DNA of 64,000 bases from Albugo candida. Lineage: Eukaryota > Oomycota > Peronosporomycetes > Albuginales > Albuginaceae. The notes below the pieces were generated by a model that was not told the DNA's origin, searched no databases, and was given only the letters and a program-made list of their open reading frames with translations. Shown piece after piece: positions 1 to 64,000 of this stretch. The DNA lies in assembly GCA_905220665.1 (NCBI GenBank), contig CAJNAR010000015.1, positions 186,001 to 250,000 of the forward strand. The letters are read 5' to 3'. Within the stretch, counting starts at the first letter, position 1, and every line of letters starts with the position of its first letter. A program made the translations under genes and the position numbers.

Positions 1-842
1 TGTTACGCTCGACCACTTACAATTCTCCGATTGATGCTTGGGCAATGGGATGCATCATGGCCGAAATGTTTGCGTTACGGCCTTTGTTCCCCGGTAGTAG
101 TGAGGGCGATCAACTGTACAAGATATGTTCGACTTTAGGAAGCCCGACGCATGCTTCCTGGCCGGAAGGTATGAAGCTTGCGGCTCAGATGAATTATCGT
201 TTCCCACAATTTGTTCCAACTTCACTGGTACAACTCATACCACATGCAAGCCCCGAAGCGATTCACTTGATGGCTGATTTACTACGATATGATCCTCACC
301 AACGGCCTACATGCAGTCAGGCGCTACAATATCCGTTCTTCCAAGTGAATATAAATGCACCGATGCCGTTGACTTGCACAACACCTTACAAAAGCACAGA
401 GCACGAGGCTGTAAAGCCTTTAGAATATGAAGCACATGGAAGTTTTCAACCTTCTTATAACAAGGAGACGTCTGCGGCTGACTATGGAGCAAAAATGCGT
501 CAAAATAGTGGAACGGATTATAAATCTCCCGGACTTTTTTCATCTGGACAAACGCGTTCGAAAGGCGCACTAAATCGGAACACGATAGCAGCCGCAGGGA
601 GTAACTTATTGTCAACAAACTCTTCCGCTCAGCCGCGGATGAATGCTGAAGTACTCAACCAATTCGCACGACCAAACAAGTACGGAGAATCTAGACGCGA
701 AGAACAAGGGAATAGTTCGCTTGATTTCGGGAAGCAAATGTGCGCAAACAATGATATGCAAGCAGCAGGAAGACTTCATTTTGGATCATATGGAGGAAAT
801 GTATCGGGAGGATTACGAGGCTTCAACCGTCCTAAATATTAG
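1..842 (+). CDS. MAK/ICK (RCK)-type serine/threonine kinase, C-terminal part (5' partial)
   Basis: The open frame enters from the left edge (codons from base 3) and ends at TAG 840-842. The first residues ([16 protein letters not shown], then [14 protein letters not shown]) are the APE-proximal and alpha-F part of a CMGC kinase. The string [16 protein letters not shown], followed by WPEG and NYRFPQ, closely follows the male-germ-cell-associated kinase/ICK family rather than CDKs or MAPKs. [13 protein letters not shown] closes the kinase domain near base 355. A Ser/Asn-rich tail of about 160 residues follows, as is usual for RCK kinases. Family members control cilium or flagellum length, which would fit a zoosporic organism (inference). 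The ATP site and activation loop lie outside the window. The next gene is convergent, 324 bp away. Confidence 0.85.
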
Positions 843-1166
843 GTCGAATTTAGTGTTTGTAAAACTTAGATTTTGATTATTGACAACACATTACTTACTT
901 GCGATACGGAGCCTACCACGGGTACACAGAGTACTTGGAACCCTGGCTATGTATCTTGCGTGTGTTACAAATTTTAGCCAATGTGAGATCTTAATTACAG
1001 TGGAAACGAAATTAATTGCAGTTGGGATCTCTGGAAACGAAATCACGTGGTGATCTAACACCATCGTGGCTCGAGTAGTGAGGCTGAAGCAATATCAATT
1101 TTACAGTTGAACTCATTATCGTAGCTAATTGATTTCGACGATTAAGCGACAGCCAAAACGCATGTC
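843..1166. other. Intergenic, between convergent genes
   Basis: These 324 bp separate two convergent stop codons and should hold both 3' UTRs. I see no ORF with family resemblance and no repeat. Confidence 0.6.
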
Positions 1167-2012
1167 TCAGCCTGAAATCGACGTATACGCGTAACGTCGT
1201 TGAATCCTCTGTGAGCGAACAACCATCACCATAGCAACCAGTGCTACGAAAACACTGGCCGCCAGAATTGCCGATACACCAAATGCCCATTTGCTTTGAT
1301 CTTCGGTCTCAGCCATCAACTGAAGGTTGTCATTCGATACGGACGATTGAGCTCGCACAATAGTACGCCTCCATGGCCGTGTTGGAAACTTGTCCAGCAT
1401 GTAATCGTAATACTCGATAGATAATCCCGAAGTTTCATTGAAAAGCGGATTTCCACCAACATAAGATGTTCCATACTGATCACCGTAACGGTTTAATTCA
1501 TTTTGGGAGATCCAGTCTGCAATGTGCGCTTTTTCTTCATCATTGATTGCATTCGTCACCAGCTTCATGAATTTGCTAGAATCCTGGCCGCTACCACCGA
1601 TTTGGTTCATCAGACGACGCAATTTTTCCGTGATCGAGGTCAGCTCTGTTACATTTTCCCATAGTCTCTCGTATATCAAAACGACGTACACTTTGGGCTG
1701 TGTACACTCGACACACTTTTGTAGTCCCGAGTCGGATTCAGCATTACATCCTTCAATGTTATACTCGTAATTCATCCCTGCGACGACTTGACTCCTAAAC
1801 GAAAAAATATTGTTGATACACATGGACGGGACCAAATTGTTGGATGAGGCCGAAGCGTTTTTTAGAACGCGCATCAAACGGTCTTCCGCCACCGCATCCA
1901 CTTCGTCTTGTTTCCACCCACCCACCACCACTTGTGATCTTGTACCAGTATGTAGAATGACTGCAAATGCAAACGCAGATGCAAGAAACGTAGTATTCAT
2001 TGTGTACTTCAT
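1167..2012 (-). CDS. Cystatin-like, membrane-anchored cysteine protease inhibitor candidate
   Basis: 281 residues. The frame stays open upstream to about 2153, but the ATG at 2010-2012 is preferred because it begins a signal peptide (MKYTMNTTFLASAFAFAVIL). The mature N-terminus has a VVVGGW stretch, and about 70 residues later SQVVAG (codons near 1776-1790) fits the cystatin QxVxG loop. A YVVLIYERLW strand sits where a cystatin second hairpin would be. Cysteines cluster around the fold. Beyond it come about 130 residues of unknown function, then a transmembrane helix (FGVSAILAASVFVALVAMV) and a short basic tail. Oomycetes secrete cystatin-like inhibitors against host papain-like proteases (EPIC family). 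This one is predicted to be tethered, so it might instead act at the cell surface or in the secretory pathway. The fold call rests on motifs only. Confidence 0.6.
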   Translation of the reverse strand: MKYTMNTTFLASAFAFAVILHTGTRSQVVVGGWKQDEVDAVAEDRLMRVLKNASASSNNLVPSMCINNIFSFRSQVVAGMNYEYNIEGCNAESDSGLQKCVECTQPKVYVVLIYERLWENVTELTSITEKLRRLMNQIGGSGQDSSKFMKLVTNAINDEEKAHIADWISQNELNRYGDQYGTSYVGGNPLFNETSGLSIEYYDYMLDKFPTRPWRRTIVRAQSSVSNDNLQLMAETEDQSKWAFGVSAILAASVFVALVAMVMVVRSQRIQRRYAYTSISG

Positions 2013-3588
2013 CGCAACTTTCAAACTGACGACTGCTGTAGTTTTTTTTATATCATGCTGGTCGGATTGGCCAAAAGTAATTTGATGTATAAGCCACCAG
2101 CATATAGCCGTTTCATTTTTGGTAAATCTCATCATGGTCGGAGATTTCATCAAAGCTCATCAGTGATAGCATGCCATTCAGTCCACATTTTTTTACCTGT
2201 ACCTTACTGCCAGCTTGTGTGTTAATCAAGACGTTATTATTTGCATGTGTTCGATGCACCTTTACTGGAAAGCGATACTCTGATTGGTCAAATACGATAC
2301 AGCTGTAAAGGCACGCATAGTACATGCAGAGAGTTCATAATGAGAATATAGAAGATCGGTGAGAAAAACGGGCTGGCTGATTATAACGTGTTACCATTTA
2401 TTCGTTACGATAAGAATCTTCTGTATATATAGTACACAAAATCGTTCATATAGCCGCATAAAACAAAAATATAACGCTTTAAGCATCAATACAATTCGTT
2501 GACAGCGGGAAGCATGACATTGAAAATTATACCGTCGATGATTTAAGAACGCGATCGCTTTGGCGAAACGAGAAACTGTAAACCTCTAAACTTGGCTCTG
2601 TCTTAATGATAAGAAGTGATGGATGCGGTAAAGCTTCGCAGCATGAACCATATTATAATATTTCGCAGAGGTTCATCCAATCAAGTAGATTCATGTCGTA
2701 ATCGCACTTTAAAGTTCGAACGTGTCAATACTGTAATAATATCCTCAGGTAGAATTTCGGTTGATATTTGCATCATTGAACTTTTGTAAAAAAAAACTCT
2801 CGTCGATTGCGTTTTTGAGTCAACGATATACGATTGCCAGCAACGTCAACAGAGTATGCGCTCCCATCGCAAAGATGCAAAACAGCTTCTTCGCCATTGT
2901 GCAGGTAGAATACTACTTCAAGTAATAGAAAGCAACGATTCACCTATCTTAATAAGTTACGCTTGCACTGTGTTGTAATATTAAGTGACTACTTAGTCAG
3001 TCACCATTCTTGTGAAATTGTTCTATTATTCTGGCAAGCATCCTGCATTTGGCATAACAGCCGTTCGCAGGGTCCAATAAGATCGACATATCGTCTTGAT
3101 AAGCGATATCACATGATTATGTGCATGATATCTCCACTTCATTTATCGTACTAACTGATCCGCTAGAAAGCAAGAAATCGGAATGGATAATCTTCGTATT
3201 TTCCAAGTATACATTCATAACTTCACTAATCTTGGCAGTATGAGGATTTTGTTCCAGTCTACTGCATTGCCAAGGCATAACAGGGATGTTCGATGAACCG
3301 ATGAGTTTCGTGCCTGGATCAGTCCAACAAGAAGTACGTAGGACATCACAACCCATGTAACAGGATGTCATTACCACACTATTTTCTCTACTGATTCAAG
3401 TGCGAGCTTTTTGCTGACAAGTGCGACATACAACGGATCGATCGTGATGATTGGTAAAGATTACGCCTACGGCACCGTCATCTATCCATTTCCATGCTCG
3501 CCATCACATTTTCCTGTCGTCCTGTTTGCTGTTAAATGGATTGCGGCTATAATATCTATACTGTGGCATCCATCTTCTAACACGAGGC
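2013..3588. other. Gene-poor interval upstream of the cystatin-like gene
   Basis: About 1.6 kb of AT-rich sequence up to the left LTR of retroelement A. Only short ORFs without recognisable motifs are present. A 25-codon minus-strand ORF (2820-2897) encodes a hydrophobic, signal-like peptide but has no convincing continuation. The promoter of the minus-strand cystatin-like gene should lie just right of 2012. Confidence 0.5.
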
Positions 3589-3793
3589 TGTATAACGAAA
3601 GCGCAACTACGTCTCAGTGCTGAAAATTGGAAAGTTATATTAAGAGTTAAACCACTGTTAAGAATGAATGTATATATCCCCTCATAAACTGATCGCTCCT
3701 TCCAGATAGTTCGAAGACCACTGTCTATGCAAGTTGCCCTTTTTTTAGTTGCCCTTTTCACAACATAACCGTAGTGATGCGTAATCCGATGCA
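3589..3793 (-). repeat. Element A, 3' LTR (left copy)
   Basis: A 205-bp copy beginning TGTATAACG and ending GATGCA on the plus strand, so the LTR is TG...CA when read on the minus strand. It contains the intact, uninterrupted version of the site CCTTCCAGATAGTTCG (about 3705-3720) into which B inserted in the other LTR. The repeated GTTGCCC(T)n segment explains why it is 15 bp longer than its partner. Confidence 0.92.
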
Positions 3794-3803
3794 CTCCCCT
3801 TCA
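3794..3803 (-). promoter_or_regulatory. Element A polypurine tract
   Basis: On the minus strand a purine run AAGGGGAG directly abuts the 3' LTR start TGCATCGG. This is the expected position of the plus-strand primer of an LTR retrotransposon. Element B has the same arrangement. Confidence 0.75.
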
Positions 3804-6800
3804 ACTTGCATTCTCGCGAATTCCACCTTCATTGCGTAGTTGCAGTAATTGCGGTGCACCAAGTGGCGTCGTCAGGTAATCAGCAAGCTGCACAGCTGAC
3901 GAGATATGCTTGAGCTGGATCTCGCCTTGTTCAACGTGATCCCGAACAAAATGCATCCTGAGGTCAATGTGTTTAGCTCTTGGTGTATAGCCTTGATTCG
4001 TCGCAATACGTATCGCTGACTTGTTGTTCATGTGCACTGTAGTCGCGGTCTTGCACGTGACATCCATCTCTTTGAGCAAGTAACGAATCCATATAATTTC
4101 TTGTGTAGCAAGTGCCAGTGCCATATATTCCGCTTCAGCAGATGACAAAGCTACCGAAGTTTGGCGTTTGCTTTTGTATACGACAACCGTGTCACCGAGC
4201 AAAATCAATATGCCAGATGTAGTTCGACGAGTCTTCTTGTCCTTCCCCGATTCGCGTCACAGTACGCCCGAAGTATAATCTTGTTGTCGTCCGATTTCTT
4301 GTACGTGATTCCGTGCGAGTTTGCTCCCATAAGATAGTATAAAAAGCGTACAGCCGCACGCCAGTGCATCTGTCGTGGCTGCTCCAAGTACTGCGATAAC
4401 ACTGACACCACATAGCTAATATCTGGTCGCGTTGCGTTCGCAATATAAAACAGCAAACCGACCAATTTGCGGTACGAAGTGCTGTCTTTAAGCACTGAGT
4501 GTGACTCATCAGGAGTCAAGTCCTGGCCTGTATTGATAGGATTGCGAACTGCATAGGCCCCACTTTGCTCAAACTTCGAGACCAACTTCGCATAAATTGG
4601 GACTGTTTCAACACCAACTCCCCTTTTTCTCGTGAATAGTTCACTTCCATCCCAAATAAATCGCGCAGCTCCAATTGACTTGACAGTAAAATGAACTGTT
4701 AATTCCTTGTAGATCGTGTCTACCTCAGCATCTGACTTGCTTCCAACTAAAATGTCGTCCACATACAAGACTATGTATGTGAGTGACTTGATGTTTGCAT
4801 GATTGCATCGAACAAAAATACATGTGTCTGCTCGACATTGTTCGAATCCCATAGTAGACAACACGGAGCATATTTTCTTGTGCCAGACCGCAGCCGCTTG
4901 TTTCAACTCATATAAGCTGCGTCGTAATTTGCACACCATTCCAAGTGCAATCTCAGCTCCAAGCGGTGGCTCCATGAAAACTTCTTCTTCCAAGTCACCA
5001 TTTAGAAATGCCGTTTCCACTCAAATTGTCGGATTACGTATTGCATGCTGCAACAAACCGACAGAAACATGCGAATCGTATTTGAGCATGCAACAGGTGA
5101 ATATGTGTCGAAGTAATCAAAGCCATGCGTTTGCAAATATTCGAGGGCAAACAAACGTTCTTTGTAACGAGCGATATCACCGTTTTCATCGTACTTATGC
5201 CCAAATACCCACTTGTGACCTATGACCTTGGCACCGGAAGGACGGTAGACAACATCCCATGTGTAGTTCTTACAATGAGCTTTAAGTTCTGCTTGAATAG
5301 CTTCTTTCCATTGTTCTTCGTTCGTTGACTGCAACGCTTCTCGAAAATTCATCGGTACATCAGTGGCAGAAAAAAAGCGAACTTTCGTCACCGTGACGTT
5401 TGGATTCCGGCTCGACCCGTTTGCTATATACCGGCGATTCATCAGTCAGGAGTGGAAGATTTACACTATCATCGTCAAAGCCATCATTAGTGAGTAGATG
5501 AGATGATATAGAAGAACGATAAGGCCTTTAGTTAGACCCCGAGTATAACTGAAGTCAGGTATCTGGAGGGTGGAAATCTGCACAACGTACAATAGCTCGT
5601 GACGGATCAGGTATTCCTGGAAGCATGTGTGTACCATTATTGCCACTTCCAACGACAGTTTCGCTTGGTGTACGATCTGTCATTGAATCGGTTGTGCTGA
5701 TTGGTTGTATATCTGTGCGCCCCCCCCCCACAATCGGAACCATTTATAAGGTGTGTAACTGATTGAGATTTCCAGACGCATCCACAACCATGTCTTGTCA
5801 GCTCGTACCATGTCAGCGGTGGCATCGACGTCCATATCCTCAGCATCTTTATGATTGTTCGAAGCGGTTACGCCCACGTTCACTTCGTCGCTTTCATCAT
5901 GAAAGTGTTTGCATTGAGCAAAAGACTCACTTGAAACAACAACATGTTTGTACCAAATTGGAGGTCGCTCATCTAACGTAACGGATCTAGTGATTACCAA
6001 TTGTTCTCTCACCAGGTCCCATACTCGGTATCCCTTAGATGTGTCCGAATACCCAAGAAAATAAATTTGTTTGCTTCGCTGTCCCATTTAGTTCGCTTGC
6101 AATCCGCGACTCGTGCATATCCAGTAGAATCAAATACACGGAAATAACTCAGGTCTGGCTTGGACCCATACAGCGTTTCATACGGACTAGTATTAGAGCG
6201 CGCAGTATTCGGAATTCGATTGATGGTGTAGGCAGCCGTCATAGTCGCTTCACCCCACCAGATACGATCTATTTCCATGTGGTACAACAATCAGCGGGCC
6301 ATCTCGAAAAGGGTTCGATTCATCCTCTCTGCTGACCCGTTTTGTTGCGAATTGTATGGCACGCTTGTCTGGTGGAGAATACCTTGATCTGCACAGTACT
6401 TGTTGAAACGATGATTCGTAAACTCCCCACCATTGGCGCTTCGGATGCACTTAATCTTGCAATCCGTTTGCGTCTCCACCATAACACGAAACGCTTTAAA
6501 TCGTTCCAAAACTTGGGACTTGGCAAGTATACGTAGACAATCGGCTGTAATCGTCAATAAATTTGAGTACGTATAGAGCCCCACCCTTCGACTTCGGACT
6601 CATAGGTCCCATAAGATCAGTGTGTACGATTTCACGAGGTCGCTTCGTTTTTACTTCACTGCCTGAAGTATGACTGAACGGGCTGTTCGTCAATTTTCCA
6701 CGCGCGCATCCATCACATACACCGCTATCAGATGCAACGACTCCTGAAATACCATCGCAAGCCTTTATCGCTTGCAAGATCTTGTTTGTAGACACATGAC

Positions 6801-8063
6801 CTAGGCGACTATGCCGTAGTCCATTAGTTTCATTTCTTGTAAATCTGCTCTCAGCTTGGTGTGCCTCCAATGTGACATGTTGTTTCACATTCCACACAAA
6901 CAGCTTTCCCACTCGTTCAATTACTGCTACAGTCACTTCTTCACTCACCAGTAATGCTTCATCGCGTCTAAACTGAACCAGGACACCTCGGGCTGTCAGC
7001 GCTGGTACAGACACAAGTTTCTTGTCTAGTCCAGGCACATGTAACACCTCTGTTAGCTTGATTGTGCGACCATTTTCGAGTATAAATCGTACTGCGCCTG
7101 TTCCGTGTGCCTGTAACTTCTGTCCATTCGCCACAGTGATGCAAGTAGGGGTACTTAAATCTTCATATTCCATGAATTCACGCTTTTCATCAGTGGTGTG
7201 ACGACTCGCCCCACTCACTATCCAGCAACCAAGTCGAACTCGAAATTGTTTCGTCACTGGATGCCGAAAAAACAAATTCATCACCAGGTCCCGATGGTTT
7301 CACGTTGCGACACTGCGATCTTTTGTGACCGTGCCGTCCACATTTAAAACACTTGCCTTGAAAACTAGCATTAGACTGTCCTCTTCTAGAATTTTGGTGG
7401 CGAACTCTATGTTCTTCTTGTCCACGGTGTCCTCGCTTTCCTTGAAAGCGTCGAGGTTCATTACGCTGAAAATGTGCCTTGAAAGCGGTTTTCTTCTTGT
7501 CGCGCCTCCGAAGAGTGTCATATTCCCGGCGGAGCATCTCTTTTGCGTCCAGCAGTGTCACTTTGCTATGTGCCTCAATAATGCGCACCATATCATCATA
7601 TTCGGATGATAAATTTCCCAAAACAAAAATCAGCTTTTCATCATCACCCATGCTATCACCCCGGCCCTAAGCTTTAGACACAGTTCATAAATTTTAGTAG
7701 ATGATCCATAAGACCGGCACCAGTCTGCATCACAAACTCATGTAATTGCTTTCGAAGTTGCACTCCGGTTGTGAAGGTCTTTCTTCGCAAAGAACGTCTT
7801 TATAACCTCCCAAGCCTCAATAGCCGACTCACATTTCCGAGCCATACACTGATAGGTTGAAGAGAGCAGCTTCACCAGCACAGCCAAAGCCTTCATGTCG
7901 GCGACTTTCCATTCGGGATGCTCCTGCAGCACTGCCGGTCTGGCTTGATCATAACGTGATACAACAGGTCTTTGCGCGCGAGGGTCATGCGTGCATTGAA
8001 TTCCCACATGAAATAGTTATCATCCGTGAGGATGTCATTGGGAGCAAATGTGTTTGGGCTCAT
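3801..8063 (-). pseudogene. Element A gag-pol remnant (Copia), frameshifted
   Basis: Read on the minus strand. Gag starts at ATG 8061-8063 (MSPN...). A frame change follows near 7960, and the CCHC knuckle (CX2CX4HX4C) lies near 7310-7355. The protease active site DSGAS near 7210-7225 is split by a 4-bp duplication. Then come GAG-pre-integrase (HSRLGHV, about 6800), integrase (about 6660-6010, in several frames), reverse transcriptase (5442-4400, YVDD box near 4760) and RNase H (SSAEAEYMAL near 4135, ending at 3801). Coding runs in at least six separate frames with no continuous polyprotein, so the element is dead as an autonomous unit. Product: Ty1/Copia polyprotein. Confidence 0.9.
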
Positions 8064-8067
8064 AACC
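8056..8067 (-). other. Element A primer-binding site
   Basis: Minus-strand GGTTATGAGCCC lies directly inside the 5' LTR. It is complementary to the anticodon stem-loop of eukaryotic initiator tRNA-Met (GGGCUCAUAACC) rather than to the tRNA 3' end. Drosophila copia is known to prime with a half tRNA-iMet cut in the anticodon loop. The gag ATG (8061-8063) lies inside this site. Confidence 0.8.
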
Positions 8068-8184
8068 TATAACGAAAGCACAACTACTTCTCAGTGCTGA
8101 AAAATGGTAAGTTATATTAAGAGTTAAAAACACTGTTAAGAATGAATGCATAAATCCCTCATAAACTGATCGCTCTTTCCAGAT
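8068..8184 (-). repeat. Element A, 5' LTR (right copy), inner part
   Basis: Matches 3591-3711 of the left LTR (TATAACGAAAGC onward) and stops at CCAGAT, where element B begins. The terminal TG present in the left copy is missing here, probably by a 2-bp deletion. Confidence 0.9.
8180..8184. repeat. Target-site duplication of element B, left copy (CAGAT)
   Basis: CAGAT precedes element B. The identical CAGAT at 12630-12634 follows it, and the uninterrupted LTR copy of element A contains a single CAGAT. Five base pairs is the normal Copia duplication length. Confidence 0.92.
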
Positions 8185-8328
8185 TATAGATAATCTGTAA
8201 CCAGCGACACCCAGTGAGCTTTAATCCGGAAGTACTTATATTAGGTCCTTAGTTCACCTAACAGTTAATCTAAGCCTTTACAAACTACCGCATCTTATCT
8301 GCACATCCGTTATGTTCAATATCCAACA
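8185..8328 (-). repeat. Element B, 3' LTR (left copy)
   Basis: 144 bp, ending ATCCAACA on the plus strand (TGTTGGAT at the LTR start on the minus strand). The other end reads TATAGATAATC where the right copy has TGTAGATAATC, so the terminal CA of the LTR (minus sense) has mutated to TA. A minus-strand purine run (GAGGGGGAG) abuts it at 8329-8337 as the polypurine tract. Confidence 0.92.
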
Positions 8329-8329
8329 C

Positions 8330-11300
8330 TCCCCCTCAACATACTTGAACGGATTCCACTTGCCTTGATGAGGTGCTCGAAGTGTTTTGTCGATATTGAC
8401 TGTGTCAAGAAGCCGGCTAGTTGCAGTATCGTTGGAATGTAGTCCATTCGGATAACTGCTGATTTAATGTGCTGGCGAATAAAATGATGCCTGATGTCGA
8501 TATGCTTCGCTCGACTCTGATAACCATTGTTTGTTGCAATTGCGATTGCGCTCTTATTAAAGTTGGATAGGCCTGTCGAACTGTTGTTCCATTATCTCGC
8601 AATAGCTGCTTCACCCATATAATTTCTTGCACGCACGCGGACATTGCCATGTATTCAGCTTCAACTGAGCTAAGTAATGCTCTTTTGCAGTCGGGATTTG
8701 TATACAACTGGAGTTCCATTTATCACGACAATAATGCCTGGTGTTGAACGTCGATCATCGTGACTGCCTACCCAATCTGAATGGCTGTAGGCTATGACCA
8801 TCAATTCTTCATTTTCACCGGTAAATATTAAACCAAGTTTCGAGTTGTCTTCAGATATCTGAGGACTCGAATCCCTGCATTCCAGTGGGCCATACACGGC
8901 CTCTCCAAGAATCGACTTAATTCACATACTGCAAATGCTAAGTTTGGTCTGGTGCTCATTGCGATATAAAGTAGGGATCCAATCAACGAACGATATGGCC
9001 TGTTCTTTGTTTTTCAGGCGTTCATCTTCACTTAATGTCTTTGTCAGTTTTTGACTTGTGCAAGTTGGATTGCAAACAGGAACTGACTTCTCTTGGCCGA
9101 ATTTCCCAACCATTCGTTTTATATCAGCCTTCTGTTACAAGTGCATCACTTTCATTTTGTTGTCGTACGATGATTCCATACCCAAAATGCACTTGGCGCA
9201 CCCAATCTCTTCGTTGTGAATATTCGGGCAAGTAGTTCGCTGATGCCTTCTATCACATCAATTGATTTTGCTGAAATCAACATGTCATCCACATAGAGTG
9301 CGATATACACGAAATTTGTTTGTTCAGGGCGAACGAGAATACATGAGTCGGATCTGCGTTGCTTGAACCCAAGCTCCAAGAAAACTTTAGAGATAGTCCT
9401 GTACCATACTGTTGATGCTTGCTTCAATCCATATAAACTTCGTTGCAGTTTGCACAGTTGACCCGGGTTGATTTCAATCCTGGTGGTGGCCACATGTACA
9501 CATCTTCTTCCAAATATCCATTAATAAATGCTGTGTCCACATCATACTGGTGAATTTCCTAACCAAGTTGTACACAGACACTGAGGAATACTCTGATCGA
9601 ACTAGTGCTTGCAACTGGAGCACAAGTTTCCTTATAGTCGACTCCGGCTGTTTGTCGAAATCCTTGCGCAACTAGTCGTGCTTTATATCTCTGAATTGCA
9701 CCATGTTCGTCTCGCTTGATTGCAAACACCCTTTTACACCCGATCACTTTTTGGTCTTTTGGACGATCTACTATTTTCCATGTCTTCTTTTCATCCAATG
9801 ACTTAAACTCTGATGCTATCGCATCTTTCCACTGGACAGCTTCACCGTTTTGAAAAGCTACCTGATATGTTGTAGGGCTTTCAATGGCTGCGTTTGCTTG
9901 CTCAGACGTAAGTCGCAGTCGCTTTGACTCTCGATTGGCTTCATCATAATCGAATTGATTTTCATCTGCATATGTAATGATAGCATCGCTGAACCTACTT
10001 GCTGGTGGTGTTCGGTGGCGACGTCGGGGAACTATGCAAGTGTCGTGATTATGCGAATACTCATCCATTTCGATTCTCCCCCTCGAGACAATATTGGTTT
10101 CTGGACGTTGACTATGAGTAGTAACTTGGCGGGGAGGTACTGGAATAAGTTCTCGAGCATAATTTTCATCCACCTCCATGGAGGAAGGGCCGGCAGCGTC
10201 GTGATCCAAAGGTACTAAGTGTGTGTCGGATCGTCCAGGTACCGCAAGTTGGTGATTTTGGTAAGGTTGGCCAGCTTGATCAATTTCCATAAATTGAGGT
10301 TCCTGAGACTCGATCCGTGCACATATGGAGTACGATGATCATCATTAAAGAGTTCCAGTCTTGAAGTCATTTCAGGGTTTTGGATTACTTGAACATACTT
10401 GGTCTGGTTTACTTCTGTTGGGTGAGTACTTCGGGATATCTCTACTCGCTTGTTCGATATGTTGAATACCCGATACGCTTTCGAGTCGTCAGCAATCCCA
10501 GGAATAAGCATGAGTAGGCCTTCGCGTCTAGTTTAGATTGCTTCAACTTGTCGATATGTGCAAAGCCAGTAGATCCAAAAACACGGAGATGACTGAGATC
10601 TGGCTTTTCTTTGAAATAAATTTCCATTGGTGTGGAGTAGGGTCGAAGACTGTTGGAACGCAATTTGTGATGTATGCTGCGGTACTGACAGCTTTTGCCC
10701 ATCACTCTTTTGCTACATTCTTGTGCTCCAGCATTGCACGAGCTCTTTTCATGAGTCTGCGGCTCATTCGTTCCGCCAAACCATTCTGTTGCGGTGAGAA
10801 CGGGGACGTTGTCTGATGGACTATTCTGTTTCGTCTACACTCTTCCTCGAACCGCCGGTTCACAAACTCTGTACCGCAATCCGTACGTATACACTTGATC
10901 CTGTTGTTGGTTTGGCGTTCCATCATGGCTTTTTATTGGATGAAATAATCGAACACTTGCTATTTTGTCCATAGAAAGTAAACTTTGACCAATCGTGAGT
11001 ATAGGCGATAAGCGTCAATTATATCGAGAACCACCTGCTGATGTTGTTTTCATCGGCCCAATGAGATCACTGTGAGCTATTTGTATCACTTCCGTTGTCT
11101 TCACCTCATTGCTCTTTGCCTTGGGAAATGGTTTCACCGATGATTTTCCCTTTGCACAACTCGCGCAAACCTCATCTTTGCTATCAGCATCGTGAATCGA
11201 ACGTTCTTTCACTTCGACTCCGGTGGAGCATTCTTGCGTTTGTTGAAGTTGAGCCAATGGCAGATGCCCAAACGAGCATGCCATATTTCCCAGTCTTGAC

Positions 11301-12483
11301 TGTCTTCACTAGAAGATGCCACCGAAGCCGTTTCGGTTGGTATCCTTGGGAGTGCATGTAGCTTTTACATCTTCCCACTCCGCTTTATACGTATAATCGT
11401 CTTGTTCTCTGACTTAATCTCGCACCAGTTGTTGTCGAAAGAGACATTTAGTCCACGGGTCACTAATGCGGGTATTGATAGTAGCCGTCGGTCCAATTTT
11501 GGAACGTACAACACGTCATGAATGGTGACATGTTCACCATTGCTGAGACTAACCGGTATTGAGCCAGTACTAACAGCTTCGACTGTAGTTCCATTTGCGA
11601 TTGATATTTTGATTGGACTTTCCAGATACATCAGTGCTACAAATTCTGACTTGTCATAGCTCATATGACTGCTCGCCCCGCTGTCCAAAAGCCAGTCATT
11701 CTTCTTTTGGGCAGTAATTGCCATAAACGCATGATCGTTCCGGCTTGAACGTCCTTTTTCTTTGCTTCGTTGAAAACATTCGGCTTCTCTGTGTCCACGC
11801 TTTCCACAGTTAGAACATTTCCCATTAAACGCGCTCCTGTTGATTCGAGCATTGTTGAGTCTTGTCTTCGAAAACGTTTCTCTTGTTGCCTTCAGTGTAA
11901 CCTCCTTTGATTCCGTTTTCTGCATATTGTCCAACTCTCGGGGAATAATTTCACGCGCACTCATCAAGTCGATTCCAGGCATGTTTTCCAGGATTCGTGT
12001 GATGTGTTCATAGTCTTCAGACAGACTACAAAAAGCACCACGAGCATTTTCTGCTCATCCATCACGTCCCCGATAGACGACATGCTCATCGCTAGTTCAT
12101 CGAGCTTCATCATATGCTCCATCAAGCTGCCCCCTTTCCATCTTGAAGTCGTGCAGCTGACGTCGCACTTGCACTCGATTGTGTAAACTTTTCCGAACAA
12201 AAAAGTCCTTTAATGTATCCCAAAGCTGCCTCCTCGATGTCGTATTTCGGATCATCGACTGGTATTGAGTGCTGAGCGTCATCGACAATATGGAAAAGGC
12301 CTTCAAGTCGTTCGCTCTCCAGACTGCCACCGCTGTATCGTCCTCGCTCTTGACGTATACTGGTCCGTCGATATGGTCCAGTAGCCCCTTCCTCGCCAGT
12401 CTCATGCGCGCGTTGAACTCCCAATAAAAGTAGTTGTCGTCTCTGAGCACGTCATTGCTCGAATCTGCTGCATTTGGGCTCAT
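8330..12483 (-). pseudogene. Element B gag-pol remnant (Copia), frameshifted
   Basis: Gag begins at ATG 12481-12483 and is broken by a frame change near 12110-12190. The CCHC knuckle (CSNCGKRGHREAEC) is near 11790-11830. The protease motif WLLDSGASSHM near 11660-11695 is intact. GAG-pre-integrase is near 11270-11130. Integrase shows HSDLIGPM (about 11060) and IRTDCGTEF (about 10880). The reverse transcriptase N-part is 10290-9559, and YVDD lies near 9290. RNase H is near 8690-8600, and the C-terminal tail runs down to about 8335. Several frameshifts prevent a continuous polyprotein. Confidence 0.9.
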
Positions 12484-12487
12484 AACC
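12476..12487 (-). other. Element B primer-binding site
   Basis: Minus-strand GGTTATGAGCCC touches the 5' LTR and is identical to the site of element A, although the rest of the two elements differs. It is complementary to the initiator tRNA-Met anticodon arm and again contains the gag ATG. Confidence 0.82.
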
Positions 12488-12629
12488 TGTAGATAATCTG
12501 TAACCAACGACACCCAGGGATTAAATCCGGAAGTACTTATATTAGGTCCTTAGTTCACCTAACAGTTAATCTAAGCCTTTACAAACTACTGCATCTTATC
12601 TGCACATCCGGTATGTTGAATATCCAACA
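12488..12629 (-). repeat. Element B, 5' LTR (right copy)
   Basis: 142 bp with clean TG...CA ends when read on the minus strand. It is nearly identical to 8185-8328, with small differences such as CCAGTGAGCTTTAA versus CCAGGGATTAAA in the middle. Confidence 0.93.
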
Positions 12630-12634
12630 CAGAT
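12630..12634. repeat. Target-site duplication of element B, right copy (CAGAT)
   Basis: Second copy of CAGAT. After it the sequence resumes element A's LTR at AGTTCGAAGACC. Confidence 0.92.
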
Positions 12635-12707
12635 AGTTCGAAGACCGCTGTCTATGCAAGTTGGCCTTTTCACGGCACATAACCGTCGTGATGCGAAATC
12701 CGCTACA
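12635..12707 (-). repeat. Element A, 5' LTR (right copy), outer part
   Basis: Continues the LTR interrupted at 8184 and matches about 3715-3793 of the left copy, except that it lacks the 15-bp duplicated stretch. It ends CCGCTACA, giving TGTAGCGG as the LTR start on the minus strand. Confidence 0.9.
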
Positions 12708-15375
12708 GGCTTATGGTCATAGAGGACCGTATGTCGCTGATAGCATAGTCAAACACTCTCGATGTCATAGGAAGATAGGCGGACATGTCTTCGATCTTTT
12801 ATGGAGTAATCGGCAGGAATCAAGATGGCATTAGGTCAGATTTTCATATACAGCACGGAGATTTCGAGTGCTCGGGAAGGTTTGGGTACATATATTCTGT
12901 CATTGAAAGTGCTTTTTCTTACCGACGGTGTACGTTGTCACACAATTGTGACTACAATTAGCAATGCATGGAGAAACTAAATCGTTTGAAGCAAAATGAG
13001 ACATCCTTGCAATCCACTGCGTTACACAAGCGGAAATGAATCAGCATAAGATGACGATTAAGTATGTGATAATTGTAATACCCCGCTGCTGCTAACGGGC
13101 AATAGCTAGAATCCCACAATTACCTGATAAATGGCTTGCGAAAATTGCTGCCACTTTATTTAAATTCCAAAGTTAGCTCTCACATTATACGTTGTAGTGT
13201 GCTCGGTATTTAGGAATATGATCCTTCAGCGGGTGATACACGTCAATCAAATTCTCTTCTTGCATGCCATTTTTACTTCAAATTCTTGCGACGAATTCAA
13301 GCTTAACATCACTTTAAGATGAGAATCTGCTTCTTCTATCGAGCATCATACCTATTTTTCTTTCCATAATAGCGAGTCTCATAAACCATCTCGCGATGCA
13401 AAGACAATTTGTGTGCGTATTTCTTTTTTTGAAAAGTCTAACCGGAGCAAGACATTTGCTAAAGCAAACCTTATTGAGGTGCGAGAGAGCGTACAAAGAG
13501 TAATGGAAATGTTTTAAAGGTGCCTCTTTGAGTCGCTAACATTCATGAATCGACATATTTCAGTTCAATGGTGTCAAGAAAAGCTCACAACGGTGCCGGA
13601 ATCTGAAGAAAATGTTGCTGCTCCCTCTTCTTCACATTGTGAGGTCCTATCAATCGGATAGTCCGACAATCATAGATCCTATCCGGAACTGACAGATTTG
13701 GTACGACCTTAGATATATGCTGAGGAAAGTTTTATTTTTATGCTTTGAAGGCTTCGAAAGCTACGGATGCCACTGGTTTCAATGTAAATGTGCTATAACT
13801 ACATAACTACATAACTACAATATGAACACAGTAGAGACGAAGGTCTTCAACTGGTGTCTACGAAATGAGCTGCTCAGAAAAATACGAGCTCCTTTAAACT
13901 TTCTTAAGGCTATGAATGACTTCTGAGCGTCTTTGGGGCCCACTTGATGTATAGTACGATCACAATAGCTATCGGACTTTCCGGGTTGAAGCTTCAGCTA
14001 ATGTCTCGTGGCAGAGGTAGAAATGACGATACAGCATGATGCTCATGATAGGATAAGGTAGTTAGACTCAACCAAGAACTAGAAGTGTAATAAATCTTGC
14101 CTCTTCTCACAGCATACTTTCCTTGTCTCAAGGAATGTACGGGTTACTTAGACCAACAATTATAAACAATTACGCATGTTGTCACCACTATCGAAAGAAA
14201 TAGAGATGTTGGATTTCTACCTTCGCTTTCTAGCATTATAACCTCTATATTCTGTTATATTCTCTCATTTGGATACTGTATCATGCAGATTTGTTGTGTC
14301 ATGAATCCATCATTTATTGTGGATGGAGGAAGCTCATTATATCACTGTATCAGCCTACGATCAATTAGTTTCAACTTTCTGCCAAACAAAATAAAGCTGG
14401 AACAAATTCTAGATGACGCAGCGTAGCCAATCTATAACTTCTAAAGAAATAGATGCTACTGAACTTGCGGCTGCTGATTTGACTCTATGATTTTGGTGTG
14501 CATATCTGAGAACACAAAATTATTAGAAGCTTCTTGCCATCACTTTGCAATGCATAGTAATCACTAGATGCTACCATGACACGGGTACAGTAATAAAAAC
14601 CATTGCGTTGTCGAGAAGACCATCGATCACTTGTCAGCTTCTCTATAAGATCGAAAGAATTTAATATCGTATAAGTATATGTGGCTTGCTATTGTGGCCA
14701 CCAGTTTTATAAAACTATACATTGCGGCTTTAGTTGCGCTATTACAGGTATCTGCTGATTGCTTTCACTTGTTTGGAGAGTTTGCGCAGCAAACAACGGA
14801 TTAAAATGCTATGTTTTCTTGACCCTACAAATTCCAATAGCAAAATCATCGCAGCATTTGACTTCCATACATTTATTTTCAGTTTACGATTCACCAGTGG
14901 TGCTACCGATGAGCTCTCGCTTATAGGCAGATGACGAAGAAACTTTATTCACATCATTTTTGAAATACTGTTTGCTTATTCGTAGCGATCTTACGCCCCA
15001 TGGCACACGATGTCGTACATGGCAATGCAGCAATTATCAGGACGCGTTCCAACTTGTACTTATCGTCACAGCGGTGAGAATGCCATTATTGTGTTCATGT
15101 CAGCAGCTGACCATAGATCACTTCCTCCGAAGCGTAAACAAGCTACTCGCCGTCCCTCACAATCACAACGAATCGCTCTTATCCTCTGTTATTGACCCCA
15201 TTTTCCAATTCATCATCAACCGAGGCCTTCATTCATAGCCACAGAGACAGCGCTCCGTGGTACGTCCAACCACATCCAACGCGTACTAGTGTCTTCACGT
15301 TTGGGACAAGATGCGTATCAGCAACAAAATCATGTTATATTTGTATTAATTACGCCGTTTACAGCCGTGCATGCA
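12708..15375. other. Gene-free AT-rich interval between the retroelement nest and the gene-dense region
   Basis: About 2.7 kb. The only ORFs are under 100 codons, without family motifs. A small direct repeat of unit AACTACAT occurs near 13797-13818. No tRNA box pattern, LTR fragment or coding exon was recognised. It may hold old degraded transposon sequence. Confidence 0.5.
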
Positions 15376-16440
15376 TTACTTTGCTTGCGCGTTTTGCACA
15401 AAATTGATATTGTAAGAGCCCGTATTGGGATCTTGGACCATCTTGAAGTTATCTGTACTCAGCCCGAATTTGCCAAGGAGTGTGTTTCCGAACCCCTTCA
15501 ACTTATCCATCATCTCGGCTTTCATTTTTTCAGTCCGCTCATCAACAATCTTTTTCAGACGCGTATGCGAAGAACGTGCGACTGAAAGCGAGCTATCGAT
15601 CTTCAAGACTTCATCGTAATCTGGAACACTGTCGGTGAGCTTTATAATATACTATGATATAAGCGCACGCACCTCGTAATGCTTCTTCAAGCTTATCCAA
15701 TTTTTCGTATGCTTCTGCGCGTCGCATAAGCGCCTAAAAAGAACGCGAGTACTCTTAATGACGATACGCAGTTGGAAGGCTTAAAGTAGCACGCACTTTG
15801 ATGTATTTTGGAGATAATGCGATAGCTTGCGTGCAGTCATCAATGGTTTCTTCTACTCGATCCTAGAGATCAAATACCATCTGTTACACAATCCATCTTC
15901 CAACAGAAGCAATAATGTACCAGCCGCATCAGACATGCCGCTCGATTGCTAAAGTAGATCGCCTGAAGCAAATATGAGTTCGAATGAACTAAATAAGGTG
16001 TGACACGTTACCTTATCGTTGGCGTGTTCCTCGCCTATGGGACTAAATCGGAGTGCAATGGTGTAACATTCAATCGCATCGAGTGACCGACCGAGTCCAA
16101 AGAACCTAAACATGCCGTACTTAGGGAGAGCTGCGTGCACGCTTTGTAAAAGTTTTCTTTACTTATTGCCGAGATTCTTCGCCTTTGATGCTTTCTCGGC
16201 ATCTTTGGTGCAATCAATTAGTGGAGGTTGCGATTCTGGCTCGGTAGATTCAGCATCTGGCCGACACTCAGATGACTCTGCATTACATTCAACAACCAGT
16301 TGTTTGAATTGCGCGTCTAAGGATTGTAGGTCATCTTCTTCTTTAGTGATCGTATCATTTGTTATTATGTCATTTTCGCGTTTTGGATAGTGCGTCTCCT
16401 CTTCTAACACTTCAAAGCGTGAGCTGTCGTCAGTCGGCAT
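15376..16440 (-). CDS. TTC1: TTC1-like tetratricopeptide repeat protein, six exons
   Basis: Exons on the minus strand: 16163-16440, 16012-16105, 15921-15962, 15797-15862, 15673-15733 and 15376-15620. Introns are 49-63 bp, GT-AG. Joined they give 261 residues in frame. The N-terminal 90 residues are acidic and variable. TPR units follow: AKNLGNKFFGLGRSLDAIEC, then IYFSNRAACLMRL, DDCTQAIALSPKYIKALMRR and AEAYEKLDKLEEALRDYDEV. The C-terminus (KLKGFGNTLLGKFGLSTDNF, then TGSYNINFVQN) is a strong signature of TTC1/TPR1. In animals this protein binds Hsp90/Hsp70 and signalling partners; here a co-chaperone role is inferred. The small exons and exact reading-frame closure support the model. Confidence 0.9.
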
Positions 16441-17054
16441 GGAAGTCGAGTTCTTGATAATTGATAAATGGGTCGGGTTCGCTGAACGGGTCGAAACTTT
16501 TTACAGAATTGTGACGTTCCCACAGCCTAAAGTCCGCTATGTACGCTGAATCCCTTATTTAGCGTGTATCTTATTAACAAAAATTGCTATCTACAGTCGA
16601 AGGAGGGATAAAACGTTTCACTCATAATTTGCATGCTTTTGATTCAGATCAATCAACTCAGGCGAAAGACAATTGCTGCGCACAGTACATTTCTGATTCA
16701 AAGCTATCTCAGTGGGCATTAGCGGAACGGTAATTGATATGGCTCAAATAGCATTATAAACATTTCCATCTGATACATGATACATACACTGTTAATTTTA
16801 TAAACAATCATGAGCTTATGCGTTAACCACGACTGCACAAATTCTTTCTACGTTTTATTGAATGAATAGCCGATAAATCACAGCTCCTAGCTATTGATAA
16901 CGTGACGCCAGTGGTGATAAGTGTTAGATCACTAAGAAAGGACTGAGTTAACTTCTGCTTGCGATTGCGCGAGTGCACTGCACACAAATTGTGTTCAGAT
17001 CCAAGTATACTATACAGTAGACCCGCCCCCGTCCTCCCTCGAATTAGTGTCATT
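16441..17054. other. Divergent intergenic region (promoters of the TTC1-like and EEP genes)
   Basis: 614 bp between divergently transcribed start codons; it must contain both promoters. No clear TATA or initiator consensus could be assigned with confidence. Confidence 0.5.
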
Positions 17055-18128
17055 ATGCGCAATAAGAGCCCCTATCGAAAGCCACAAACTAGCGACTTTG
17101 GTGGCTTCAAAACACTTCGTCTGAGACGCGCTCTACCGCTTATAGTCATCCTATTATCTGCATTTACCCTTCTTCAGTATATGAGGCAAGAAACTGCGAA
17201 TAGAACCCCACAATTGAGAGCTCATGATCGCCAACCCGGAATACCTATTAAAATAATGACCTTCAATCTTCGATTCGCAAGCGTCGAAGACGGTCCTCGG
17301 AACTGGACGTATCGTAAAAATCATGTGATCGATATCATCAACCGCTACCATCCAACGATTATGGGGACTCAAGAAGGACTCAAAGATCAGCTTGCTGACA
17401 TTGATGTACGCTACTTGCATGCTTTTCTTGCCTCGTACGCTTTTTCAATCCTAACGACTCTCATATATGATATTTAGTCAAATCTAATGCACCCGTATAA
17501 ACGATTCGGAGTCGAACGCGAGCTTAATGGCGAACACGAGGAAATCTTTTACGATACAAATATCGTGGAATTTCTCAATGGAGGCAATTTCTGGCTATCA
17601 GAGACACCCGACGCCTTCGGTACGAAAGGCTGGGACGCTGCTTGTGTCCGCTTAGTCACATGGTGCAAATTTCGTCTCATCAAAACACAGCAATCCTTCC
17701 ATGTGTTCAATACTCAATTTGACCATGTCGGGCCTACCTCTCGTCACAAATCAGCTCGTTTGCTATGGGACCGAATCAAAAGCATTGCTGGGACCGAATC
17801 AATCGTATTTGTGCTTGGGGACTTTAACACATACCGATACGACCCAATGTACAAATACCTCACACAAGACGAAGCGGGTCCAGAGTTCCAGGACGCTTGG
17901 ACGAATGCAGCATCCAAAATCGGCGATGTGTCTTGCACGTATCATGCGTGGGAAGGTATGAAATATAAGCTGGAAGAAGGCGTTGTGGGAGCAAATCATA
18001 TCGACTGGATATTTTCCCGTCCTAATTTGAAAGTTTTGGAGACGAGAGTCATCACGGAAGAGCGATACGGATCATACCCATCGGACCATTATCCCGTGCA
18101 AACAGAAATCCTGTTACCAGTCAAGTAG
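17055..18128 (+). CDS. Endonuclease/exonuclease/phosphatase family protein, membrane-anchored
   Basis: Two exons, 17055-17405 and 17478-18128 (intron GTACGC...TTTAG, 72 bp), giving 333 residues. The ATG at 17055 is preferred because it places a basic segment and one hydrophobic helix (ALPLIVILLSAFTLLQY) at the N-terminus, as in a type II membrane or secreted protein. An earlier in-frame start exists at 16959. The EEP catalytic set is visible: MTFNLRF (Asn), GTQEG (Glu), FNTQFDHVG (His), LGDFNTYRYD (Asp/Asn), HIDWIFS and SDHYPV (His). The WLSETPD and KGWDAACVR motifs place it with bacterial-type metal-dependent EEP hydrolases of unknown substrate. Substrate could be a phosphodiester or phosphomonoester. 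The stop lies 32 bp from the convergent gene's stop. Confidence 0.82.
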
Positions 18129-18160
18129 AGGGAAACTGAAATGTTTTAGCGCTGTATGTA

Positions 18161-18841
18161 TTACAAAAAACATTCTTTTGGCTGACCCTCGCCGTGATGT
18201 ATGGAAAACGAATCCAGCGCTACGCTTTCGTACCCCCGTGTAAAATCTCCGAGAATAAGCCATGAGCTCACATCTGATAAGACTTTGACAAAATCACACG
18301 ATGTGGGCGGTGCCCAATCCAAAAGTATATTGTTCGGGTCTTTCAGCCATCCGCCTGATTCCTCCAATGGAATGGAAAATTGTGTCGGTGTGCCGTCGTA
18401 AGAAAACGTTTTGCTGAGAGGAAGTGCTAAAGTGATTCCTTTGTTCCGATCACACGATTTACATTCAATTCTCACTAGAAATCCTGTTCCCTGTTTGTTC
18501 AAATTCGCTCGATGGAAGGTGCCTTCTGCGGATGAAAGAACGAAAGAAAGCTTCCCACCATATGCCGCCCACATATTTCCTAAAAACTTTTCGGGCGCTG
18601 AAAAATGCCAAAGCATCGAGTCATCGCCAGTTTCTGTGGGATGAATCACAGCATCGACTGCGTAAATGTAATAGCTCAAAAGACCATCGCTCCGCGTGAT
18701 TTCCTGGTATGAAGGTACAAATTCATCTCCGTTGTCAATAACCCGCCAATTCTCCACATTTTGATCGAAATTGCTGGTCATAAGCGCTTGACTGGTGGTA
18801 ATGGTAACGATTCCTTCCTTTACGTCCACACTGTCCGACAT
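18161..18841 (-). CDS. Laminin-IV (laminin B)-like domain protein
   Basis: A single ORF of 226 residues from ATG 18839-18841. The pattern FDQNVENWRV..., then LWHFSAPEKFLGNMWAAYGG, KLSFVLSS, and near the end WLILGDFTRGYESVALDSF resembles the laminin IV type domain. In that family, 'W.F.APEKFLG....YGG.L.F.L' starts the core and 'I.G.....YE..ALD' ends it. The domain fills essentially the whole protein. No signal peptide is visible at the chosen start and no convincing upstream exon was found, so the cellular location is uncertain. It is convergent with the EEP gene. Confidence 0.65.
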   Translation of the reverse strand: MSDSVDVKEGIVTITTSQALMTSNFDQNVENWRVIDNGDEFVPSYQEITRSDGLLSYYIYAVDAVIHPTETGDDSMLWHFSAPEKFLGNMWAAYGGKLSFVLSSAEGTFHRANLNKQGTGFLVRIECKSCDRNKGITLALPLSKTFSYDGTPTQFSIPLEESGGWLKDPNNILLDWAPPTSCDFVKVLSDVSSWLILGDFTRGYESVALDSFSIHHGEGQPKECFL

Positions 18842-19662
18842 TGAGAATCGGAATTCCGCATACTATTGTGGTAAAAATGTCAGCTCCTTCCATAGGAAAC
18901 GTATCGGACGCACTCGAGAGTGTCTAGGCTCTAGCCCGAAAAGAGGACGAACAAAGACAAGTCGATTTCCAGACCCACTCACTTTGGTGGGCGTTTTCGT
19001 AATGGGCACTTGAGTTCGTTTTGGCTCATATCTGACGAAAACAGCTTTTCAGCAGCATACAACGACTTTGAAACGCGTACCCGTGCGTCTCATAAATCTT
19101 TGAAAGTTGATACAATTGTCCATTTTCAGGCAAAGAAATAATCGTCGCTGTCAGCTAACACTCTGTCAAGTGAATGAAATCCTATCAAAGCACATACGCG
19201 CATTTCCTCGCTCCATCCAAGCAATTCGATTACTTTCTCCTCACCGGGATCCACGTGATACACGAGATTTTGCGCTATCAGTCTACAAAGACGTCATTTG
19301 AAGTCTCTACTTGAGTAACTGTACCTCGAGCCACGAGATACTTGAGATAGGAGCAGCCATCGCATAAGACGCATCTTTCCGACTAATTATAGCTTTCCAT
19401 TGCATTATAGAATTATAAAGCTACGATTTTACATCGCCACATGGAAAGATGCTCTAAGGTAAAAACCGCACATAGCGTTGTGTCATTAAATGAAGTATAG
19501 TATTTCTGACTGCAAAACACCTTATCGTGACATCGATCGACCGCACTTTTACTGCGGCAACATCCTGTAACACGGTCACATTACCATCGAGCTGACTACG
19601 CTTCAACTCCTTTACACTTTTGGAAGCTTTGGGATGCGGACTTTAGTATCAATTCTTCCTCC
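18842..19662. other. Divergent intergenic region
   Basis: 821 bp between divergent starts of the laminin-IV-like and kinase genes. No motif-bearing ORF was seen. Confidence 0.5.
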
Positions 19663-20532
19663 ATGACACAAACAGACACTCCATTTCTCAAAGGGTACTG
19701 TTTCGAGCGCCATTTAGCGGAAGCGCTTTTCGGACATGTGCAGTTGTATAAACATACAATTTCGAATCAAATGGTGGCGGTGAAGAAAGTATCGCTATCG
19801 TGCGCTGAGCGTGGTGTTACTCTGAAATGTGGCAAGAAAATTGCTGAAAATGTTGTTTTCGAGCTCGGCATGCATCGATTCTTGCAAACACAACCACGAA
19901 ACCAAATCGGCAAGTCTTTTGTGCTTGAAATGCTCGGGGAAATGGAGATGGATAACTATTTATATATGATTTTTGAATATTGCGAACAAGGGGAGCTTTT
20001 CGATCTTGTGCGTACAAGCAAACAGGGAAGACTGGAAATCGATCAAGTAAAAATTTGGTTTCGACAAATTGTTTTGGGTGTGCAATTTTTACATTCCTGC
20101 GGGTATGCTCATCGAGACTTATCGCTGGAAAACGTATTGGTCACTAGTGAAGGCGTTTGTAAGATTTGCGATTTCGGATTGGCGACGTATGCCGATGCCA
20201 ATTGCAATCAGACGGTCGGAAAGAAGGTCTATATGGCGCCTGAAGTGGCTCAAGCTCAACATTATGATCCAGTCAAAGTCGATATTTGGTCTTTGGGCAT
20301 CATGTTATTCACCATGCTGGCAGGCTCGCCTCCTTTTGATGTCGCCGATGCATCCGATCCTCGCTTTCAGGTTATTGTGGTTCATGGAGTTGGAATGCTT
20401 TTGCAAGTTTGGAAAATGAGTGATCAGATTCCTAGTTTGGCTGTTGATTTACTGGATCAGCTGTTATGTGTATACGCAAGTGATAGGATCTCTGTCGAGA
20501 AAATGCTTCAGCATCCATTTTTAATCGCTTAA
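19663..20532 (+). CDS. Serine/threonine protein kinase, CAMK-like, short form
   Basis: 289 residues, single exon, starting at ATG 19663 and consisting almost entirely of a kinase domain. Visible elements are the VAIK lysine in VAVKK (about residue 40), a hinge segment MIFEYCEQGELFDLV, the catalytic loop AHRDLSLENVL (about 149), DFG (about 170), an APE motif in YMAPEVAQ (about 192), and the alpha-F DIWSLGIMLFTMLAGSPPFD. The HRDLK lysine is replaced by serine (HRDLS), a form frequent in oomycete kinases. Other catalytic residues are intact, so activity is likely. The N-terminal glycine-rich loop is poorly matched (ALFGHVQ). No regulatory domain is present. Substrate unknown. Confidence 0.85.
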   Translation: MTQTDTPFLKGYCFERHLAEALFGHVQLYKHTISNQMVAVKKVSLSCAERGVTLKCGKKIAENVVFELGMHRFLQTQPRNQIGKSFVLEMLGEMEMDNYLYMIFEYCEQGELFDLVRTSKQGRLEIDQVKIWFRQIVLGVQFLHSCGYAHRDLSLENVLVTSEGVCKICDFGLATYADANCNQTVGKKVYMAPEVAQAQHYDPVKVDIWSLGIMLFTMLAGSPPFDVADASDPRFQVIVVHGVGMLLQVWKMSDQIPSLAVDLLDQLLCVYASDRISVEKMLQHPFLIA

Positions 20533-21135
20533 GTCGGTGTATTTGTCTACTATGATATGAATATTTATATTTATAATTATATGATATACATACGATTTGT
20601 GTTCGTCAAGTAGTCCCTTCACATCATTAATTTGCTTGCATTTAACAATGTAATCCATGGTGTGGTTTGGAAGACAGCTATGCTATAAATATATCATTAG
20701 ACTTGTGTTATTTTCCCGACCGCCTTTGATTGAGATCGCTTCAGAAGCATTTTGACACTCCTTGGCAAATGAACCTGATGATTGTCTTGCTAGATAATAG
20801 CATGCCCACACACAAGCTCTCTTTTTGCGGATGCGTTTACTTGCCTCTTCAGATAACTAGTCATGCAATTTGTAAATGGATTGGCTTGTAATGCGGCCAG
20901 CACTACTTTTGCAATCTTTTTATCACTGGTTTTGGCTAACTAACATCAGTTCATTAAGCAACCACACGACGTGGGTCGGTATTGTTCCTGATTGGTAGAA
21001 AAACAGAAGGTGTCAAGTCACAACTCATTCTTGAATTGACAACAATCCATCCAATCCCATTAGCGAACCAACCAGTTTTAGCCAATCCCATTCCATCGCT
21101 TTGTGCCAGCCAAATTGACTGCCGATACTCGGAAT
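20533..21135. other. Intergenic between two plus-strand genes
   Basis: 603 AT-rich bp. The 3' UTR of the kinase and the promoter of the following gene should be here. Nothing further was recognised. Confidence 0.5.
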
Positions 21136-22443
21136 ATGACATATGCCGACGCGTACGCAGAGGAACAAGCAATGAGACACGAAATGGAAGAAGAACAAAC
21201 CAGTGCATCCATATCCATAAACCATAGGCAAAAGAGCGACTATAAATCCACAGAAAATTCGCCGCTTTTCGAATTTGAGTATCTCCCAAATGGGAAAATC
21301 CTTCCAAATGTGTCCGCCAAATACCAAATTCTGCACACTGCCTCCGAATCCCTTTCGAAATCGTCTCCACCGGATCGAAATAATCAAATGCTGACCAAAG
21401 AGCCTGTTAGATCTATCCAACTGAAGTCCAAGATAGCTGAAATTGATCCGATTTTGGTCCAGCGCTCGTCGCCGTCTGGAAATCCGACAATTCAACAGAA
21501 TCCAAAAAAATCGACGAAAAAAAATCAAATTGACGCGACGTTGTCAATTCCCAATGATAAATGCGAAGAAAAAGTCAGCAAAACCGAAGAAGAGTCGAAT
21601 TTCGCATCGAAAGAAAAGTCGGAAACTCGTCAGCTATTTGAAGAAATGTATCAGTTGCGTCAAGAGTGGAGTGAGGAACGACGCTTATGGCGAGAGCAAT
21701 TCGACCGAGTTTCAGCGAAGACAGAGAGAGTCATAACGAGCGGATCCCCATCATTTGACCGCAGTTTCTCAGTTGGGAGTATTTCTGACTGCGAAAGCAA
21801 GAATCGTTCGCTGACTGAGGTTGCACTCAAAAACAAACATGACAGTCGCGAGTCCGACTTTGAAATTCTGCTTCAATTTGTGCGCGGTGCAATACAGTGG
21901 AAAGTGTCGGCCCAACAAGCTTTCCGGGCTCTGATGATTTCTAAAAGGGAAGATTCTGCTCCCAAAGAGTTTATTGAAACGTTGGAGAAGCATTGGCTCG
22001 ACTTTCCAACGTTGAAAGGCTTATCGTCCGAGCAGATGAAATTGGTGGAGGCCACCGACGGATCTCACTTGATTTCGCACTTGGCTCAACGCCTAGAAGA
22101 ATCTTGTGCCGAGAAGCAAAAACTCCAGGACGCGTATGACGCGCTTGAAAGGAAGCTTATCGCTGAATCCAACTCTCAAAAAGAACGAACTCACGAGATC
22201 ATCCCTCCCATTTTGGTGTGTCAGAGCACAAACACGAATGGATCCCCAAAAAAGTGTACAAACACAATCCCAAAAAAGTGTCCAAACACCAAAGTAGCAA
22301 GGCGGCCACCGCAAGATGAAAGCCCGAGACAAGCGTGGTTGTGTACGCAATGCAAACACCGAAAAAATCAGCGGCAAGTTGGCACGAAGCCTTGTGTAAG
22401 AAAAACCTCGCTCAAGGGGCGAACACAACCTTGGATTGCATGA
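21136..22443 (+). CDS. Hypothetical coiled-coil protein with a C-terminal CxxC segment
   Basis: 435 residues from ATG 21136. The frame continues upstream to a GTG at 21103, but there is no earlier ATG. I do not recognise the family. The protein is hydrophilic, rich in Lys, Glu and Ser, with predicted coiled-coil stretches (LFEEMYQLRQEWSEERRLW, about residue 170, and LAQRLEESCAEKQKLQDAYD, about 315). Near the C-terminus a short tandem motif PKKCxNT occurs twice, followed by WLCTQCKHRKNQ and a further Cys, which could form a zinc knuckle. A long minus-strand ORF over the N-terminal third is judged a shadow. Its stop codon is 4 bp from the stop of the convergent gene. Confidence 0.55.
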   Translation: MTYADAYAEEQAMRHEMEEEQTSASISINHRQKSDYKSTENSPLFEFEYLPNGKILPNVSAKYQILHTASESLSKSSPPDRNNQMLTKEPVRSIQLKSKIAEIDPILVQRSSPSGNPTIQQNPKKSTKKNQIDATLSIPNDKCEEKVSKTEEESNFASKEKSETRQLFEEMYQLRQEWSEERRLWREQFDRVSAKTERVITSGSPSFDRSFSVGSISDCESKNRSLTEVALKNKHDSRESDFEILLQFVRGAIQWKVSAQQAFRALMISKREDSAPKEFIETLEKHWLDFPTLKGLSSEQMKLVEATDGSHLISHLAQRLEESCAEKQKLQDAYDALERKLIAESNSQKERTHEIIPPILVCQSTNTNGSPKKCTNTIPKKCPNTKVARRPPQDESPRQAWLCTQCKHRKNQRQVGTKPCVRKTSLKGRTQPWIA

Positions 22444-22447
22444 CAGG

Positions 22448-23023
22448 TTAATTAATGTCGTGAGCTAATGAACGGATAAAAGAGAGCAATTGGTACGACA
22501 CAAGAAGAAGGCAAACTGGACCCAGAAATGGAGAAATCATAGACAGCGATTGGGTTTGCCATTTTCGATCTAAATCCTTTTCATTTTTCCATTTGTTGGT
22601 GGTGGATTCGATCTTGTTAGATGCATCCGTTTGCGTTGACAAGTCTGGCCGCTTCAATTGCTCCAGTTTTCGGGCGTTTTCCTGCTTCCATTTGCCAATT
22701 TCCTGCGTTAAATTTGATATTGTAAGCGTTGTTTGCGTTAATAGCGTTTGAATATCATTTAAGTTTGAATGCATTTCCGCTTGCACACTTCTTTCCATCG
22801 CCTCGATTTTCTGTCGAGTTCCTGTGACATATAATTGCGTCTTTTCCAGCTCTTCTCCAAGGATTCTTGTGACAAACTGACGCGACGAATCCATACGGCT
22901 TTGAAGTGTTGCAAGTTTACACGTTGTTGCGCTTTCCGTCGGACTTGAAGTGCATATTTTATCGAAACTATGACGGGCTCTAATCGCGCCGTTTAGAAGC
23001 AGCAATGCAAACACGATGCGCAT
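22448..23023 (-). CDS. Secreted or membrane coiled-coil protein of unknown function
   Basis: 191 residues from ATG 23021-23023. A short signal peptide (MRIVFALLLLNGAIRARHS) is followed by two cysteines, a helical coiled-coil region of about 110 residues (for example LEKTQLYVTGTRQKIEAMER), a charged linker, and a C-terminal hydrophobic helix (MISPFLGPVCLLLVSYQLL) with a short tail. The topology suggests a type I membrane protein with a lumenal coiled coil. No family recognised. Confidence 0.55.
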   Translation of the reverse strand: MRIVFALLLLNGAIRARHSFDKICTSSPTESATTCKLATLQSRMDSSRQFVTRILGEELEKTQLYVTGTRQKIEAMERSVQAEMHSNLNDIQTLLTQTTLTISNLTQEIGKWKQENARKLEQLKRPDLSTQTDASNKIESTTNKWKNEKDLDRKWQTQSLSMISPFLGPVCLLLVSYQLLSFIRSLAHDIN

Positions 23024-23448
23024 GTTGCACGAGTGTAGCTGTGATGTAGCATGAAACCCCCACTTTCTCTATAATATAAATCTTGGGTTATGACACAATT
23101 ATGTCATTGGAGTGTCATAGAGTTAACTCGAATGTATTCCATGCCTCTTGCCTTGAAGTGTAGTAGATGCTTTGACAAGATAGGCCCGTCTGAGTCAGAC
23201 TTTCACGGCATACAATCACGCAACTGGATTTCAAAGTTCTGAACAACGATCAGTTTACCCAGAATCAATGATATGTGAAATGATACATTACGATAATGAG
23301 GTGCCTGTGTGATCCTATAATGCATTTAATCGATGGTGCCGCTCAAACGCATAAGTATGGTTTGACGACAACGTTAGAACAGTACACTCGCAGCTCGTAG
23401 AAAACAATATGTTTTGAACAAAAAACAAAAAGTTACTTGAGAGTTACT
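23024..23448. other. Intergenic between two minus-strand genes
   Basis: 425 bp containing the upstream region of the coiled-coil gene. A possible TATA-like stretch, CTATAATATAAA, lies at about 23070-23081, some 50 bp upstream of that start codon. Confidence 0.4.
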
Positions 23449-24870
23449 TCAAAACCATAGAGAAGACAAGAGTAGCACCGGGAAATACACACTCAAACTA
23501 ATAAGCGCCAATCCGCTTGCGTGGTTCACGTGACCCGCATCGATATCAGTAACATCACCAAACTTGTGGGTCGCATTTCCGGTACTTCCATCGGCCCCTA
23601 CGGCCAATTTCAGCGTTGGATATTCCCACGACTTGGGTGCGACCTGACAATCATCCTTCTCTGTCGTGCATATCACACACATTTGTTGATACAAATCCCT
23701 CTTACATCCAAATTTGGCTTCACTACATTTCTTCACGTTTTCGTAACAAGGCGGATTCGCTTTTGTGAGGGAGTCGATGCTCGGAAGAGGATCAAAATTA
23801 GATACTGTTTTAGATGGAATGATTGGAGAAGTGAACGACTCGTTCAGCATGAGAGTGTACAAATCGATTAAGCTGATGGTACGATTCCGGTTCGCTTCGA
23901 GCTCCTGAGGCTTGCTCCAAAAATCGATTCCTTTGATCCATTTTCCCTCCTCAGTGGCCTCAAACTCGATTCCTCCATCTCGACAGAACTCAGCAAAGTC
24001 TTGATACGTTTTGCCAGACGTACTTTTCATCGAAGTTATTCCCACGAGGTCATCGAGTGCAACGTACCCAAGTACTTTGTAATTGTAGGTGCAGTCTACA
24101 CCATTTGGTAATTTATCCATATCACATAACCCACGACGTGTTGATTTTCTACACGATGAAGATTTATTGGGCCAGGCTTGCAACGGGCACGTATTCGGGT
24201 AAGAAAACCAAGTGTTATTTGCATATGGTGCGCGTGGGTCACTTTCTTTTGACTCGCCGCCAATAAATGGTCCCAATTCGGGTTGATTGTTATCGCCGTT
24301 GATATAATAACACTCTTCGGAGAAAATATCGACACCGTTTTTTGTGCCGACAGGCGTACACCGTCCAGAATCCATCGGAAGCATCGGCCCATATTCGGTG
24401 TTAGTGGTGTTTTGATACAGCGCAAGGGTCTCATTTGTTTGGGCGAATACAATGTGATAAAACACAATATATTTCATGTTATTTTTTCGACGACATCGAT
24501 CTTCTTTGCCTCGAACTTTATGATTAATGCCTTCTGCCTGCACATACATAAGCGCACCTTCCACAGATGCAAGATTCACGCTATCCATAAGCCCCACAAA
24601 GCCATCTTTCATTGTGTCATAATAGCCGGATACAAAACGACCATCCTTCCAAACGGGTTCGTCGCTCTGAACTCGGGCCTGGATAGCTTGCACGGGCCGA
24701 AAATGATACGAATCACGCGTTTTGATGGGTCGGAGTGAACTCACAAAATCGGAAGAGGTTTCACTATCAACCGCTTGCAATAATTTACGAAGACCATATG
24801 TGTTGCTTTTCAAAGGACAGCATGCAAACACGATGAGAAGGTGGAAGGTGAAACGTTCAGGTAATTTCAT
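23449..24870 (-). CDS. Cys-rich secreted protein, predicted GPI-anchored (paralogue of 57359-58894)
   Basis: 473 residues, single exon, ATG 24868-24870. A signal peptide (MKLPERFTFHLLIVFACCPL) and a C-terminal hydrophobic tail (LALISLSVYFPVLLLSSLWF) preceded by small polar residues suggest GPI anchoring. The ectodomain is large, with many cysteines and NxT/S sites. Shared with the paralogue at 57359-58894 are the blocks EGALMYVQAEGIN, YGPMLPM.SG.C, QPELGPF, DPRAPY, GLCDM, PNGVDCTYNYKVLGYVALDD, FDPLPSIDSLT..NPPCYENV and GCKRDLYQQMC.IC. I do not recognise the family. Surface or wall localisation is inferred. Confidence 0.72.
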   Translation of the reverse strand: MKLPERFTFHLLIVFACCPLKSNTYGLRKLLQAVDSETSSDFVSSLRPIKTRDSYHFRPVQAIQARVQSDEPVWKDGRFVSGYYDTMKDGFVGLMDSVNLASVEGALMYVQAEGINHKVRGKEDRCRRKNNMKYIVFYHIVFAQTNETLALYQNTTNTEYGPMLPMDSGRCTPVGTKNGVDIFSEECYYINGDNNQPELGPFIGGESKESDPRAPYANNTWFSYPNTCPLQAWPNKSSSCRKSTRRGLCDMDKLPNGVDCTYNYKVLGYVALDDLVGITSMKSTSGKTYQDFAEFCRDGGIEFEATEEGKWIKGIDFWSKPQELEANRNRTISLIDLYTLMLNESFTSPIIPSKTVSNFDPLPSIDSLTKANPPCYENVKKCSEAKFGCKRDLYQQMCVICTTEKDDCQVAPKSWEYPTLKLAVGADGSTGNATHKFGDVTDIDAGHVNHASGLALISLSVYFPVLLLSSLWF

Positions 24871-25253
24871 GATTTGTGATGTGGTGAATACCGGAATGAC
24901 TTGAGCACCATGGCTACGCTGAGTGACGTGATCCGAAAGTTTCGACGAACACGAAGAGAAAGTTGATGACTACCACGAAACTGTCAGTTTATCGGCATAC
25001 GTTGTCCAGCACGTTTTGTGTGGTGACGTTACCACTTCAATATCAAAGTTTGAACGAAAGAGCAGTGCGACATTTCAAGAGTCACCTGAACCGTCAGTAA
25101 GACTACAAAACGGGTCAAGCGTACTCATTTTATTGCTTTGATCCAGTTGGTGGTATGTGGGCAATACAGATGAGAAAAGATGGGTGACTATACACGTACT
25201 CTAAATTTCAAATGATTAAGTACGCGTACCGTATATTCCGTACTTAAAAGCCG
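24871..25253. other. Intergenic, upstream of the Cys-rich protein gene
   Basis: 383 bp between two minus-strand genes. No ORF or repeat recognised. Confidence 0.5.
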
Positions 25254-28200
25254 TCAAGTCATTTTGAAAGTCTTGTATTCAGGGAAAACTTGTAATAGTA
25301 TTTCATCCCAAACACTGAACGCCACGTTTTTGACAAATGTTTCGTGCTGTAAAAATTCATGCAATTTGACCGCAGCCGCACCACACGAATTCTCTCCAAA
25401 AAGTGATACAAAAGTTGTCGGAACACTCGCCAAAATTAATTTTAGACATTCTTGACGTGCATTTTGTGATTCCGACGCACTCGGCGGCGTTCGTTCTTTT
25501 TCCACATATTCTGACTTCATTTGATCCTTTATAACCGCATGCAGCTCATCAAGAAGCGTTCCCACATGCTCTGGCTCCATGACCGCTGCAAATTGCTTCT
25601 CAAAGAGTCGAATATGACTGCTGGTAAGAAACGCGCGGATAAAGGATCGTGACAGAGCAAATATCTGTCTTCGTACCATCCCAATACCATCAAACTCAAA
25701 TATCTCATTCAGTACACCAACCAAACTCTCTTCCATGTCCTGTAACAGCTTTACTTTTCCTTCTTTTGTCTGTGAATTGGCTTCCCAAGGATTCCATTTA
25801 GCGCCAAACCATTTGGTACCATCCTTCAACTTGTGCACCGCTATTTTCGGTACTTCTGATTGGTCCTTTTCAGCTTCCTGTTCATCAGAAGATACCTTTT
25901 CATTGGCCATCATGTCCTCATCCGACTCTATTATAGCCAATCCGTCGCCAGCATGATCGTCATGACAAAGCGCTTCCAAATTCAGAAATTGCTGCACAAT
26001 TGGACTTTGGCATAACGTAGACGACCCGGCAAGGTCGGAAATGAATCCTTGAAGTATCCCCAACACATCATCATATTCAGTCGACTCCAAATCGCGCGTT
26101 TGCAATAGTTTCATCCCTCCGGTGAGATTTCGCACTTCAGAATAATCGACGCCTTTATAATGCGATCGATCTTGCGAATGGACTTCAAATCGTCGTTCTT
26201 GCTTGCGTAATAGCTCATACAGTTGATTTCCCAGCACTTGAAAGTCATCAAAGCTCCTAAGAACGCTCCACGCGCATAAATTTTGCGTTTTGGCGGAGAG
26301 TAGAAGCTCAAAGGTCCAAGCCTCCTTGTCACTCTCAGTGCGTTTCCAGCCGGATTGTGCGATAAAATACCTTCCAACACGCACATTGACGTCAATTTTG
26401 TGTTTTTGTGTGAGAATCGTATGACATGAGCCACAAACTTGCTGCTGAATGGAATTTCCAGTCGTCGGATATGTTACAAATGCAAAGAGATTCAAACAAT
26501 TTTCACACATTGGCTGATAACAATTGCCACAATTTCCAAAAATATTCTTTGCATTGCAATGCTCACAATAAATGTCATCTTCCGTTTCGGTCGTATTGCT
26601 ATTCGGAGACGTCGAAAGCCTATCCACCGATTCAGTTCGCACGCGATCTTTCTTCATAAGAGTCATTTTGAGACTCAATGGAGCGCTGATCTCTAAATTT
26701 TTGCTCCAGTCTGAAATCTTTTTGGAAATCGCTATGGATCGATCGACACTGACAGAACGATTGAATATTCGTGTCATTTTATTGGCTTTCCGACTTTCTT
26801 CCATTTCGGTCGAAATCGATTCCAAAATCGTTGGCGAAATCGCTTCAATTACAAAGGGAAGTTGATACCGTTTTCGGATCCATTTTCGGCGTCGAAATCG
26901 ATCCAATTTTTCTTCCTTCTCGTGGTACGACGCATCCGATTCATTAGAGTACTCATAATACTCCAATTCCGCCAACTTCCATGACGATGTCCAAAGCCAT
27001 TCAGAAGAAGGTAATGCATCGTGACGATCATCGCGTTCTTGCGTCCAGCCGATTGCGATGTCATATCGTTCAATTTCCCACGCGATCTGAACGACGTTGA
27101 TCCCATTCCCAAGCTCATTTGTCGAATTCGGATCGTACTCGCTGTATTGACCTAAAAGACTTTGAATTTCAAAGTGAAAATGGAGATTTTCGAGGCGTTG
27201 GAGAATATCACACAAGCGCGTGCATGCGGTTCCATGGGGCAACAGAGCCATATCTACATGATAAAATCGAACAAGCTGCTCACGATCACTCGCCAAAATC
27301 GATATATGATCGCTTAATTGTCGCTTTTCTAATGCGAGTAACATCCATTGAATGCCGCGAGGCGAAAGAAAACGGGAACTGGTGCACGGCGGACACGTAC
27401 TCGCGACATGCCGCCATAATGCGTTCATTTCTGCATTTCCCGCACGATCGATTGCTAGGAATTCCCAGTAATATTCATCGGAAGCGATTTCCACTGAAAG
27501 AGAGATTTTTTCGGTCATCTCATTAGCAATAGGATGATGGAATCCGAGAAGAAACACTTGTTCTAACGCTGCTAAAAGCTCATATAATTCTCCCGATCGA
27601 GCGGATGAGAGCATTTCAACTTTTTGATGCACAAATGACGCAACGACCGATTCCAAAGCCATCAGAACGTGCTCATGATCCTCAGCGATCCGCAGAGATT
27701 CCGCGATGGGGAATTTCTCGTCCGAGGACTCGGCTTCTAACGCTTCTGATTCAACTGAAGCTCTTCCTTCGGACCAAACTTGTTTCGCATTCTCGTCCAT
27801 TGTTTCAATGATGTCATTCCGTCGAAGCGCTTTTTGCAGTAGAAAACCCGGTCGTTTGATCATTTTCGTCGCTTGTGATGACGCCAAAGGCAGCGATTTG
27901 TGAAATGCGCCATCCATTACGTTTCCATTGCTAAACGTTTGGAATCGCTTTTTCACTTTTGTAAGCGAGGAATTTAAACTCGATTGAATGTCTGCTGTCT
28001 TATTCCGAAAATCTTCAAATTGAGTCGCGCTATTTGGTGGAGAAATTGGAAAATTGCCCGAAATCAATTTCGAGCCGATCGAATTGCCTTTGAAAATGGA
28101 CGCGATCGCCGATTTTTTCTCCAAAGGCGGCGTCAGTTCACTTTGATCGTCAGTCTTGGACGTCCAATGTGGCTCCAGCGATACTTCAGACTCGTCCATT

Positions 28201-29552
28201 TCGCGTGTGCTTTTCTTTGACCACGATGATGAGCTCAATTGCCCGACATTATTGGCGGTTGATGCCGCGCTTGCTGCTGCGCTGGCCGCAAAATCTGCGA
28301 TCAATGAAAAGACTGCTTCAGCATTCCCAGCGCTCTGCTGACTCGCATGATAGAGAAATTCGGCTGGATTAAATTCGAGTTTGCGGGATTTCTGATAATC
28401 CAAAAAAGTATTTGCATTTGGTAGAAATGCTTCGTCTTTAATTTCCGCATTTGGAAATGGAGTGGCGTATCGTTTCAATGTCGCGCATATAATTTCCGTA
28501 ATGTATGGAGGACTCAAATATTCGATAAGAGGCGATAGACATTGAGTGACAAGCACTTCGCGGAGAAGAGCAAAAGCAGCAGAATTACAAAAATTGCTTT
28601 CAGGCTGAATGGAGAATTCCGGGCTGATATTTTGAAAAATTTGCATTACGAAATGGCGCAGATAATTTGTTTCAGAATCGGAACTTGTGGAAATTTCCGA
28701 GTTGTATTGAGAAGTTGAGCATGCAGGATGTAAGAAAGAGGATTCTTTGGCATAAGAAGCCAATAATTGCTTTTGTAGAGCCGATTGTGCTGCGGAGGCG
28801 TCCTGGGAGTTTGTGGATTGAAATGCGTCTGGAAATCTTCGAGATTGAGAAGCATACGCTTCCCGGAACCATTTGAAGTGGAGACGAAGAATATCAAGAA
28901 TATTGGAGGTTAATTGAAGTGCTTGGAAAGAATTAATTGCTAAACATTTTGCAATTAATTGTGTTGAAAGTTGCGTAAGCAAATATTGAATTTGGGATGG
29001 AAATTGCGGGTCAGCGCTAATTGGTGTGTACCACGACGTGATATATTCCGAAACTAATGTGTCAATTAATTGTACCACTTTGGTGGAAATCGGTTCGGGG
29101 AGGTCGCAAGTGTGGAGGATGACATGATCCTTAATTTGAGTATGCTGACTTGAATTTGTATGAACAAATATACGATCCGTTGCATGGTCTTTGGTGTGAA
29201 TCATTTCTTTCCATCGGGCATCCGAAGACGAAAATAGAGCTGCTAGTAGCTCAGCGACAACAGTACTGGGATCATACACGTGCCCATTTTCCTGATATCG
29301 CTGATAGAATCTGCATTGTTGGACGATTCTCTTATAAATCGCAGTCTCAAAGTCCATTTGCCTCGAGCGAATCCACCACCAGAAAAAGACGCCACCACAT
29401 AAAAAGAAAATCAAATGAAACACATGGAACACCAGATAACACATAAGAATCCAAAGCTCATGGGTTAGCATTCTACATGCTGGCGACCACACAAGCGTCA
29501 CCACAGATAAGAAAACAACGGTCCAAGTCAGACAACATTGGTGTGCTGGCAT
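25254..29552 (-). CDS. Large sorting-nexin-like protein: TM, PXA, FYVE-like zinc finger, PX, nexin-C
   Basis: 1432 residues, one exon. The N-terminus has two hydrophobic helices (residues 8-22 and about 33-61). A PXA-like helical domain follows (about 66-240, for example LIDTLVSEYITSWY.PIS). A long Ser-rich middle region comes next. A treble-clef zinc finger lies at about 994-1050, with eight cysteines in four CxxC pairs (YCEHC, NCGNC, MCENC, VCGSC). A PX domain spans about 1050-1190 and a nexin-C domain about 1270-1430 (LVGVLNEIFEF...IRAFL). This is the TM-PXA-PX-nexin-C plan of the SNX13/14/19/25 group, with a FYVE-like finger where animal members carry RGS or nothing. The finger lacks the WxxD and RRHHCR motifs of PI3P-binding FYVE domains. 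A membrane-contact or endolysosomal role is inferred. Confidence 0.82.
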   Translation of the reverse strand: MPAHQCCLTWTVVFLSVVTLVWSPACRMLTHELWILMCYLVFHVFHLIFFLCGGVFFWWWIRSRQMDFETAIYKRIVQQCRFYQRYQENGHVYDPSTVVAELLAALFSSSDARWKEMIHTKDHATDRIFVHTNSSQHTQIKDHVILHTCDLPEPISTKVVQLIDTLVSEYITSWYTPISADPQFPSQIQYLLTQLSTQLIAKCLAINSFQALQLTSNILDILRLHFKWFREAYASQSRRFPDAFQSTNSQDASAAQSALQKQLLASYAKESSFLHPACSTSQYNSEISTSSDSETNYLRHFVMQIFQNISPEFSIQPESNFCNSAAFALLREVLVTQCLSPLIEYLSPPYITEIICATLKRYATPFPNAEIKDEAFLPNANTFLDYQKSRKLEFNPAEFLYHASQQSAGNAEAVFSLIADFAASAAASAASTANNVGQLSSSSWSKKSTREMDESEVSLEPHWTSKTDDQSELTPPLEKKSAIASIFKGNSIGSKLISGNFPISPPNSATQFEDFRNKTADIQSSLNSSLTKVKKRFQTFSNGNVMDGAFHKSLPLASSQATKMIKRPGFLLQKALRRNDIIETMDENAKQVWSEGRASVESEALEAESSDEKFPIAESLRIAEDHEHVLMALESVVASFVHQKVEMLSSARSGELYELLAALEQVFLLGFHHPIANEMTEKISLSVEIASDEYYWEFLAIDRAGNAEMNALWRHVASTCPPCTSSRFLSPRGIQWMLLALEKRQLSDHISILASDREQLVRFYHVDMALLPHGTACTRLCDILQRLENLHFHFEIQSLLGQYSEYDPNSTNELGNGINVVQIAWEIERYDIAIGWTQERDDRHDALPSSEWLWTSSWKLAELEYYEYSNESDASYHEKEEKLDRFRRRKWIRKRYQLPFVIEAISPTILESISTEMEESRKANKMTRIFNRSVSVDRSIAISKKISDWSKNLEISAPLSLKMTLMKKDRVRTESVDRLSTSPNSNTTETEDDIYCEHCNAKNIFGNCGNCYQPMCENCLNLFAFVTYPTTGNSIQQQVCGSCHTILTQKHKIDVNVRVGRYFIAQSGWKRTESDKEAWTFELLLSAKTQNLCAWSVLRSFDDFQVLGNQLYELLRKQERRFEVHSQDRSHYKGVDYSEVRNLTGGMKLLQTRDLESTEYDDVLGILQGFISDLAGSSTLCQSPIVQQFLNLEALCHDDHAGDGLAIIESDEDMMANEKVSSDEQEAEKDQSEVPKIAVHKLKDGTKWFGAKWNPWEANSQTKEGKVKLLQDMEESLVGVLNEIFEFDGIGMVRRQIFALSRSFIRAFLTSSHIRLFEKQFAAVMEPEHVGTLLDELHAVIKDQMKSEYVEKERTPPSASESQNARQECLKLILASVPTTFVSLFGENSCGAAAVKLHEFLQHETFVKNVAFSVWDEILLQVFPEYKTFKMT

Positions 29553-29695
29553 TTATGAAAAGTAGGATTTTAGTCACTAGTCAGAGCAAATGTTCCCCAA
29601 ATGTACACCAAATACGGATTTATGGTAAACGTAAATTCTGCGAATGACGGTACTACACAAAGAACCGATATACAGGTACAGTATACGGTTTCAGG

Positions 29696-30532
29696 TTACG
29701 GTACACAACGTGATGCTTGTAACCCGTACTGGAATAAAACCTTTACGACTTTATCAACCGATGAGATGAGTACATCAGCTTCCTCTGCCAAATCTTCCAG
29801 CGAGGACGCTCCTCCGATGACGCCAACTGACAATCCGCATCCAGCATTTTTCCCTAAATTCATATCTGTTGATGTATCACCGACCATAATTGTATTCTGA
29901 GGCTCCACACCAATCGATTGACATATCGTCCAAATTTGCTCTGGTGCTGGTTTTGCTGGAAGTCCATCGTCCCCACACGCAATCGCGTCAATCATTGGGA
30001 ATAAATTCAAGTGTTTCAGCGTCTCAATAGTAGGCGCTCGATCGTCAGTCGTACATACTGCAATCTTGATCTGCATATGTTTTATCGTCTTGAATAACGC
30101 ACTTAAATCGTTTACCAAAGGCCGACTAGTAGTCACAGGATCTGGCATACTCCAACACTGTTGAATCACTTGCTCAGCACGATCTGCAGATGTTCCTTCA
30201 CCAATAAGTACTTTGACTGCGATCTTATACAATTCGCCCATCGGAGTACAACATAGCGCCCCTTTACTTCGAATGGATCGATGAATCCAATTGTATCCCA
30301 TCGCGTCGAAAAGCTTCTCACGTACGGGAAGTCCTGTCGTCATTTCCACTTTCCATGCTTGTTGTTCCACCCATCCTCCCCACATCAGATTGAAATCGAT
30401 CAATGTGCCATCTTTATCGAAAATTACTAAAGAAGGCTTACATCGATCGAGTGTTTTGCTTACGAATGATTGTGAACGTATCGTCGGGAAAAAACGAGGC
30501 GCACGAGCGCATACACTGCCGAATCGGTACAT
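29696..30532 (-). CDS. HAD-superfamily hydrolase (phosphoglycolate-phosphatase-like), possibly mitochondrial
   Basis: 278 residues, ATG 30530-30532. The N-terminus (MYRFGSVCARAPRFFPTIRS) is basic and lacks acidic residues, like a mitochondrial presequence. All HAD motifs are visible: motif I LVIFDKDGTL (nucleophile Asp, about residue 39), motif II AVCTTDD (Thr), motif III AKPAPEQI (Lys) and motif IV MVGDTSTDM (acidic pair). The helical cap between motifs I and II fits subclass C1. Substrate cannot be told from sequence; small phosphate esters such as phosphoglycolate are typical. The stop is 143 bp from the start of the PX-family gene, same strand. Confidence 0.85.
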   Translation of the reverse strand: MYRFGSVCARAPRFFPTIRSQSFVSKTLDRCKPSLVIFDKDGTLIDFNLMWGGWVEQQAWKVEMTTGLPVREKLFDAMGYNWIHRSIRSKGALCCTPMGELYKIAVKVLIGEGTSADRAEQVIQQCWSMPDPVTTSRPLVNDLSALFKTIKHMQIKIAVCTTDDRAPTIETLKHLNLFPMIDAIACGDDGLPAKPAPEQIWTICQSIGVEPQNTIMVGDTSTDMNLGKNAGCGLSVGVIGGASSLEDLAEEADVLISSVDKVVKVLFQYGLQASRCVP

Positions 30533-30898
30533 TGTGGCAGTCGAGGGGATGACAGGCTAACTTCTGTTATGTAGGTGCTGAATGATCGCAAAGAACGACC
30601 GAACTTTCCTAATGAAAGCGCATGCTCGAACGGGTTACAAATGAATCTCGTTACGGTTACGTGGGTTACGGATGGTCAGCTGTTTTCCCGAGGTAGGGAT
30701 TCTGAGACGATCAGACTAGGATGTATATAAACGTGTAAAGTCTACGAAAATGAAAAAGTGTATAAAAGATCCAGTTTAATAGCGTCTGTGAGGACATGAA
30801 ATTATACAACTTGACGGCACTAAGGGCAATCAAGTTGATCACTACGAATCTAAGTGTGCATGCAGCGTCTTCTATGCGTGATAATGAATCGTGCGATG
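30533..30898. other. Intergenic between two minus-strand genes
   Basis: 366 bp; promoter side of the HAD gene. No further feature seen. Confidence 0.5.
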
Positions 30899-31450
30899 CT
30901 AACAGACCGAGTCCAATGCTGCAAACTGTTCTGAAAGACTGCGACTCAGCGTGTGCAGCAATATATTATCCTCTTCATCATCTTGTGCCGGATTCAAGGT
31001 CGATAATGCACCCACTTCAAGACAATCATTCTTCACATAGACTTGACATAAACACTTTCCATCGCGTATACCCAAAAAATCCTTGAGCACTTGAATAACT
31101 CCACGATGAGAACTGCATATTTCTATAACTTGAGGCGATACATCACGCGCTTTTGCCAGCAGCCGATTCAGGAATTCATCGAATCCAATGACATCGAAGG
31201 AGCGAAGTGTGAGAACTGCGTTACAATCCGCACACAGCTCACACGTACTTTGCGCATTCCGTGATGACATTGCTTGTACCAATTTCAGCATGCTAAGTAC
31301 GTTCTTGAAGTCATCTTTGGTTTTGTATAGAGAACAGGATTTTCCTTTGCATGTGAGTTTGATGCGAAACATTTGTGCGCCACCAATCGCAGGCGCTGCT
31401 GACACGCGTGCACTAAGACATGTTGGTTTGAGACCTTCCAATTCCGACAT
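30899..31450 (-). CDS. Hypothetical protein, possible divergent PX domain
   Basis: 183 residues, ATG 31448-31450. The order of elements resembles a divergent phosphoinositide-binding PX domain of the short type common in oomycetes: MFRIKLTCKGKSCSLYKTKD (strand, then 'Y+.++.F'), a loop with two CxxC-like pairs (CELCADC), a block FDEFLNRLL, then IQVLKDFLGI. The Arg of the PX 'RRYSEF' motif is not preserved (YKTKDDF). The CELCADC insert might bind a metal. The 40-residue tail is acidic. The ORF is real-looking, but the function is uncertain. Confidence 0.5.
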   Translation of the reverse strand: MSELEGLKPTCLSARVSAAPAIGGAQMFRIKLTCKGKSCSLYKTKDDFKNVLSMLKLVQAMSSRNAQSTCELCADCNAVLTLRSFDVIGFDEFLNRLLAKARDVSPQVIEICSSHRGVIQVLKDFLGIRDGKCLCQVYVKNDCLEVGALSTLNPAQDDEEDNILLHTLSRSLSEQFAALDSVC

Positions 31451-31808
31451 ATCGATAGCGTGACCGAGTAATTGGACAAGAGCGCTCGAGTGAATTGACG
31501 GTGCAATTCGAGCCGATTCTGAATTCTGAATGGTGAGGAAAAGGTTGATGGAAAGGTGGGTCTATTTTGATGTGTTCTGAGGCATGGTATACATAGAATT
31601 GAACGTGTCCTGATTCGACGTAAAAACAAATACTTATTCAGACGTAGGTATAATCTATAGCAGGTTTTCCTCTCCCGCGCGCGCGTCGGATTGGTTTAAA
31701 TTCAACCGATTGCAGTATCCAACTTCATTGACTTGACCTTTTTCCAGCGCTTCTTTTCGCAAACGAAACCAGCAAAACCCATCTCTTTCCATATTAATCG
31801 AATCCTTT
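31451..31808. other. Intergenic between minus-strand genes
   Basis: 358 bp. It should hold the promoter of the PX-like gene and the 3' UTR of the PH-B56 gene. A run GCGCGCGCG is found near 31678-31686. Confidence 0.45.
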
Positions 31809-34303
31809 TCATGTGGACATTTCGTCATCATCGTGTTGCGACTGGGTAGTGTCCATTTCTTCCGAATTTCCATCCGATTCACTCGACTCGCTCATATCCT
31901 CTTCCTCGAATTTCACATTCTCAGCACTCAGCGACGATCGAAGCGATGTCTCCAACACTTCGGGCGAGAACTTTTCTCCTTTATTCCATATTTGCTGTAA
32001 TGCGATGCTACAGCGACTCCCTGTTTCTTCATTCGCTTCCCGCACTTCTTGAAGCTTCAACATTGCTTCATACCGCGCGTCCGAGTCGTACCCCATCTTA
32101 TAATACGTCGTGTACGCTTCCTCGGCCTTGACGCGAATCGAAGCGTTCCAATGGGACTCAATAACGCTCCAAAGTGCGTGTTTGATCACATCAAATGTCT
32201 TCTGTCCTAATTTCTCATACTGATTCATGATACGCGTACAAACAGCCGAATTGTACCAAGAAATCGCCCGATCCGCAACTTGGAATTGAAAACTTGAAAT
32301 ACATTTTGAAATTCGATACGCCAACTTCATACCGTACTCTCCAAAATCGGTTTCTTCCAGAACATGTTCCAATAATTCTTCCAATTCGACGATAAAAATC
32401 ACTTCTTTGATCGAATTTCCCACTGGCCAATACTGAAGAATACCGCGCAGGATCGACCGAAAGAACTTATGGTCTTTGGCCACATACTGTACCATTGCAT
32501 ACATTAGCTGCTGGTGGTACGATAAGAATGCCGGTGAGCCATGAAGCGGAATCAAAGCCTTTTCCAGCATTTGAACATGCTCCAATTTGACCGGACACGC
32601 AAATCCATTCACAATGCTGCCGAGAATCTCAAGTAATTCCGCGATTCCGTAATGATTGCCCGTCTCATATAAGAACTCGTACAGTTCATTTGCGATTTCT
32701 GTTCGAATGCGCGCGCGCTGTTGCGTCAACGTGTAATACAATCGATGTAAACCATTCTTTACGAGTTGTCGTTCTTTGTGATTTGGCGATTTACATAATG
32801 CGATGAAACGACTTGTGAATGTTTCTGAAAAAATACTTTTGCGAAGTGATTTGTCCAAATGATCCATTTGTTCCATAGTTTTCTCCAAGATATCATAACA
32901 CGCTGTTAGGAGTCCCCAACTTTGATCTTCCAAGGTGTATTCCATCTTGACCGTATACGTTCCTTCAGTATCCATTGGATCCGTCAGTGTGTCGTCTACA
33001 AACACATTGCATGGCGCTAGTGACTGGAACGGTGGAAAAGGACGAAAAATCATTTTCTCAATCAGATAAATGAGCTCTTGGAACAATCGGATATCTTTTA
33101 GTACGTCTGGATATGTCTCGCAATATGCGTTCAGGTCGTACAGCGTTGTGAGTCGCTTTTCATTTTTTTCGAATCGATTCGTTGGAGACATAAAGCGATC
33201 ATTTGCTCGTGGGAGACAAAATGCGATTTTGTATCGAAAGTAAAACACGCGCTCATGCGGCATACAATCTTCCAACGCACACAAATGACAACACAAATCC
33301 ATCTGATCAGGCTGTACCAAGATTTCCTTGTAATCATTTGTGAGCGGAATCGATGCTGAAAGAATGCAAGACATCCAAGCTTCTCGATCATGTGCATTTT
33401 TGGCCATCAAAAAGACCGAACGATATCCCTAAAAGACTATAAGAGGGTTGTGATACGATTGGTGAAGAGTGGGAACGCACAGGCAGAGAAATCTCAAAGC
33501 AGTTTTGCCGTTTGAAGCGCGGAAACTCGATCGTGGATACTTGCACATGCTACAAGGTGCACCTTTGAGAATTCATAATTTCAGAGATGTAAATACGCAC
33601 AAGTAGCGGAATAACAGCTCGAGGATACTTTTCATCGCCCATCTATCAAAACACGTGAGGATACAGCAGTTAAAATATGGTGGCCCAAATGTACCGAACT
33701 AATAGCGTAGTAGAACAAGCATTGCCCTCTGAGAATCATCCGTCGCTTTTTCCATGTTTTGAAATGATTTGTTTGCTTACTTAATACGCTCGAACGGATA
33801 CTTGAGCGAGCAAAATCTTCCAAGTAATTCACAGCTCTCCCTAAGGTTGCTAGCGGTGTTGTGCTGAATGGAATACTTAGCGATGGGCGTTTGGAAGAAA
33901 GCAGCACATTTGATGGACATGTCGATGAATCTTCTTTACACGTAATTCCATTTCGATCCTCACAGCTATTACACGCTTCTACTCGAGGCTCAAAGTCCTC
34001 CTTCTCCAGCAACGAGCCGGTACCAGGAGTGGTCTTGACGCTTAATGGTGTCATTTCGTCACGCATTCGAAAGTCTGCTTGCGCTTCCTCCATTTCATTC
34101 CTTCGGGACTGTCGATGTCGACGCGTAACTCGGCTAAGTACGCTTCCTTCTTTATTCATGGACCGTCCAATACGAGCTCGATACGATTCATGGGACGTTT
34201 TCCGGCTTGGTTCTGCGTCATTACCACTTGATCCAATTGTGTTATGATACAAAGTTCGAAAAAAGCTACGATCGGATGGTGATTTGGCTGTTTTAGGAGC
34301 CAT
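31809..34303 (-). CDS. PH domain fused to a PP2A B56 (B') regulatory subunit, four exons
   Basis: Exons: 33695-34303, 33601-33642, 33481-33549 and 31809-33428 (introns 51-52 bp, GT-AG), 779 residues. The first 180 residues are basic and Ser-rich. A PH domain follows (about 185-265): TNHFKTWKKRRMILRG, LFYYAISS, EKYPRAVIPL, then CFEISLP and LMAKNAHDREAW, split over all four exons. The rest is a B56 HEAT-like domain with RQLVKNGLHRLYYTL, YEFLYETGNHYGIAELLEIL, ILGSIVNGFACPVKLEH, LQYWPVGNSIKEVIFI and SSFQFQVADRAISWYNS, then an acidic tail. B56 subunits direct PP2A to substrates. A PH module would add recruitment to phosphoinositide membranes (inference). The exon boundaries close the frame exactly. 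Confidence 0.88.
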
Positions 34304-35008
34304 TGATTGTGCAGAGAGCTACAATACTGAAAAGTTGGAGAATGGAAACAGAATGATTTGACGTAAATTACAAAAAAGTGATTTGTCAGGATCCTTAATT
34401 AGCCAATCGCATTTGCGCTTATATTTTATAGTATACGGATTGGATGAAATTCCATCTAACACGACCTGAACACTTTTCAGTGACGTAAAGACTTCTCCTC
34501 ATCGGTATACCGAGAGGCAACCAGTACACGTCGATCATCCGGTCACGTTTCGCGCAAAAGCGCGTCATAAATGCATTTTCAAACATCGAGCAGGGTACAT
34601 TACACACCCATTCAAGTTCACACAACTCGGCTGCAACTGCGACAGCCTAATCATTCGCTCTGTAAAAACCACACAAAATAAACCCTAAAAGCCATCAACA
34701 GTACACATTTTTCACATTCATTCTCTATAGAGCACAAACTGTTTTTCTGTCACAGAAAAAAGAGTCTGAAATGCGCGGAAGATCCATTTACAGCGGCAAC
34801 AAAGCATCCTCTATTTTCTAATATATATATATTCAGCACAGCGACGCTTGACTCTCTCCCATGTATTTAAACCTCAATCTTACATACCCTTATCTTTACA
34901 GCCAACATTCTGGCTCTAGGGTTTATAAGCAGTCAAACCAAAAGCCAGTCCGCGAATGATATCACTTCCACAAAACAACTTTTTCTGTCCGATCGTCATC
35001 CCAACACA
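34304..35008. other. Divergent intergenic region between the PH-B56 and PDZ genes
   Basis: 705 bp. An AT stretch (TAATATATATATATTC, about 34819-34834) lies about 175 bp upstream of the PDZ gene start and could serve as a TATA-like element (weak evidence). No gene recognised. Confidence 0.4.
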
Positions 35009-36388
35009 ATGCTTTGTCTCGGTAAGAAGAAGACATCATCGTCTTCCTTGACCGACATGCAAGATTACATCATAAAGTGGGAAGCTGGTCCGCTTGGAAT
35101 CACACTTCGCCCCGAGCTCGGTCTCGAACTTCCACCTGTTGTGTACCAAATTTTGGACGAGAATTCAATCGCTCGTCTCTCTGGTGTGCTGGTCGGCGAT
35201 CTACTTATCAGTATCAATGGGAAGAAAACCAGTGCCATTGGATTTGATCGCTCGGTGGCTCGATTGTATCGCGAAAAACTCCCAATGCTTTTACATTTTC
35301 GATCGCCATTAAAAAATAGTTTGGAAGGTCAGCTCAAACTACCAGGAATTTGGCGACAACGACATCTTTCTTTTGATGGATTTACCAATGGAGGCCAGAT
35401 GCCAATTTTAGAAGACTGGAATTCCACAGCTGAATCCATGACTGCAAGTGATTCTGTTCGAACATCCACACCCATTAGAAAAGCTCCAGTTGCAATGCAT
35501 ATACCAACAGATCTCTGTCAATTAGTCGAGAAACGAAAGTTATCCGATATGGATTACATCTCCGGAAATGTTGTGCAGTCGGACGATAAACTCCAACGCG
35601 GCTTTCGCTTGGATCAAATCAAATCGGCTTCGGGTCGAGCGCGAGAAAGACGAAAACACAAGCCTGTCAAAGTATATCGAGCTGTATGGCGGTCAGGGAA
35701 TCTCGGCATCTCTTTTGTTGCCGATAATTTCAACCAGGCTGTTGTGCATTCTATCCCGGAAGAATCTAATTTACAGGATCGAGGCGAAGGAATGGATCGA
35801 ATTGAAGTCGGTGATATTCTCGTTAGAATTAATTCACAAAATACCAAATCATTGGGTTTCGACAACACACTTCGATGTCTCCAAACAATGGAAAGACCTC
35901 TTAATCTGAGATTCAGAAAAATATCAAAAACACATCCAGCATCCTCGACTTCAGCCGAGTCAACTTCTCTCGGCTCAGAACGCTCCCGAACTGATCAGTC
36001 AGAAGAGGAGCACGTATCGGTGACACCTGTGAAGTCACCTCTCGAAATTCGGCGAGTATCAGCACAAAAGACATTGCTGGAAAATACAGTTAAAACCGCC
36101 CCGCGATTGCTTACCTCACGAACGTTTTCAGCTTCCAGCCAGCTCTCCTTTACAGCTTCCATGATGATCGTAGCCAAAAGCAGTAATAAACCCATCGAAG
36201 ATGTTGAATTCGCTGGTGTCCCTCTTCTTCGTATTAAAGAAGAATCCGTACAAGCACAATTACTCAAAGTATATGCAAAAGCGTGTCTTGCGAGCAGTCA
36301 GACGTCTCAACGACCCAAAAGACCATCCAAAACGATGCAAGTAAACAGTGTGATTCCTATTTCGGAGAATCATACAAATAAACAGTGA
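35009..36388 (+). CDS. Two-PDZ-domain scaffold protein
   Basis: 459 residues, single exon from ATG 35009. PDZ 1 (about residues 20-100) shows WEAGPLGITLRPELG, VGDLLISINGKKTSAIGFD and LLHFRSP. PDZ 2 (about 222-305) shows VWRSGNLGISFV, VGDILVRINSQNTKSLGFD and LNLRFRK. The pattern 'W..G.LG(I/L).(L/F)....VGD.L..ING..T...GF' is a PDZ form common in oomycetes. The C-terminal third is Ser/Thr-rich and low in order. It is a paralogue of the three-PDZ gene at 39236. A role as a scaffold for membrane or signalling proteins is inferred. The convergent DUF2009 gene ends 45 bp downstream. Confidence 0.82.
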   Translation: MLCLGKKKTSSSSLTDMQDYIIKWEAGPLGITLRPELGLELPPVVYQILDENSIARLSGVLVGDLLISINGKKTSAIGFDRSVARLYREKLPMLLHFRSPLKNSLEGQLKLPGIWRQRHLSFDGFTNGGQMPILEDWNSTAESMTASDSVRTSTPIRKAPVAMHIPTDLCQLVEKRKLSDMDYISGNVVQSDDKLQRGFRLDQIKSASGRARERRKHKPVKVYRAVWRSGNLGISFVADNFNQAVVHSIPEESNLQDRGEGMDRIEVGDILVRINSQNTKSLGFDNTLRCLQTMERPLNLRFRKISKTHPASSTSAESTSLGSERSRTDQSEEEHVSVTPVKSPLEIRRVSAQKTLLENTVKTAPRLLTSRTFSASSQLSFTASMMIVAKSSNKPIEDVEFAGVPLLRIKEESVQAQLLKVYAKACLASSQTSQRPKRPSKTMQVNSVIPISENHTNKQ

Positions 36389-36433
36389 AACCAACAAACA
36401 CAACTCTCAGTAACATATCTCAATATATTGTCT

Positions 36434-38137
36434 TTATCGTTCGAAATGGCCATCAAAACCCACAAATCCTGCGAGAAGAAACACGTGAAAATACGACTTC
36501 TTTTCGATTTTGGAGCACCAATTCCAAGCGCTTGTGAGTCGTCCATCAATGCATGATCCAGCGTCAAAGAAATTATCCGCGCCGCTTCCGTCAAAACCGT
36601 GTTTGAAAAAATCACTCAGAATCAATTTTTGGAGAGCGTTGGCACCACCATAGGAGTCGGAAATGAAAGCTTTGGTCTCATTTTGCTGCGATAACGCTGG
36701 AATTTCTTCGATTGTGCGTACGATGGGAGTCAGAATGCGTGCAACTTGAGTGTACTTATCGATGAACAAAAGAGCATTGGGAACGTTATGGTCGCCGAGA
36801 TGCACTACAGACGACCCGACCCAATGCGGATGCTTGGCTCGCAATTTCTGAAGGATACTGTGCATCATTTTGGACGTTTTAGGCGCTATTTGCATGCGTT
36901 GAAGCCCCTGACCGGTATCTCGAAGTCGATAAGAAACACCTCCCAACAGATCGTCTTCCACAGAACGCCATAAACGCAACATTTCCATTGTGATTAAATG
37001 CCATAATTGCAGCGATTGTTGCACGTATTCGTATTGTGTTGCATGATTGTGACTCAAACGAGCACCATTACGTCCCGCTCGAATTTCAAGACTAAATCCA
37101 ATCTCTGGTCGAGTTGCATCGAAAAACGTCGATAGAAAATGAAGCATTTTGGTAATTGGCGATGTATTTGCACTTAAATGTGAATTGTAATCGTCTATGG
37201 ACGCCACACATCGTCGAATGTCGGCTTCGGACAGCGTTTCAGAAGTGTATTGATCGATTAATTCGTTTGAAGCCGCGAGCTTTTTGGACCGATCTGATGC
37301 GAGTACGGATGTGGAAATACAAAGACGAGGGTCCTGCAATAGGGAGAGCGCGTTTTTTTCTTCCAAAAGTGAGAAAACCGTCTGAATCGGCCGAATGCAT
37401 GAGAAATTGGTCTGTTCCCGGATATGATTCAGAGTCGAATCTTGTAGCAAATAAATCATTTTTCCGTAGTTTTCTCGCATGCGTGCTGAGAGTAGATACA
37501 GTTAATGGTGTTGATTATGTCAATGGAAGCATAACAGACCTGGATTCATCATTTTATAGCGTCTTCCGACCTCGAATATTTCTTGGAATAATTTCGCATT
37601 TGCTTCAAGCAGTTTGTTTTCGACCAATCGTTTGCCTGATGGAAAATTATCAACCAGTACCATTCCAGATACCGTGCTGAGCATATCGATCAGTTCTGAC
37701 AGGACACGTTTGGTTGCGGAGCGGTAGGATAGGACATCGACTTTGTCGGTGTATTCACTTGCGGAGAGGGATGCGTCTAGTATTTGGAATAATGAGCGCT
37801 CATGCGCATCGAGTCGTAGCGGAATGCATTCTGCATCGTGGAGCAAAAAAGACTCGTACTCAGGCTCAACAATGCATTCAGTGTGAATGGAAACGTCTCC
37901 TTTGGGTGTGGCTGTGTCAAGTGGACTGCTACTTCTCATAATTCGACTGGACGCAAGTTTGACCGATTCAATCGATGCGTTTTGAAGCTTTAATGTGTCT
38001 TTCTGGTGATGCAATCGTGATCCTGAATGATGCTGATTCTCGTAACATAATTCGCAGTACACGTCGTCGCAATCACGGCACTTGTACAGAGCTTCCGTGT
38101 CGTCACATTCGACACAATACAAAAGCGTTAATTCCAT
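36434..38137 (-). CDS. B-box zinc-finger/DUF2009 (UPF0652) protein, two exons
   Basis: Exons 37540-38137 and 36434-37485 (intron GTCTGT...TCTCAG, 54 bp), 549 residues. The N-terminus has a B-box-like finger (YCVECDDTEALYKCRDCDD, then VYCELCYENQHH). The rest matches the conserved DUF2009 blocks: MNPARMRENYGKMIYLLQD across the splice junction, NALLFIDKYTQVARILTPIV, LSDFFKHGFDGSGADNFFDA, GSCIDGRLTSAWNWC and HVFLLAGFVGFDG. B-box plus DUF2009 is the normal plan of this eukaryotic family, which has no well-defined biochemical role. Confidence 0.88.
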
Positions 38138-38338
38138 GCGAACGTATCTCTAATTACGAATGGGAATTAAGAATCGTATTTTTTAAGTTCGAAACGCTAA
38201 CATGCAAATGTATTGATATTCTACCAAGCGCTTCAATGCGAAAACTCAATTTGAATGCTCGCTAGTCGCTCAAAAGATGAGTAATGTACCCCATCTGACG
38301 TTTCCCTCTATACGTAGCTCGGTGTACGCAAAAAGCTT

Positions 38339-38826
38339 TTAGATATCATTGAAATCGAACCCAATATCATCTTCATCGGCATCCATCGATAGATCCATTG
38401 TGGTTTCATTAATACGTGCGGATTCCGGAAGCTCCCCGTACGCTTTGAGACTTCGAGCTTCGTCGGCGTTGTACTTGTGAATGATATCTACTTTTCCATC
38501 TTGATACTCGCGAAGACTGACCAAAATGATATCACCGGCACCCACCCATACTTTTTTCCGCATTTTCCCTCGAATATGACCCAAGCGAGTCACACCGTCA
38601 AAGCAGTACGCTTCCAATCGGCCATTTCCCAGCATTCGTACCACTTGTGCGTACTCTAATTGGTGCAGAAACAGCAGTTAATACGGAAGTTTCAGCAGCG
38701 AGTACAATGTGAAGAAAATAACTTGCGTTGTCCATCTTCTTTAAATTCTAATTCCCGCTTATTTTCTTCATTATCATTCTTCCCACGTCGACGATTTTTT
38801 CCTCCTTTACCTTTGTTTTTGGGCAT
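38339..38826 (-). CDS. EIF1A: Translation initiation factor eIF1A, two exons with a GC-AG intron
   Basis: Exons 38727-38826 and 38339-38655, 138 residues. Exon 1 encodes the basic N-terminal tail ([17 protein letters not shown], then [11 protein letters not shown]). Exon 2 encodes the OB fold ([60 protein letters not shown]) and the acidic C-terminal tail ending [10 protein letters not shown]. eIF1A binds the 40S A site and promotes scanning and start-codon selection. The reading frame closes only if the 71-bp intron begins with GC (AAC|GCAAGT) and ends TTAG. The nearby GTTATT donor would break the frame. Length is close to the usual 140-145 residues. Confidence 0.95.
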
Positions 38827-39235
38827 TTCTCAACGTCCCAACAAGTAAAGACCAATGATTTCAAGCCTCTGCGCGTACACTCGTGCAACCGTTCCTCTTT
38901 TCACCCAATCAGAAGCATTAAAGACGCCGCCTCTTTTCAGACGACTACGTACCTTCCTACAACCCAATAGCAGGTTGCATTGCAGCATCTCGGATTCCAC
39001 GCGATTTCACCGCACACGCCATCCTCAACATATATCCTGCTGCCACATACTCTCATTATTTTAAAACATACTATCCTTGACCTGTTCTCTAAACTATTTC
39101 CTGACCTCTTGATCTTCTGCGGTTACCCCAAGGTAACGCGAATGTACACAATCACCATTCGCGAGATTCTTTTATGTGCCTTCCGTTGATTCCACAGCCG
39201 AGAACTCGCGTGCTTACGACCTAAAAAACGTGTCA
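38827..39235. other. Divergent intergenic region, eIF1A and three-PDZ gene
   Basis: 409 bp containing two promoters. The PDZ reading frame extends left to a GTG at 39176 and stays open to about 39137, so a short upstream exon for that gene cannot be excluded. Confidence 0.5.
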
Positions 39236-41923
39236 ATGGAGTACGAACTCATGTGGGGTGAAGGTCCATTAGGCCTGACACTCCGTCCCGATCTTGGCGA
39301 AGACATGCCGCCCGTTGTAGGACGAATCACACGCATCAATTCCGCTGCTGCCATTGCCAAAGTCGCTGAAGGACACATGCTCGTCAGTATAAACGGAGTC
39401 GATACCGCCAGAAAAGGGTACGATCACGTTGTCGATATGCTCCAAAAAGTGGCCCGTCCGGCTACGTTACGTTTTCGCGTCCCGCGCGGTTACACTCCAC
39501 TTCCTCGACCTTCTCCTGGCCCTTCAGCAGCTCCTGACGCGCTCCCGTCGACCAATGACCCCTCCACGCTAAGAAGATCCACCTCCTCTATCCCTTACGC
39601 CAATCCGCGGTCCAAAAGAGAACAATATACGATCGTTTGGACCGAAGGACCGCTGGGTATGATCCTCCGACCTGACGATGACGATTGCCACATTCCGTGC
39701 ATTCGAAAGATTACTGGAAAAGGAGTTGGAACAGGAATGGATAAAGCAAATGTTGGTGATGTCTTAGTCGCTGTCAATGGGCAAGAGACAAAAACGCTGG
39801 GATTTCGACGGACGATATCGTTATTAAAGACTATACGGAAGCCCGCTGTGTTGAAGTTTAAACGGATGAGAAGAAGAATATCAAGAAAACGATCGTCGCG
39901 AGAGGATGCTCTATCGGATGTCCTCCATTTAAATCAAGTTTCCAAAGACTTTGGAGCTTATGATGTCGTCTGGAGGGAAGGAGAATTAGGACTTAAATTG
40001 AAGCCTGGATCACAGGAAGTCCCCATCATCAGTCGACTTACTGGGAAAGGAACAGCCAGTGGACTTCATAATGCAAATGTCGGCGATGAACTCGTCTCTG
40101 TGAATGGATCCGTAGTCGAAGGTGAGGCCTATCAGGACACATTACGAATGCTCAAACATTCTCAAAAACCGGCCATTTTACGATTTCGACCTGGAAAAAA
40201 TCGAAGGGAATCCATGCTCTCAGTCGTATCGGTTCGATCGAATCCAGCGACCGCAACCGAAGTTGAGAAAGTGAGAACTCGACATGTGCCTATTTACGAC
40301 ACAGGTCGAGAGCCGACCGAATCGCCTATAGTAAAGCCTCCTCCGATCCGGAAGAAGAAACGAAGGATTCCACTGCAAGTGGCGAAAGAATTAGTAGCTG
40401 CAGCGCAAGATGTTGATATCAATCAAGCTGTTTTCGCAGGATTCTTAGTCGGACAGGTGCAAGACGGCACGCGTGAAGCACATATTCTCCGTGTCGAAGC
40501 GAAAAAAATGATTTTGGCCGAAGCAGAAGCACGTCGAAATGGAATTCCAGCCAAGTACGCGCTCACCCGAGCGGAACGACAAGCAAAAGTGCTGCAGGAC
40601 GCATTGGATAAAATAAAAAATCAAGCGAAAAAGTATGAGGAAATCTTGAAGGCACAAGAGCGTGAGAAGATTCTTGCGTCCGCGATGCAAGATAAATCGG
40701 AAGAACTCATTGGAAAACAAAACAGTGTCATTGCTGAACTATCACATGTGATCTCTAGATACAAACGCGATTCCTACAGCGAGATGGAAATTAACGCGAT
40801 ACCGAGTGAAGAAGACCCGCAATTTGTCCGTCAAAGTCTCATTGAAGGGCTTCAAGAGGTAATGAATATCCCCGTTGTCGTTCCCCAATCCAAATACTGC
40901 GCCGAATGTGGTGCAACTGAGATGGAAACCAAGCTTGATCTCGATGAAGATGGTCAATTTTACTGCACCGATTGCTGGGCAAAGTATATGTCTCGGCCTA
41001 TGGATGCAGTGCACGAGGAATTGTCGATCAAAAGCGTACCCGATGCCATCTCCGAGTCTGAAATCGTCGATGAAGAAGGAGGTGACAGCGTGGATAGTGC
41101 AAAAGTTGGCGTACCGCCTTATAATATGAAAGAGCGATTAGAGAAAAAACAAATGGAAGAAGCAAATGCGCGTATTGAGGCCGAACAAAAGCTATTGGAA
41201 ATCAAACAATTAAGACAATCTGGCTCACTGACAAAGCTCATGGAACGAGGAGAAGATGTGGATTCAGAAGAAAAGGCCCGACGCGATCTTCTCGGTTTAG
41301 AAGAACTCGCAAATGCTCTCCGGGAAGAAGAAAATCGAGCGCGAATGGACGGGAATGAAGTTTTGGCCGATAAATTGAACGCTCAGCGTACTCACATTCT
41401 CACTGGCACACCGTCTACCTCGCCATCAAGAGAGAAACAGGCGAATGCTTTATTGTCGGATGAATTTCAAGTCACTCACAATGCCCCACGAGAACCTCAA
41501 ATTCTTGAGGAATCTCAAGAGTGTCGGGAATTTGAGGAGTCTGAGGAGCTTCAAGAGGAAGAGATAAAGCAAGAGAGAACGACAAATGGGACGAACGGGT
41601 CGTCTGATTCGGAAGGGGATGATCGATTTAGTGAGGGAGATGATGATATGGTTCGTGATTTACGACAGAATAATGTGGCATTGGCTCGACAGCTGGAAGA
41701 AGCGCATAGTATGGTCGAACGTGCGCGAATGTCGATTTTGATGACTGGGGACGATACAGCTGAAGACGATTCGTATGAGCTATCAAACGAGCAGATTCAA
41801 TTGTTCAAAAAACTGACAAGTCAAGCGGATGAACGCATGTCGATGGTAGATCGATTGCATCCACCTGATTCCTCAGACTCAGACTCAGATGAACAATCTG
41901 AGGCTGAAGGTGTTTGGATTTAG
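39236..41923 (+). CDS. Three-PDZ-domain scaffold protein with a zinc-finger-like segment and coiled coil
   Basis: 895 residues from ATG 39236, the first ATG in frame. It falls just at the start of PDZ 1 (MEYELMWGEGPLGLTLRPDL), so an upstream exon is possible. PDZ 1 is about 1-82, PDZ 2 about 126-205 (VWTEGPLGMILRPDDDD) and PDZ 3 about 236-320 (VWREGELGLKLKPGSQE), each with 'VGD.LV.(V/I)NG'. A charged helical region follows (about 415-520, for example ALTRAERQAKVLQDALDKIK), then a four-Cys segment (YCAECGATEME...FYCTDCW, about 552-582) that could bind zinc, more coiled coil, and a very acidic C-terminus (SSDSEGDDRFSEGDDD). It is probably a paralogue of 35009-36388. Confidence 0.82.
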   Translation: MEYELMWGEGPLGLTLRPDLGEDMPPVVGRITRINSAAAIAKVAEGHMLVSINGVDTARKGYDHVVDMLQKVARPATLRFRVPRGYTPLPRPSPGPSAAPDALPSTNDPSTLRRSTSSIPYANPRSKREQYTIVWTEGPLGMILRPDDDDCHIPCIRKITGKGVGTGMDKANVGDVLVAVNGQETKTLGFRRTISLLKTIRKPAVLKFKRMRRRISRKRSSREDALSDVLHLNQVSKDFGAYDVVWREGELGLKLKPGSQEVPIISRLTGKGTASGLHNANVGDELVSVNGSVVEGEAYQDTLRMLKHSQKPAILRFRPGKNRRESMLSVVSVRSNPATATEVEKVRTRHVPIYDTGREPTESPIVKPPPIRKKKRRIPLQVAKELVAAAQDVDINQAVFAGFLVGQVQDGTREAHILRVEAKKMILAEAEARRNGIPAKYALTRAERQAKVLQDALDKIKNQAKKYEEILKAQEREKILASAMQDKSEELIGKQNSVIAELSHVISRYKRDSYSEMEINAIPSEEDPQFVRQSLIEGLQEVMNIPVVVPQSKYCAECGATEMETKLDLDEDGQFYCTDCWAKYMSRPMDAVHEELSIKSVPDAISESEIVDEEGGDSVDSAKVGVPPYNMKERLEKKQMEEANARIEAEQKLLEIKQLRQSGSLTKLMERGEDVDSEEKARRDLLGLEELANALREEENRARMDGNEVLADKLNAQRTHILTGTPSTSPSREKQANALLSDEFQVTHNAPREPQILEESQECREFEESEELQEEEIKQERTTNGTNGSSDSEGDDRFSEGDDDMVRDLRQNNVALARQLEEAHSMVERARMSILMTGDDTAEDDSYELSNEQIQLFKKLTSQADERMSMVDRLHPPDSSDSDSDEQSEAEGVWI

Positions 41924-42141
41924 TGGCAAAGAGAAACAGCGGGCATAGCGCGCTGTTACCATGTTATCGCAGAGAGTTTAGTATACGTTTTATACGCGGC
42001 AAATTGTCAAGAAAAGAGATGATGCAGTCTGTACACATGTTAGCAATGCTCTGTATCAGATCTGAGGATTGTGTCAGACCTGAGAAGATCAGTCAGTATC
42101 AGACGCTTCTTTTAGCCAATCGTAAATCACCAACCACCAAT

Positions 42142-43839
42142 ATGGCGGCGGTAGTCATTCAGAATGCAAATGAACGCGCTGCAGACGTTCCAAATAGCTT
42201 CTGGGGTCGTATCTTTCCGTTTCTGCGCATGTTCCTCCTGTGGTACGGATTCAGCGCCGTGATGAAAGCGCTTATTCCGCAGCCACAGCAAAACTCTGAT
42301 ACAATTGCATCAACTCCCTTAAAAACTGACAGCGCCAAAACGATTCTGACGAATTCCTTCCGACCAAATGACCCAATGGAACTGCATCTTTTCATTACCG
42401 CTGAAAGCGAAAGTCTGCCGCAAACGTTTGAAAACGCAATCATAAAATGGTCGCAATCCAATATCACTTACAGTCCGAAATTACATAATCATACCGATGG
42501 GAACGGATTTATTACAAAAACATTCTACATCGATGGACACGATTTAAGCGCCGAAAATGATCTTTATTACGTTCATATTCTGCTGTCCAGGAAAGGAATT
42601 CCTATCGAATCAATGGACCCGATGGATACTTTGCATCAGAGCATTCCGTTAACTGTCTATCGTCCTCCACCCGTGTCCACCATCAAGCGGAATTTGGTCT
42701 CGAAGATCCAGGCTGATTTTCAACCCCAGAGCTCGACGCTGATTCCAATGTGGAAGCCCGAATTGATCATCAATTACGTATACGATGACACAGTGTATTC
42801 CAATGATATACCACCGTTTATCCAAAAGCACTTGATAACCGATTTTTCGCGAGCGCTTTATGCGCCGATACTTTATCCAAATGAGTTCTGGCTCCTGGAA
42901 GATCGACTGCTTCCGATGAATAGGAGCGAACGCATGCCGCTGGAGATCAACTTTTATCCTATACCACTTTGGAAATTTGCTTTGTATCATCAAATGACGG
43001 AGAATCTTGCGCTACAAGAATCCTCCGGCAGCACTTCCCGCAAAGATTCTGACAAAATGAAGCGCTTGTTTCTTGAAACGAATCCATACCTGCTAACAGC
43101 CACAATGTTGGTGTCAGTATTGCATTCAGTGTTTGATTTCTTGGCCTTCAAAAATGATGTGAGCTTTTGGCGGAATCAGAAAAGTTTGGAAGGGATCTCT
43201 TTACGCACAACTATTCTCAACACATTCTTCCAACTGGTCATTTTTCTTTACTTGTTTGATAACGATACCTCTTGGATGATCTTATTCAGCTCATTGATTG
43301 GATTCTTGATCGATTTGTGGAAGATTAAGAAAGCTCTTCGATTCCAACAAAATAAAAACACAAAGAAATGGAGTATCGTCATGGAGAATTCGTATCGGGA
43401 ATCAGCAACGGCACAATATGATCGCTTTGCAATCACACATCTTACATTCGTTCTGTACCCGCTTCTAGTTGGCAATGCAGCCTACAATCTTCTCTATCGC
43501 GAGCATAAGAGCTGGTATTCCTGGATACTTTCAAGTCTCACCAGTTTTGTGTACGCATTCGGATTTGTAATGATGACACCACAACTTTACATCAATTACA
43601 AGCTGAAATCGGTTGCTCATCTTCCGTGGAGAGCGATGGTGTACAAGTCTCTCAACACGTTTGTCGACGATCTGTTTGCATTTGTCATCAAAATGCCGTG
43701 GATGCATCGCTTGAGCTGCTTCCGAGACGATCTTATTTTCTTTGTGTATTTGTATCAGCGATGGGCGTACCCTGTGGATTCTCACCGTACTAATGAGTTC
43801 GGGCAAGGACCTCAGCAAGAAGCGATCAAAGCAGAGTAA
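42142..43839 (+). CDS. CLPTM1: CLPTM1-family transmembrane protein
   Basis: 565 residues. The frame is open from 41914, but the ATG at 42142 (MAAVVIQNANERAAD) gives the usual N-terminus just before the first TM helix (FLRMFLLWYGFSAVMKALI). Family blocks are clear: a large lumenal domain with ITYSPKLHNHTDGNGF and DDLYYVHILL-like strands, WKPELIINYV, YPNEFWLLEDRLLPMN, then a multi-TM C-terminal half with FKNDVSFWRNQKSLEGISLRT, DNDTSWMILFSSLIGFLIDL, WKIKKAL, TPQLYINYKLKSVAHLPWRA and MVYKSLNTFVDDLFAFVIKM. CLPTM1 proteins reside in the ER/Golgi; animal members act in receptor trafficking and lipid handling. No intron. Confidence 0.95.
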   Translation: MAAVVIQNANERAADVPNSFWGRIFPFLRMFLLWYGFSAVMKALIPQPQQNSDTIASTPLKTDSAKTILTNSFRPNDPMELHLFITAESESLPQTFENAIIKWSQSNITYSPKLHNHTDGNGFITKTFYIDGHDLSAENDLYYVHILLSRKGIPIESMDPMDTLHQSIPLTVYRPPPVSTIKRNLVSKIQADFQPQSSTLIPMWKPELIINYVYDDTVYSNDIPPFIQKHLITDFSRALYAPILYPNEFWLLEDRLLPMNRSERMPLEINFYPIPLWKFALYHQMTENLALQESSGSTSRKDSDKMKRLFLETNPYLLTATMLVSVLHSVFDFLAFKNDVSFWRNQKSLEGISLRTTILNTFFQLVIFLYLFDNDTSWMILFSSLIGFLIDLWKIKKALRFQQNKNTKKWSIVMENSYRESATAQYDRFAITHLTFVLYPLLVGNAAYNLLYREHKSWYSWILSSLTSFVYAFGFVMMTPQLYINYKLKSVAHLPWRAMVYKSLNTFVDDLFAFVIKMPWMHRLSCFRDDLIFFVYLYQRWAYPVDSHRTNEFGQGPQQEAIKAE

Positions 43840-43901
43840 AGAAAATCTGAAACAATTCGATTTTATTGTGACCGCTTGATACTGTGTTCCATTCTGTTTG
43901 G

Positions 43902-44748
43902 CTATCGCTCGAGATGCTGTAAAAGACCTTGACGAATCAGTGGCTCCGCGTCGAATCGCCGTAAGAAATGCGTCGAGTTTGCTTCCAGATTCACAACTCC
44001 AGATTCCGTCATTAGCTCGCCACAATCGTGCAACACGCGGACCTCAATGTAAAGATTTTTAGGTGGAGCCAAATCCTGTAAGAAAGCGTCAGCGACGACG
44101 GGAGATAGAGGATCAGCACGCACGCACAGTGGTCACATCGAGATCGAGATCGGTCATGTAATCGGAGAGTTGCTGGTCATATGCGTGGAAGAATTGCATT
44201 TCAGCTAGAGAAAGACTTGAGGAATGGTGAGGCTTTTCTAGAGAGGTGGTGAGATTGGATGAACCTTTTACGCATTGCATCGGGAACTACCGCGCCCACT
44301 TCCCACCGCAAAGCTTTGATTTCACGCACTCGAGCCATGCTACAGTGATGGAATCAGATTGACGAATGGTTATTTTTGATGTTTGAAGTACAGATATGCG
44401 AGTAAACAACGTTTGTTGCGTAAGAGACATTGATGTGTGACCACAAGACCACAATGCACAGACGGATGCTGGTCGATTTCATCACCAAAAACTCTGACTG
44501 CACATAAGAATCAGATCTGAGGATAGTATCAGAATAGTACCTTAGTTTCTCTAGAATTTGATCATGCAGCATGGCCAGTTCCTCGACTACCTTCCGCACT
44601 CCTTCTTCCTAGAAATGTACGAATTCTGTAACCTATCCATTGATCGGATGAAGGAGTGGATCAGCATGCCTACATTATAGACGGGAAGCCATTCGCTTCG
44701 CTCTAGTTCTCGTATCAGGTCGATGGCTGCGGTGCAAAGCGATGTCAT
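43902..44748 (-). CDS. PSF1: GINS complex subunit Psf1, six exons
   Basis: Exons: 44674-44748, 44541-44608, 44392-44493, 44265-44339, 44128-44215 and 43902-44075 (introns 47-65 bp), 193 residues in frame. Human PSF1 is similar in length (about 196). Signature blocks: AAIDLIRELERSEWLPVYNE at the N-terminus, EGVRKVVEELAMLHDQIL, LLRNKRCLLAYL, IKALRWEVGAVVPDAM, LAEMQFFHAYDQQLSDYM, then PPKNLYIEVRVLHDCGEL, STHFLRRFDAEPLIRQG and LLQHLE. GINS joins Cdc45 and Mcm2-7 as the replicative helicase. The donor of the fourth intron (AAAAG|GTTCAT) and its acceptor (TCAAG) are weaker than the others; they were chosen because they keep the frame and the family spacing. Confidence 0.9.
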
Positions 44749-44842
44749 TTCCACACTCTAGACAACTTATAAGGTACGGCAGTAAGTAATAACTTGTGAA
44801 ATAAGATATATATTGTCAAAAATCAGTATATGAGATGGCTAA

Positions 44843-45206
44843 TCAATTATGACGCATCGCTTCGCACTCATCGATCCAATCGGTATACACGTCAATAGGA
44901 GCGCTTAAATCTATTCACGACGACAATGTGAGTTGTTGTCACTGGCGGTATAGCATTACATACAGTGTATGGTGGTTTGGAAAGACTCTGTGCACACTCG
45001 GCAGGATAAGTGGCCAATATTACGGTCACGATCCCTACATAAATTCTTGCGATTAGTTGAAGTCATATTACGCCGTACGTACGATATACACACATTTTAC
45101 ACTCGACTGCGTCATCATGCGAACAAAACGGACATTTAAATACGGTTGCAACCACTTGTTTCTTCCTCGTTTGAATCTTTTTGGTCGCTTTCTTACGTCT
45201 TCCCAT
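44843..45206 (-). CDS. ELOF1: Transcription elongation factor 1 homologue (ELOF1), three exons
   Basis: Exons 45094-45206, 44964-45034 and 44843-44910 (introns 59 and 53 bp, GT-AG) join to exactly 83 residues, the usual ELOF1 length. The protein begins MGRRKKATKKIQ and a basic tail. It has the zinc-binding pairs FKCPFCSHDD and LSCRVCTESF, the link ECKMDRDRNIGHL across intron 1, and ends YLSAPIDVYTDWIDECEA across intron 2, matching the family signature closely. ELOF1 binds elongating RNA polymerase II and assists transcription through chromatin and transcription-coupled repair. Every exon is shorter than 40 codons, so the gene is easy to miss. It is divergent from the CTD-phosphatase gene. Confidence 0.95.
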
Positions 45207-45544
45207 TGCTACCTTTACTCACCAATCAGGTATACACATTGACGTGTACCACATGAATCCATTCTCCATCCTACTTTTAATAAAACCACACCATATAAAT
45301 GCTATTTCTAACCAATCGAAACGTTTCACACATCGCATAAGAATGCGACGCTTTCTTTGGCTTCGTTTTTGGTATAAATAGGACCGATAAATAGCTTTTT
45401 CAATACGATATAAAAGGCTGGTAGGATGAAGACGTGAGTCGTTTGCTTCGCCAAGTTCTTACCCTTTGTGTCTTTGAGTGAAATCGATCTTTCGTTCAGA
45501 TTGACACAAACCAAAAACTTTCCTTCTGCGAAACCAGTACGAAC
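45207..45544. other. Shared divergent promoter region, ELOF1 and SCP phosphatase
   Basis: 338 bp between the two start codons. Contains 'ACCAATCAGG' (about 45221-45230), a CCAAT-box-like sequence about 15-25 bp upstream of the ELOF1 start codon, and 'AACCAATCG' near 45310-45318. Regulatory meaning is only suggestive. Confidence 0.4.
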
Positions 45545-46558
45545 ATGAACTCGATCCAGACCCAAAAGCAAACCGGAAATACTTCCATCTCTTCTGAACC
45601 ACAAAGCACCGCATCGGCAATTTTCCAAACTGTCGTTTTTTCCCGAAAAAATACGCACACGGGCCCAAATGAATTGCGTCAGCGACCGACTCTGGCATCA
45701 TCAGTGCCTCCGGTTCAGAAACTTGCTGATCTGACTCCAAACCCGTTGGCGAGTATCGTTCATCAGGCGGATCGGAATGGGAAGCAGAAAGAGATTTTGA
45801 ATGCTCCCAATGTTCGTACGGGATCCAGACGATTGTCACGGCAAGACAGAGAATCTCCACAAAATCATAGCTTCAAAAATCTTCTTTCCAACTTTTGCAC
45901 ATCATTAAAAATCTCGGAACATCATCAAAAGCCCCAACCGATCAACGATATTGCAAAACCTCAGCATTACTCGTATCGAAATGCGTCATCCACCCAACTT
46001 GAAAGCGTCTTACCACCTCAATTCCCACAAGATATCGGCAAGAAATGCTTGGTGCTCGATTTGGATGAGACTCTCGTTCACAGTTCTTTCCGTCCAACCT
46101 CCAATCCGGATTACATCATTCCCGTAGAGATTGACGGTATGCTTCATCAAGTGTACGTCTGCAAACGACCCGGAGTCGATTTATTCCTTACTGAAATGGC
46201 AAAGTACTACGAAATTGTCATCTACACTGCTAGTTTGAGTAAATACGCGAATCCTCTTTTGGACCGATTGGACCCGGAACGAACCATTCGTCATCGATTG
46301 TACCGTGAACATTGTGTCTTGCATGATGGAAACTACATCAAAGACTTGTCTCTGATCAATCGCGACCTCACTCAAAGCATCATCATCGACAATTCGCCCA
46401 TGTCATATCTCTTCCACCCACGTAACGCCATTGGATGTTCCAGCTTTATCGACGACCCTCGTGATCGCGAATTGGATTCCATTAACCGATTTCTCAAATT
46501 GGTATGCAGTGTGGACGATGTACGAAATCACTTGCATGCATGGAATGCTTCATTTTAG
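45545..46558 (+). CDS. SCP/NIF-type CTD small phosphatase
   Basis: 337 residues, single exon, ATG 45545. A variable Ser/Pro/Gln-rich N-terminal half of about 165 residues precedes a C-terminal FCP1/SCP (NIF) domain. That domain has the catalytic DxDxT motif in CLVLDLDETLVHSSF, then PVEIDGMLHQVYVCKRPGV, YEIVIYTASLSKYANPLLD, RLYREHCVLHDGNYIKDL and SIIIDNSPMSYLFHPRNAI. This matches Ser/Thr phosphatases that act on the RNA polymerase II C-terminal domain (SCP) or related substrates (Dullard). No transmembrane helix is visible, which favours SCP over Dullard. The divergent neighbour ELOF1 also works in pol II transcription. Confidence 0.92.
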   Translation: MNSIQTQKQTGNTSISSEPQSTASAIFQTVVFSRKNTHTGPNELRQRPTLASSVPPVQKLADLTPNPLASIVHQADRNGKQKEILNAPNVRTGSRRLSRQDRESPQNHSFKNLLSNFCTSLKISEHHQKPQPINDIAKPQHYSYRNASSTQLESVLPPQFPQDIGKKCLVLDLDETLVHSSFRPTSNPDYIIPVEIDGMLHQVYVCKRPGVDLFLTEMAKYYEIVIYTASLSKYANPLLDRLDPERTIRHRLYREHCVLHDGNYIKDLSLINRDLTQSIIIDNSPMSYLFHPRNAIGCSSFIDDPRDRELDSINRFLKLVCSVDDVRNHLHAWNASF

Positions 46559-46744
46559 GAAGTTCTCTGCCCGCCTCAATCGTTTATAATACCTAATTAT
46601 ATAAAGGAAAGCATCACACTTTTCCGCTAGATTTTTCCTTCATTCCGACAGAGTATCGTACAATTCCGGTTAAGTACGATCTAAGCCTTTGTCTGTGAAC
46701 CTATTATTAGTACTGGCAACTTTTCGGCCAAAATCCTTTTAATT

Positions 46745-47901
46745 ATGTCCAGAAAGAACAGTGAGACGTGCGAGAATGACAGTAAATCGTGGGCGGACGA
46801 TATCAAGCGCTACCACGTAATTTTATTGTGTGTGTTGCAGAATGTCTATAAGCTAAGATACTTTAGACGGAGAAGAGGACTCTGCAATGGCGACCCGAAC
46901 AGCAGACTCCTGTTCGGCATGTGACTCGATACGACATGGCTCGACAGGAGCGCGCATATGACGTCATTTTGTGCAAAGAACGAGAACCTGAACGAGTAAG
47001 TGCAATTCTCTCGATGTGATTGGAACACTGCTGGAGGATTGATGTAGGAAGCACAACGACAAAGCAAGGAAAGAAGCGACATCGATATGATGCAACAGCG
47101 TGGAAAGGTAAGTCTTACATGAGGCAACGGATCAGTTTGACAATAACGATGCACTAGGAGAATCAGCTCAAATACGGGCAGCAGTATGACATTATTCATC
47201 ATCAACCAGTATGCCCTGAAACCACGCCGAGTACGTCGCATATTCCCAACAGAAGTCAGAATAGGATCACTTCGCAAGCAGAAATCTTCCAAGAACGAGT
47301 TGCTACTCATTCAAATCCGCCTTCCACAGCCGCACAGAAAACGAGAGAATTTGACATCGTCTCAAACAAGTAAGCACTTTACTTGGACTGTATGTATACT
47401 GAAGCGGTATGTAGATTCCATACCAACCATCAAGAACGAGAATCAGCCATTCAGCAAGCTGTACTTCACGATGCTTCTGAAAAGATGACCAAAGCGAAGG
47501 CTTATGATCCCATCCAATCAAAATACTGCGATGATCTCCAAGAAATGCAAGAAGCCAATCAGCTCTCAGAACGAAGACATCGATCCGTTCACTTTCCAGC
47601 TCAGCGGTCTTATAATATAGTAAATCACCAGTCTTCCGAACAAGATGACTGCGTAATGGGCATGGAGCATAATAACACCAATCGAGTGCAGAAAGAGGTA
47701 GTCGAAGCCCGCATGCGATTACACGGACAGCAAGATCAGGATCGTCAAGAAAACCGGAGGCTTCATCGAGCTGCCCCAAAGCGATTGACCGAAACGTACG
47801 CTCATGGGTACGACTTGATTACCAATGAATCGTATTCGGGAAGAAACGCCAAGAAGATGGTGTTTCCACCGAAGAATGATTTTGATCGAGCAGGAGGATG
47901 A
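46745..47901 (+). CDS. Conserved-looking hypothetical protein, five exons
   Basis: Exons 46745-46816, 46867-46995, 47048-47107, 47158-47369 and 47415-47901 (introns 45-52 bp with GTAATT, GTAAGT, GTAAGT and GTAAGC donors), giving 319 residues with exact frame closure. Not recognised. The protein is hydrophilic, rich in Gln, Arg, Glu and His, and mostly helical in character. Stretches such as TRYDMARQERAYDVILCKER, KYGQQYDIIHHQP, SNKFHTNHQERESAIQ and AKAYDPIQSKYCD look like repeated 'YD-I/P' modules. There is no signal peptide or TM segment. Clean splice sites argue for a real gene. An axonemal or other cytoskeletal role is possible but unsupported. Confidence 0.7.
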
Positions 47902-48005
47902 CTCATTATTTAGTGTATTTACATTTATATAGTAATCTTATGTATGACACCTTGAATAAGCAAGCTTACGTGGCACTCAATCCTCCTCAATTGGCCCAAT
48001 CACTA

Positions 48006-49253
48006 ATGGCTGCAAGAGTTTCGCTTCTGTTGGCGACTTTGAGCTCGATCTCCTTTCTTTCTTTCGTTCATTCCGACCGAATTCAGTCCTTCTCATTTAA
48101 GGGTCCGTTTAAAGACCTTGATAAGGATGAAGTTCGTGATGTTGGCCCGGAATGGACTTCTGGTGGTCACACCCAAGTTAAAAAGAGCTTTGTCCGCCTC
48201 ACGCCCAATCGACAGAGTAAACGAGGACATGTGTGGAATAAGAATGCGATCGATTCTGATGAGTTTTCCGCGATTGTCTCTTTTCGAATTCACGGAACCA
48301 GTCGGTACGTGTTTGCGGATGGCCTTGCCATTTGGATTACACATGAACGAGCACATCGCGATGGTCCAAATCACGGCTTTCTTGAAAAGTATTACGGTGT
48401 GGGCATCGTACTTGATACGTATCACAACTCTGAATACAAAGGTGCTCACAAGGATGTGATCATACAAATTAATGACGGAACCAAGGACCTCGAGACGCAT
48501 TACAAAGAAGATGTTAAAGGATGTGAATCTGCTTATCGATATCACAGTGAAAGCGAAGAGTTCGATCCAGTGTACAGCTTCAGTCGACTCCAACTTGGTA
48601 TCAAGGGAAACCAACTTATCGTGCAAATGGATCCCAAAGCGGAAGGGCGTTGGCAAGAGTGTTTTAAAACCACACTTCCATTTTCTTCAAGCTGGTTGCG
48701 TCAAGCTACTATTGGAATCAGCGCATCAACGGGCTCACTTGCAGATAATCATGAAATTATCAGCTTTGCTGCATTCAATCAATTGGTCGACATCAACATG
48801 AATGACGAGGATGGGAGTGTACTGCTTCATAAAAGTTCCAAGAATGATGCAGCACGGCTCATGGATCAAAGTTGCGACAAGCATTGCGCTCTTCCTATCT
48901 TAGAAAAATTGGTCGCAAATTTGCATGTTGAATTGGAGCACCGTCTCGAAGAAGTGAAGGAAGCCATGGAGCATACAATTGGAAAGCTCAAAGAGAAAGA
49001 GACCTCTAATCACATCAAAATCGATGCGATGTATGAAAAAATCCAGACGACTTTGGATAGTAAAATTGGCGAAAAGTTTCACGATGTGCGTTCCTCTTTG
49101 CACGAGAAGATCATTACCAAAGTGGAAGGCGAAGCTCTGGTGGCACATGCGGGATGGCGAAGACCTTTCTTCATCATCGTTCTCCTTTTTGTGGGGATGG
49201 TCGGGTACGCTTACCGAAAATACCAGCGATTGATGCGAACGCACTTGCTATAG
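48006..49253 (+). CDS. L-type lectin of the ERGIC-53/VIP36 family
   Basis: 415 residues. The frame is open from 47898, but ATG 48006 begins a signal peptide (MAARVSLLLATLSSISFLSF). The luminal lectin domain (about 25-255) shows SFSFKGPFKD, SAIVSFRIHGTSRYVFADGL, AIWITHERAHRDG, YYGVGIVLDTYHN (metal and sugar site residues) and IGISASTGSLADNHEI. Then come a helical stalk of about 100 residues (LHVELEHRLEEVKEAMEHTI), a transmembrane helix (PFFIIVLLFVGMVGYAY) and a short basic cytoplasmic tail ending MRTHLL. This is the plan of cargo receptors that carry glycoproteins from ER to Golgi. The tail lacks a KKxx retrieval signal. It starts 104 bp after the upstream gene's stop. Confidence 0.9.
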   Translation: MAARVSLLLATLSSISFLSFVHSDRIQSFSFKGPFKDLDKDEVRDVGPEWTSGGHTQVKKSFVRLTPNRQSKRGHVWNKNAIDSDEFSAIVSFRIHGTSRYVFADGLAIWITHERAHRDGPNHGFLEKYYGVGIVLDTYHNSEYKGAHKDVIIQINDGTKDLETHYKEDVKGCESAYRYHSESEEFDPVYSFSRLQLGIKGNQLIVQMDPKAEGRWQECFKTTLPFSSSWLRQATIGISASTGSLADNHEIISFAAFNQLVDINMNDEDGSVLLHKSSKNDAARLMDQSCDKHCALPILEKLVANLHVELEHRLEEVKEAMEHTIGKLKEKETSNHIKIDAMYEKIQTTLDSKIGEKFHDVRSSLHEKIITKVEGEALVAHAGWRRPFFIIVLLFVGMVGYAYRKYQRLMRTHLL

Positions 49254-49692
49254 CTCTAGTCTTGCTTTTGTTTCTCAAAAATCAAATTGACTTGAAGCGT
49301 AAAAGTGTGTCTTTCTGATCTTTTACTCACATTGAAGTGCAAGTGTTATTTACGCGATCGTGCTTGAGAGTGTGTTGGTGGCGTGTCTCTCTGACGGTAG
49401 AGCCGGTTTATCGGTATATGGAGCTGATAAAGTCAGCATTAGTGATTGTGCATGCCCTACCACTTTAGATGCATGCGACATGCGCGCGGAGAAACATCCG
49501 TGTCGGATACATAAACTAAGAGAAGTATTGTGTAGAGAGTGCAAAACAAATGATTGAACTTTCTCCTTTGCGAGTAATCCACAAGGAGACAAGGCTAAAG
49601 CTTGGGCGTTGATGAAGGCGTTGCAGTACCTTCGATTTCTATTTGACTAAAAAACATCGCACATCTCGAATCAAACTTCGTCTCACAGAGCA
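49254..49692. other. Intergenic, with an unassigned open stretch
   Basis: An open frame without an ATG start (plus strand, 49336-49557) encodes a Cys-containing segment (VSISDCACPTTLDACDM, then LCRECKTND). It has no recognised motif and an overlapping minus-strand ORF, so I do not call a gene. Confidence 0.4.
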
Positions 49693-50025
49693 ATGGTTTT
49701 GATTGCAACCGCTTACAACCGACCAATCAACCAATGCAATACCATCTATCCTGGATTCAATACAATTCAAACATCACAGTGTCGACAGCCCGCTCATCGG
49801 GTTTCCCAACATGCGACGAACGTAAAAAGGAAAGTGAATAATGAATTCGTAGCGAAAACATGGAACGATGCCAATGGTTCCACATACGATTGGCATGATA
49901 AGCACGATGAAGATTTTGATGGATACCAGAAAGCAAGCAAATTGCAGCCATTTGCGTTTCATGACTACCCGGCCGGTGACTTGACCATTCAGGAAATAGA
50001 TATGCTACATTACATTTTATCGTGA
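49693..50025 (+). CDS. Small hypothetical protein
   Basis: 110 residues from ATG 49693. Hydrophilic, with an aromatic/acidic middle (STYDWHDKHDEDFDGY) and a helical end (DLTIQEIDMLHYIL). Composition is not that of random AT-rich translation, and the ORF is well placed between genes, but there is no recognised family or conserved motif. It could be a small genuine gene or chance. Confidence 0.4.
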   Translation: MVLIATAYNRPINQCNTIYPGFNTIQTSQCRQPAHRVSQHATNVKRKVNNEFVAKTWNDANGSTYDWHDKHDEDFDGYQKASKLQPFAFHDYPAGDLTIQEIDMLHYILS

Positions 50026-50123
50026 AAGATAGTATATTCAGAACTTGACGTGTCGCTCAGTTGTCCATTCCAAAAGTAATGTTATTTTCAGATTATTGAA
50101 GCAATATAGACAACACGAGTTAA

Positions 50124-51167
50124 TTAATTTTGTGACCCACTGGGGCCCTCTATTTCGACCAGAGCCGGCGCGTGACATATAAGCGACGTTGCGTATCTCA
50201 TTACTTCATTCTTGCTGTCCTTGCTGTACATGGATAACCACTGATTCAACGCACCACGCAGCTCTTGTACCTTTCCATAACCCGCAACAATGCCTCGATC
50301 CGAGCAAGCAAATTCCAGCTCGCTCAAACTCAAATCTTCTGTTCCTTCTTTTATCAGCATTAAATCATCAACGCGTAGCTCTTCCGCACGCCTGCACAAG
50401 TAGCGAACGAGATATGATTTGGGCAAAAACGTATAGATGAAGGCTAATCCTGGATTGCTTGCATGTATTTGAGCCAATAAAGAAAGATGATCATCATTCA
50501 GCTTTTTGAGACATAATGGACCGCTCTCCTCGAAAAAAGGAGCAATTTTGTGCATCTCCAAAGGCGAAATATTCAGACTTTTATCATTGACAAGTAACAT
50601 ATTTTTGTGCTTTTCCGGTCCATCGCTTATGCTCATTATTGGGCGAAGGATCTGTTTGAGCTTGGGATGGTATTCCGTTCGTGTCAACGCGTCTTCCTGG
50701 AAAAAACGAGTCTTTTGATCATCACTCCAGAATTGCCAAGGAAGCAGTTGCTTTGGAAACTTGTAACCCAGTATTGGGGCAGCATATCCGACCAATGGAA
50801 CCGCAAATAGCACCATTAGAGGCAACGACTTGAATAGATCACGATGAGCTTGCCTCACAATCATCATTTCTCTTCTAGATACGTTTGTTTGCGGAATCTC
50901 TGATTGAGAATTTTTATTGGCCGCTTGTGTCTGCTTTATACGATTACGGATGTGCCAAGCCTGTAGATTTTCTTGATAGAGTCCTTTGGTACCCTGCACG
51001 AATGGCTGCATCCATAGGGCCAATTTCTGCAGCGCCGATCCTTTTGTTTTCAAAGGAGTGTTCCCTTTCATGGAGGACAGACATTCACGTGCATCCCAGA
51101 ACGTTGTCCGGTGGAATTTGCAAAGCACGCGCTTGTGACGCAATGAACATATTAGGATCGAGCTCAT
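50124..51167 (-). CDS. LETM1-domain mitochondrial protein
   Basis: 347 residues, ATG 51165-51167. A basic N-terminus suitable for mitochondrial import is followed by the LETM1 core: RREMMIVRQAHRDLFKSLPL, the TM helix MVLFAVPLVGYAAPIL, GYKFPKQLLPWQFWSDDQK and, further on, LSLSELEFACSDRGI, which matches the 'L..EEL..AC..RGM' ribosome-binding-like segment. The length and single TM resemble LETMD1 or shortened LETM1 forms without EF-hands. The family maintains K+/H+ and Ca2+ balance and translation in mitochondria. It lies 113 bp downstream of the HemB gene on the same strand. Confidence 0.82.
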   Translation of the reverse strand: MSSILICSLRHKRVLCKFHRTTFWDARECLSSMKGNTPLKTKGSALQKLALWMQPFVQGTKGLYQENLQAWHIRNRIKQTQAANKNSQSEIPQTNVSRREMMIVRQAHRDLFKSLPLMVLFAVPLVGYAAPILGYKFPKQLLPWQFWSDDQKTRFFQEDALTRTEYHPKLKQILRPIMSISDGPEKHKNMLLVNDKSLNISPLEMHKIAPFFEESGPLCLKKLNDDHLSLLAQIHASNPGLAFIYTFLPKSYLVRYLCRRAEELRVDDLMLIKEGTEDLSLSELEFACSDRGIVAGYGKVQELRGALNQWLSMYSKDSKNEVMRYATSLICHAPALVEIEGPSGSQN

Positions 51168-51280
51168 TGGAATAGGAAAAATGAATGGTGTGGCACTAAA
51201 ATGATGTAACCACCTTAACTACATGATACGAAGCTACCAACTCCACTTTTTATACAAAAAAGCAAGCCAAATTGTGACAA

Positions 51281-52270
51281 TCACCAATCAGCATAATTAT
51301 CCAAAATGTATGGGGCAAAATACGTGATCAGAATGCTGGCTCCTGCACGTAAAAGACTCATATGCGCTTCACGAACGATAGAGTTGAATGAATCAGTAGA
51401 GCTCCCATAATCTTGTATCATTTTGTACTCACCAGACACGATATAACAAGCTACCGGGACGGTTTTCTTGGCGGCAAATACACTAACAATATCTCCATAG
51501 AACAGCGAAGGTTTGACAATGACAAAATCTGCACCTTCCGATACATCTCGATCAAACGCCAACATTGCGTGAGAAGTGCTACCAACAGGATGCTGATATC
51601 GTTGGCGATCGCCTTTAAATGTGGATTCGACAGCGTTACGGAATGGAGCATATAAGCATGAAGCCTTTTTAGAGGTGTACGCCATTATCGATACATGCTG
51701 AAAGTTGTGCTCATTCAAAATAGTTCGTATAATTGCAATGCGATTGTCCATCATGTCAGAAGGACAAATCATTTGAGCACCAGCTTGTGCGTAAGCAAGC
51801 GCAATTATAGCCAGTCGTTTAACACTTTCCTGATTATCAATAACGAGTTCTTCTCCGACGGTACGCAAAATACCACAATGACCATGATCGGTATACTCAC
51901 AAAGGCAAACATCACAAGCAACAAGGAGACTTGGTATTTTCACACGAAGCTGTTGGATACACTCGATCACAGGCGTTGTCACAGTATCTGCACACTTTCC
52001 CGACGAATCTTTATCTTGAACTACTCCAAATAGCATCACTGCTTTTAGGCCTTTCGCTTGTGCATCTTTTAGATGCGCAATAAGCGTAGAGAAAGAACCA
52101 TCAGGTTGTCGGCCCCACTGCTTGTTGGGCTCCAATCCTTTGATATCACAGTCTTTATCACGTTGCGTCACGAATAAAGGGTAGATCAATTGAGATGGGT
52201 GAAACGAGGGCTCACTCCATCGTCTTTGTGCCGGGTGATGTAGACTCGAATGGAGAGCACTCCTGCTCAT
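51281..52270 (-). CDS. HEMB: Delta-aminolevulinic acid dehydratase (porphobilinogen synthase)
   Basis: 329 residues, single exon, ATG 52268-52270. The enzyme condenses two 5-aminolevulinate molecules into porphobilinogen for heme. Seen: SQLIYPLFVTQ at the N-terminus; the cysteine-type metal site VACDVCLCEYTDHGHCG, the zinc form of animals and yeast; the Schiff-base lysines in AYTSKKASCLYAPFR and GADFVIVKP; and the C-terminal SGEYKMI and ITYFAPYIL. Substitutions in usually fixed motifs are MMDNR for MMDGR, SKKAS for AKFAS, and VKPSLFYGD for VKPG.PYLD. Catalytic residues are kept, so it is probably active. No plastid or mitochondrial presequence is visible, consistent with a cytosolic enzyme. 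Confidence 0.93.
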   Translation of the reverse strand: MSRSALHSSLHHPAQRRWSEPSFHPSQLIYPLFVTQRDKDCDIKGLEPNKQWGRQPDGSFSTLIAHLKDAQAKGLKAVMLFGVVQDKDSSGKCADTVTTPVIECIQQLRVKIPSLLVACDVCLCEYTDHGHCGILRTVGEELVIDNQESVKRLAIIALAYAQAGAQMICPSDMMDNRIAIIRTILNEHNFQHVSIMAYTSKKASCLYAPFRNAVESTFKGDRQRYQHPVGSTSHAMLAFDRDVSEGADFVIVKPSLFYGDIVSVFAAKKTVPVACYIVSGEYKMIQDYGSSTDSFNSIVREAHMSLLRAGASILITYFAPYILDNYADW

Positions 52271-53763
52271 TTTTATTAATTGAAAGAATACGATTGGTCT
52301 TTAAGTATCCAATTAACCTACATCATTACATTGTTCATAGCGATGCAAATTGGTTAAAACATTTGGTTGCGTGGTTGTTAGTGTTTATAGGGTCCCTGCT
52401 GGGTTCTCAGGTACTGATTTGTCGTAACCAATGCATTGTAGTTCCCCGTGCGAATTTTCATCTATGTTCTGACTAGCATGCGAATGAATGGTATTATAGT
52501 CAGTACAGTTAGTAAGTAGGAATTGACATCTTTCGTGAGTGTTAAAGCTTTTCTTTTTCGTTGTAACAAGTGGCTACCCAAAGAGAGTAAATATCCAACG
52601 CATCTAGCACTTCCATACTATAAATCTCTGTCAGATGTGTCGAGACCGCCAGCAACCTGCCCCGGGTATGACGAATTTCAAACGAACTGATATTTGGGGC
52701 AATGGTATTTCAGCGCTAGTCACCGTCATAGAAGAAATGGCTACTTCGCAAACGATCTATTTCACATGACACAATGCATTTGTTCGACATCTATGTATAT
52801 TATATTACTAAGTCAGATAGTAGCACAATAGAGCTGCCACTTTTGTGGTAGCGACTCTTTAAACAGACCAGCCGCGAACATGGAATAAATCACTGCAAGA
52901 GGAATTGTCGGCGGGATTGTAATGGTTGAAGAATTTATTGTTACTTTTGCTACACACGCTTCTTGATGTGGACTTAAAACGTCTACTACTAGTAATTTAC
53001 TGTATCGATCGATTTATGGAATTATTCATATCGCACGTATAGACAATGCTCTCGTAAGTGCTATTTCAGGAATCTAATTTGGCTTAAAGAGCATTGGGGC
53101 ATTATGAGCATATACTTCCCACCTTTTGGCGCATTCTGCGTTAGTTCTGAGCGCAACCTCGAAGTGATAAACGAGCATGATTAGTACAGCTTCTGTGAGC
53201 TGCTTCATAACATTTTGTTTCACACAAATATGGGTAGCCAGCAACCGTACACATATGGGAGCACTAGATGTCGCGCACTTCGTGTTCGATTATCATTTCA
53301 TCAGTTGGTATTAATCAGCGAATGCTTCCACGTAATCACTCCGCTTCAGCTTACAGGCAGGTTTAAATCAGACGATATAGACCTGTGTTTGCATCATATC
53401 CTATTTGTAGAGAAATATCTCTACAGGTAAGGATTACCAACTGAGAGTACCATTAGTACGGGTCAGCGTACAGTCTATTACTGCAATGATACCACACGCA
53501 CAATCCTTTCCGAAGGGTAATTCTTATAGTAGCCCCCAACACCAGCATTCACTCATCGTACGTAAACGCTTTCTAGCTCAACTTGCCTAAAACTCATGCT
53601 TGCGGCTTGATGCATACTCGAGTCATGAAAAGCTCTCGCCCAAGTCCTCTTCGTATAGGCTCTGTCCTCTTCATGCTGAGACGCTTCAACTCGCGTCTAT
53701 TCATACAATTCCAATCAGTCCGCTGACAACTCTCTGCGTACATGCGGGCAAAGTCGCTACAAC
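52271..53763. other. Long divergent intergenic region between HEMB and the kinesin-like gene
   Basis: About 1.5 kb of AT-rich sequence with only short motif-free ORFs (the longest, 71 codons, at 53215-53430). No repeat, LTR fragment or RNA gene recognised. Two promoters must lie at its ends. Confidence 0.5.
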
Positions 53764-56307
53764 ATGGGCGACAACGATACTCTCACACAATTGAGACATG
53801 TTCAACGCGCACATATTTCTGCTAAAATCTCCTGCAATCCATTTCCATCAGTTCGAACGCACACCGCAGAAAAACAACGCGCGCATTCACAAAGCACATT
53901 CGAGACGCGCCGTTCTCAGCGCAATAAACTCGCTATGTCATCCCCACTCTGCAATTCTGTTGTCGACACTTTGAGCGCAAGAATCCAACATCCACGCATA
54001 TCGACACTTTGTGCATGCATTTCGATGCAGCAGGAAGAAATACAAACGTTGAGACAGAATTTGAGAGAAACGCGATTCGAGCTGCTACGAAGCGAAATAG
54101 AATATCAGGAGTTGTTTCAAGAGCGTAAGCTGATTCAAATCGAGACAGACGCACTCAATACCGACGTACAACGCTTAACGATGGAGCTCGGTCAGCGAGG
54201 TGAGCAAGTACGAAAGCTGTTAGAAAAGAGGAACCAATATAAAGCAAAGTATAAGCATTCGGAGCGGGAGAAACAAGTATCTGAGCGAAAAATACACGAA
54301 ATTCGCGCTGAAAGCGATCAATTACTACAGCAAGTACAAAAAGCTCGTGACGCGCGAGACCGCATGCAACATCTTTACATTCAGCTTAAAGACGCTGCAA
54401 CTTCTTCACTATCCGCACAGTTGTCATCGCAAGTCGCAATTGAGCCCGTATCGGAAATCTCTCTTGTAGAGTGGAAACGAATTTATCGGCGTCGTATCCA
54501 TAAAGTTGCGGTGAGCACACTTTTGGGCATGCGGACGCTCCGGAAGTCTTTGTTTTGTATTCGGGCTCCTGCATTCGAGCTTCGAGAAGAAATGCTGAGG
54601 TTCACAGCTGCGTTACACGGTCCATTAATGAGTCTTGTGAAGCACTCACAAAAGGCTGAGAGTGCGTGTGCCAAAGCTTTATTGTTGGACAGTTCTTTAC
54701 AAAGCTCACAACTCGCACGCTGTCAATTACAGGAAGAATTGTGGAGGTCACGGAACAACGTCTCACTTGTGTGCCAATTGTATTATCCGTATGAAAATAC
54801 AGAGGAAAACCCAGGCAAGAAAGTCGTTTTTCTGGAGGAAAACACGCACGACGGTCTTTTGGATGTGTCGATCGATGAGGCAAATCGACAAGTGGTCCTA
54901 CGGGATCACAGTCGATCTCAAAAGCGGGAAAAATGCTCGACACTGGAAATTCGGCTTGACTGTATCGAGTCGGATGGACCGGGTATTCAAGACGTTGAGA
55001 GTTTCTGTCCCTTGTTGGAAAGTGTGTTGGATGGGTACAACGGCCTTTGTCTCTATATTGACACACTCGCATCCACCGGATCATTTGAAGACGGTCTGAA
55101 AGTCTTAAATGCACTTTACGATAAAAGTGCACGCAAGTCTTCTCAGGGCGCTTTGCGTCATTTTAAGCTGAAAATGAGCTTTGCTGCTGTTTACGGTGAC
55201 AATGTTTGCGACTTGTTGACGTCGAATCTGAGCGTTCTTCCAGTGACAACTGAGTACGAACCGCTGCTTACTTTTGTGGAGAGAGATTTCGATGAGGCTA
55301 GTGATCTGATGATGAAAGGAGTGGCCAGGCTGAACACTGAAAGTGGACACAGTATGCGATCAGCGCATCGAGTCCTTACAGTGAACGTGATATTTGAAAA
55401 AGGGTCGACTGCGTACACCACAAAACTTCAAATTCTGCAATCGACTGGAAAGCAGATTCCTGAAATTGGAGCTCTTCTACAGCTTTTAGAAGATGCTCGT
55501 ACCAGCGAGGAGATCGAGACACATCAAAATCGGGCTCTCCTTTCACTTCTGAAAGATACCACGCGATCGAACGATAAGCTCCTTTTGGTGTTGAACGTAC
55601 CCGCTACCTCCACTCAGCGCTCGCTTCCAATCGATTCGGACACATTCCGCATGTTTCAGGCAATACAGGGTATTCGTGTAATAAATCGACAGCAGATACC
55701 GCCCATATTCGAAGCTCATCCACCAGGGGCACCACATACGCTCCCCAAATCCGAAAGCTTAAACGACACACACGATGAAAAACCCGGTAGAATTCGACCA
55801 CAATCTCCACAATATTCCGTGTATGCAAAACAGCTAACAGAGCGCCTGAACGTCAAAGCCTCAGCTCAAATGAAACCCTTATCGAAAGAAAATAGCGAGA
55901 CGAAAATGAGTGAAATTCCGAGAATTCCGCCCAAATTGCTGCTTGATTCCTCAATAAAGAGAATTGCATCGCGAGCACCGTCTCCACTCAACAAACATGC
56001 AGACAGATGTCTTTCCGCTTCCAAAATTCGCGTTCCTCAGGGAGCAGCAGCTCGAATGGATGCTGTCAAGGTGATAGAGCCAAAACAAAGGGTACAAGAA
56101 AGATTGGGCGGCGTCTTATTAAGCACAAAACAGGCACAAGCGTATGAGAAGCAAATTGTCGAAAAAAACAAACTTTTGGCTTCTGATTCCTTTCGCACAC
56201 TTTCGAGTCGTCCAACTGTTCCACAAATCGGAATTAATCGAATTCGAACACCGACATCTAACGCGAAAAACGCTCAGCAACCACAGCGAAGAGCGCCATT
56301 CAGATAA
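53764..56307 (+). CDS. Kinesin-like protein with degenerate motor domain
   Basis: 847 residues, single exon, ATG 53764 (an alternative ATG is at 53935). A coiled coil (about 85-215, for example IQIETDALNTDVQRLTMEL) precedes a region (about 330-640) whose order of elements follows a C-terminal kinesin motor. NNVSLVCQLYYP stands for 'N.RV.CRVRP', LESVLDGYNGLCLYIDTL for 'V...LDGYN.CIFAYGQT', FKLKMSFAAVYGDNVCDLL for 'V.VS..EIYNE.I.DLL', GHSMRSAHRVLTV for 'SSRSHSVF.I', and ALLSLLKDTTRSNDKLLLVL for 'LT.LLQDSLGGN.KTLM.V'. The P-loop (GQTGSGKT) reads DTLASTGS and switch II (DLAGSE) is unrecognisable, so ATP hydrolysis is very unlikely. A basic tail follows. Vik1/Cik1-type non-catalytic kinesins are the nearest known analogy. 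Confidence 0.7.
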   Translation: MGDNDTLTQLRHVQRAHISAKISCNPFPSVRTHTAEKQRAHSQSTFETRRSQRNKLAMSSPLCNSVVDTLSARIQHPRISTLCACISMQQEEIQTLRQNLRETRFELLRSEIEYQELFQERKLIQIETDALNTDVQRLTMELGQRGEQVRKLLEKRNQYKAKYKHSEREKQVSERKIHEIRAESDQLLQQVQKARDARDRMQHLYIQLKDAATSSLSAQLSSQVAIEPVSEISLVEWKRIYRRRIHKVAVSTLLGMRTLRKSLFCIRAPAFELREEMLRFTAALHGPLMSLVKHSQKAESACAKALLLDSSLQSSQLARCQLQEELWRSRNNVSLVCQLYYPYENTEENPGKKVVFLEENTHDGLLDVSIDEANRQVVLRDHSRSQKREKCSTLEIRLDCIESDGPGIQDVESFCPLLESVLDGYNGLCLYIDTLASTGSFEDGLKVLNALYDKSARKSSQGALRHFKLKMSFAAVYGDNVCDLLTSNLSVLPVTTEYEPLLTFVERDFDEASDLMMKGVARLNTESGHSMRSAHRVLTVNVIFEKGSTAYTTKLQILQSTGKQIPEIGALLQLLEDARTSEEIETHQNRALLSLLKDTTRSNDKLLLVLNVPATSTQRSLPIDSDTFRMFQAIQGIRVINRQQIPPIFEAHPPGAPHTLPKSESLNDTHDEKPGRIRPQSPQYSVYAKQLTERLNVKASAQMKPLSKENSETKMSEIPRIPPKLLLDSSIKRIASRAPSPLNKHADRCLSASKIRVPQGAAARMDAVKVIEPKQRVQERLGGVLLSTKQAQAYEKQIVEKNKLLASDSFRTLSSRPTVPQIGINRIRTPTSNAKNAQQPQRRAPFR

Positions 56308-56319
56308 TAACGTTAAGAA

Positions 56320-57195
56320 ATGACAGTACACATTTCAGAAAACGCAGATGACGTGGGGAGAGCGGTAGGCGCATTGGTGGACACATTGAGCTCAAATGCG
56401 ATACAAACAAACGGGCGATTCACAATCGCCATCTCTGGAGGATCCCTCCCCAAAGTACGTCCCAATTGCTGCAGTCTCAAGCATTTAGTGAACGTCATGA
56501 CAGATTTTACAAAGCGGATTGGAAGCGATGGCGTCGGCAAATATCGACTTTACAAAATGGCACGTATTTTTCGCAGATGAGCGTTGTGTGGCTTTGGATC
56601 ATGCTGACAGCAATTATAGAGCGTGTCATGAAGCGTTCTTCAGTCGGGTAGGTTTTCGAGTCGCAAAACAGCTTCTAAGCAGTTTTGTTGTTGAAAGGTG
56701 TCGATCCCAAGAGATCAGATTTACACCATCGATTCCGTCGACGATTCGAGCAAGGCAGCAAAGATTTATGAAGACCAGCTCCGTAATGTGTTTGGCGAGC
56801 CTGATGTACCCACTTTCGATCTCATATTGCTGGGAATGGGTCCAGACGGACACACTTGCTCATTGTTCCCCGACCATCCTCTGCTCTTGGAGAAGACGAA
56901 ATGGGTCGCTAGAATACAGGATTCACCAAAACCACCAGCAGAACGCATCACATTGACGCTTCCTGTGGTCAACAATGCACATCATGTAAGGCCTGTGATC
57001 GCTTATGGATGTTTGCTTATAGTCGTTCTTCAGGTCGCTTTTGTCGTCACGGGAGCCAACAAAGCAGAAACACTACAAGCGATTTTGCAAAACGAAAAGA
57101 TCGTGGAAGCTCAAAAATTACCTGCAGGGTTGATTCAACCTCGTCAAGGCAAAGTTGAATGGTTTCTGGATGCAGCAGCAGCTTCCAAATTGTGA
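56320..57195 (+). CDS. PGLS: 6-phosphogluconolactonase, four exons
   Basis: Exons 56320-56454, 56504-56647, 56698-56985 and 57034-57195 (introns 48-50 bp), 242 residues in exact frame. The enzyme hydrolyses 6-phosphogluconolactone in the oxidative pentose phosphate pathway, supplying NADPH. Seen: [12 protein letters not shown] at the first splice, [65 protein letters not shown] joined to [14 protein letters not shown], and the C-terminal [19 protein letters not shown]. These are all family hallmarks and the length is normal. The start codon lies only 12 bp after the kinesin-like gene's stop, so its promoter must overlap that gene. Confidence 0.95.
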
Positions 57196-57358
57196 TCAAG
57201 TGTTTGGGAGCATGGCAGCCTGTTGCTAGTCAAGTTCAATCGATGATAACCTTTCGGAATGAATAAAGTGGTATGGAACAATACGACGAAAAGCACTTTG
57301 GAAGCTAATATATCTCTCAATATCAATACGTTTGAAATCAAAATGATCTGGTGCATTG

Positions 57359-58894
57359 CTATCCAACCAATACGAGTCCAAAAGTCAATCCGAACGCAAG
57401 CATCCAAATAGGAGACAAATCGGTCGCTCCATTGCGCTTGGATCTCGTCGTTGGGACGCTCAACACGTCAGTGGGATATTGAGATGCATCAAAAGAGCGT
57501 AGAGCCGGTGTAATCGTTTCTTCTTCACTCAATGCCGCTTTTGCTTTGGCCAAAATTGGGAATGTAAAGTTGCCAGTGTCACACTTTTCTTCGGATTTGC
57601 ACGGCTGACATATCTGCACGTAACCGTTCCGTTTGCACCCATTACCGCTTCCGCACTGCTTCACGTTATAATAACACGGCGGATTTCTCGCAGTGAGCTC
57701 GTCGAGCGTCGGCAGAGGTCGGAAATGCGCAATCACATTCGATGGAATTTGCAGTGAGCTTTTCGATCGATAGATTTCCGTATACGTCTCAATGACTTTT
57801 TGGACACGTTTCGCGTTTGCGGCTTCACTGGTGGCATTCCTCCAAAACGATAAACCTTGTTCGAACGTGCCGGTTTTATTATCCGCAGCGAATTCGACGT
57901 GACTTTCGCTTGCATTACACCAGTCACTAAAGGTTGTATACGGTTTTCCCGTACGTTCGTTGAGAATACTTGTGATTCCAACAACATCATCGATCGGCAC
58001 CCAGCCTAGAATCGAGTATGCAAACGTACAATCTACGCCATTTGGTGCGACTCCAAGCTCACAAAGTCCAGGTCGACTCGCTTTGCGACAATCTTCTGTT
58101 TTCCCGTTCTGATTTGATTTTGTTGAACAGCTGTTTGGGAAGGAAAACATGAATGCACCAGGATACGGAGCACGCGTGTCGGTGATCGTATTCGCACCAA
58201 CAAATGGACCCAGATTCGGCTGCCCATTCTCGCCACTGAATTGGTAACATTCGACGGGAAGTTTGCCCGAGTCGTCTAATGGCTCACACTGACCGTCTTT
58301 CATGGGAACCAAAGGACCATACTCGTTCACTTTCCACGACTCTGCGAATTGGGAAATGGTCTCGTTAGTTTGCACCATTTCAATGCTGTAAAAGACGAGA
58401 TTTTTCGCTCCATATTTGCGCTCACACCGTTTCGACGGAGGACGCTGATGTGAATTGATACATTCAGCCTGCACGAATCGCAAGGCCCCTTCGATGGAAA
58501 ACGTGTTGACAGTGTCGAGTCCGGCTTGATACGCTTTGGCCACGTCGTTCACATTCAGTCGGGTCGATGAAACGAAGCGATCATTCATCAAAACGGGATG
58601 CTCATTCTCCACACGACTGTGAACAAATCGCACTTTCTTCATCTGATACGCATCTCCGGTCGGTTTGACCACATTTCCATCAAGCGGATCGGGAAAGTAG
58701 CCGTTTATATCGAGCGCACTTGACTTGATCGAAGAGTTTGGTAGCTTCTCACTCAGTGTTCCAGAATACAAGCTGCTTGTGGATGAGATCATCGTATTCA
58801 GAATTTGACCAGGAACGCAATCCAAGCAGCAGATAAGTACCATCGATACGCTTTTAAGCATTCGCTTCGTATTGATTTGAGCTGAAGACGCCAT
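57359..58894 (-). CDS. Cys-rich secreted protein, predicted GPI-anchored (paralogue of 23449-24870)
   Basis: 511 residues, single exon. ATG 58892-58894; a second Met 11 residues in would give a tighter signal peptide (MLKSVSMVLICCLDCVPGQ). The C-terminus has a hydrophobic tail (IWMLAFGLTFGLVLVG) after a small-residue segment (NGATDLS), typical for GPI attachment. The ectodomain shares ordered Cys-containing blocks with the other family member, for example EGALRFVQAECIN, YGPLVPMKDGQCE, QPNLGPFVGA, PNGVDCTFAYSILGWVPIDD, FRPLPTLDELTARNPPCYYN and NGCKRNGYVQICQPC, with many N-glycosylation sites. Family unknown to me. The two copies are 33 kb apart on the same strand. Confidence 0.72.
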   Translation of the reverse strand: MASSAQINTKRMLKSVSMVLICCLDCVPGQILNTMISSTSSLYSGTLSEKLPNSSIKSSALDINGYFPDPLDGNVVKPTGDAYQMKKVRFVHSRVENEHPVLMNDRFVSSTRLNVNDVAKAYQAGLDTVNTFSIEGALRFVQAECINSHQRPPSKRCERKYGAKNLVFYSIEMVQTNETISQFAESWKVNEYGPLVPMKDGQCEPLDDSGKLPVECYQFSGENGQPNLGPFVGANTITDTRAPYPGAFMFSFPNSCSTKSNQNGKTEDCRKASRPGLCELGVAPNGVDCTFAYSILGWVPIDDVVGITSILNERTGKPYTTFSDWCNASESHVEFAADNKTGTFEQGLSFWRNATSEAANAKRVQKVIETYTEIYRSKSSLQIPSNVIAHFRPLPTLDELTARNPPCYYNVKQCGSGNGCKRNGYVQICQPCKSEEKCDTGNFTFPILAKAKAALSEEETITPALRSFDASQYPTDVLSVPTTRSKRNGATDLSPIWMLAFGLTFGLVLVG

Positions 58895-59097
58895 ATTTTA
58901 TAATGAGCATCCTCAACATGAAAGTCCACGGCCACATTCTATAGAATCCCAAAGAGTGGGACTTTGACACAAAATTGAATCTTTAAATCGCTGCGTCATA
59001 CTCCCGGCATCCAATCCCAAGCTCTACACATCAATATCTGGCTATCTCGGACCGGATATTCCCACTCTTCCGGCTGTGACACGTGCAAAGTCCTGTG

Positions 59098-62000
59098 TTA
59101 CCTGACAACGCGAGTATTGAAAACCCATTCGCGCATATTTTTGCTTCGATAGTGAGGATACGCTTCCAGAATCTTCTCATAGTTATCGAGCGTGAGACAG
59201 AAAACACTGCAAGTATGAAGGGCGATACATGTAGCTGTTCTCGGAGTTCCAAAGATGAGAGAACGCTCTCCAAAGTACCCAAATGATCCGATGACGCGTT
59301 GAGCTTCCGTCGTTTTCACCTGCACTTGTCTTGCTGTGTTTATTTCGCCCGAGTTCTTTGCTGGAGGCGCATTGACAGCTGGACTGATCTCTGTCGTTTT
59401 TTCAGCAGCATTTCGACTGCTTTCCTCACGCTGTTGCGTCATGGCCACCATATCGATTGTGGGTCCCTGAACCCAAGCTTTTGACTTGGAAAGACGTGCT
59501 TGATCCTGTAGTGTCTTGGCTATTGAGTAAAAGTTGGGGGCTGCAAGAATGGATTTCTCGAGCATTTTGGTCGCTTTCTGATGATCGCTGTCTTCGGCCA
59601 GCGCTGCTGTCAACTCTGGCGTGACTTTGACGATATTCCCTTGCTTCTCAGCTTCTTGTGCTTCGCGTGACGCAGCTGGCACAGTTGACACTCGGACAAT
59701 TCTTACGGATACCAGACCGCTCTCAATGATGTACAGACTTCTGCCCAAGTCTCCGTGCTGAATGATGACGTCATTGGTGACGTAGATCTCGTTCCGCATC
59801 GCTGTGACGATGGATTCAGCAAAAGAATACTCACAAGTGTCAAAAAGTCGAACATTTCGAATGAGATTCCCGTGGACATAGAGAGCAATTCGTCGCTTCA
59901 CTGAAGCTGTAAGTCCTCGCAGCATCTCTTCCTCATTCATCCCTTTCGTTTCATGCCAAAGAAGCGAGAAATACGCCTGCATTTGCTTCCAGCTTTGACT
60001 TGGAAATTCATGGAAAATCATGTAATGATTCGCCTGCGCTACCCGCTGCTCAAATTGAGCTCTGCGGCCTACTTCCATTTCAAATATCTTGAAATAAACA
60101 CCCGAAAGCATACTGAAGACCCCGATCGACAGGAAAATCACGACAAGTGTCACGATATTTTCAAAATAGTTCATGGGTAAAATGTCGCCGTAGCAAACGG
60201 TTGTGATGGCTCCGATGCTGAAATGCACCGAGCGCGAATATTTAGATAAGATTGGAAAGTCGTACAGCTCGTCCAGGTTCTTGAGACCGTGAAATGACAG
60301 CATTCCCGGGGCCGTAAGCCAGGACGCCATGTTCTGATGCTTATAGTAACTCCAGTAAGATGAGCTGTAAAACACACACGCAATCCAATGCGTTCCAATG
60401 ATGAAATCAAGCATCAATTGCCCGAGATAAAAGTACGTCGGTGATAATCTGGCCACTTTACGTTCATACAGCACATAGTATTTGATTTTCTCGTGCAATT
60501 GATGCACTTCCAAGCCACGTAACACCTTTGTAACACGGAATGTCGAAAGAGAGTACAGGAAATGGTCCATGAAAAATGAAGACGTCAGATGTACACGGAA
60601 CTGGAAGCAGGCAAAAGTCGGGACCAATTCGAATGGAATGATTGCAATCAAATCGCGGACATAAGACCCGTGTTCGTAATAATTCCGAGTGATTTCTGTG
60701 CGATCTGTCACGCGTTCACCTTCACGCAAAAACGTGAAATAATTGCGACAGAGAATGAAATTCATAACACTGACAACGTCGATCACTGCGAATTCGATCG
60801 CAAACCACAGCAGAAATTCACCTCGGTGATCACTACTGTCCAAACGATCTTGAAGAAAACTCGCACGAAAAGGGATCGCGAATATGCAATAGTAGTCAAC
60901 AAGCAGCATGACGATGTCCCATCCGTGTCGAAATTTAGGTGTATTCAGAAACGAGGCAAACGTTCGGGTCGGTGGAACTGCCCAAATCAAGTACGGATTC
61001 ACTCCCGAGTCCTTGCTGGACCCTAATAAGCCTGCGGCCTGTGGGATTCGAGAGGTATGAAGGGATTGTCTGCGTCCCTGTGAAAGCGCTGGTATGACCG
61101 ATGCAGCACTCTTCCTAGACATTGTGCGCTGGATTGTGGATTTGTAAGACTCAATTTGACGCTTGGAGGCGTATTCATTCGCACACGACCATTTGTTCTC
61201 AATCTGCTTTACTATTCGTGACAGATAGACTTCGATTTGGTCCATGTTGAGCAAATTCTGCTTCCGTGCTTGTTGCACGTCTCCAAACGAATGTCTGCGT
61301 TTCAAACGAGGCTTTGACTCAACTTCCACAATATCAAAGTCACATCGAGCTTTGTTATCGAAACGATACTGTCCCTCGTGATGATTATTCAGTTGTTTAC
61401 TGATATGATGCCACAACGTATCAATTAATCGAAGAGCCCAAACTCGCTTCAGGTGGCGACGCCATCGAACGACTACATCACTAGAAAATCGCACTTTCAC
61501 CTTCATTTTTCGACACTTTCGCGTACCACCGGATGCTTGCAGTCTACGGGTCAGATTCGAATTTTGCTTTATTCCACTAACTATCGACTTTAACGTTTTC
61601 GGTGCATCCAAAGCCGGGCCCTGCATCAGCCGTCTTTCAGATAATGGAAGCGAGGGCGATTCCCTAGTGGACGCTTGACTTTTTTCATAAAGGTCTTTGG
61701 ACGAGCAAACAAGCCCAAGAATCTCTGCTGCTTCGACTTTAAATGTGTCGGGCATCTGATGCACTTTGTGAGTACTGAGACTTGCTTTCTTTTGTAGCTT
61801 CTCACGCTTTGAAGTAGATCTCCCGCCATCATTTTGTGATCCCTTCTCTGGGAAAGAGCTTGCCAATTTACTCACAAACACATCGATGGATGAGGAATGA
61901 GCTTTGATGCTTCTACCGCTTCGTGGCTCAATATCAGCCCTTGTCGATTTCACAGACGTCGGAGTATCCGCAGTTTGAGGCTGAATGGAGACGTAATTTT

Positions 62001-64000
62001 GCTGCTCTAAAGAATTCAATTTGTCATGTGTACCTTCAAAGCCACAATACGTAAGGGAATCGAGTGCTTGCAAATTGATTCCTGTGCCTCCATCAAAGAA
62101 CCAATCGTCCGATACGGATACGGTGGATCCTTCAGCTCTGGAGGCGAAATTCTTCATAATGTTCAAATATGACAGAGCTACTCCATGATACTTTTTCTTC
62201 AGCCTTGTAACGATTTTATTCTCCAGCTGCATGCGCTGAGCTGGAGGCCATAAACGCTTCCAATTATTCTGATTCAGAACTAATAACTGCGAACTATGAG
62301 CAGCTCGCAGGGATGCTAGACGAACGGAGTTAGGCAGGAAGAAAGAGAACTCGCCAAACATATCCCCGGGACTGAGTGCCGCAAAAATCAAGCGAGATCT
62401 TGGCGCAAAAATCTCACCACAGCCATCCTTCAATATGTATACATTTCTTCCTGCACAAGTCGCGTCCACAATTACATCACCTTGGAGGTAAATTTCGAGT
62501 GTCAAAACTGAGGCGACGGCCTCGACTTGGGCATTGGTGAGCATATCAAACTCTGGTAAGGCTCGAACGAAATCCCCATACAGCTCTTCAAAGAGCTGAA
62601 TATGCAGCGATGGAGGCAGTAAGTCGAAAACTTCATGTGGAATTAATTGAAGATAGCATTTCGACTTGTACTCGAGACTGGCCATCGCATGTCGACGCAA
62701 CGCTGAGGGAAGGTTTCGACGTTTGGCATATTGCTCAAAACTCTCGACACGCTCATGCTGCTCTTTCGAAGCTTTGTCCAGAGTTATGATCAAAGTGCTA
62801 ATTCGACCGATAACTTGCCCGATAAAGATCCATCCCAAAATGCATATGAAAATAGAGAACACCGTTTCTAAAAAATTTCGAGCCACAATGTCACCAAAGC
62901 AATCGACTGTGAACTATTCAGAGCAGACGAATAAGAGAGAGCTTGTGGAGAAGTCAAGACATCACGTACCGTTGACAAGCACCAATACATTGCTCGTAGA
63001 TAATGTATCGAAATCGAATCTGGGTATTCCAAAAGAATCGAATCCACATTCACCCAGCTCTGGTCCGCGATACCGTGTTTCAGCTGAAGTACACCGAGCA
63101 TGTAATATAAACTTGCGACGTAATGAGCCGTGGATAGAAAAATGATGAAAAATTTGAATAAATCAAAAAGACTTGAGGCCATTGTGCTTCCATGCATATA
63201 CTCCTCCTGAATCTTTTTTTGGACGTTGTTGACAAAGTCGCTGAGTTGGGGACTTCGCAATAATCTCGGGAGACGAGCTACAGTCGCCAAATAATAGTTG
63301 TTTCCGACATAATAGATCGGCAGCATACTCCAGCAGTCGAGTGTAAACCATCCTTTTTTCCTGTATCGCTGTCGTATCAAAACGGGATCGAGAATTTTCT
63401 CTCGATATTCAGTATAGCCAAAGCGTTTGAGCTTCCAGTAAATGTCCAGGTACAAACAGAAATCGCATGAATAATCGATAATTGTGAGTTTGAGCATTGT
63501 AGAAGATGATGGTTGTGGCAAGAATGCGAGTCGGAACACAATTTGATAAAAGTTGTACACGACAATCGCTGTAATAACGCGATGCCAATAGACCACAAAA
63601 GTGCTCTTTGGGTCGAAAATAACTGACCTGCTGGTGCCCACATTCGTCCCTACATTCGAAGGCCGAAGCTTTGGCGTCACATTTCGTAAAATATGGTTCA
63701 GACTCGTTTGTATCCAGGCTGTAAACGATAAAGATATGACTCGTGACTTGGACGCTAAAAACGAGCTTCGAGCATTTTGACTCATTCCGCATTGCCTTGT
63801 GATTTTCGGATACTTTATCAAATTCTGCCCAATCTTTTTCAAAATCTCTTTTTCTTCCGCCACGTACCCATTGATTGCATAGTAGACGTCAGCAAAAACA
63901 CTTGGGTATTTTTGTACAAGGTTTAGAAAATCTTGTCGCTGGATAACTGTAATCTGAACTCCAGATACTGCTCGCGCGCTGAATTGATATAAATGTCTCT
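59098..64000 (-). CDS. Tandem-repeat cyclic-nucleotide-gated (CNGK-like) channel, 5' partial
   Basis: Exons 62970->64000 and 59098-62913 (56-bp intron in the pore region). At least 1,615 residues are visible and the frame is open to the right edge. N to C: the tail of a cyclic-nucleotide-binding domain (QITVIQRQDFLNLVQKYPSV); channel repeat A with S1 near 63600, S4 RLPRLLR near 63270, and the pore MYWCLST joined to FTVDCFGDIV; a second CNBD (YLQGDVIVDA, LSPGDMFGEFSFF; 62620-62270); a long basic linker; repeat B (about 60960-60060) with an Arg/Lys S4 (FRVTKVLRGLE) and pore ITTVCYGDILP; and a third CNBD (FGYFGERSLIFGTPRTATC) interrupted by a roughly 120-residue insertion. Such fusion of several 6-TM/CNBD units in one chain is the CNGK plan. 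Ion selectivity and ligand are inferred only. Confidence 0.85.

What the first reader, a model, noticed from the sequence alone, without database searches (positions are those of the whole stretch)
59098..64000. Single-chain, multi-repeat cyclic-nucleotide-gated channel
Two complete 6-TM channel units and three cyclic-nucleotide-binding domains (the first only partly in the window) lie in one reading frame, joined through a short intron. Since a CNBD precedes repeat A, at least one more channel unit is expected to the right, giving three or four repeats like the sperm CNGK channels. A pseudotetrameric channel in a zoosporic organism would be a candidate for cGMP/cAMP-driven chemotaxis.
Basis: partly seen in the sequence, partly recalled or inferred. 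Interest (0 to 1): 0.75.

Follow-up and report, generated by a model that had tools for sequence, protein, structure and literature searches.

The report
Four-in-one cyclic-nucleotide ion channel, oomycete
One gene of a white-rust oomycete encodes a whole ion channel, normally built from four proteins, as a single chain with four different pore linings; the same architecture seems to have evolved separately from the similar channel of animal sperm.

Summary
On the minus strand of G000:C15, four exons (phase-0 introns of 52, 54 and 56 bases) encode 2849 residues with four 6TM + C-linker + CNBD repeats; the window holds repeats III and IV and the end of CNBD II. Albugo laibachii has an 81% identical protein; a 99% match of a paralogue names Albugo candida. 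Three further four-repeat genes of this genome are intronless ORFs. Relatives occur in Phytophthora, Pythium, Globisporangium, Lagenidium and Achlya. It is not a CNGK: all CNGK repeats form one clade, each oomycete repeat position its own; same-number pairing is rejected for repeats I-III, not for IV (p 0.073). CNGK and holozoan relatives carry GYG/GFG in 179 of 188 filters; in 30 oomycete proteins only repeat II does (29 of 30; 0 of 88 elsewhere; Achlya, counted apart, differs). CNBDs I and II lack the phosphate-binding Arg; III and IV keep it. The one survey I found reports at most two repeats in oomycete CNBD channels. Most likely a cyclic-nucleotide-modulated cation channel, weakly K+-selective at best; the spore role is inferred.

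The parts
59098..62913 (-). Exon 4 of the four-repeat channel gene (1271 codons + TAA): second half of the repeat III pore, S6, C-linker, CNBD III, III-IV linker, repeat IV, CNBD IV
62914..62969 (-). Intron 3, 56 bases, GT..AG, phase 0
   Evidence: same protein junction in P0001
62970..64000 (-). Part of exon 3 inside the window; the exon goes on to G000:C15:252188 (L009 7188)
63880..64000 (-). C-terminal part of CNBD II (residues about 1236-1275); phosphate-binding Arg not conserved
62806..63617 (-). Repeat III, S1-S6, interrupted by intron 3 inside the pore loop
   Evidence: hydropathy and coordinates; HMM; limits read by eye
62887..62910 (-). Selectivity-filter segment III, TVDCFGDI (D and C where K+ channels have V and G)
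   Evidence: 7 of 7 family-A proteins, own included
62560..62805 (-). C-linker III
   Evidence: position; limits read by eye
62239..62559 (-). CNBD III with phosphate-binding cassette FGEFSFFLPNSVRLAS (from 62358), Glu and Arg kept
61003..62157 (-). Long, poorly conserved III-IV linker (about 385 residues)
60088..61002 (-). Repeat IV, S1-S6
60181..60204 (-). Selectivity-filter segment IV, TTVCYGDI
   Evidence: 7 of 7 family-A proteins, own included
59101..60087 (-). C-linker IV and CNBD IV, with a long low-confidence insert before the phosphate-binding cassette FGERSLIFGTPRTATC (from 59274), Glu and Arg kept

Best explanation
The gene encodes a pseudotetrameric CNBD channel. One chain of 2849 residues carries four 6TM-C-linker-CNBD repeats that fold around a single pore, one filter strand per repeat (shown: the four repeats; inferred: assembly). 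The architecture is older than the split of the oomycetes sampled and arose independently of CNGK (supported by trees, with caveats). Each repeat is specialised. Repeat II keeps the K+ filter TVG[FY]G, while I, III and IV carry fixed variants (GQG, DCFG, CYG), so the pore should be an asymmetric, at most weakly K+-selective cation pathway (inferred). CNBDs III and IV keep the residues that bind the cyclic phosphate while I and II have lost the Arg, so one or two bound cyclic nucleotides (CNBD IV reads PRTAT; that a Thr after the Arg favours cGMP is recalled) should shift gating through the C-linkers (inferred, by analogy with the sea-urchin CNGK where only CNBD III works). The likely place is sporangia or zoospores, linking cyclic-nucleotide changes to membrane potential or Ca2+ (inferred from class-level expression in Phytophthora infestans).
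For: Four repeats in the joined gene and in 26 of 30 oomycete or oomycete-like proteins counted; the other four are fragments or fused models with 3, 3, 1 and 8 repeats. Paralogues P0008, P0009 and P0010 are single intronless ORFs. Oomycete repeat positions I-IV are each one clade (bootstrap 98-100, SH-aLRT 91-100) in three trees, Achlya included in the last two. All CNGK repeats are one clade (100/96 with one CNGK protein, 100/99 with eight and with seven). Filters by position in the 30: repeat II GYG/GFG in 29 of 30, repeats I, III and IV in 0 of 29, 0 of 30 and 0 of 29. CNBD residues in family A, n = 7: Arg in 0, 0, 7 and 6 of 7 for CNBDs I-IV. The same genome has cyclases and phosphodiesterases. 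Spore-biased class expression in P. infestans (PMC5322657 passages).
Against: No transcript, protein or current was seen. Filters this far from TVGYG could mean a non-conducting protein. Achlya P0092 breaks the filter pattern: GYG in repeat I, none in II. EAG/hERG and zebrafish CNGK show that intact CNBDs need not be gated by cyclic nucleotides (PMC4749565 passages). [quoted passage not shown] Deep branches are long; repeat IV + CNGK IV is not rejected in one of three tests (p 0.073; 0.012, 0.0009).
Confidence: 0.65

Rival explanations
1. It is the oomycete orthologue of the animal/choanoflagellate CNGK: a cGMP-gated K+ channel inherited from a common four-repeat ancestor.
For: Same order of domains and four repeats; CNBD III intact, the one that gates sea-urchin CNGK (PMC4749565 passages); oomycete repeat IV is the neighbour of the CNGK clade in two midpoint-rooted trees (83/79; weak 50/60).
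Against: All CNGK repeats form one clade at 100/96 to 100/99. Same-number pairing: p-AU 0.0004 (I), 0.003 (II), 0.020 (III), 0.073 (IV, not rejected) in the cleanest set; 0.004, 0.015, 0.020 and 0.012 in the first set. Filters differ.
Confidence: 0.07
2. It is a four-repeat channel but not cyclic-nucleotide gated: voltage, pH or an internal ligand opens it, as in EAG/hERG or zebrafish CNGK.
For: CNBDs I and II lack the Arg; zebrafish CNGK is gated by pH, not by nucleotides; S4 segments II-IV keep Arg/Lys at spaced positions.
Against: CNBD III keeps Glu in 6 of 7 and Arg in 7 of 7, CNBD IV Glu in 7 of 7 and Arg in 6 of 7 family-A proteins, while the linkers around them drift.
Confidence: 0.22
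3. It is a non-conducting or scaffold protein: a cyclic-nucleotide or voltage sensor whose pore has lost ion conduction.
For: Three of four filters have lost GYG; D in filter III, and K/R in filter III of most members of the sister families.
Against: The odd filters III and IV are identical in 7 of 7 proteins of the window's family, and the pore domains are among the most conserved parts (88-96% identity to A. laibachii).
Confidence: 0.1
4. Two or more separate genes or a decayed gene: the repeats are joined only by our exon model.
For: Intron 1 has an unusual donor (GTTTGA); no RNA data were available; the database search with the full protein returned no A. candida entry of this gene.
Against: No stop in 2849 codons; an A. 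laibachii gene model with the same junctions; intronless four-repeat paralogues.
Confidence: 0.02

Closest known systems
CNGK, four-repeat cyclic-nucleotide-gated K+ channels of animals and choanoflagellates (PMC4749565 passages; P0036 and the holozoan rows, of which P0076, P0081 and P0083 bear that name)
   Same: One chain, four 6TM-C-linker-CNBD repeats, complete ones mostly about 2000-2400 aa; unequal CNBDs.
   Different: Filters canonical in 179 of 188 readable repeats of 52 holozoan proteins against 29 of 118 here, all in repeat II; repeats form a separate clade; III-IV filter distance mostly longer in families A-C (709-1045 against 499-748 residues).
[quoted passage not shown] 2020, PMC7576140, parts 1-4 of 5 read)
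   Same: Tandem 6TM-CNBD repeats in one chain, in oomycetes.
   Different: Two repeats with TVGYG or close variants; the same Albugo genome has two-repeat genes as well (P0011, P0012), which together with P0093 form their own clade.
Four-repeat CNBD channels of diatoms (P0037 Thalassiosira profunda; P0038, P0039 unnamed), seen
   Same: Four repeats, stramenopile (P0037).
   Different: GYG in 12 of 12 repeats; relation to the oomycete repeats unresolved.
CNG/HCN/KCNH single-repeat channels
   Same: Fold and sequence of repeat IV, closest to CNGA1/CNGA3 entries.
   Different: Four chains assemble there (established knowledge); here all four units lie in one chain.
Four-repeat Nav/Cav/NALCN channels
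   Same: Four different filter strands; most members of families B and C have Lys or Arg in filter III, as the Nav DEKA Lys is in repeat III (recalled).
   Different: They have no CNBDs and belong to another branch of the superfamily (established knowledge).

Membership tests
CNGK | Four 6TM-C-linker-CNBD repeats in one chain | tested here: met
CNGK | Canonical GYG/GFG K+ filter in the repeats | tested here: not met
   Only repeat II of the window protein
CNGK | Repeats orthologous to CNGK repeats I-IV | tested here: not met
   CNGK repeats one clade; same-number pairing rejected for I-III, not rejected for IV at p 0.073 in the cleanest set
CNGK | K+-selective current gated by cGMP or pH | not testable with these tools
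   needs electrophysiology
Two-repeat tandem CNBD channel (PMC7576140) | Exactly two repeats | tested here: not met
   four repeats
CNBD-channel superfamily | 6TM pore unit followed by C-linker and CNBD | tested here: met
   Pfam; model and fold search of repeat IV
CNBD-channel superfamily | Binding of cyclic nucleotide | not tested
   only the motif was read: Glu and Arg kept in CNBDs III and IV
Oomycete four-repeat CNBD channels (defined here) | Each repeat falls in its own position clade | tested here: met
Oomycete four-repeat CNBD channels (defined here) | Repeat II alone has GYG/GFG | tested here: met
   met by the window protein; over the 30 proteins 29 of 30 second repeats and 0 of 88 others; not met by paralogue P0010 (AYG in repeat II) nor by Achlya P0092 (GYG in repeat I, none in II)

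The most novel reading that the evidence does not exclude
Oomycetes evolved, independently of CNGK and of Nav/Cav, a class of single-chain CNBD channels whose four filter strands differ and are fixed by position within each family (GQG / G[FY]G / DCFG / CYG in the window's family; D or Y in filter I and K/R in filter III in most of the sister families). This would be a further invention of the heteromeric four-repeat pore, controlled by one or two live CNBDs, probably non-selective or Ca2+/Na+-permeable, serving spore-stage signalling.
Probability: 0.45. Interest if true: 0.75.

Novelty: new variant of a known kind. Interest (0 to 1): 0.6.

Why it matters
It suggests that fusing four CNBD-channel subunits into one gene happened more than once, and that once fused, each repeat's filter and CNBD went its own way, as in sodium and calcium channels; a 2018 review says that CNGK shows no such specialisation (PMC6259924, passages). 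The families give a natural series for testing what each filter strand contributes to ion selectivity. The proteins occur in plant-pathogenic oomycetes, and plants have no four-repeat CNBD channel that I know of (recalled), so they may be drug targets, as PMC7576140 argues for the two-repeat ones.

Tried and rejected
CNGK orthology: tested and mostly rejected (see rivals). The groups for these tests were natural (same repeat number) but were tested after the first tree was seen; pairings of different numbers were not tested. Tests that included the barnacle protein P0082 (p 9e-5 for I, 0.0009 for IV, 6e-7 for II) are partly inflated, because its repeats are misnumbered or duplicated in the prediction; I rebuilt without it and quote those values, and repeat IV then rose to p 0.073. 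A single clade of all oomycete repeats is not in the best tree but is not rejected (p 0.189), so internal duplication and fusion of different genes cannot be told apart.

Rows left out of the filter counts: from the oomycete 30, P0007 (three repeats with no clear filter) and P0092 (Achlya, reported apart); from the holozoan 52, P0089 (unnamed, no clear filter) and P0092-P0099. The repeat profile was seeded with repeats of the window protein and of P0008-P0012 that I picked by filter motif, so their four (or two) hits are by construction; the hits in P0001-P0006, P0016-P0039 and later are not. Pfam alone sees 3 Ion_trans and 3 cNMP_binding stretches in P0008, 3 and 4 in P0009, 4 and 3 in P0010, 4 and 5 in P0001. 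A profile alignment of CNBDs could not read CNBD II and most of CNBD IV in family A because of inserts; the counts come from the full-length alignment, where the place of the Arg in CNBD III of P0004 is ambiguous.

Rfam search of the window: nothing at gathering scores. Literature: 9 of 10 searches used; only open-licence PMC papers are held, so 'not in print' means not found there. The kinesin-like reading by eye of window 53680-56307 found no Pfam support. The alternative acceptor of intron 3 (six bases later) is disfavoured by alignment.
Full report
WHAT IS THERE. The reported frames exist at the reported places. The window is G000:C15:186001-250000 of a 38.9-Mb genome, and the contig goes on. 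In L009 (C15:245001-255000, identical to the window where they overlap) the gene starts at an ATG at L009 8809 (the open frame begins at 8818, just upstream) and ends with the TAA at window 59100-59098. Four exons (L009 8809-7466, 7413-7243, 7188-3970, 3913-98) are separated by introns of 52, 54 and 56 bases, all phase 0, and encode 2849 residues without a stop. The unusual donor of intron 1 (GTTTGA) is a weak point. The same protein junctions are present in the A. laibachii gene model P0001, which is 81% identical over 100% of the length.

FOUR REPEATS. The filters lie at residues 388, 952, 1580 and 2482. A profile seeded with repeats of this genome (chosen by eye from their filters, so its hits in those proteins are by construction) finds four repeats in each of P0001-P0006, which were not in the seed (in P0005 and P0006 the first is incomplete). 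Pfam finds 4 Ion_trans and 5 cNMP_binding stretches in P0001; of the window gene's own exons, exon 1 (repeat I) stays below the Pfam cut-offs. Three further genes of the genome, P0008 (2731 aa), P0009 (2326 aa) and P0010 (2521 aa), are single intronless ORFs in which Pfam sees 3 or 4 Ion_trans and 3 or 4 cNMP_binding stretches and the alignment four repeats, so a single chain does not depend on my exon model. The genome also has two-repeat genes (P0011, P0012). A search of the genome with exon 4 finds no second copy of the window's own family: the next best match is 31% identical. AlphaFold gives repeat IV as membrane helices, C-linker and CNBD (mean pLDDT 71.5, pTM 0.52, insert 454-558 of very low confidence), closest to human CNGA1/B1 and CNGA3/B3 structures (TM-score by target about 0.5, rmsd about 12 A, so the domains match but their arrangement does not fit closely).

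RELATIVES. Two searches with oomycete queries returned 7 and 24 proteins and one with a sea-urchin protein (P0036, unnamed in its source, taken as CNGK because proteins named so, P0076, P0081 and P0083, are among its relatives) returned 61, itself included. Named oomycete holders of four-repeat or partial models are Albugo candida and laibachii, Lagenidium giganteum, Pythium brassicae, oligandrum and insidiosum, Globisporangium polare, Phytophthora fragariae, fragariaefolia, infestans and idaei, and Achlya hypogyna (P0092, 2269 aa, four repeats). Several come from unnamed contigs and are called oomycete-like. Counted over 30 proteins (the window's, P0001-P0006, P0008-P0010, P0016-P0035; near-duplicates such as P0008/P0016 and P0009/P0034 included; P0007 and P0092 not), 26 have exactly four repeats; P0017 has eight (two neighbouring genes in one model) and P0026, P0029 and P0033 are incomplete.

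FILTERS. In those 30, GYG/GFG stands in 29 of 30 second repeats (the exception, P0010, has AYG) and in 0 of 29 first (one more unreadable), 0 of 30 third and 0 of 29 fourth repeats. The variants follow family and position. Window family A (7 proteins): TTLGQGD (6 of 7; the model P0006 is cut there), [ST]TVG[FY]G[DE] (7 of 7), TVDCFGD (7 of 7), TTVCYGD (7 of 7). Family B: typically ITLGYYD / TTVGYGD / TLVGS[KR]E / TTVFYGD. Family C: typically VLLGYDD / TxVGYGD / TLVGSRE / TTLFYGD. P0010: VTLGFAD / TTVAYGD / TVINYGD / SAISYGD. Achlya P0092 reads VVVGYGF / VTIQFGS / SSFDYID / TSQSLGD: mostly non-canonical too, but with GYG in repeat I and not in II, so the pattern 'repeat II alone' does not hold for it. 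In the 52 holozoan proteins 179 of 188 readable filters are GYG/GFG, and 34 of the 38 with exactly four repeats have all four; the nine others lie in the beetle protein P0088 (3), the moth protein P0090 (3), unnamed P0086 (2) and one Nematostella isoform, P0062 (1). Three diatom-like proteins have 12 of 12. That a Cys or Asp in these places weakens K+ selectivity is inference from K+-channel structure; PMC7576140 itself warns that selectivity cannot be read from primary structure.

CNBDs. In family A, with full-length alignment, the Arg of the phosphate-binding cassette is present in 0 of 7 CNBD I, 0 of 7 CNBD II, 7 of 7 CNBD III (one, P0004, ambiguous) and 6 of 7 CNBD IV; the Glu of the FGE motif is present in 7 of 7 CNBD I (as AE or GE), 6 of 7 II, 6 of 7 III and 7 of 7 IV. 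A second, profile-based alignment agrees for I and III but could not read II and most of IV in family A because of inserts. In the sea-urchin CNGK only CNBD III is functional (PMC4749565, passages), so unequal CNBDs are a shared trend. Across the gene, identity to A. laibachii is 88-96% in the four pores, 85-93% in the C-linker/CNBD parts, 68-85% in the voltage-sensor parts and 64-82% in linkers and N-terminus.

ORIGIN. Trees of single repeats (filter columns left out; 71, 82 and 78 rows) used 13 oomycete proteins and one CNGK, then 9 oomycete proteins (Achlya among them) and 8, then 7, CNGKs chosen from the holozoan rows. Each oomycete repeat position is one clade (98-100 / 91-100), with Achlya inside each in the two later trees. 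The fusion is therefore older than the split of the sampled oomycetes and of families A-D. All CNGK repeats form one clade (100/96, 100/99, 100/99). Same-number pairing of CNGK and oomycete repeats is rejected for I (p-AU 0.0004), II (0.003) and III (0.020), and not for IV (0.073) in the cleanest set; in the first set the four gave 0.004, 0.015, 0.020 and 0.012. Other pairings were not tested. Gene conversion inside CNGK could imitate this. Whether the four oomycete repeats come from one ancestor is open (p 0.189). Diatom repeats do not pair by number with oomycete ones in these trees, with long branches and mostly weak support.

WHAT IT DOES. Shown: sequence, architecture, conservation. Inferred: one chain makes one pore; it opens in response to cyclic nucleotide bound at CNBD III and/or IV; it passes cations with little K+ preference. 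The genome has the means to make and destroy cyclic nucleotides: nine Guanylate_cyc matches at seven places and eight PDEase_I matches at seven places. [quoted passage not shown] No expression of this gene itself was seen.

WHAT IS KNOWN. Pozdnyakov et al. 2020 (PMC7576140, parts 1-4 of 5 read; passages) report single-repeat and two-repeat tandem CNBD channels in oomycetes, two-repeat ones in dinoflagellates, four-repeat ones in metazoans and choanoflagellates, filters near TVGYG with rare exceptions, and no tandem channels in diatoms. Zheng and Mackrill 2016 (authors recalled; PMC4820453, passages) count CNG homologues in oomycetes; the passages seen give no repeat structure. PMC6259924 (passages) states that CNGK repeats show no obvious specialisation. 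The zoospore membrane proteome of P. parasitica has ten voltage-gated ion channels (PMC12223298, passages). The searches listed no report that I recognised of four-repeat CNBD channels in oomycetes; most listed papers were seen as listings only. Databases already hold such proteins under names such as 'Voltage-gated Ion Channel (VIC) Superfamily' or 'Cyclic nucleotide-binding domain-containing protein', so the sequences are public; the architecture and filter pattern appear undescribed.

Noticed in passing
L034:1961-3883 (G000:C1:98961-100883, +): One ORF joins an S1-S4-like Ion_trans part (E 5.8e-12) to a PDEase_I domain (E 7.1e-82): a voltage-sensor/phosphodiesterase fusion, a possible counterpart of the voltage-sensor/cyclase fusions of PMC12223298.
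   Followed up: partly
P0037 (Thalassiosira profunda), P0038, P0039: Four-repeat CNBD channels of about 2190 aa with GYG in all four repeats; PMC7576140 states that no tandem channels were found in diatoms.
   Followed up: partly
L031, L032 and most relatives among P0016-P0035: Sister families carry Lys or Arg in the filter of repeat III (TLVGS[KR]E; P0021 and P0026 have Thr there), recalling the Lys of the Nav DEKA ring, also in repeat III (the comparison is recalled).
   Followed up: partly
P0017, P0029, P0005: Public gene models fuse neighbours: two four-repeat genes in Pythium oligandrum (8 repeats), phosphate acetyltransferase with a channel in A. laibachii, glucosidase II with a channel in P. 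insidiosum. In L012 the acetyltransferase and channel ORFs overlap in different frames if the first ATG is used; A. candida P0016 is 43 residues shorter.
   Followed up: no
window 59098-64000: The full-length search returned the A. laibachii protein but no A. candida entry of this gene, perhaps because its public model is split.
   Followed up: no
P0007, P0089: Proteins of Phytophthora fragariaefolia and of an unnamed source with three and four related repeats but no recognisable filter: perhaps a further, pore-less family.
   Followed up: no
window 53680-56307 (+): 875-aa ORF, kinesin-like by eye but with no Pfam match.
   Followed up: partly
window 57359-58897 (-): 512-aa ORF with hydrophobic ends by eye, no Pfam match.
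   Followed up: partly
window 56501-57195 (+): Two overlapping frames that by eye (recalled motif [13 protein letters not shown]) look like a 6-phosphogluconolactonase gene with introns.
   Followed up: no
P0082 (Pollicipes pollicipes): Predicted CNGK relative with two identical middle repeats; probably a prediction artefact.
   Followed up: no
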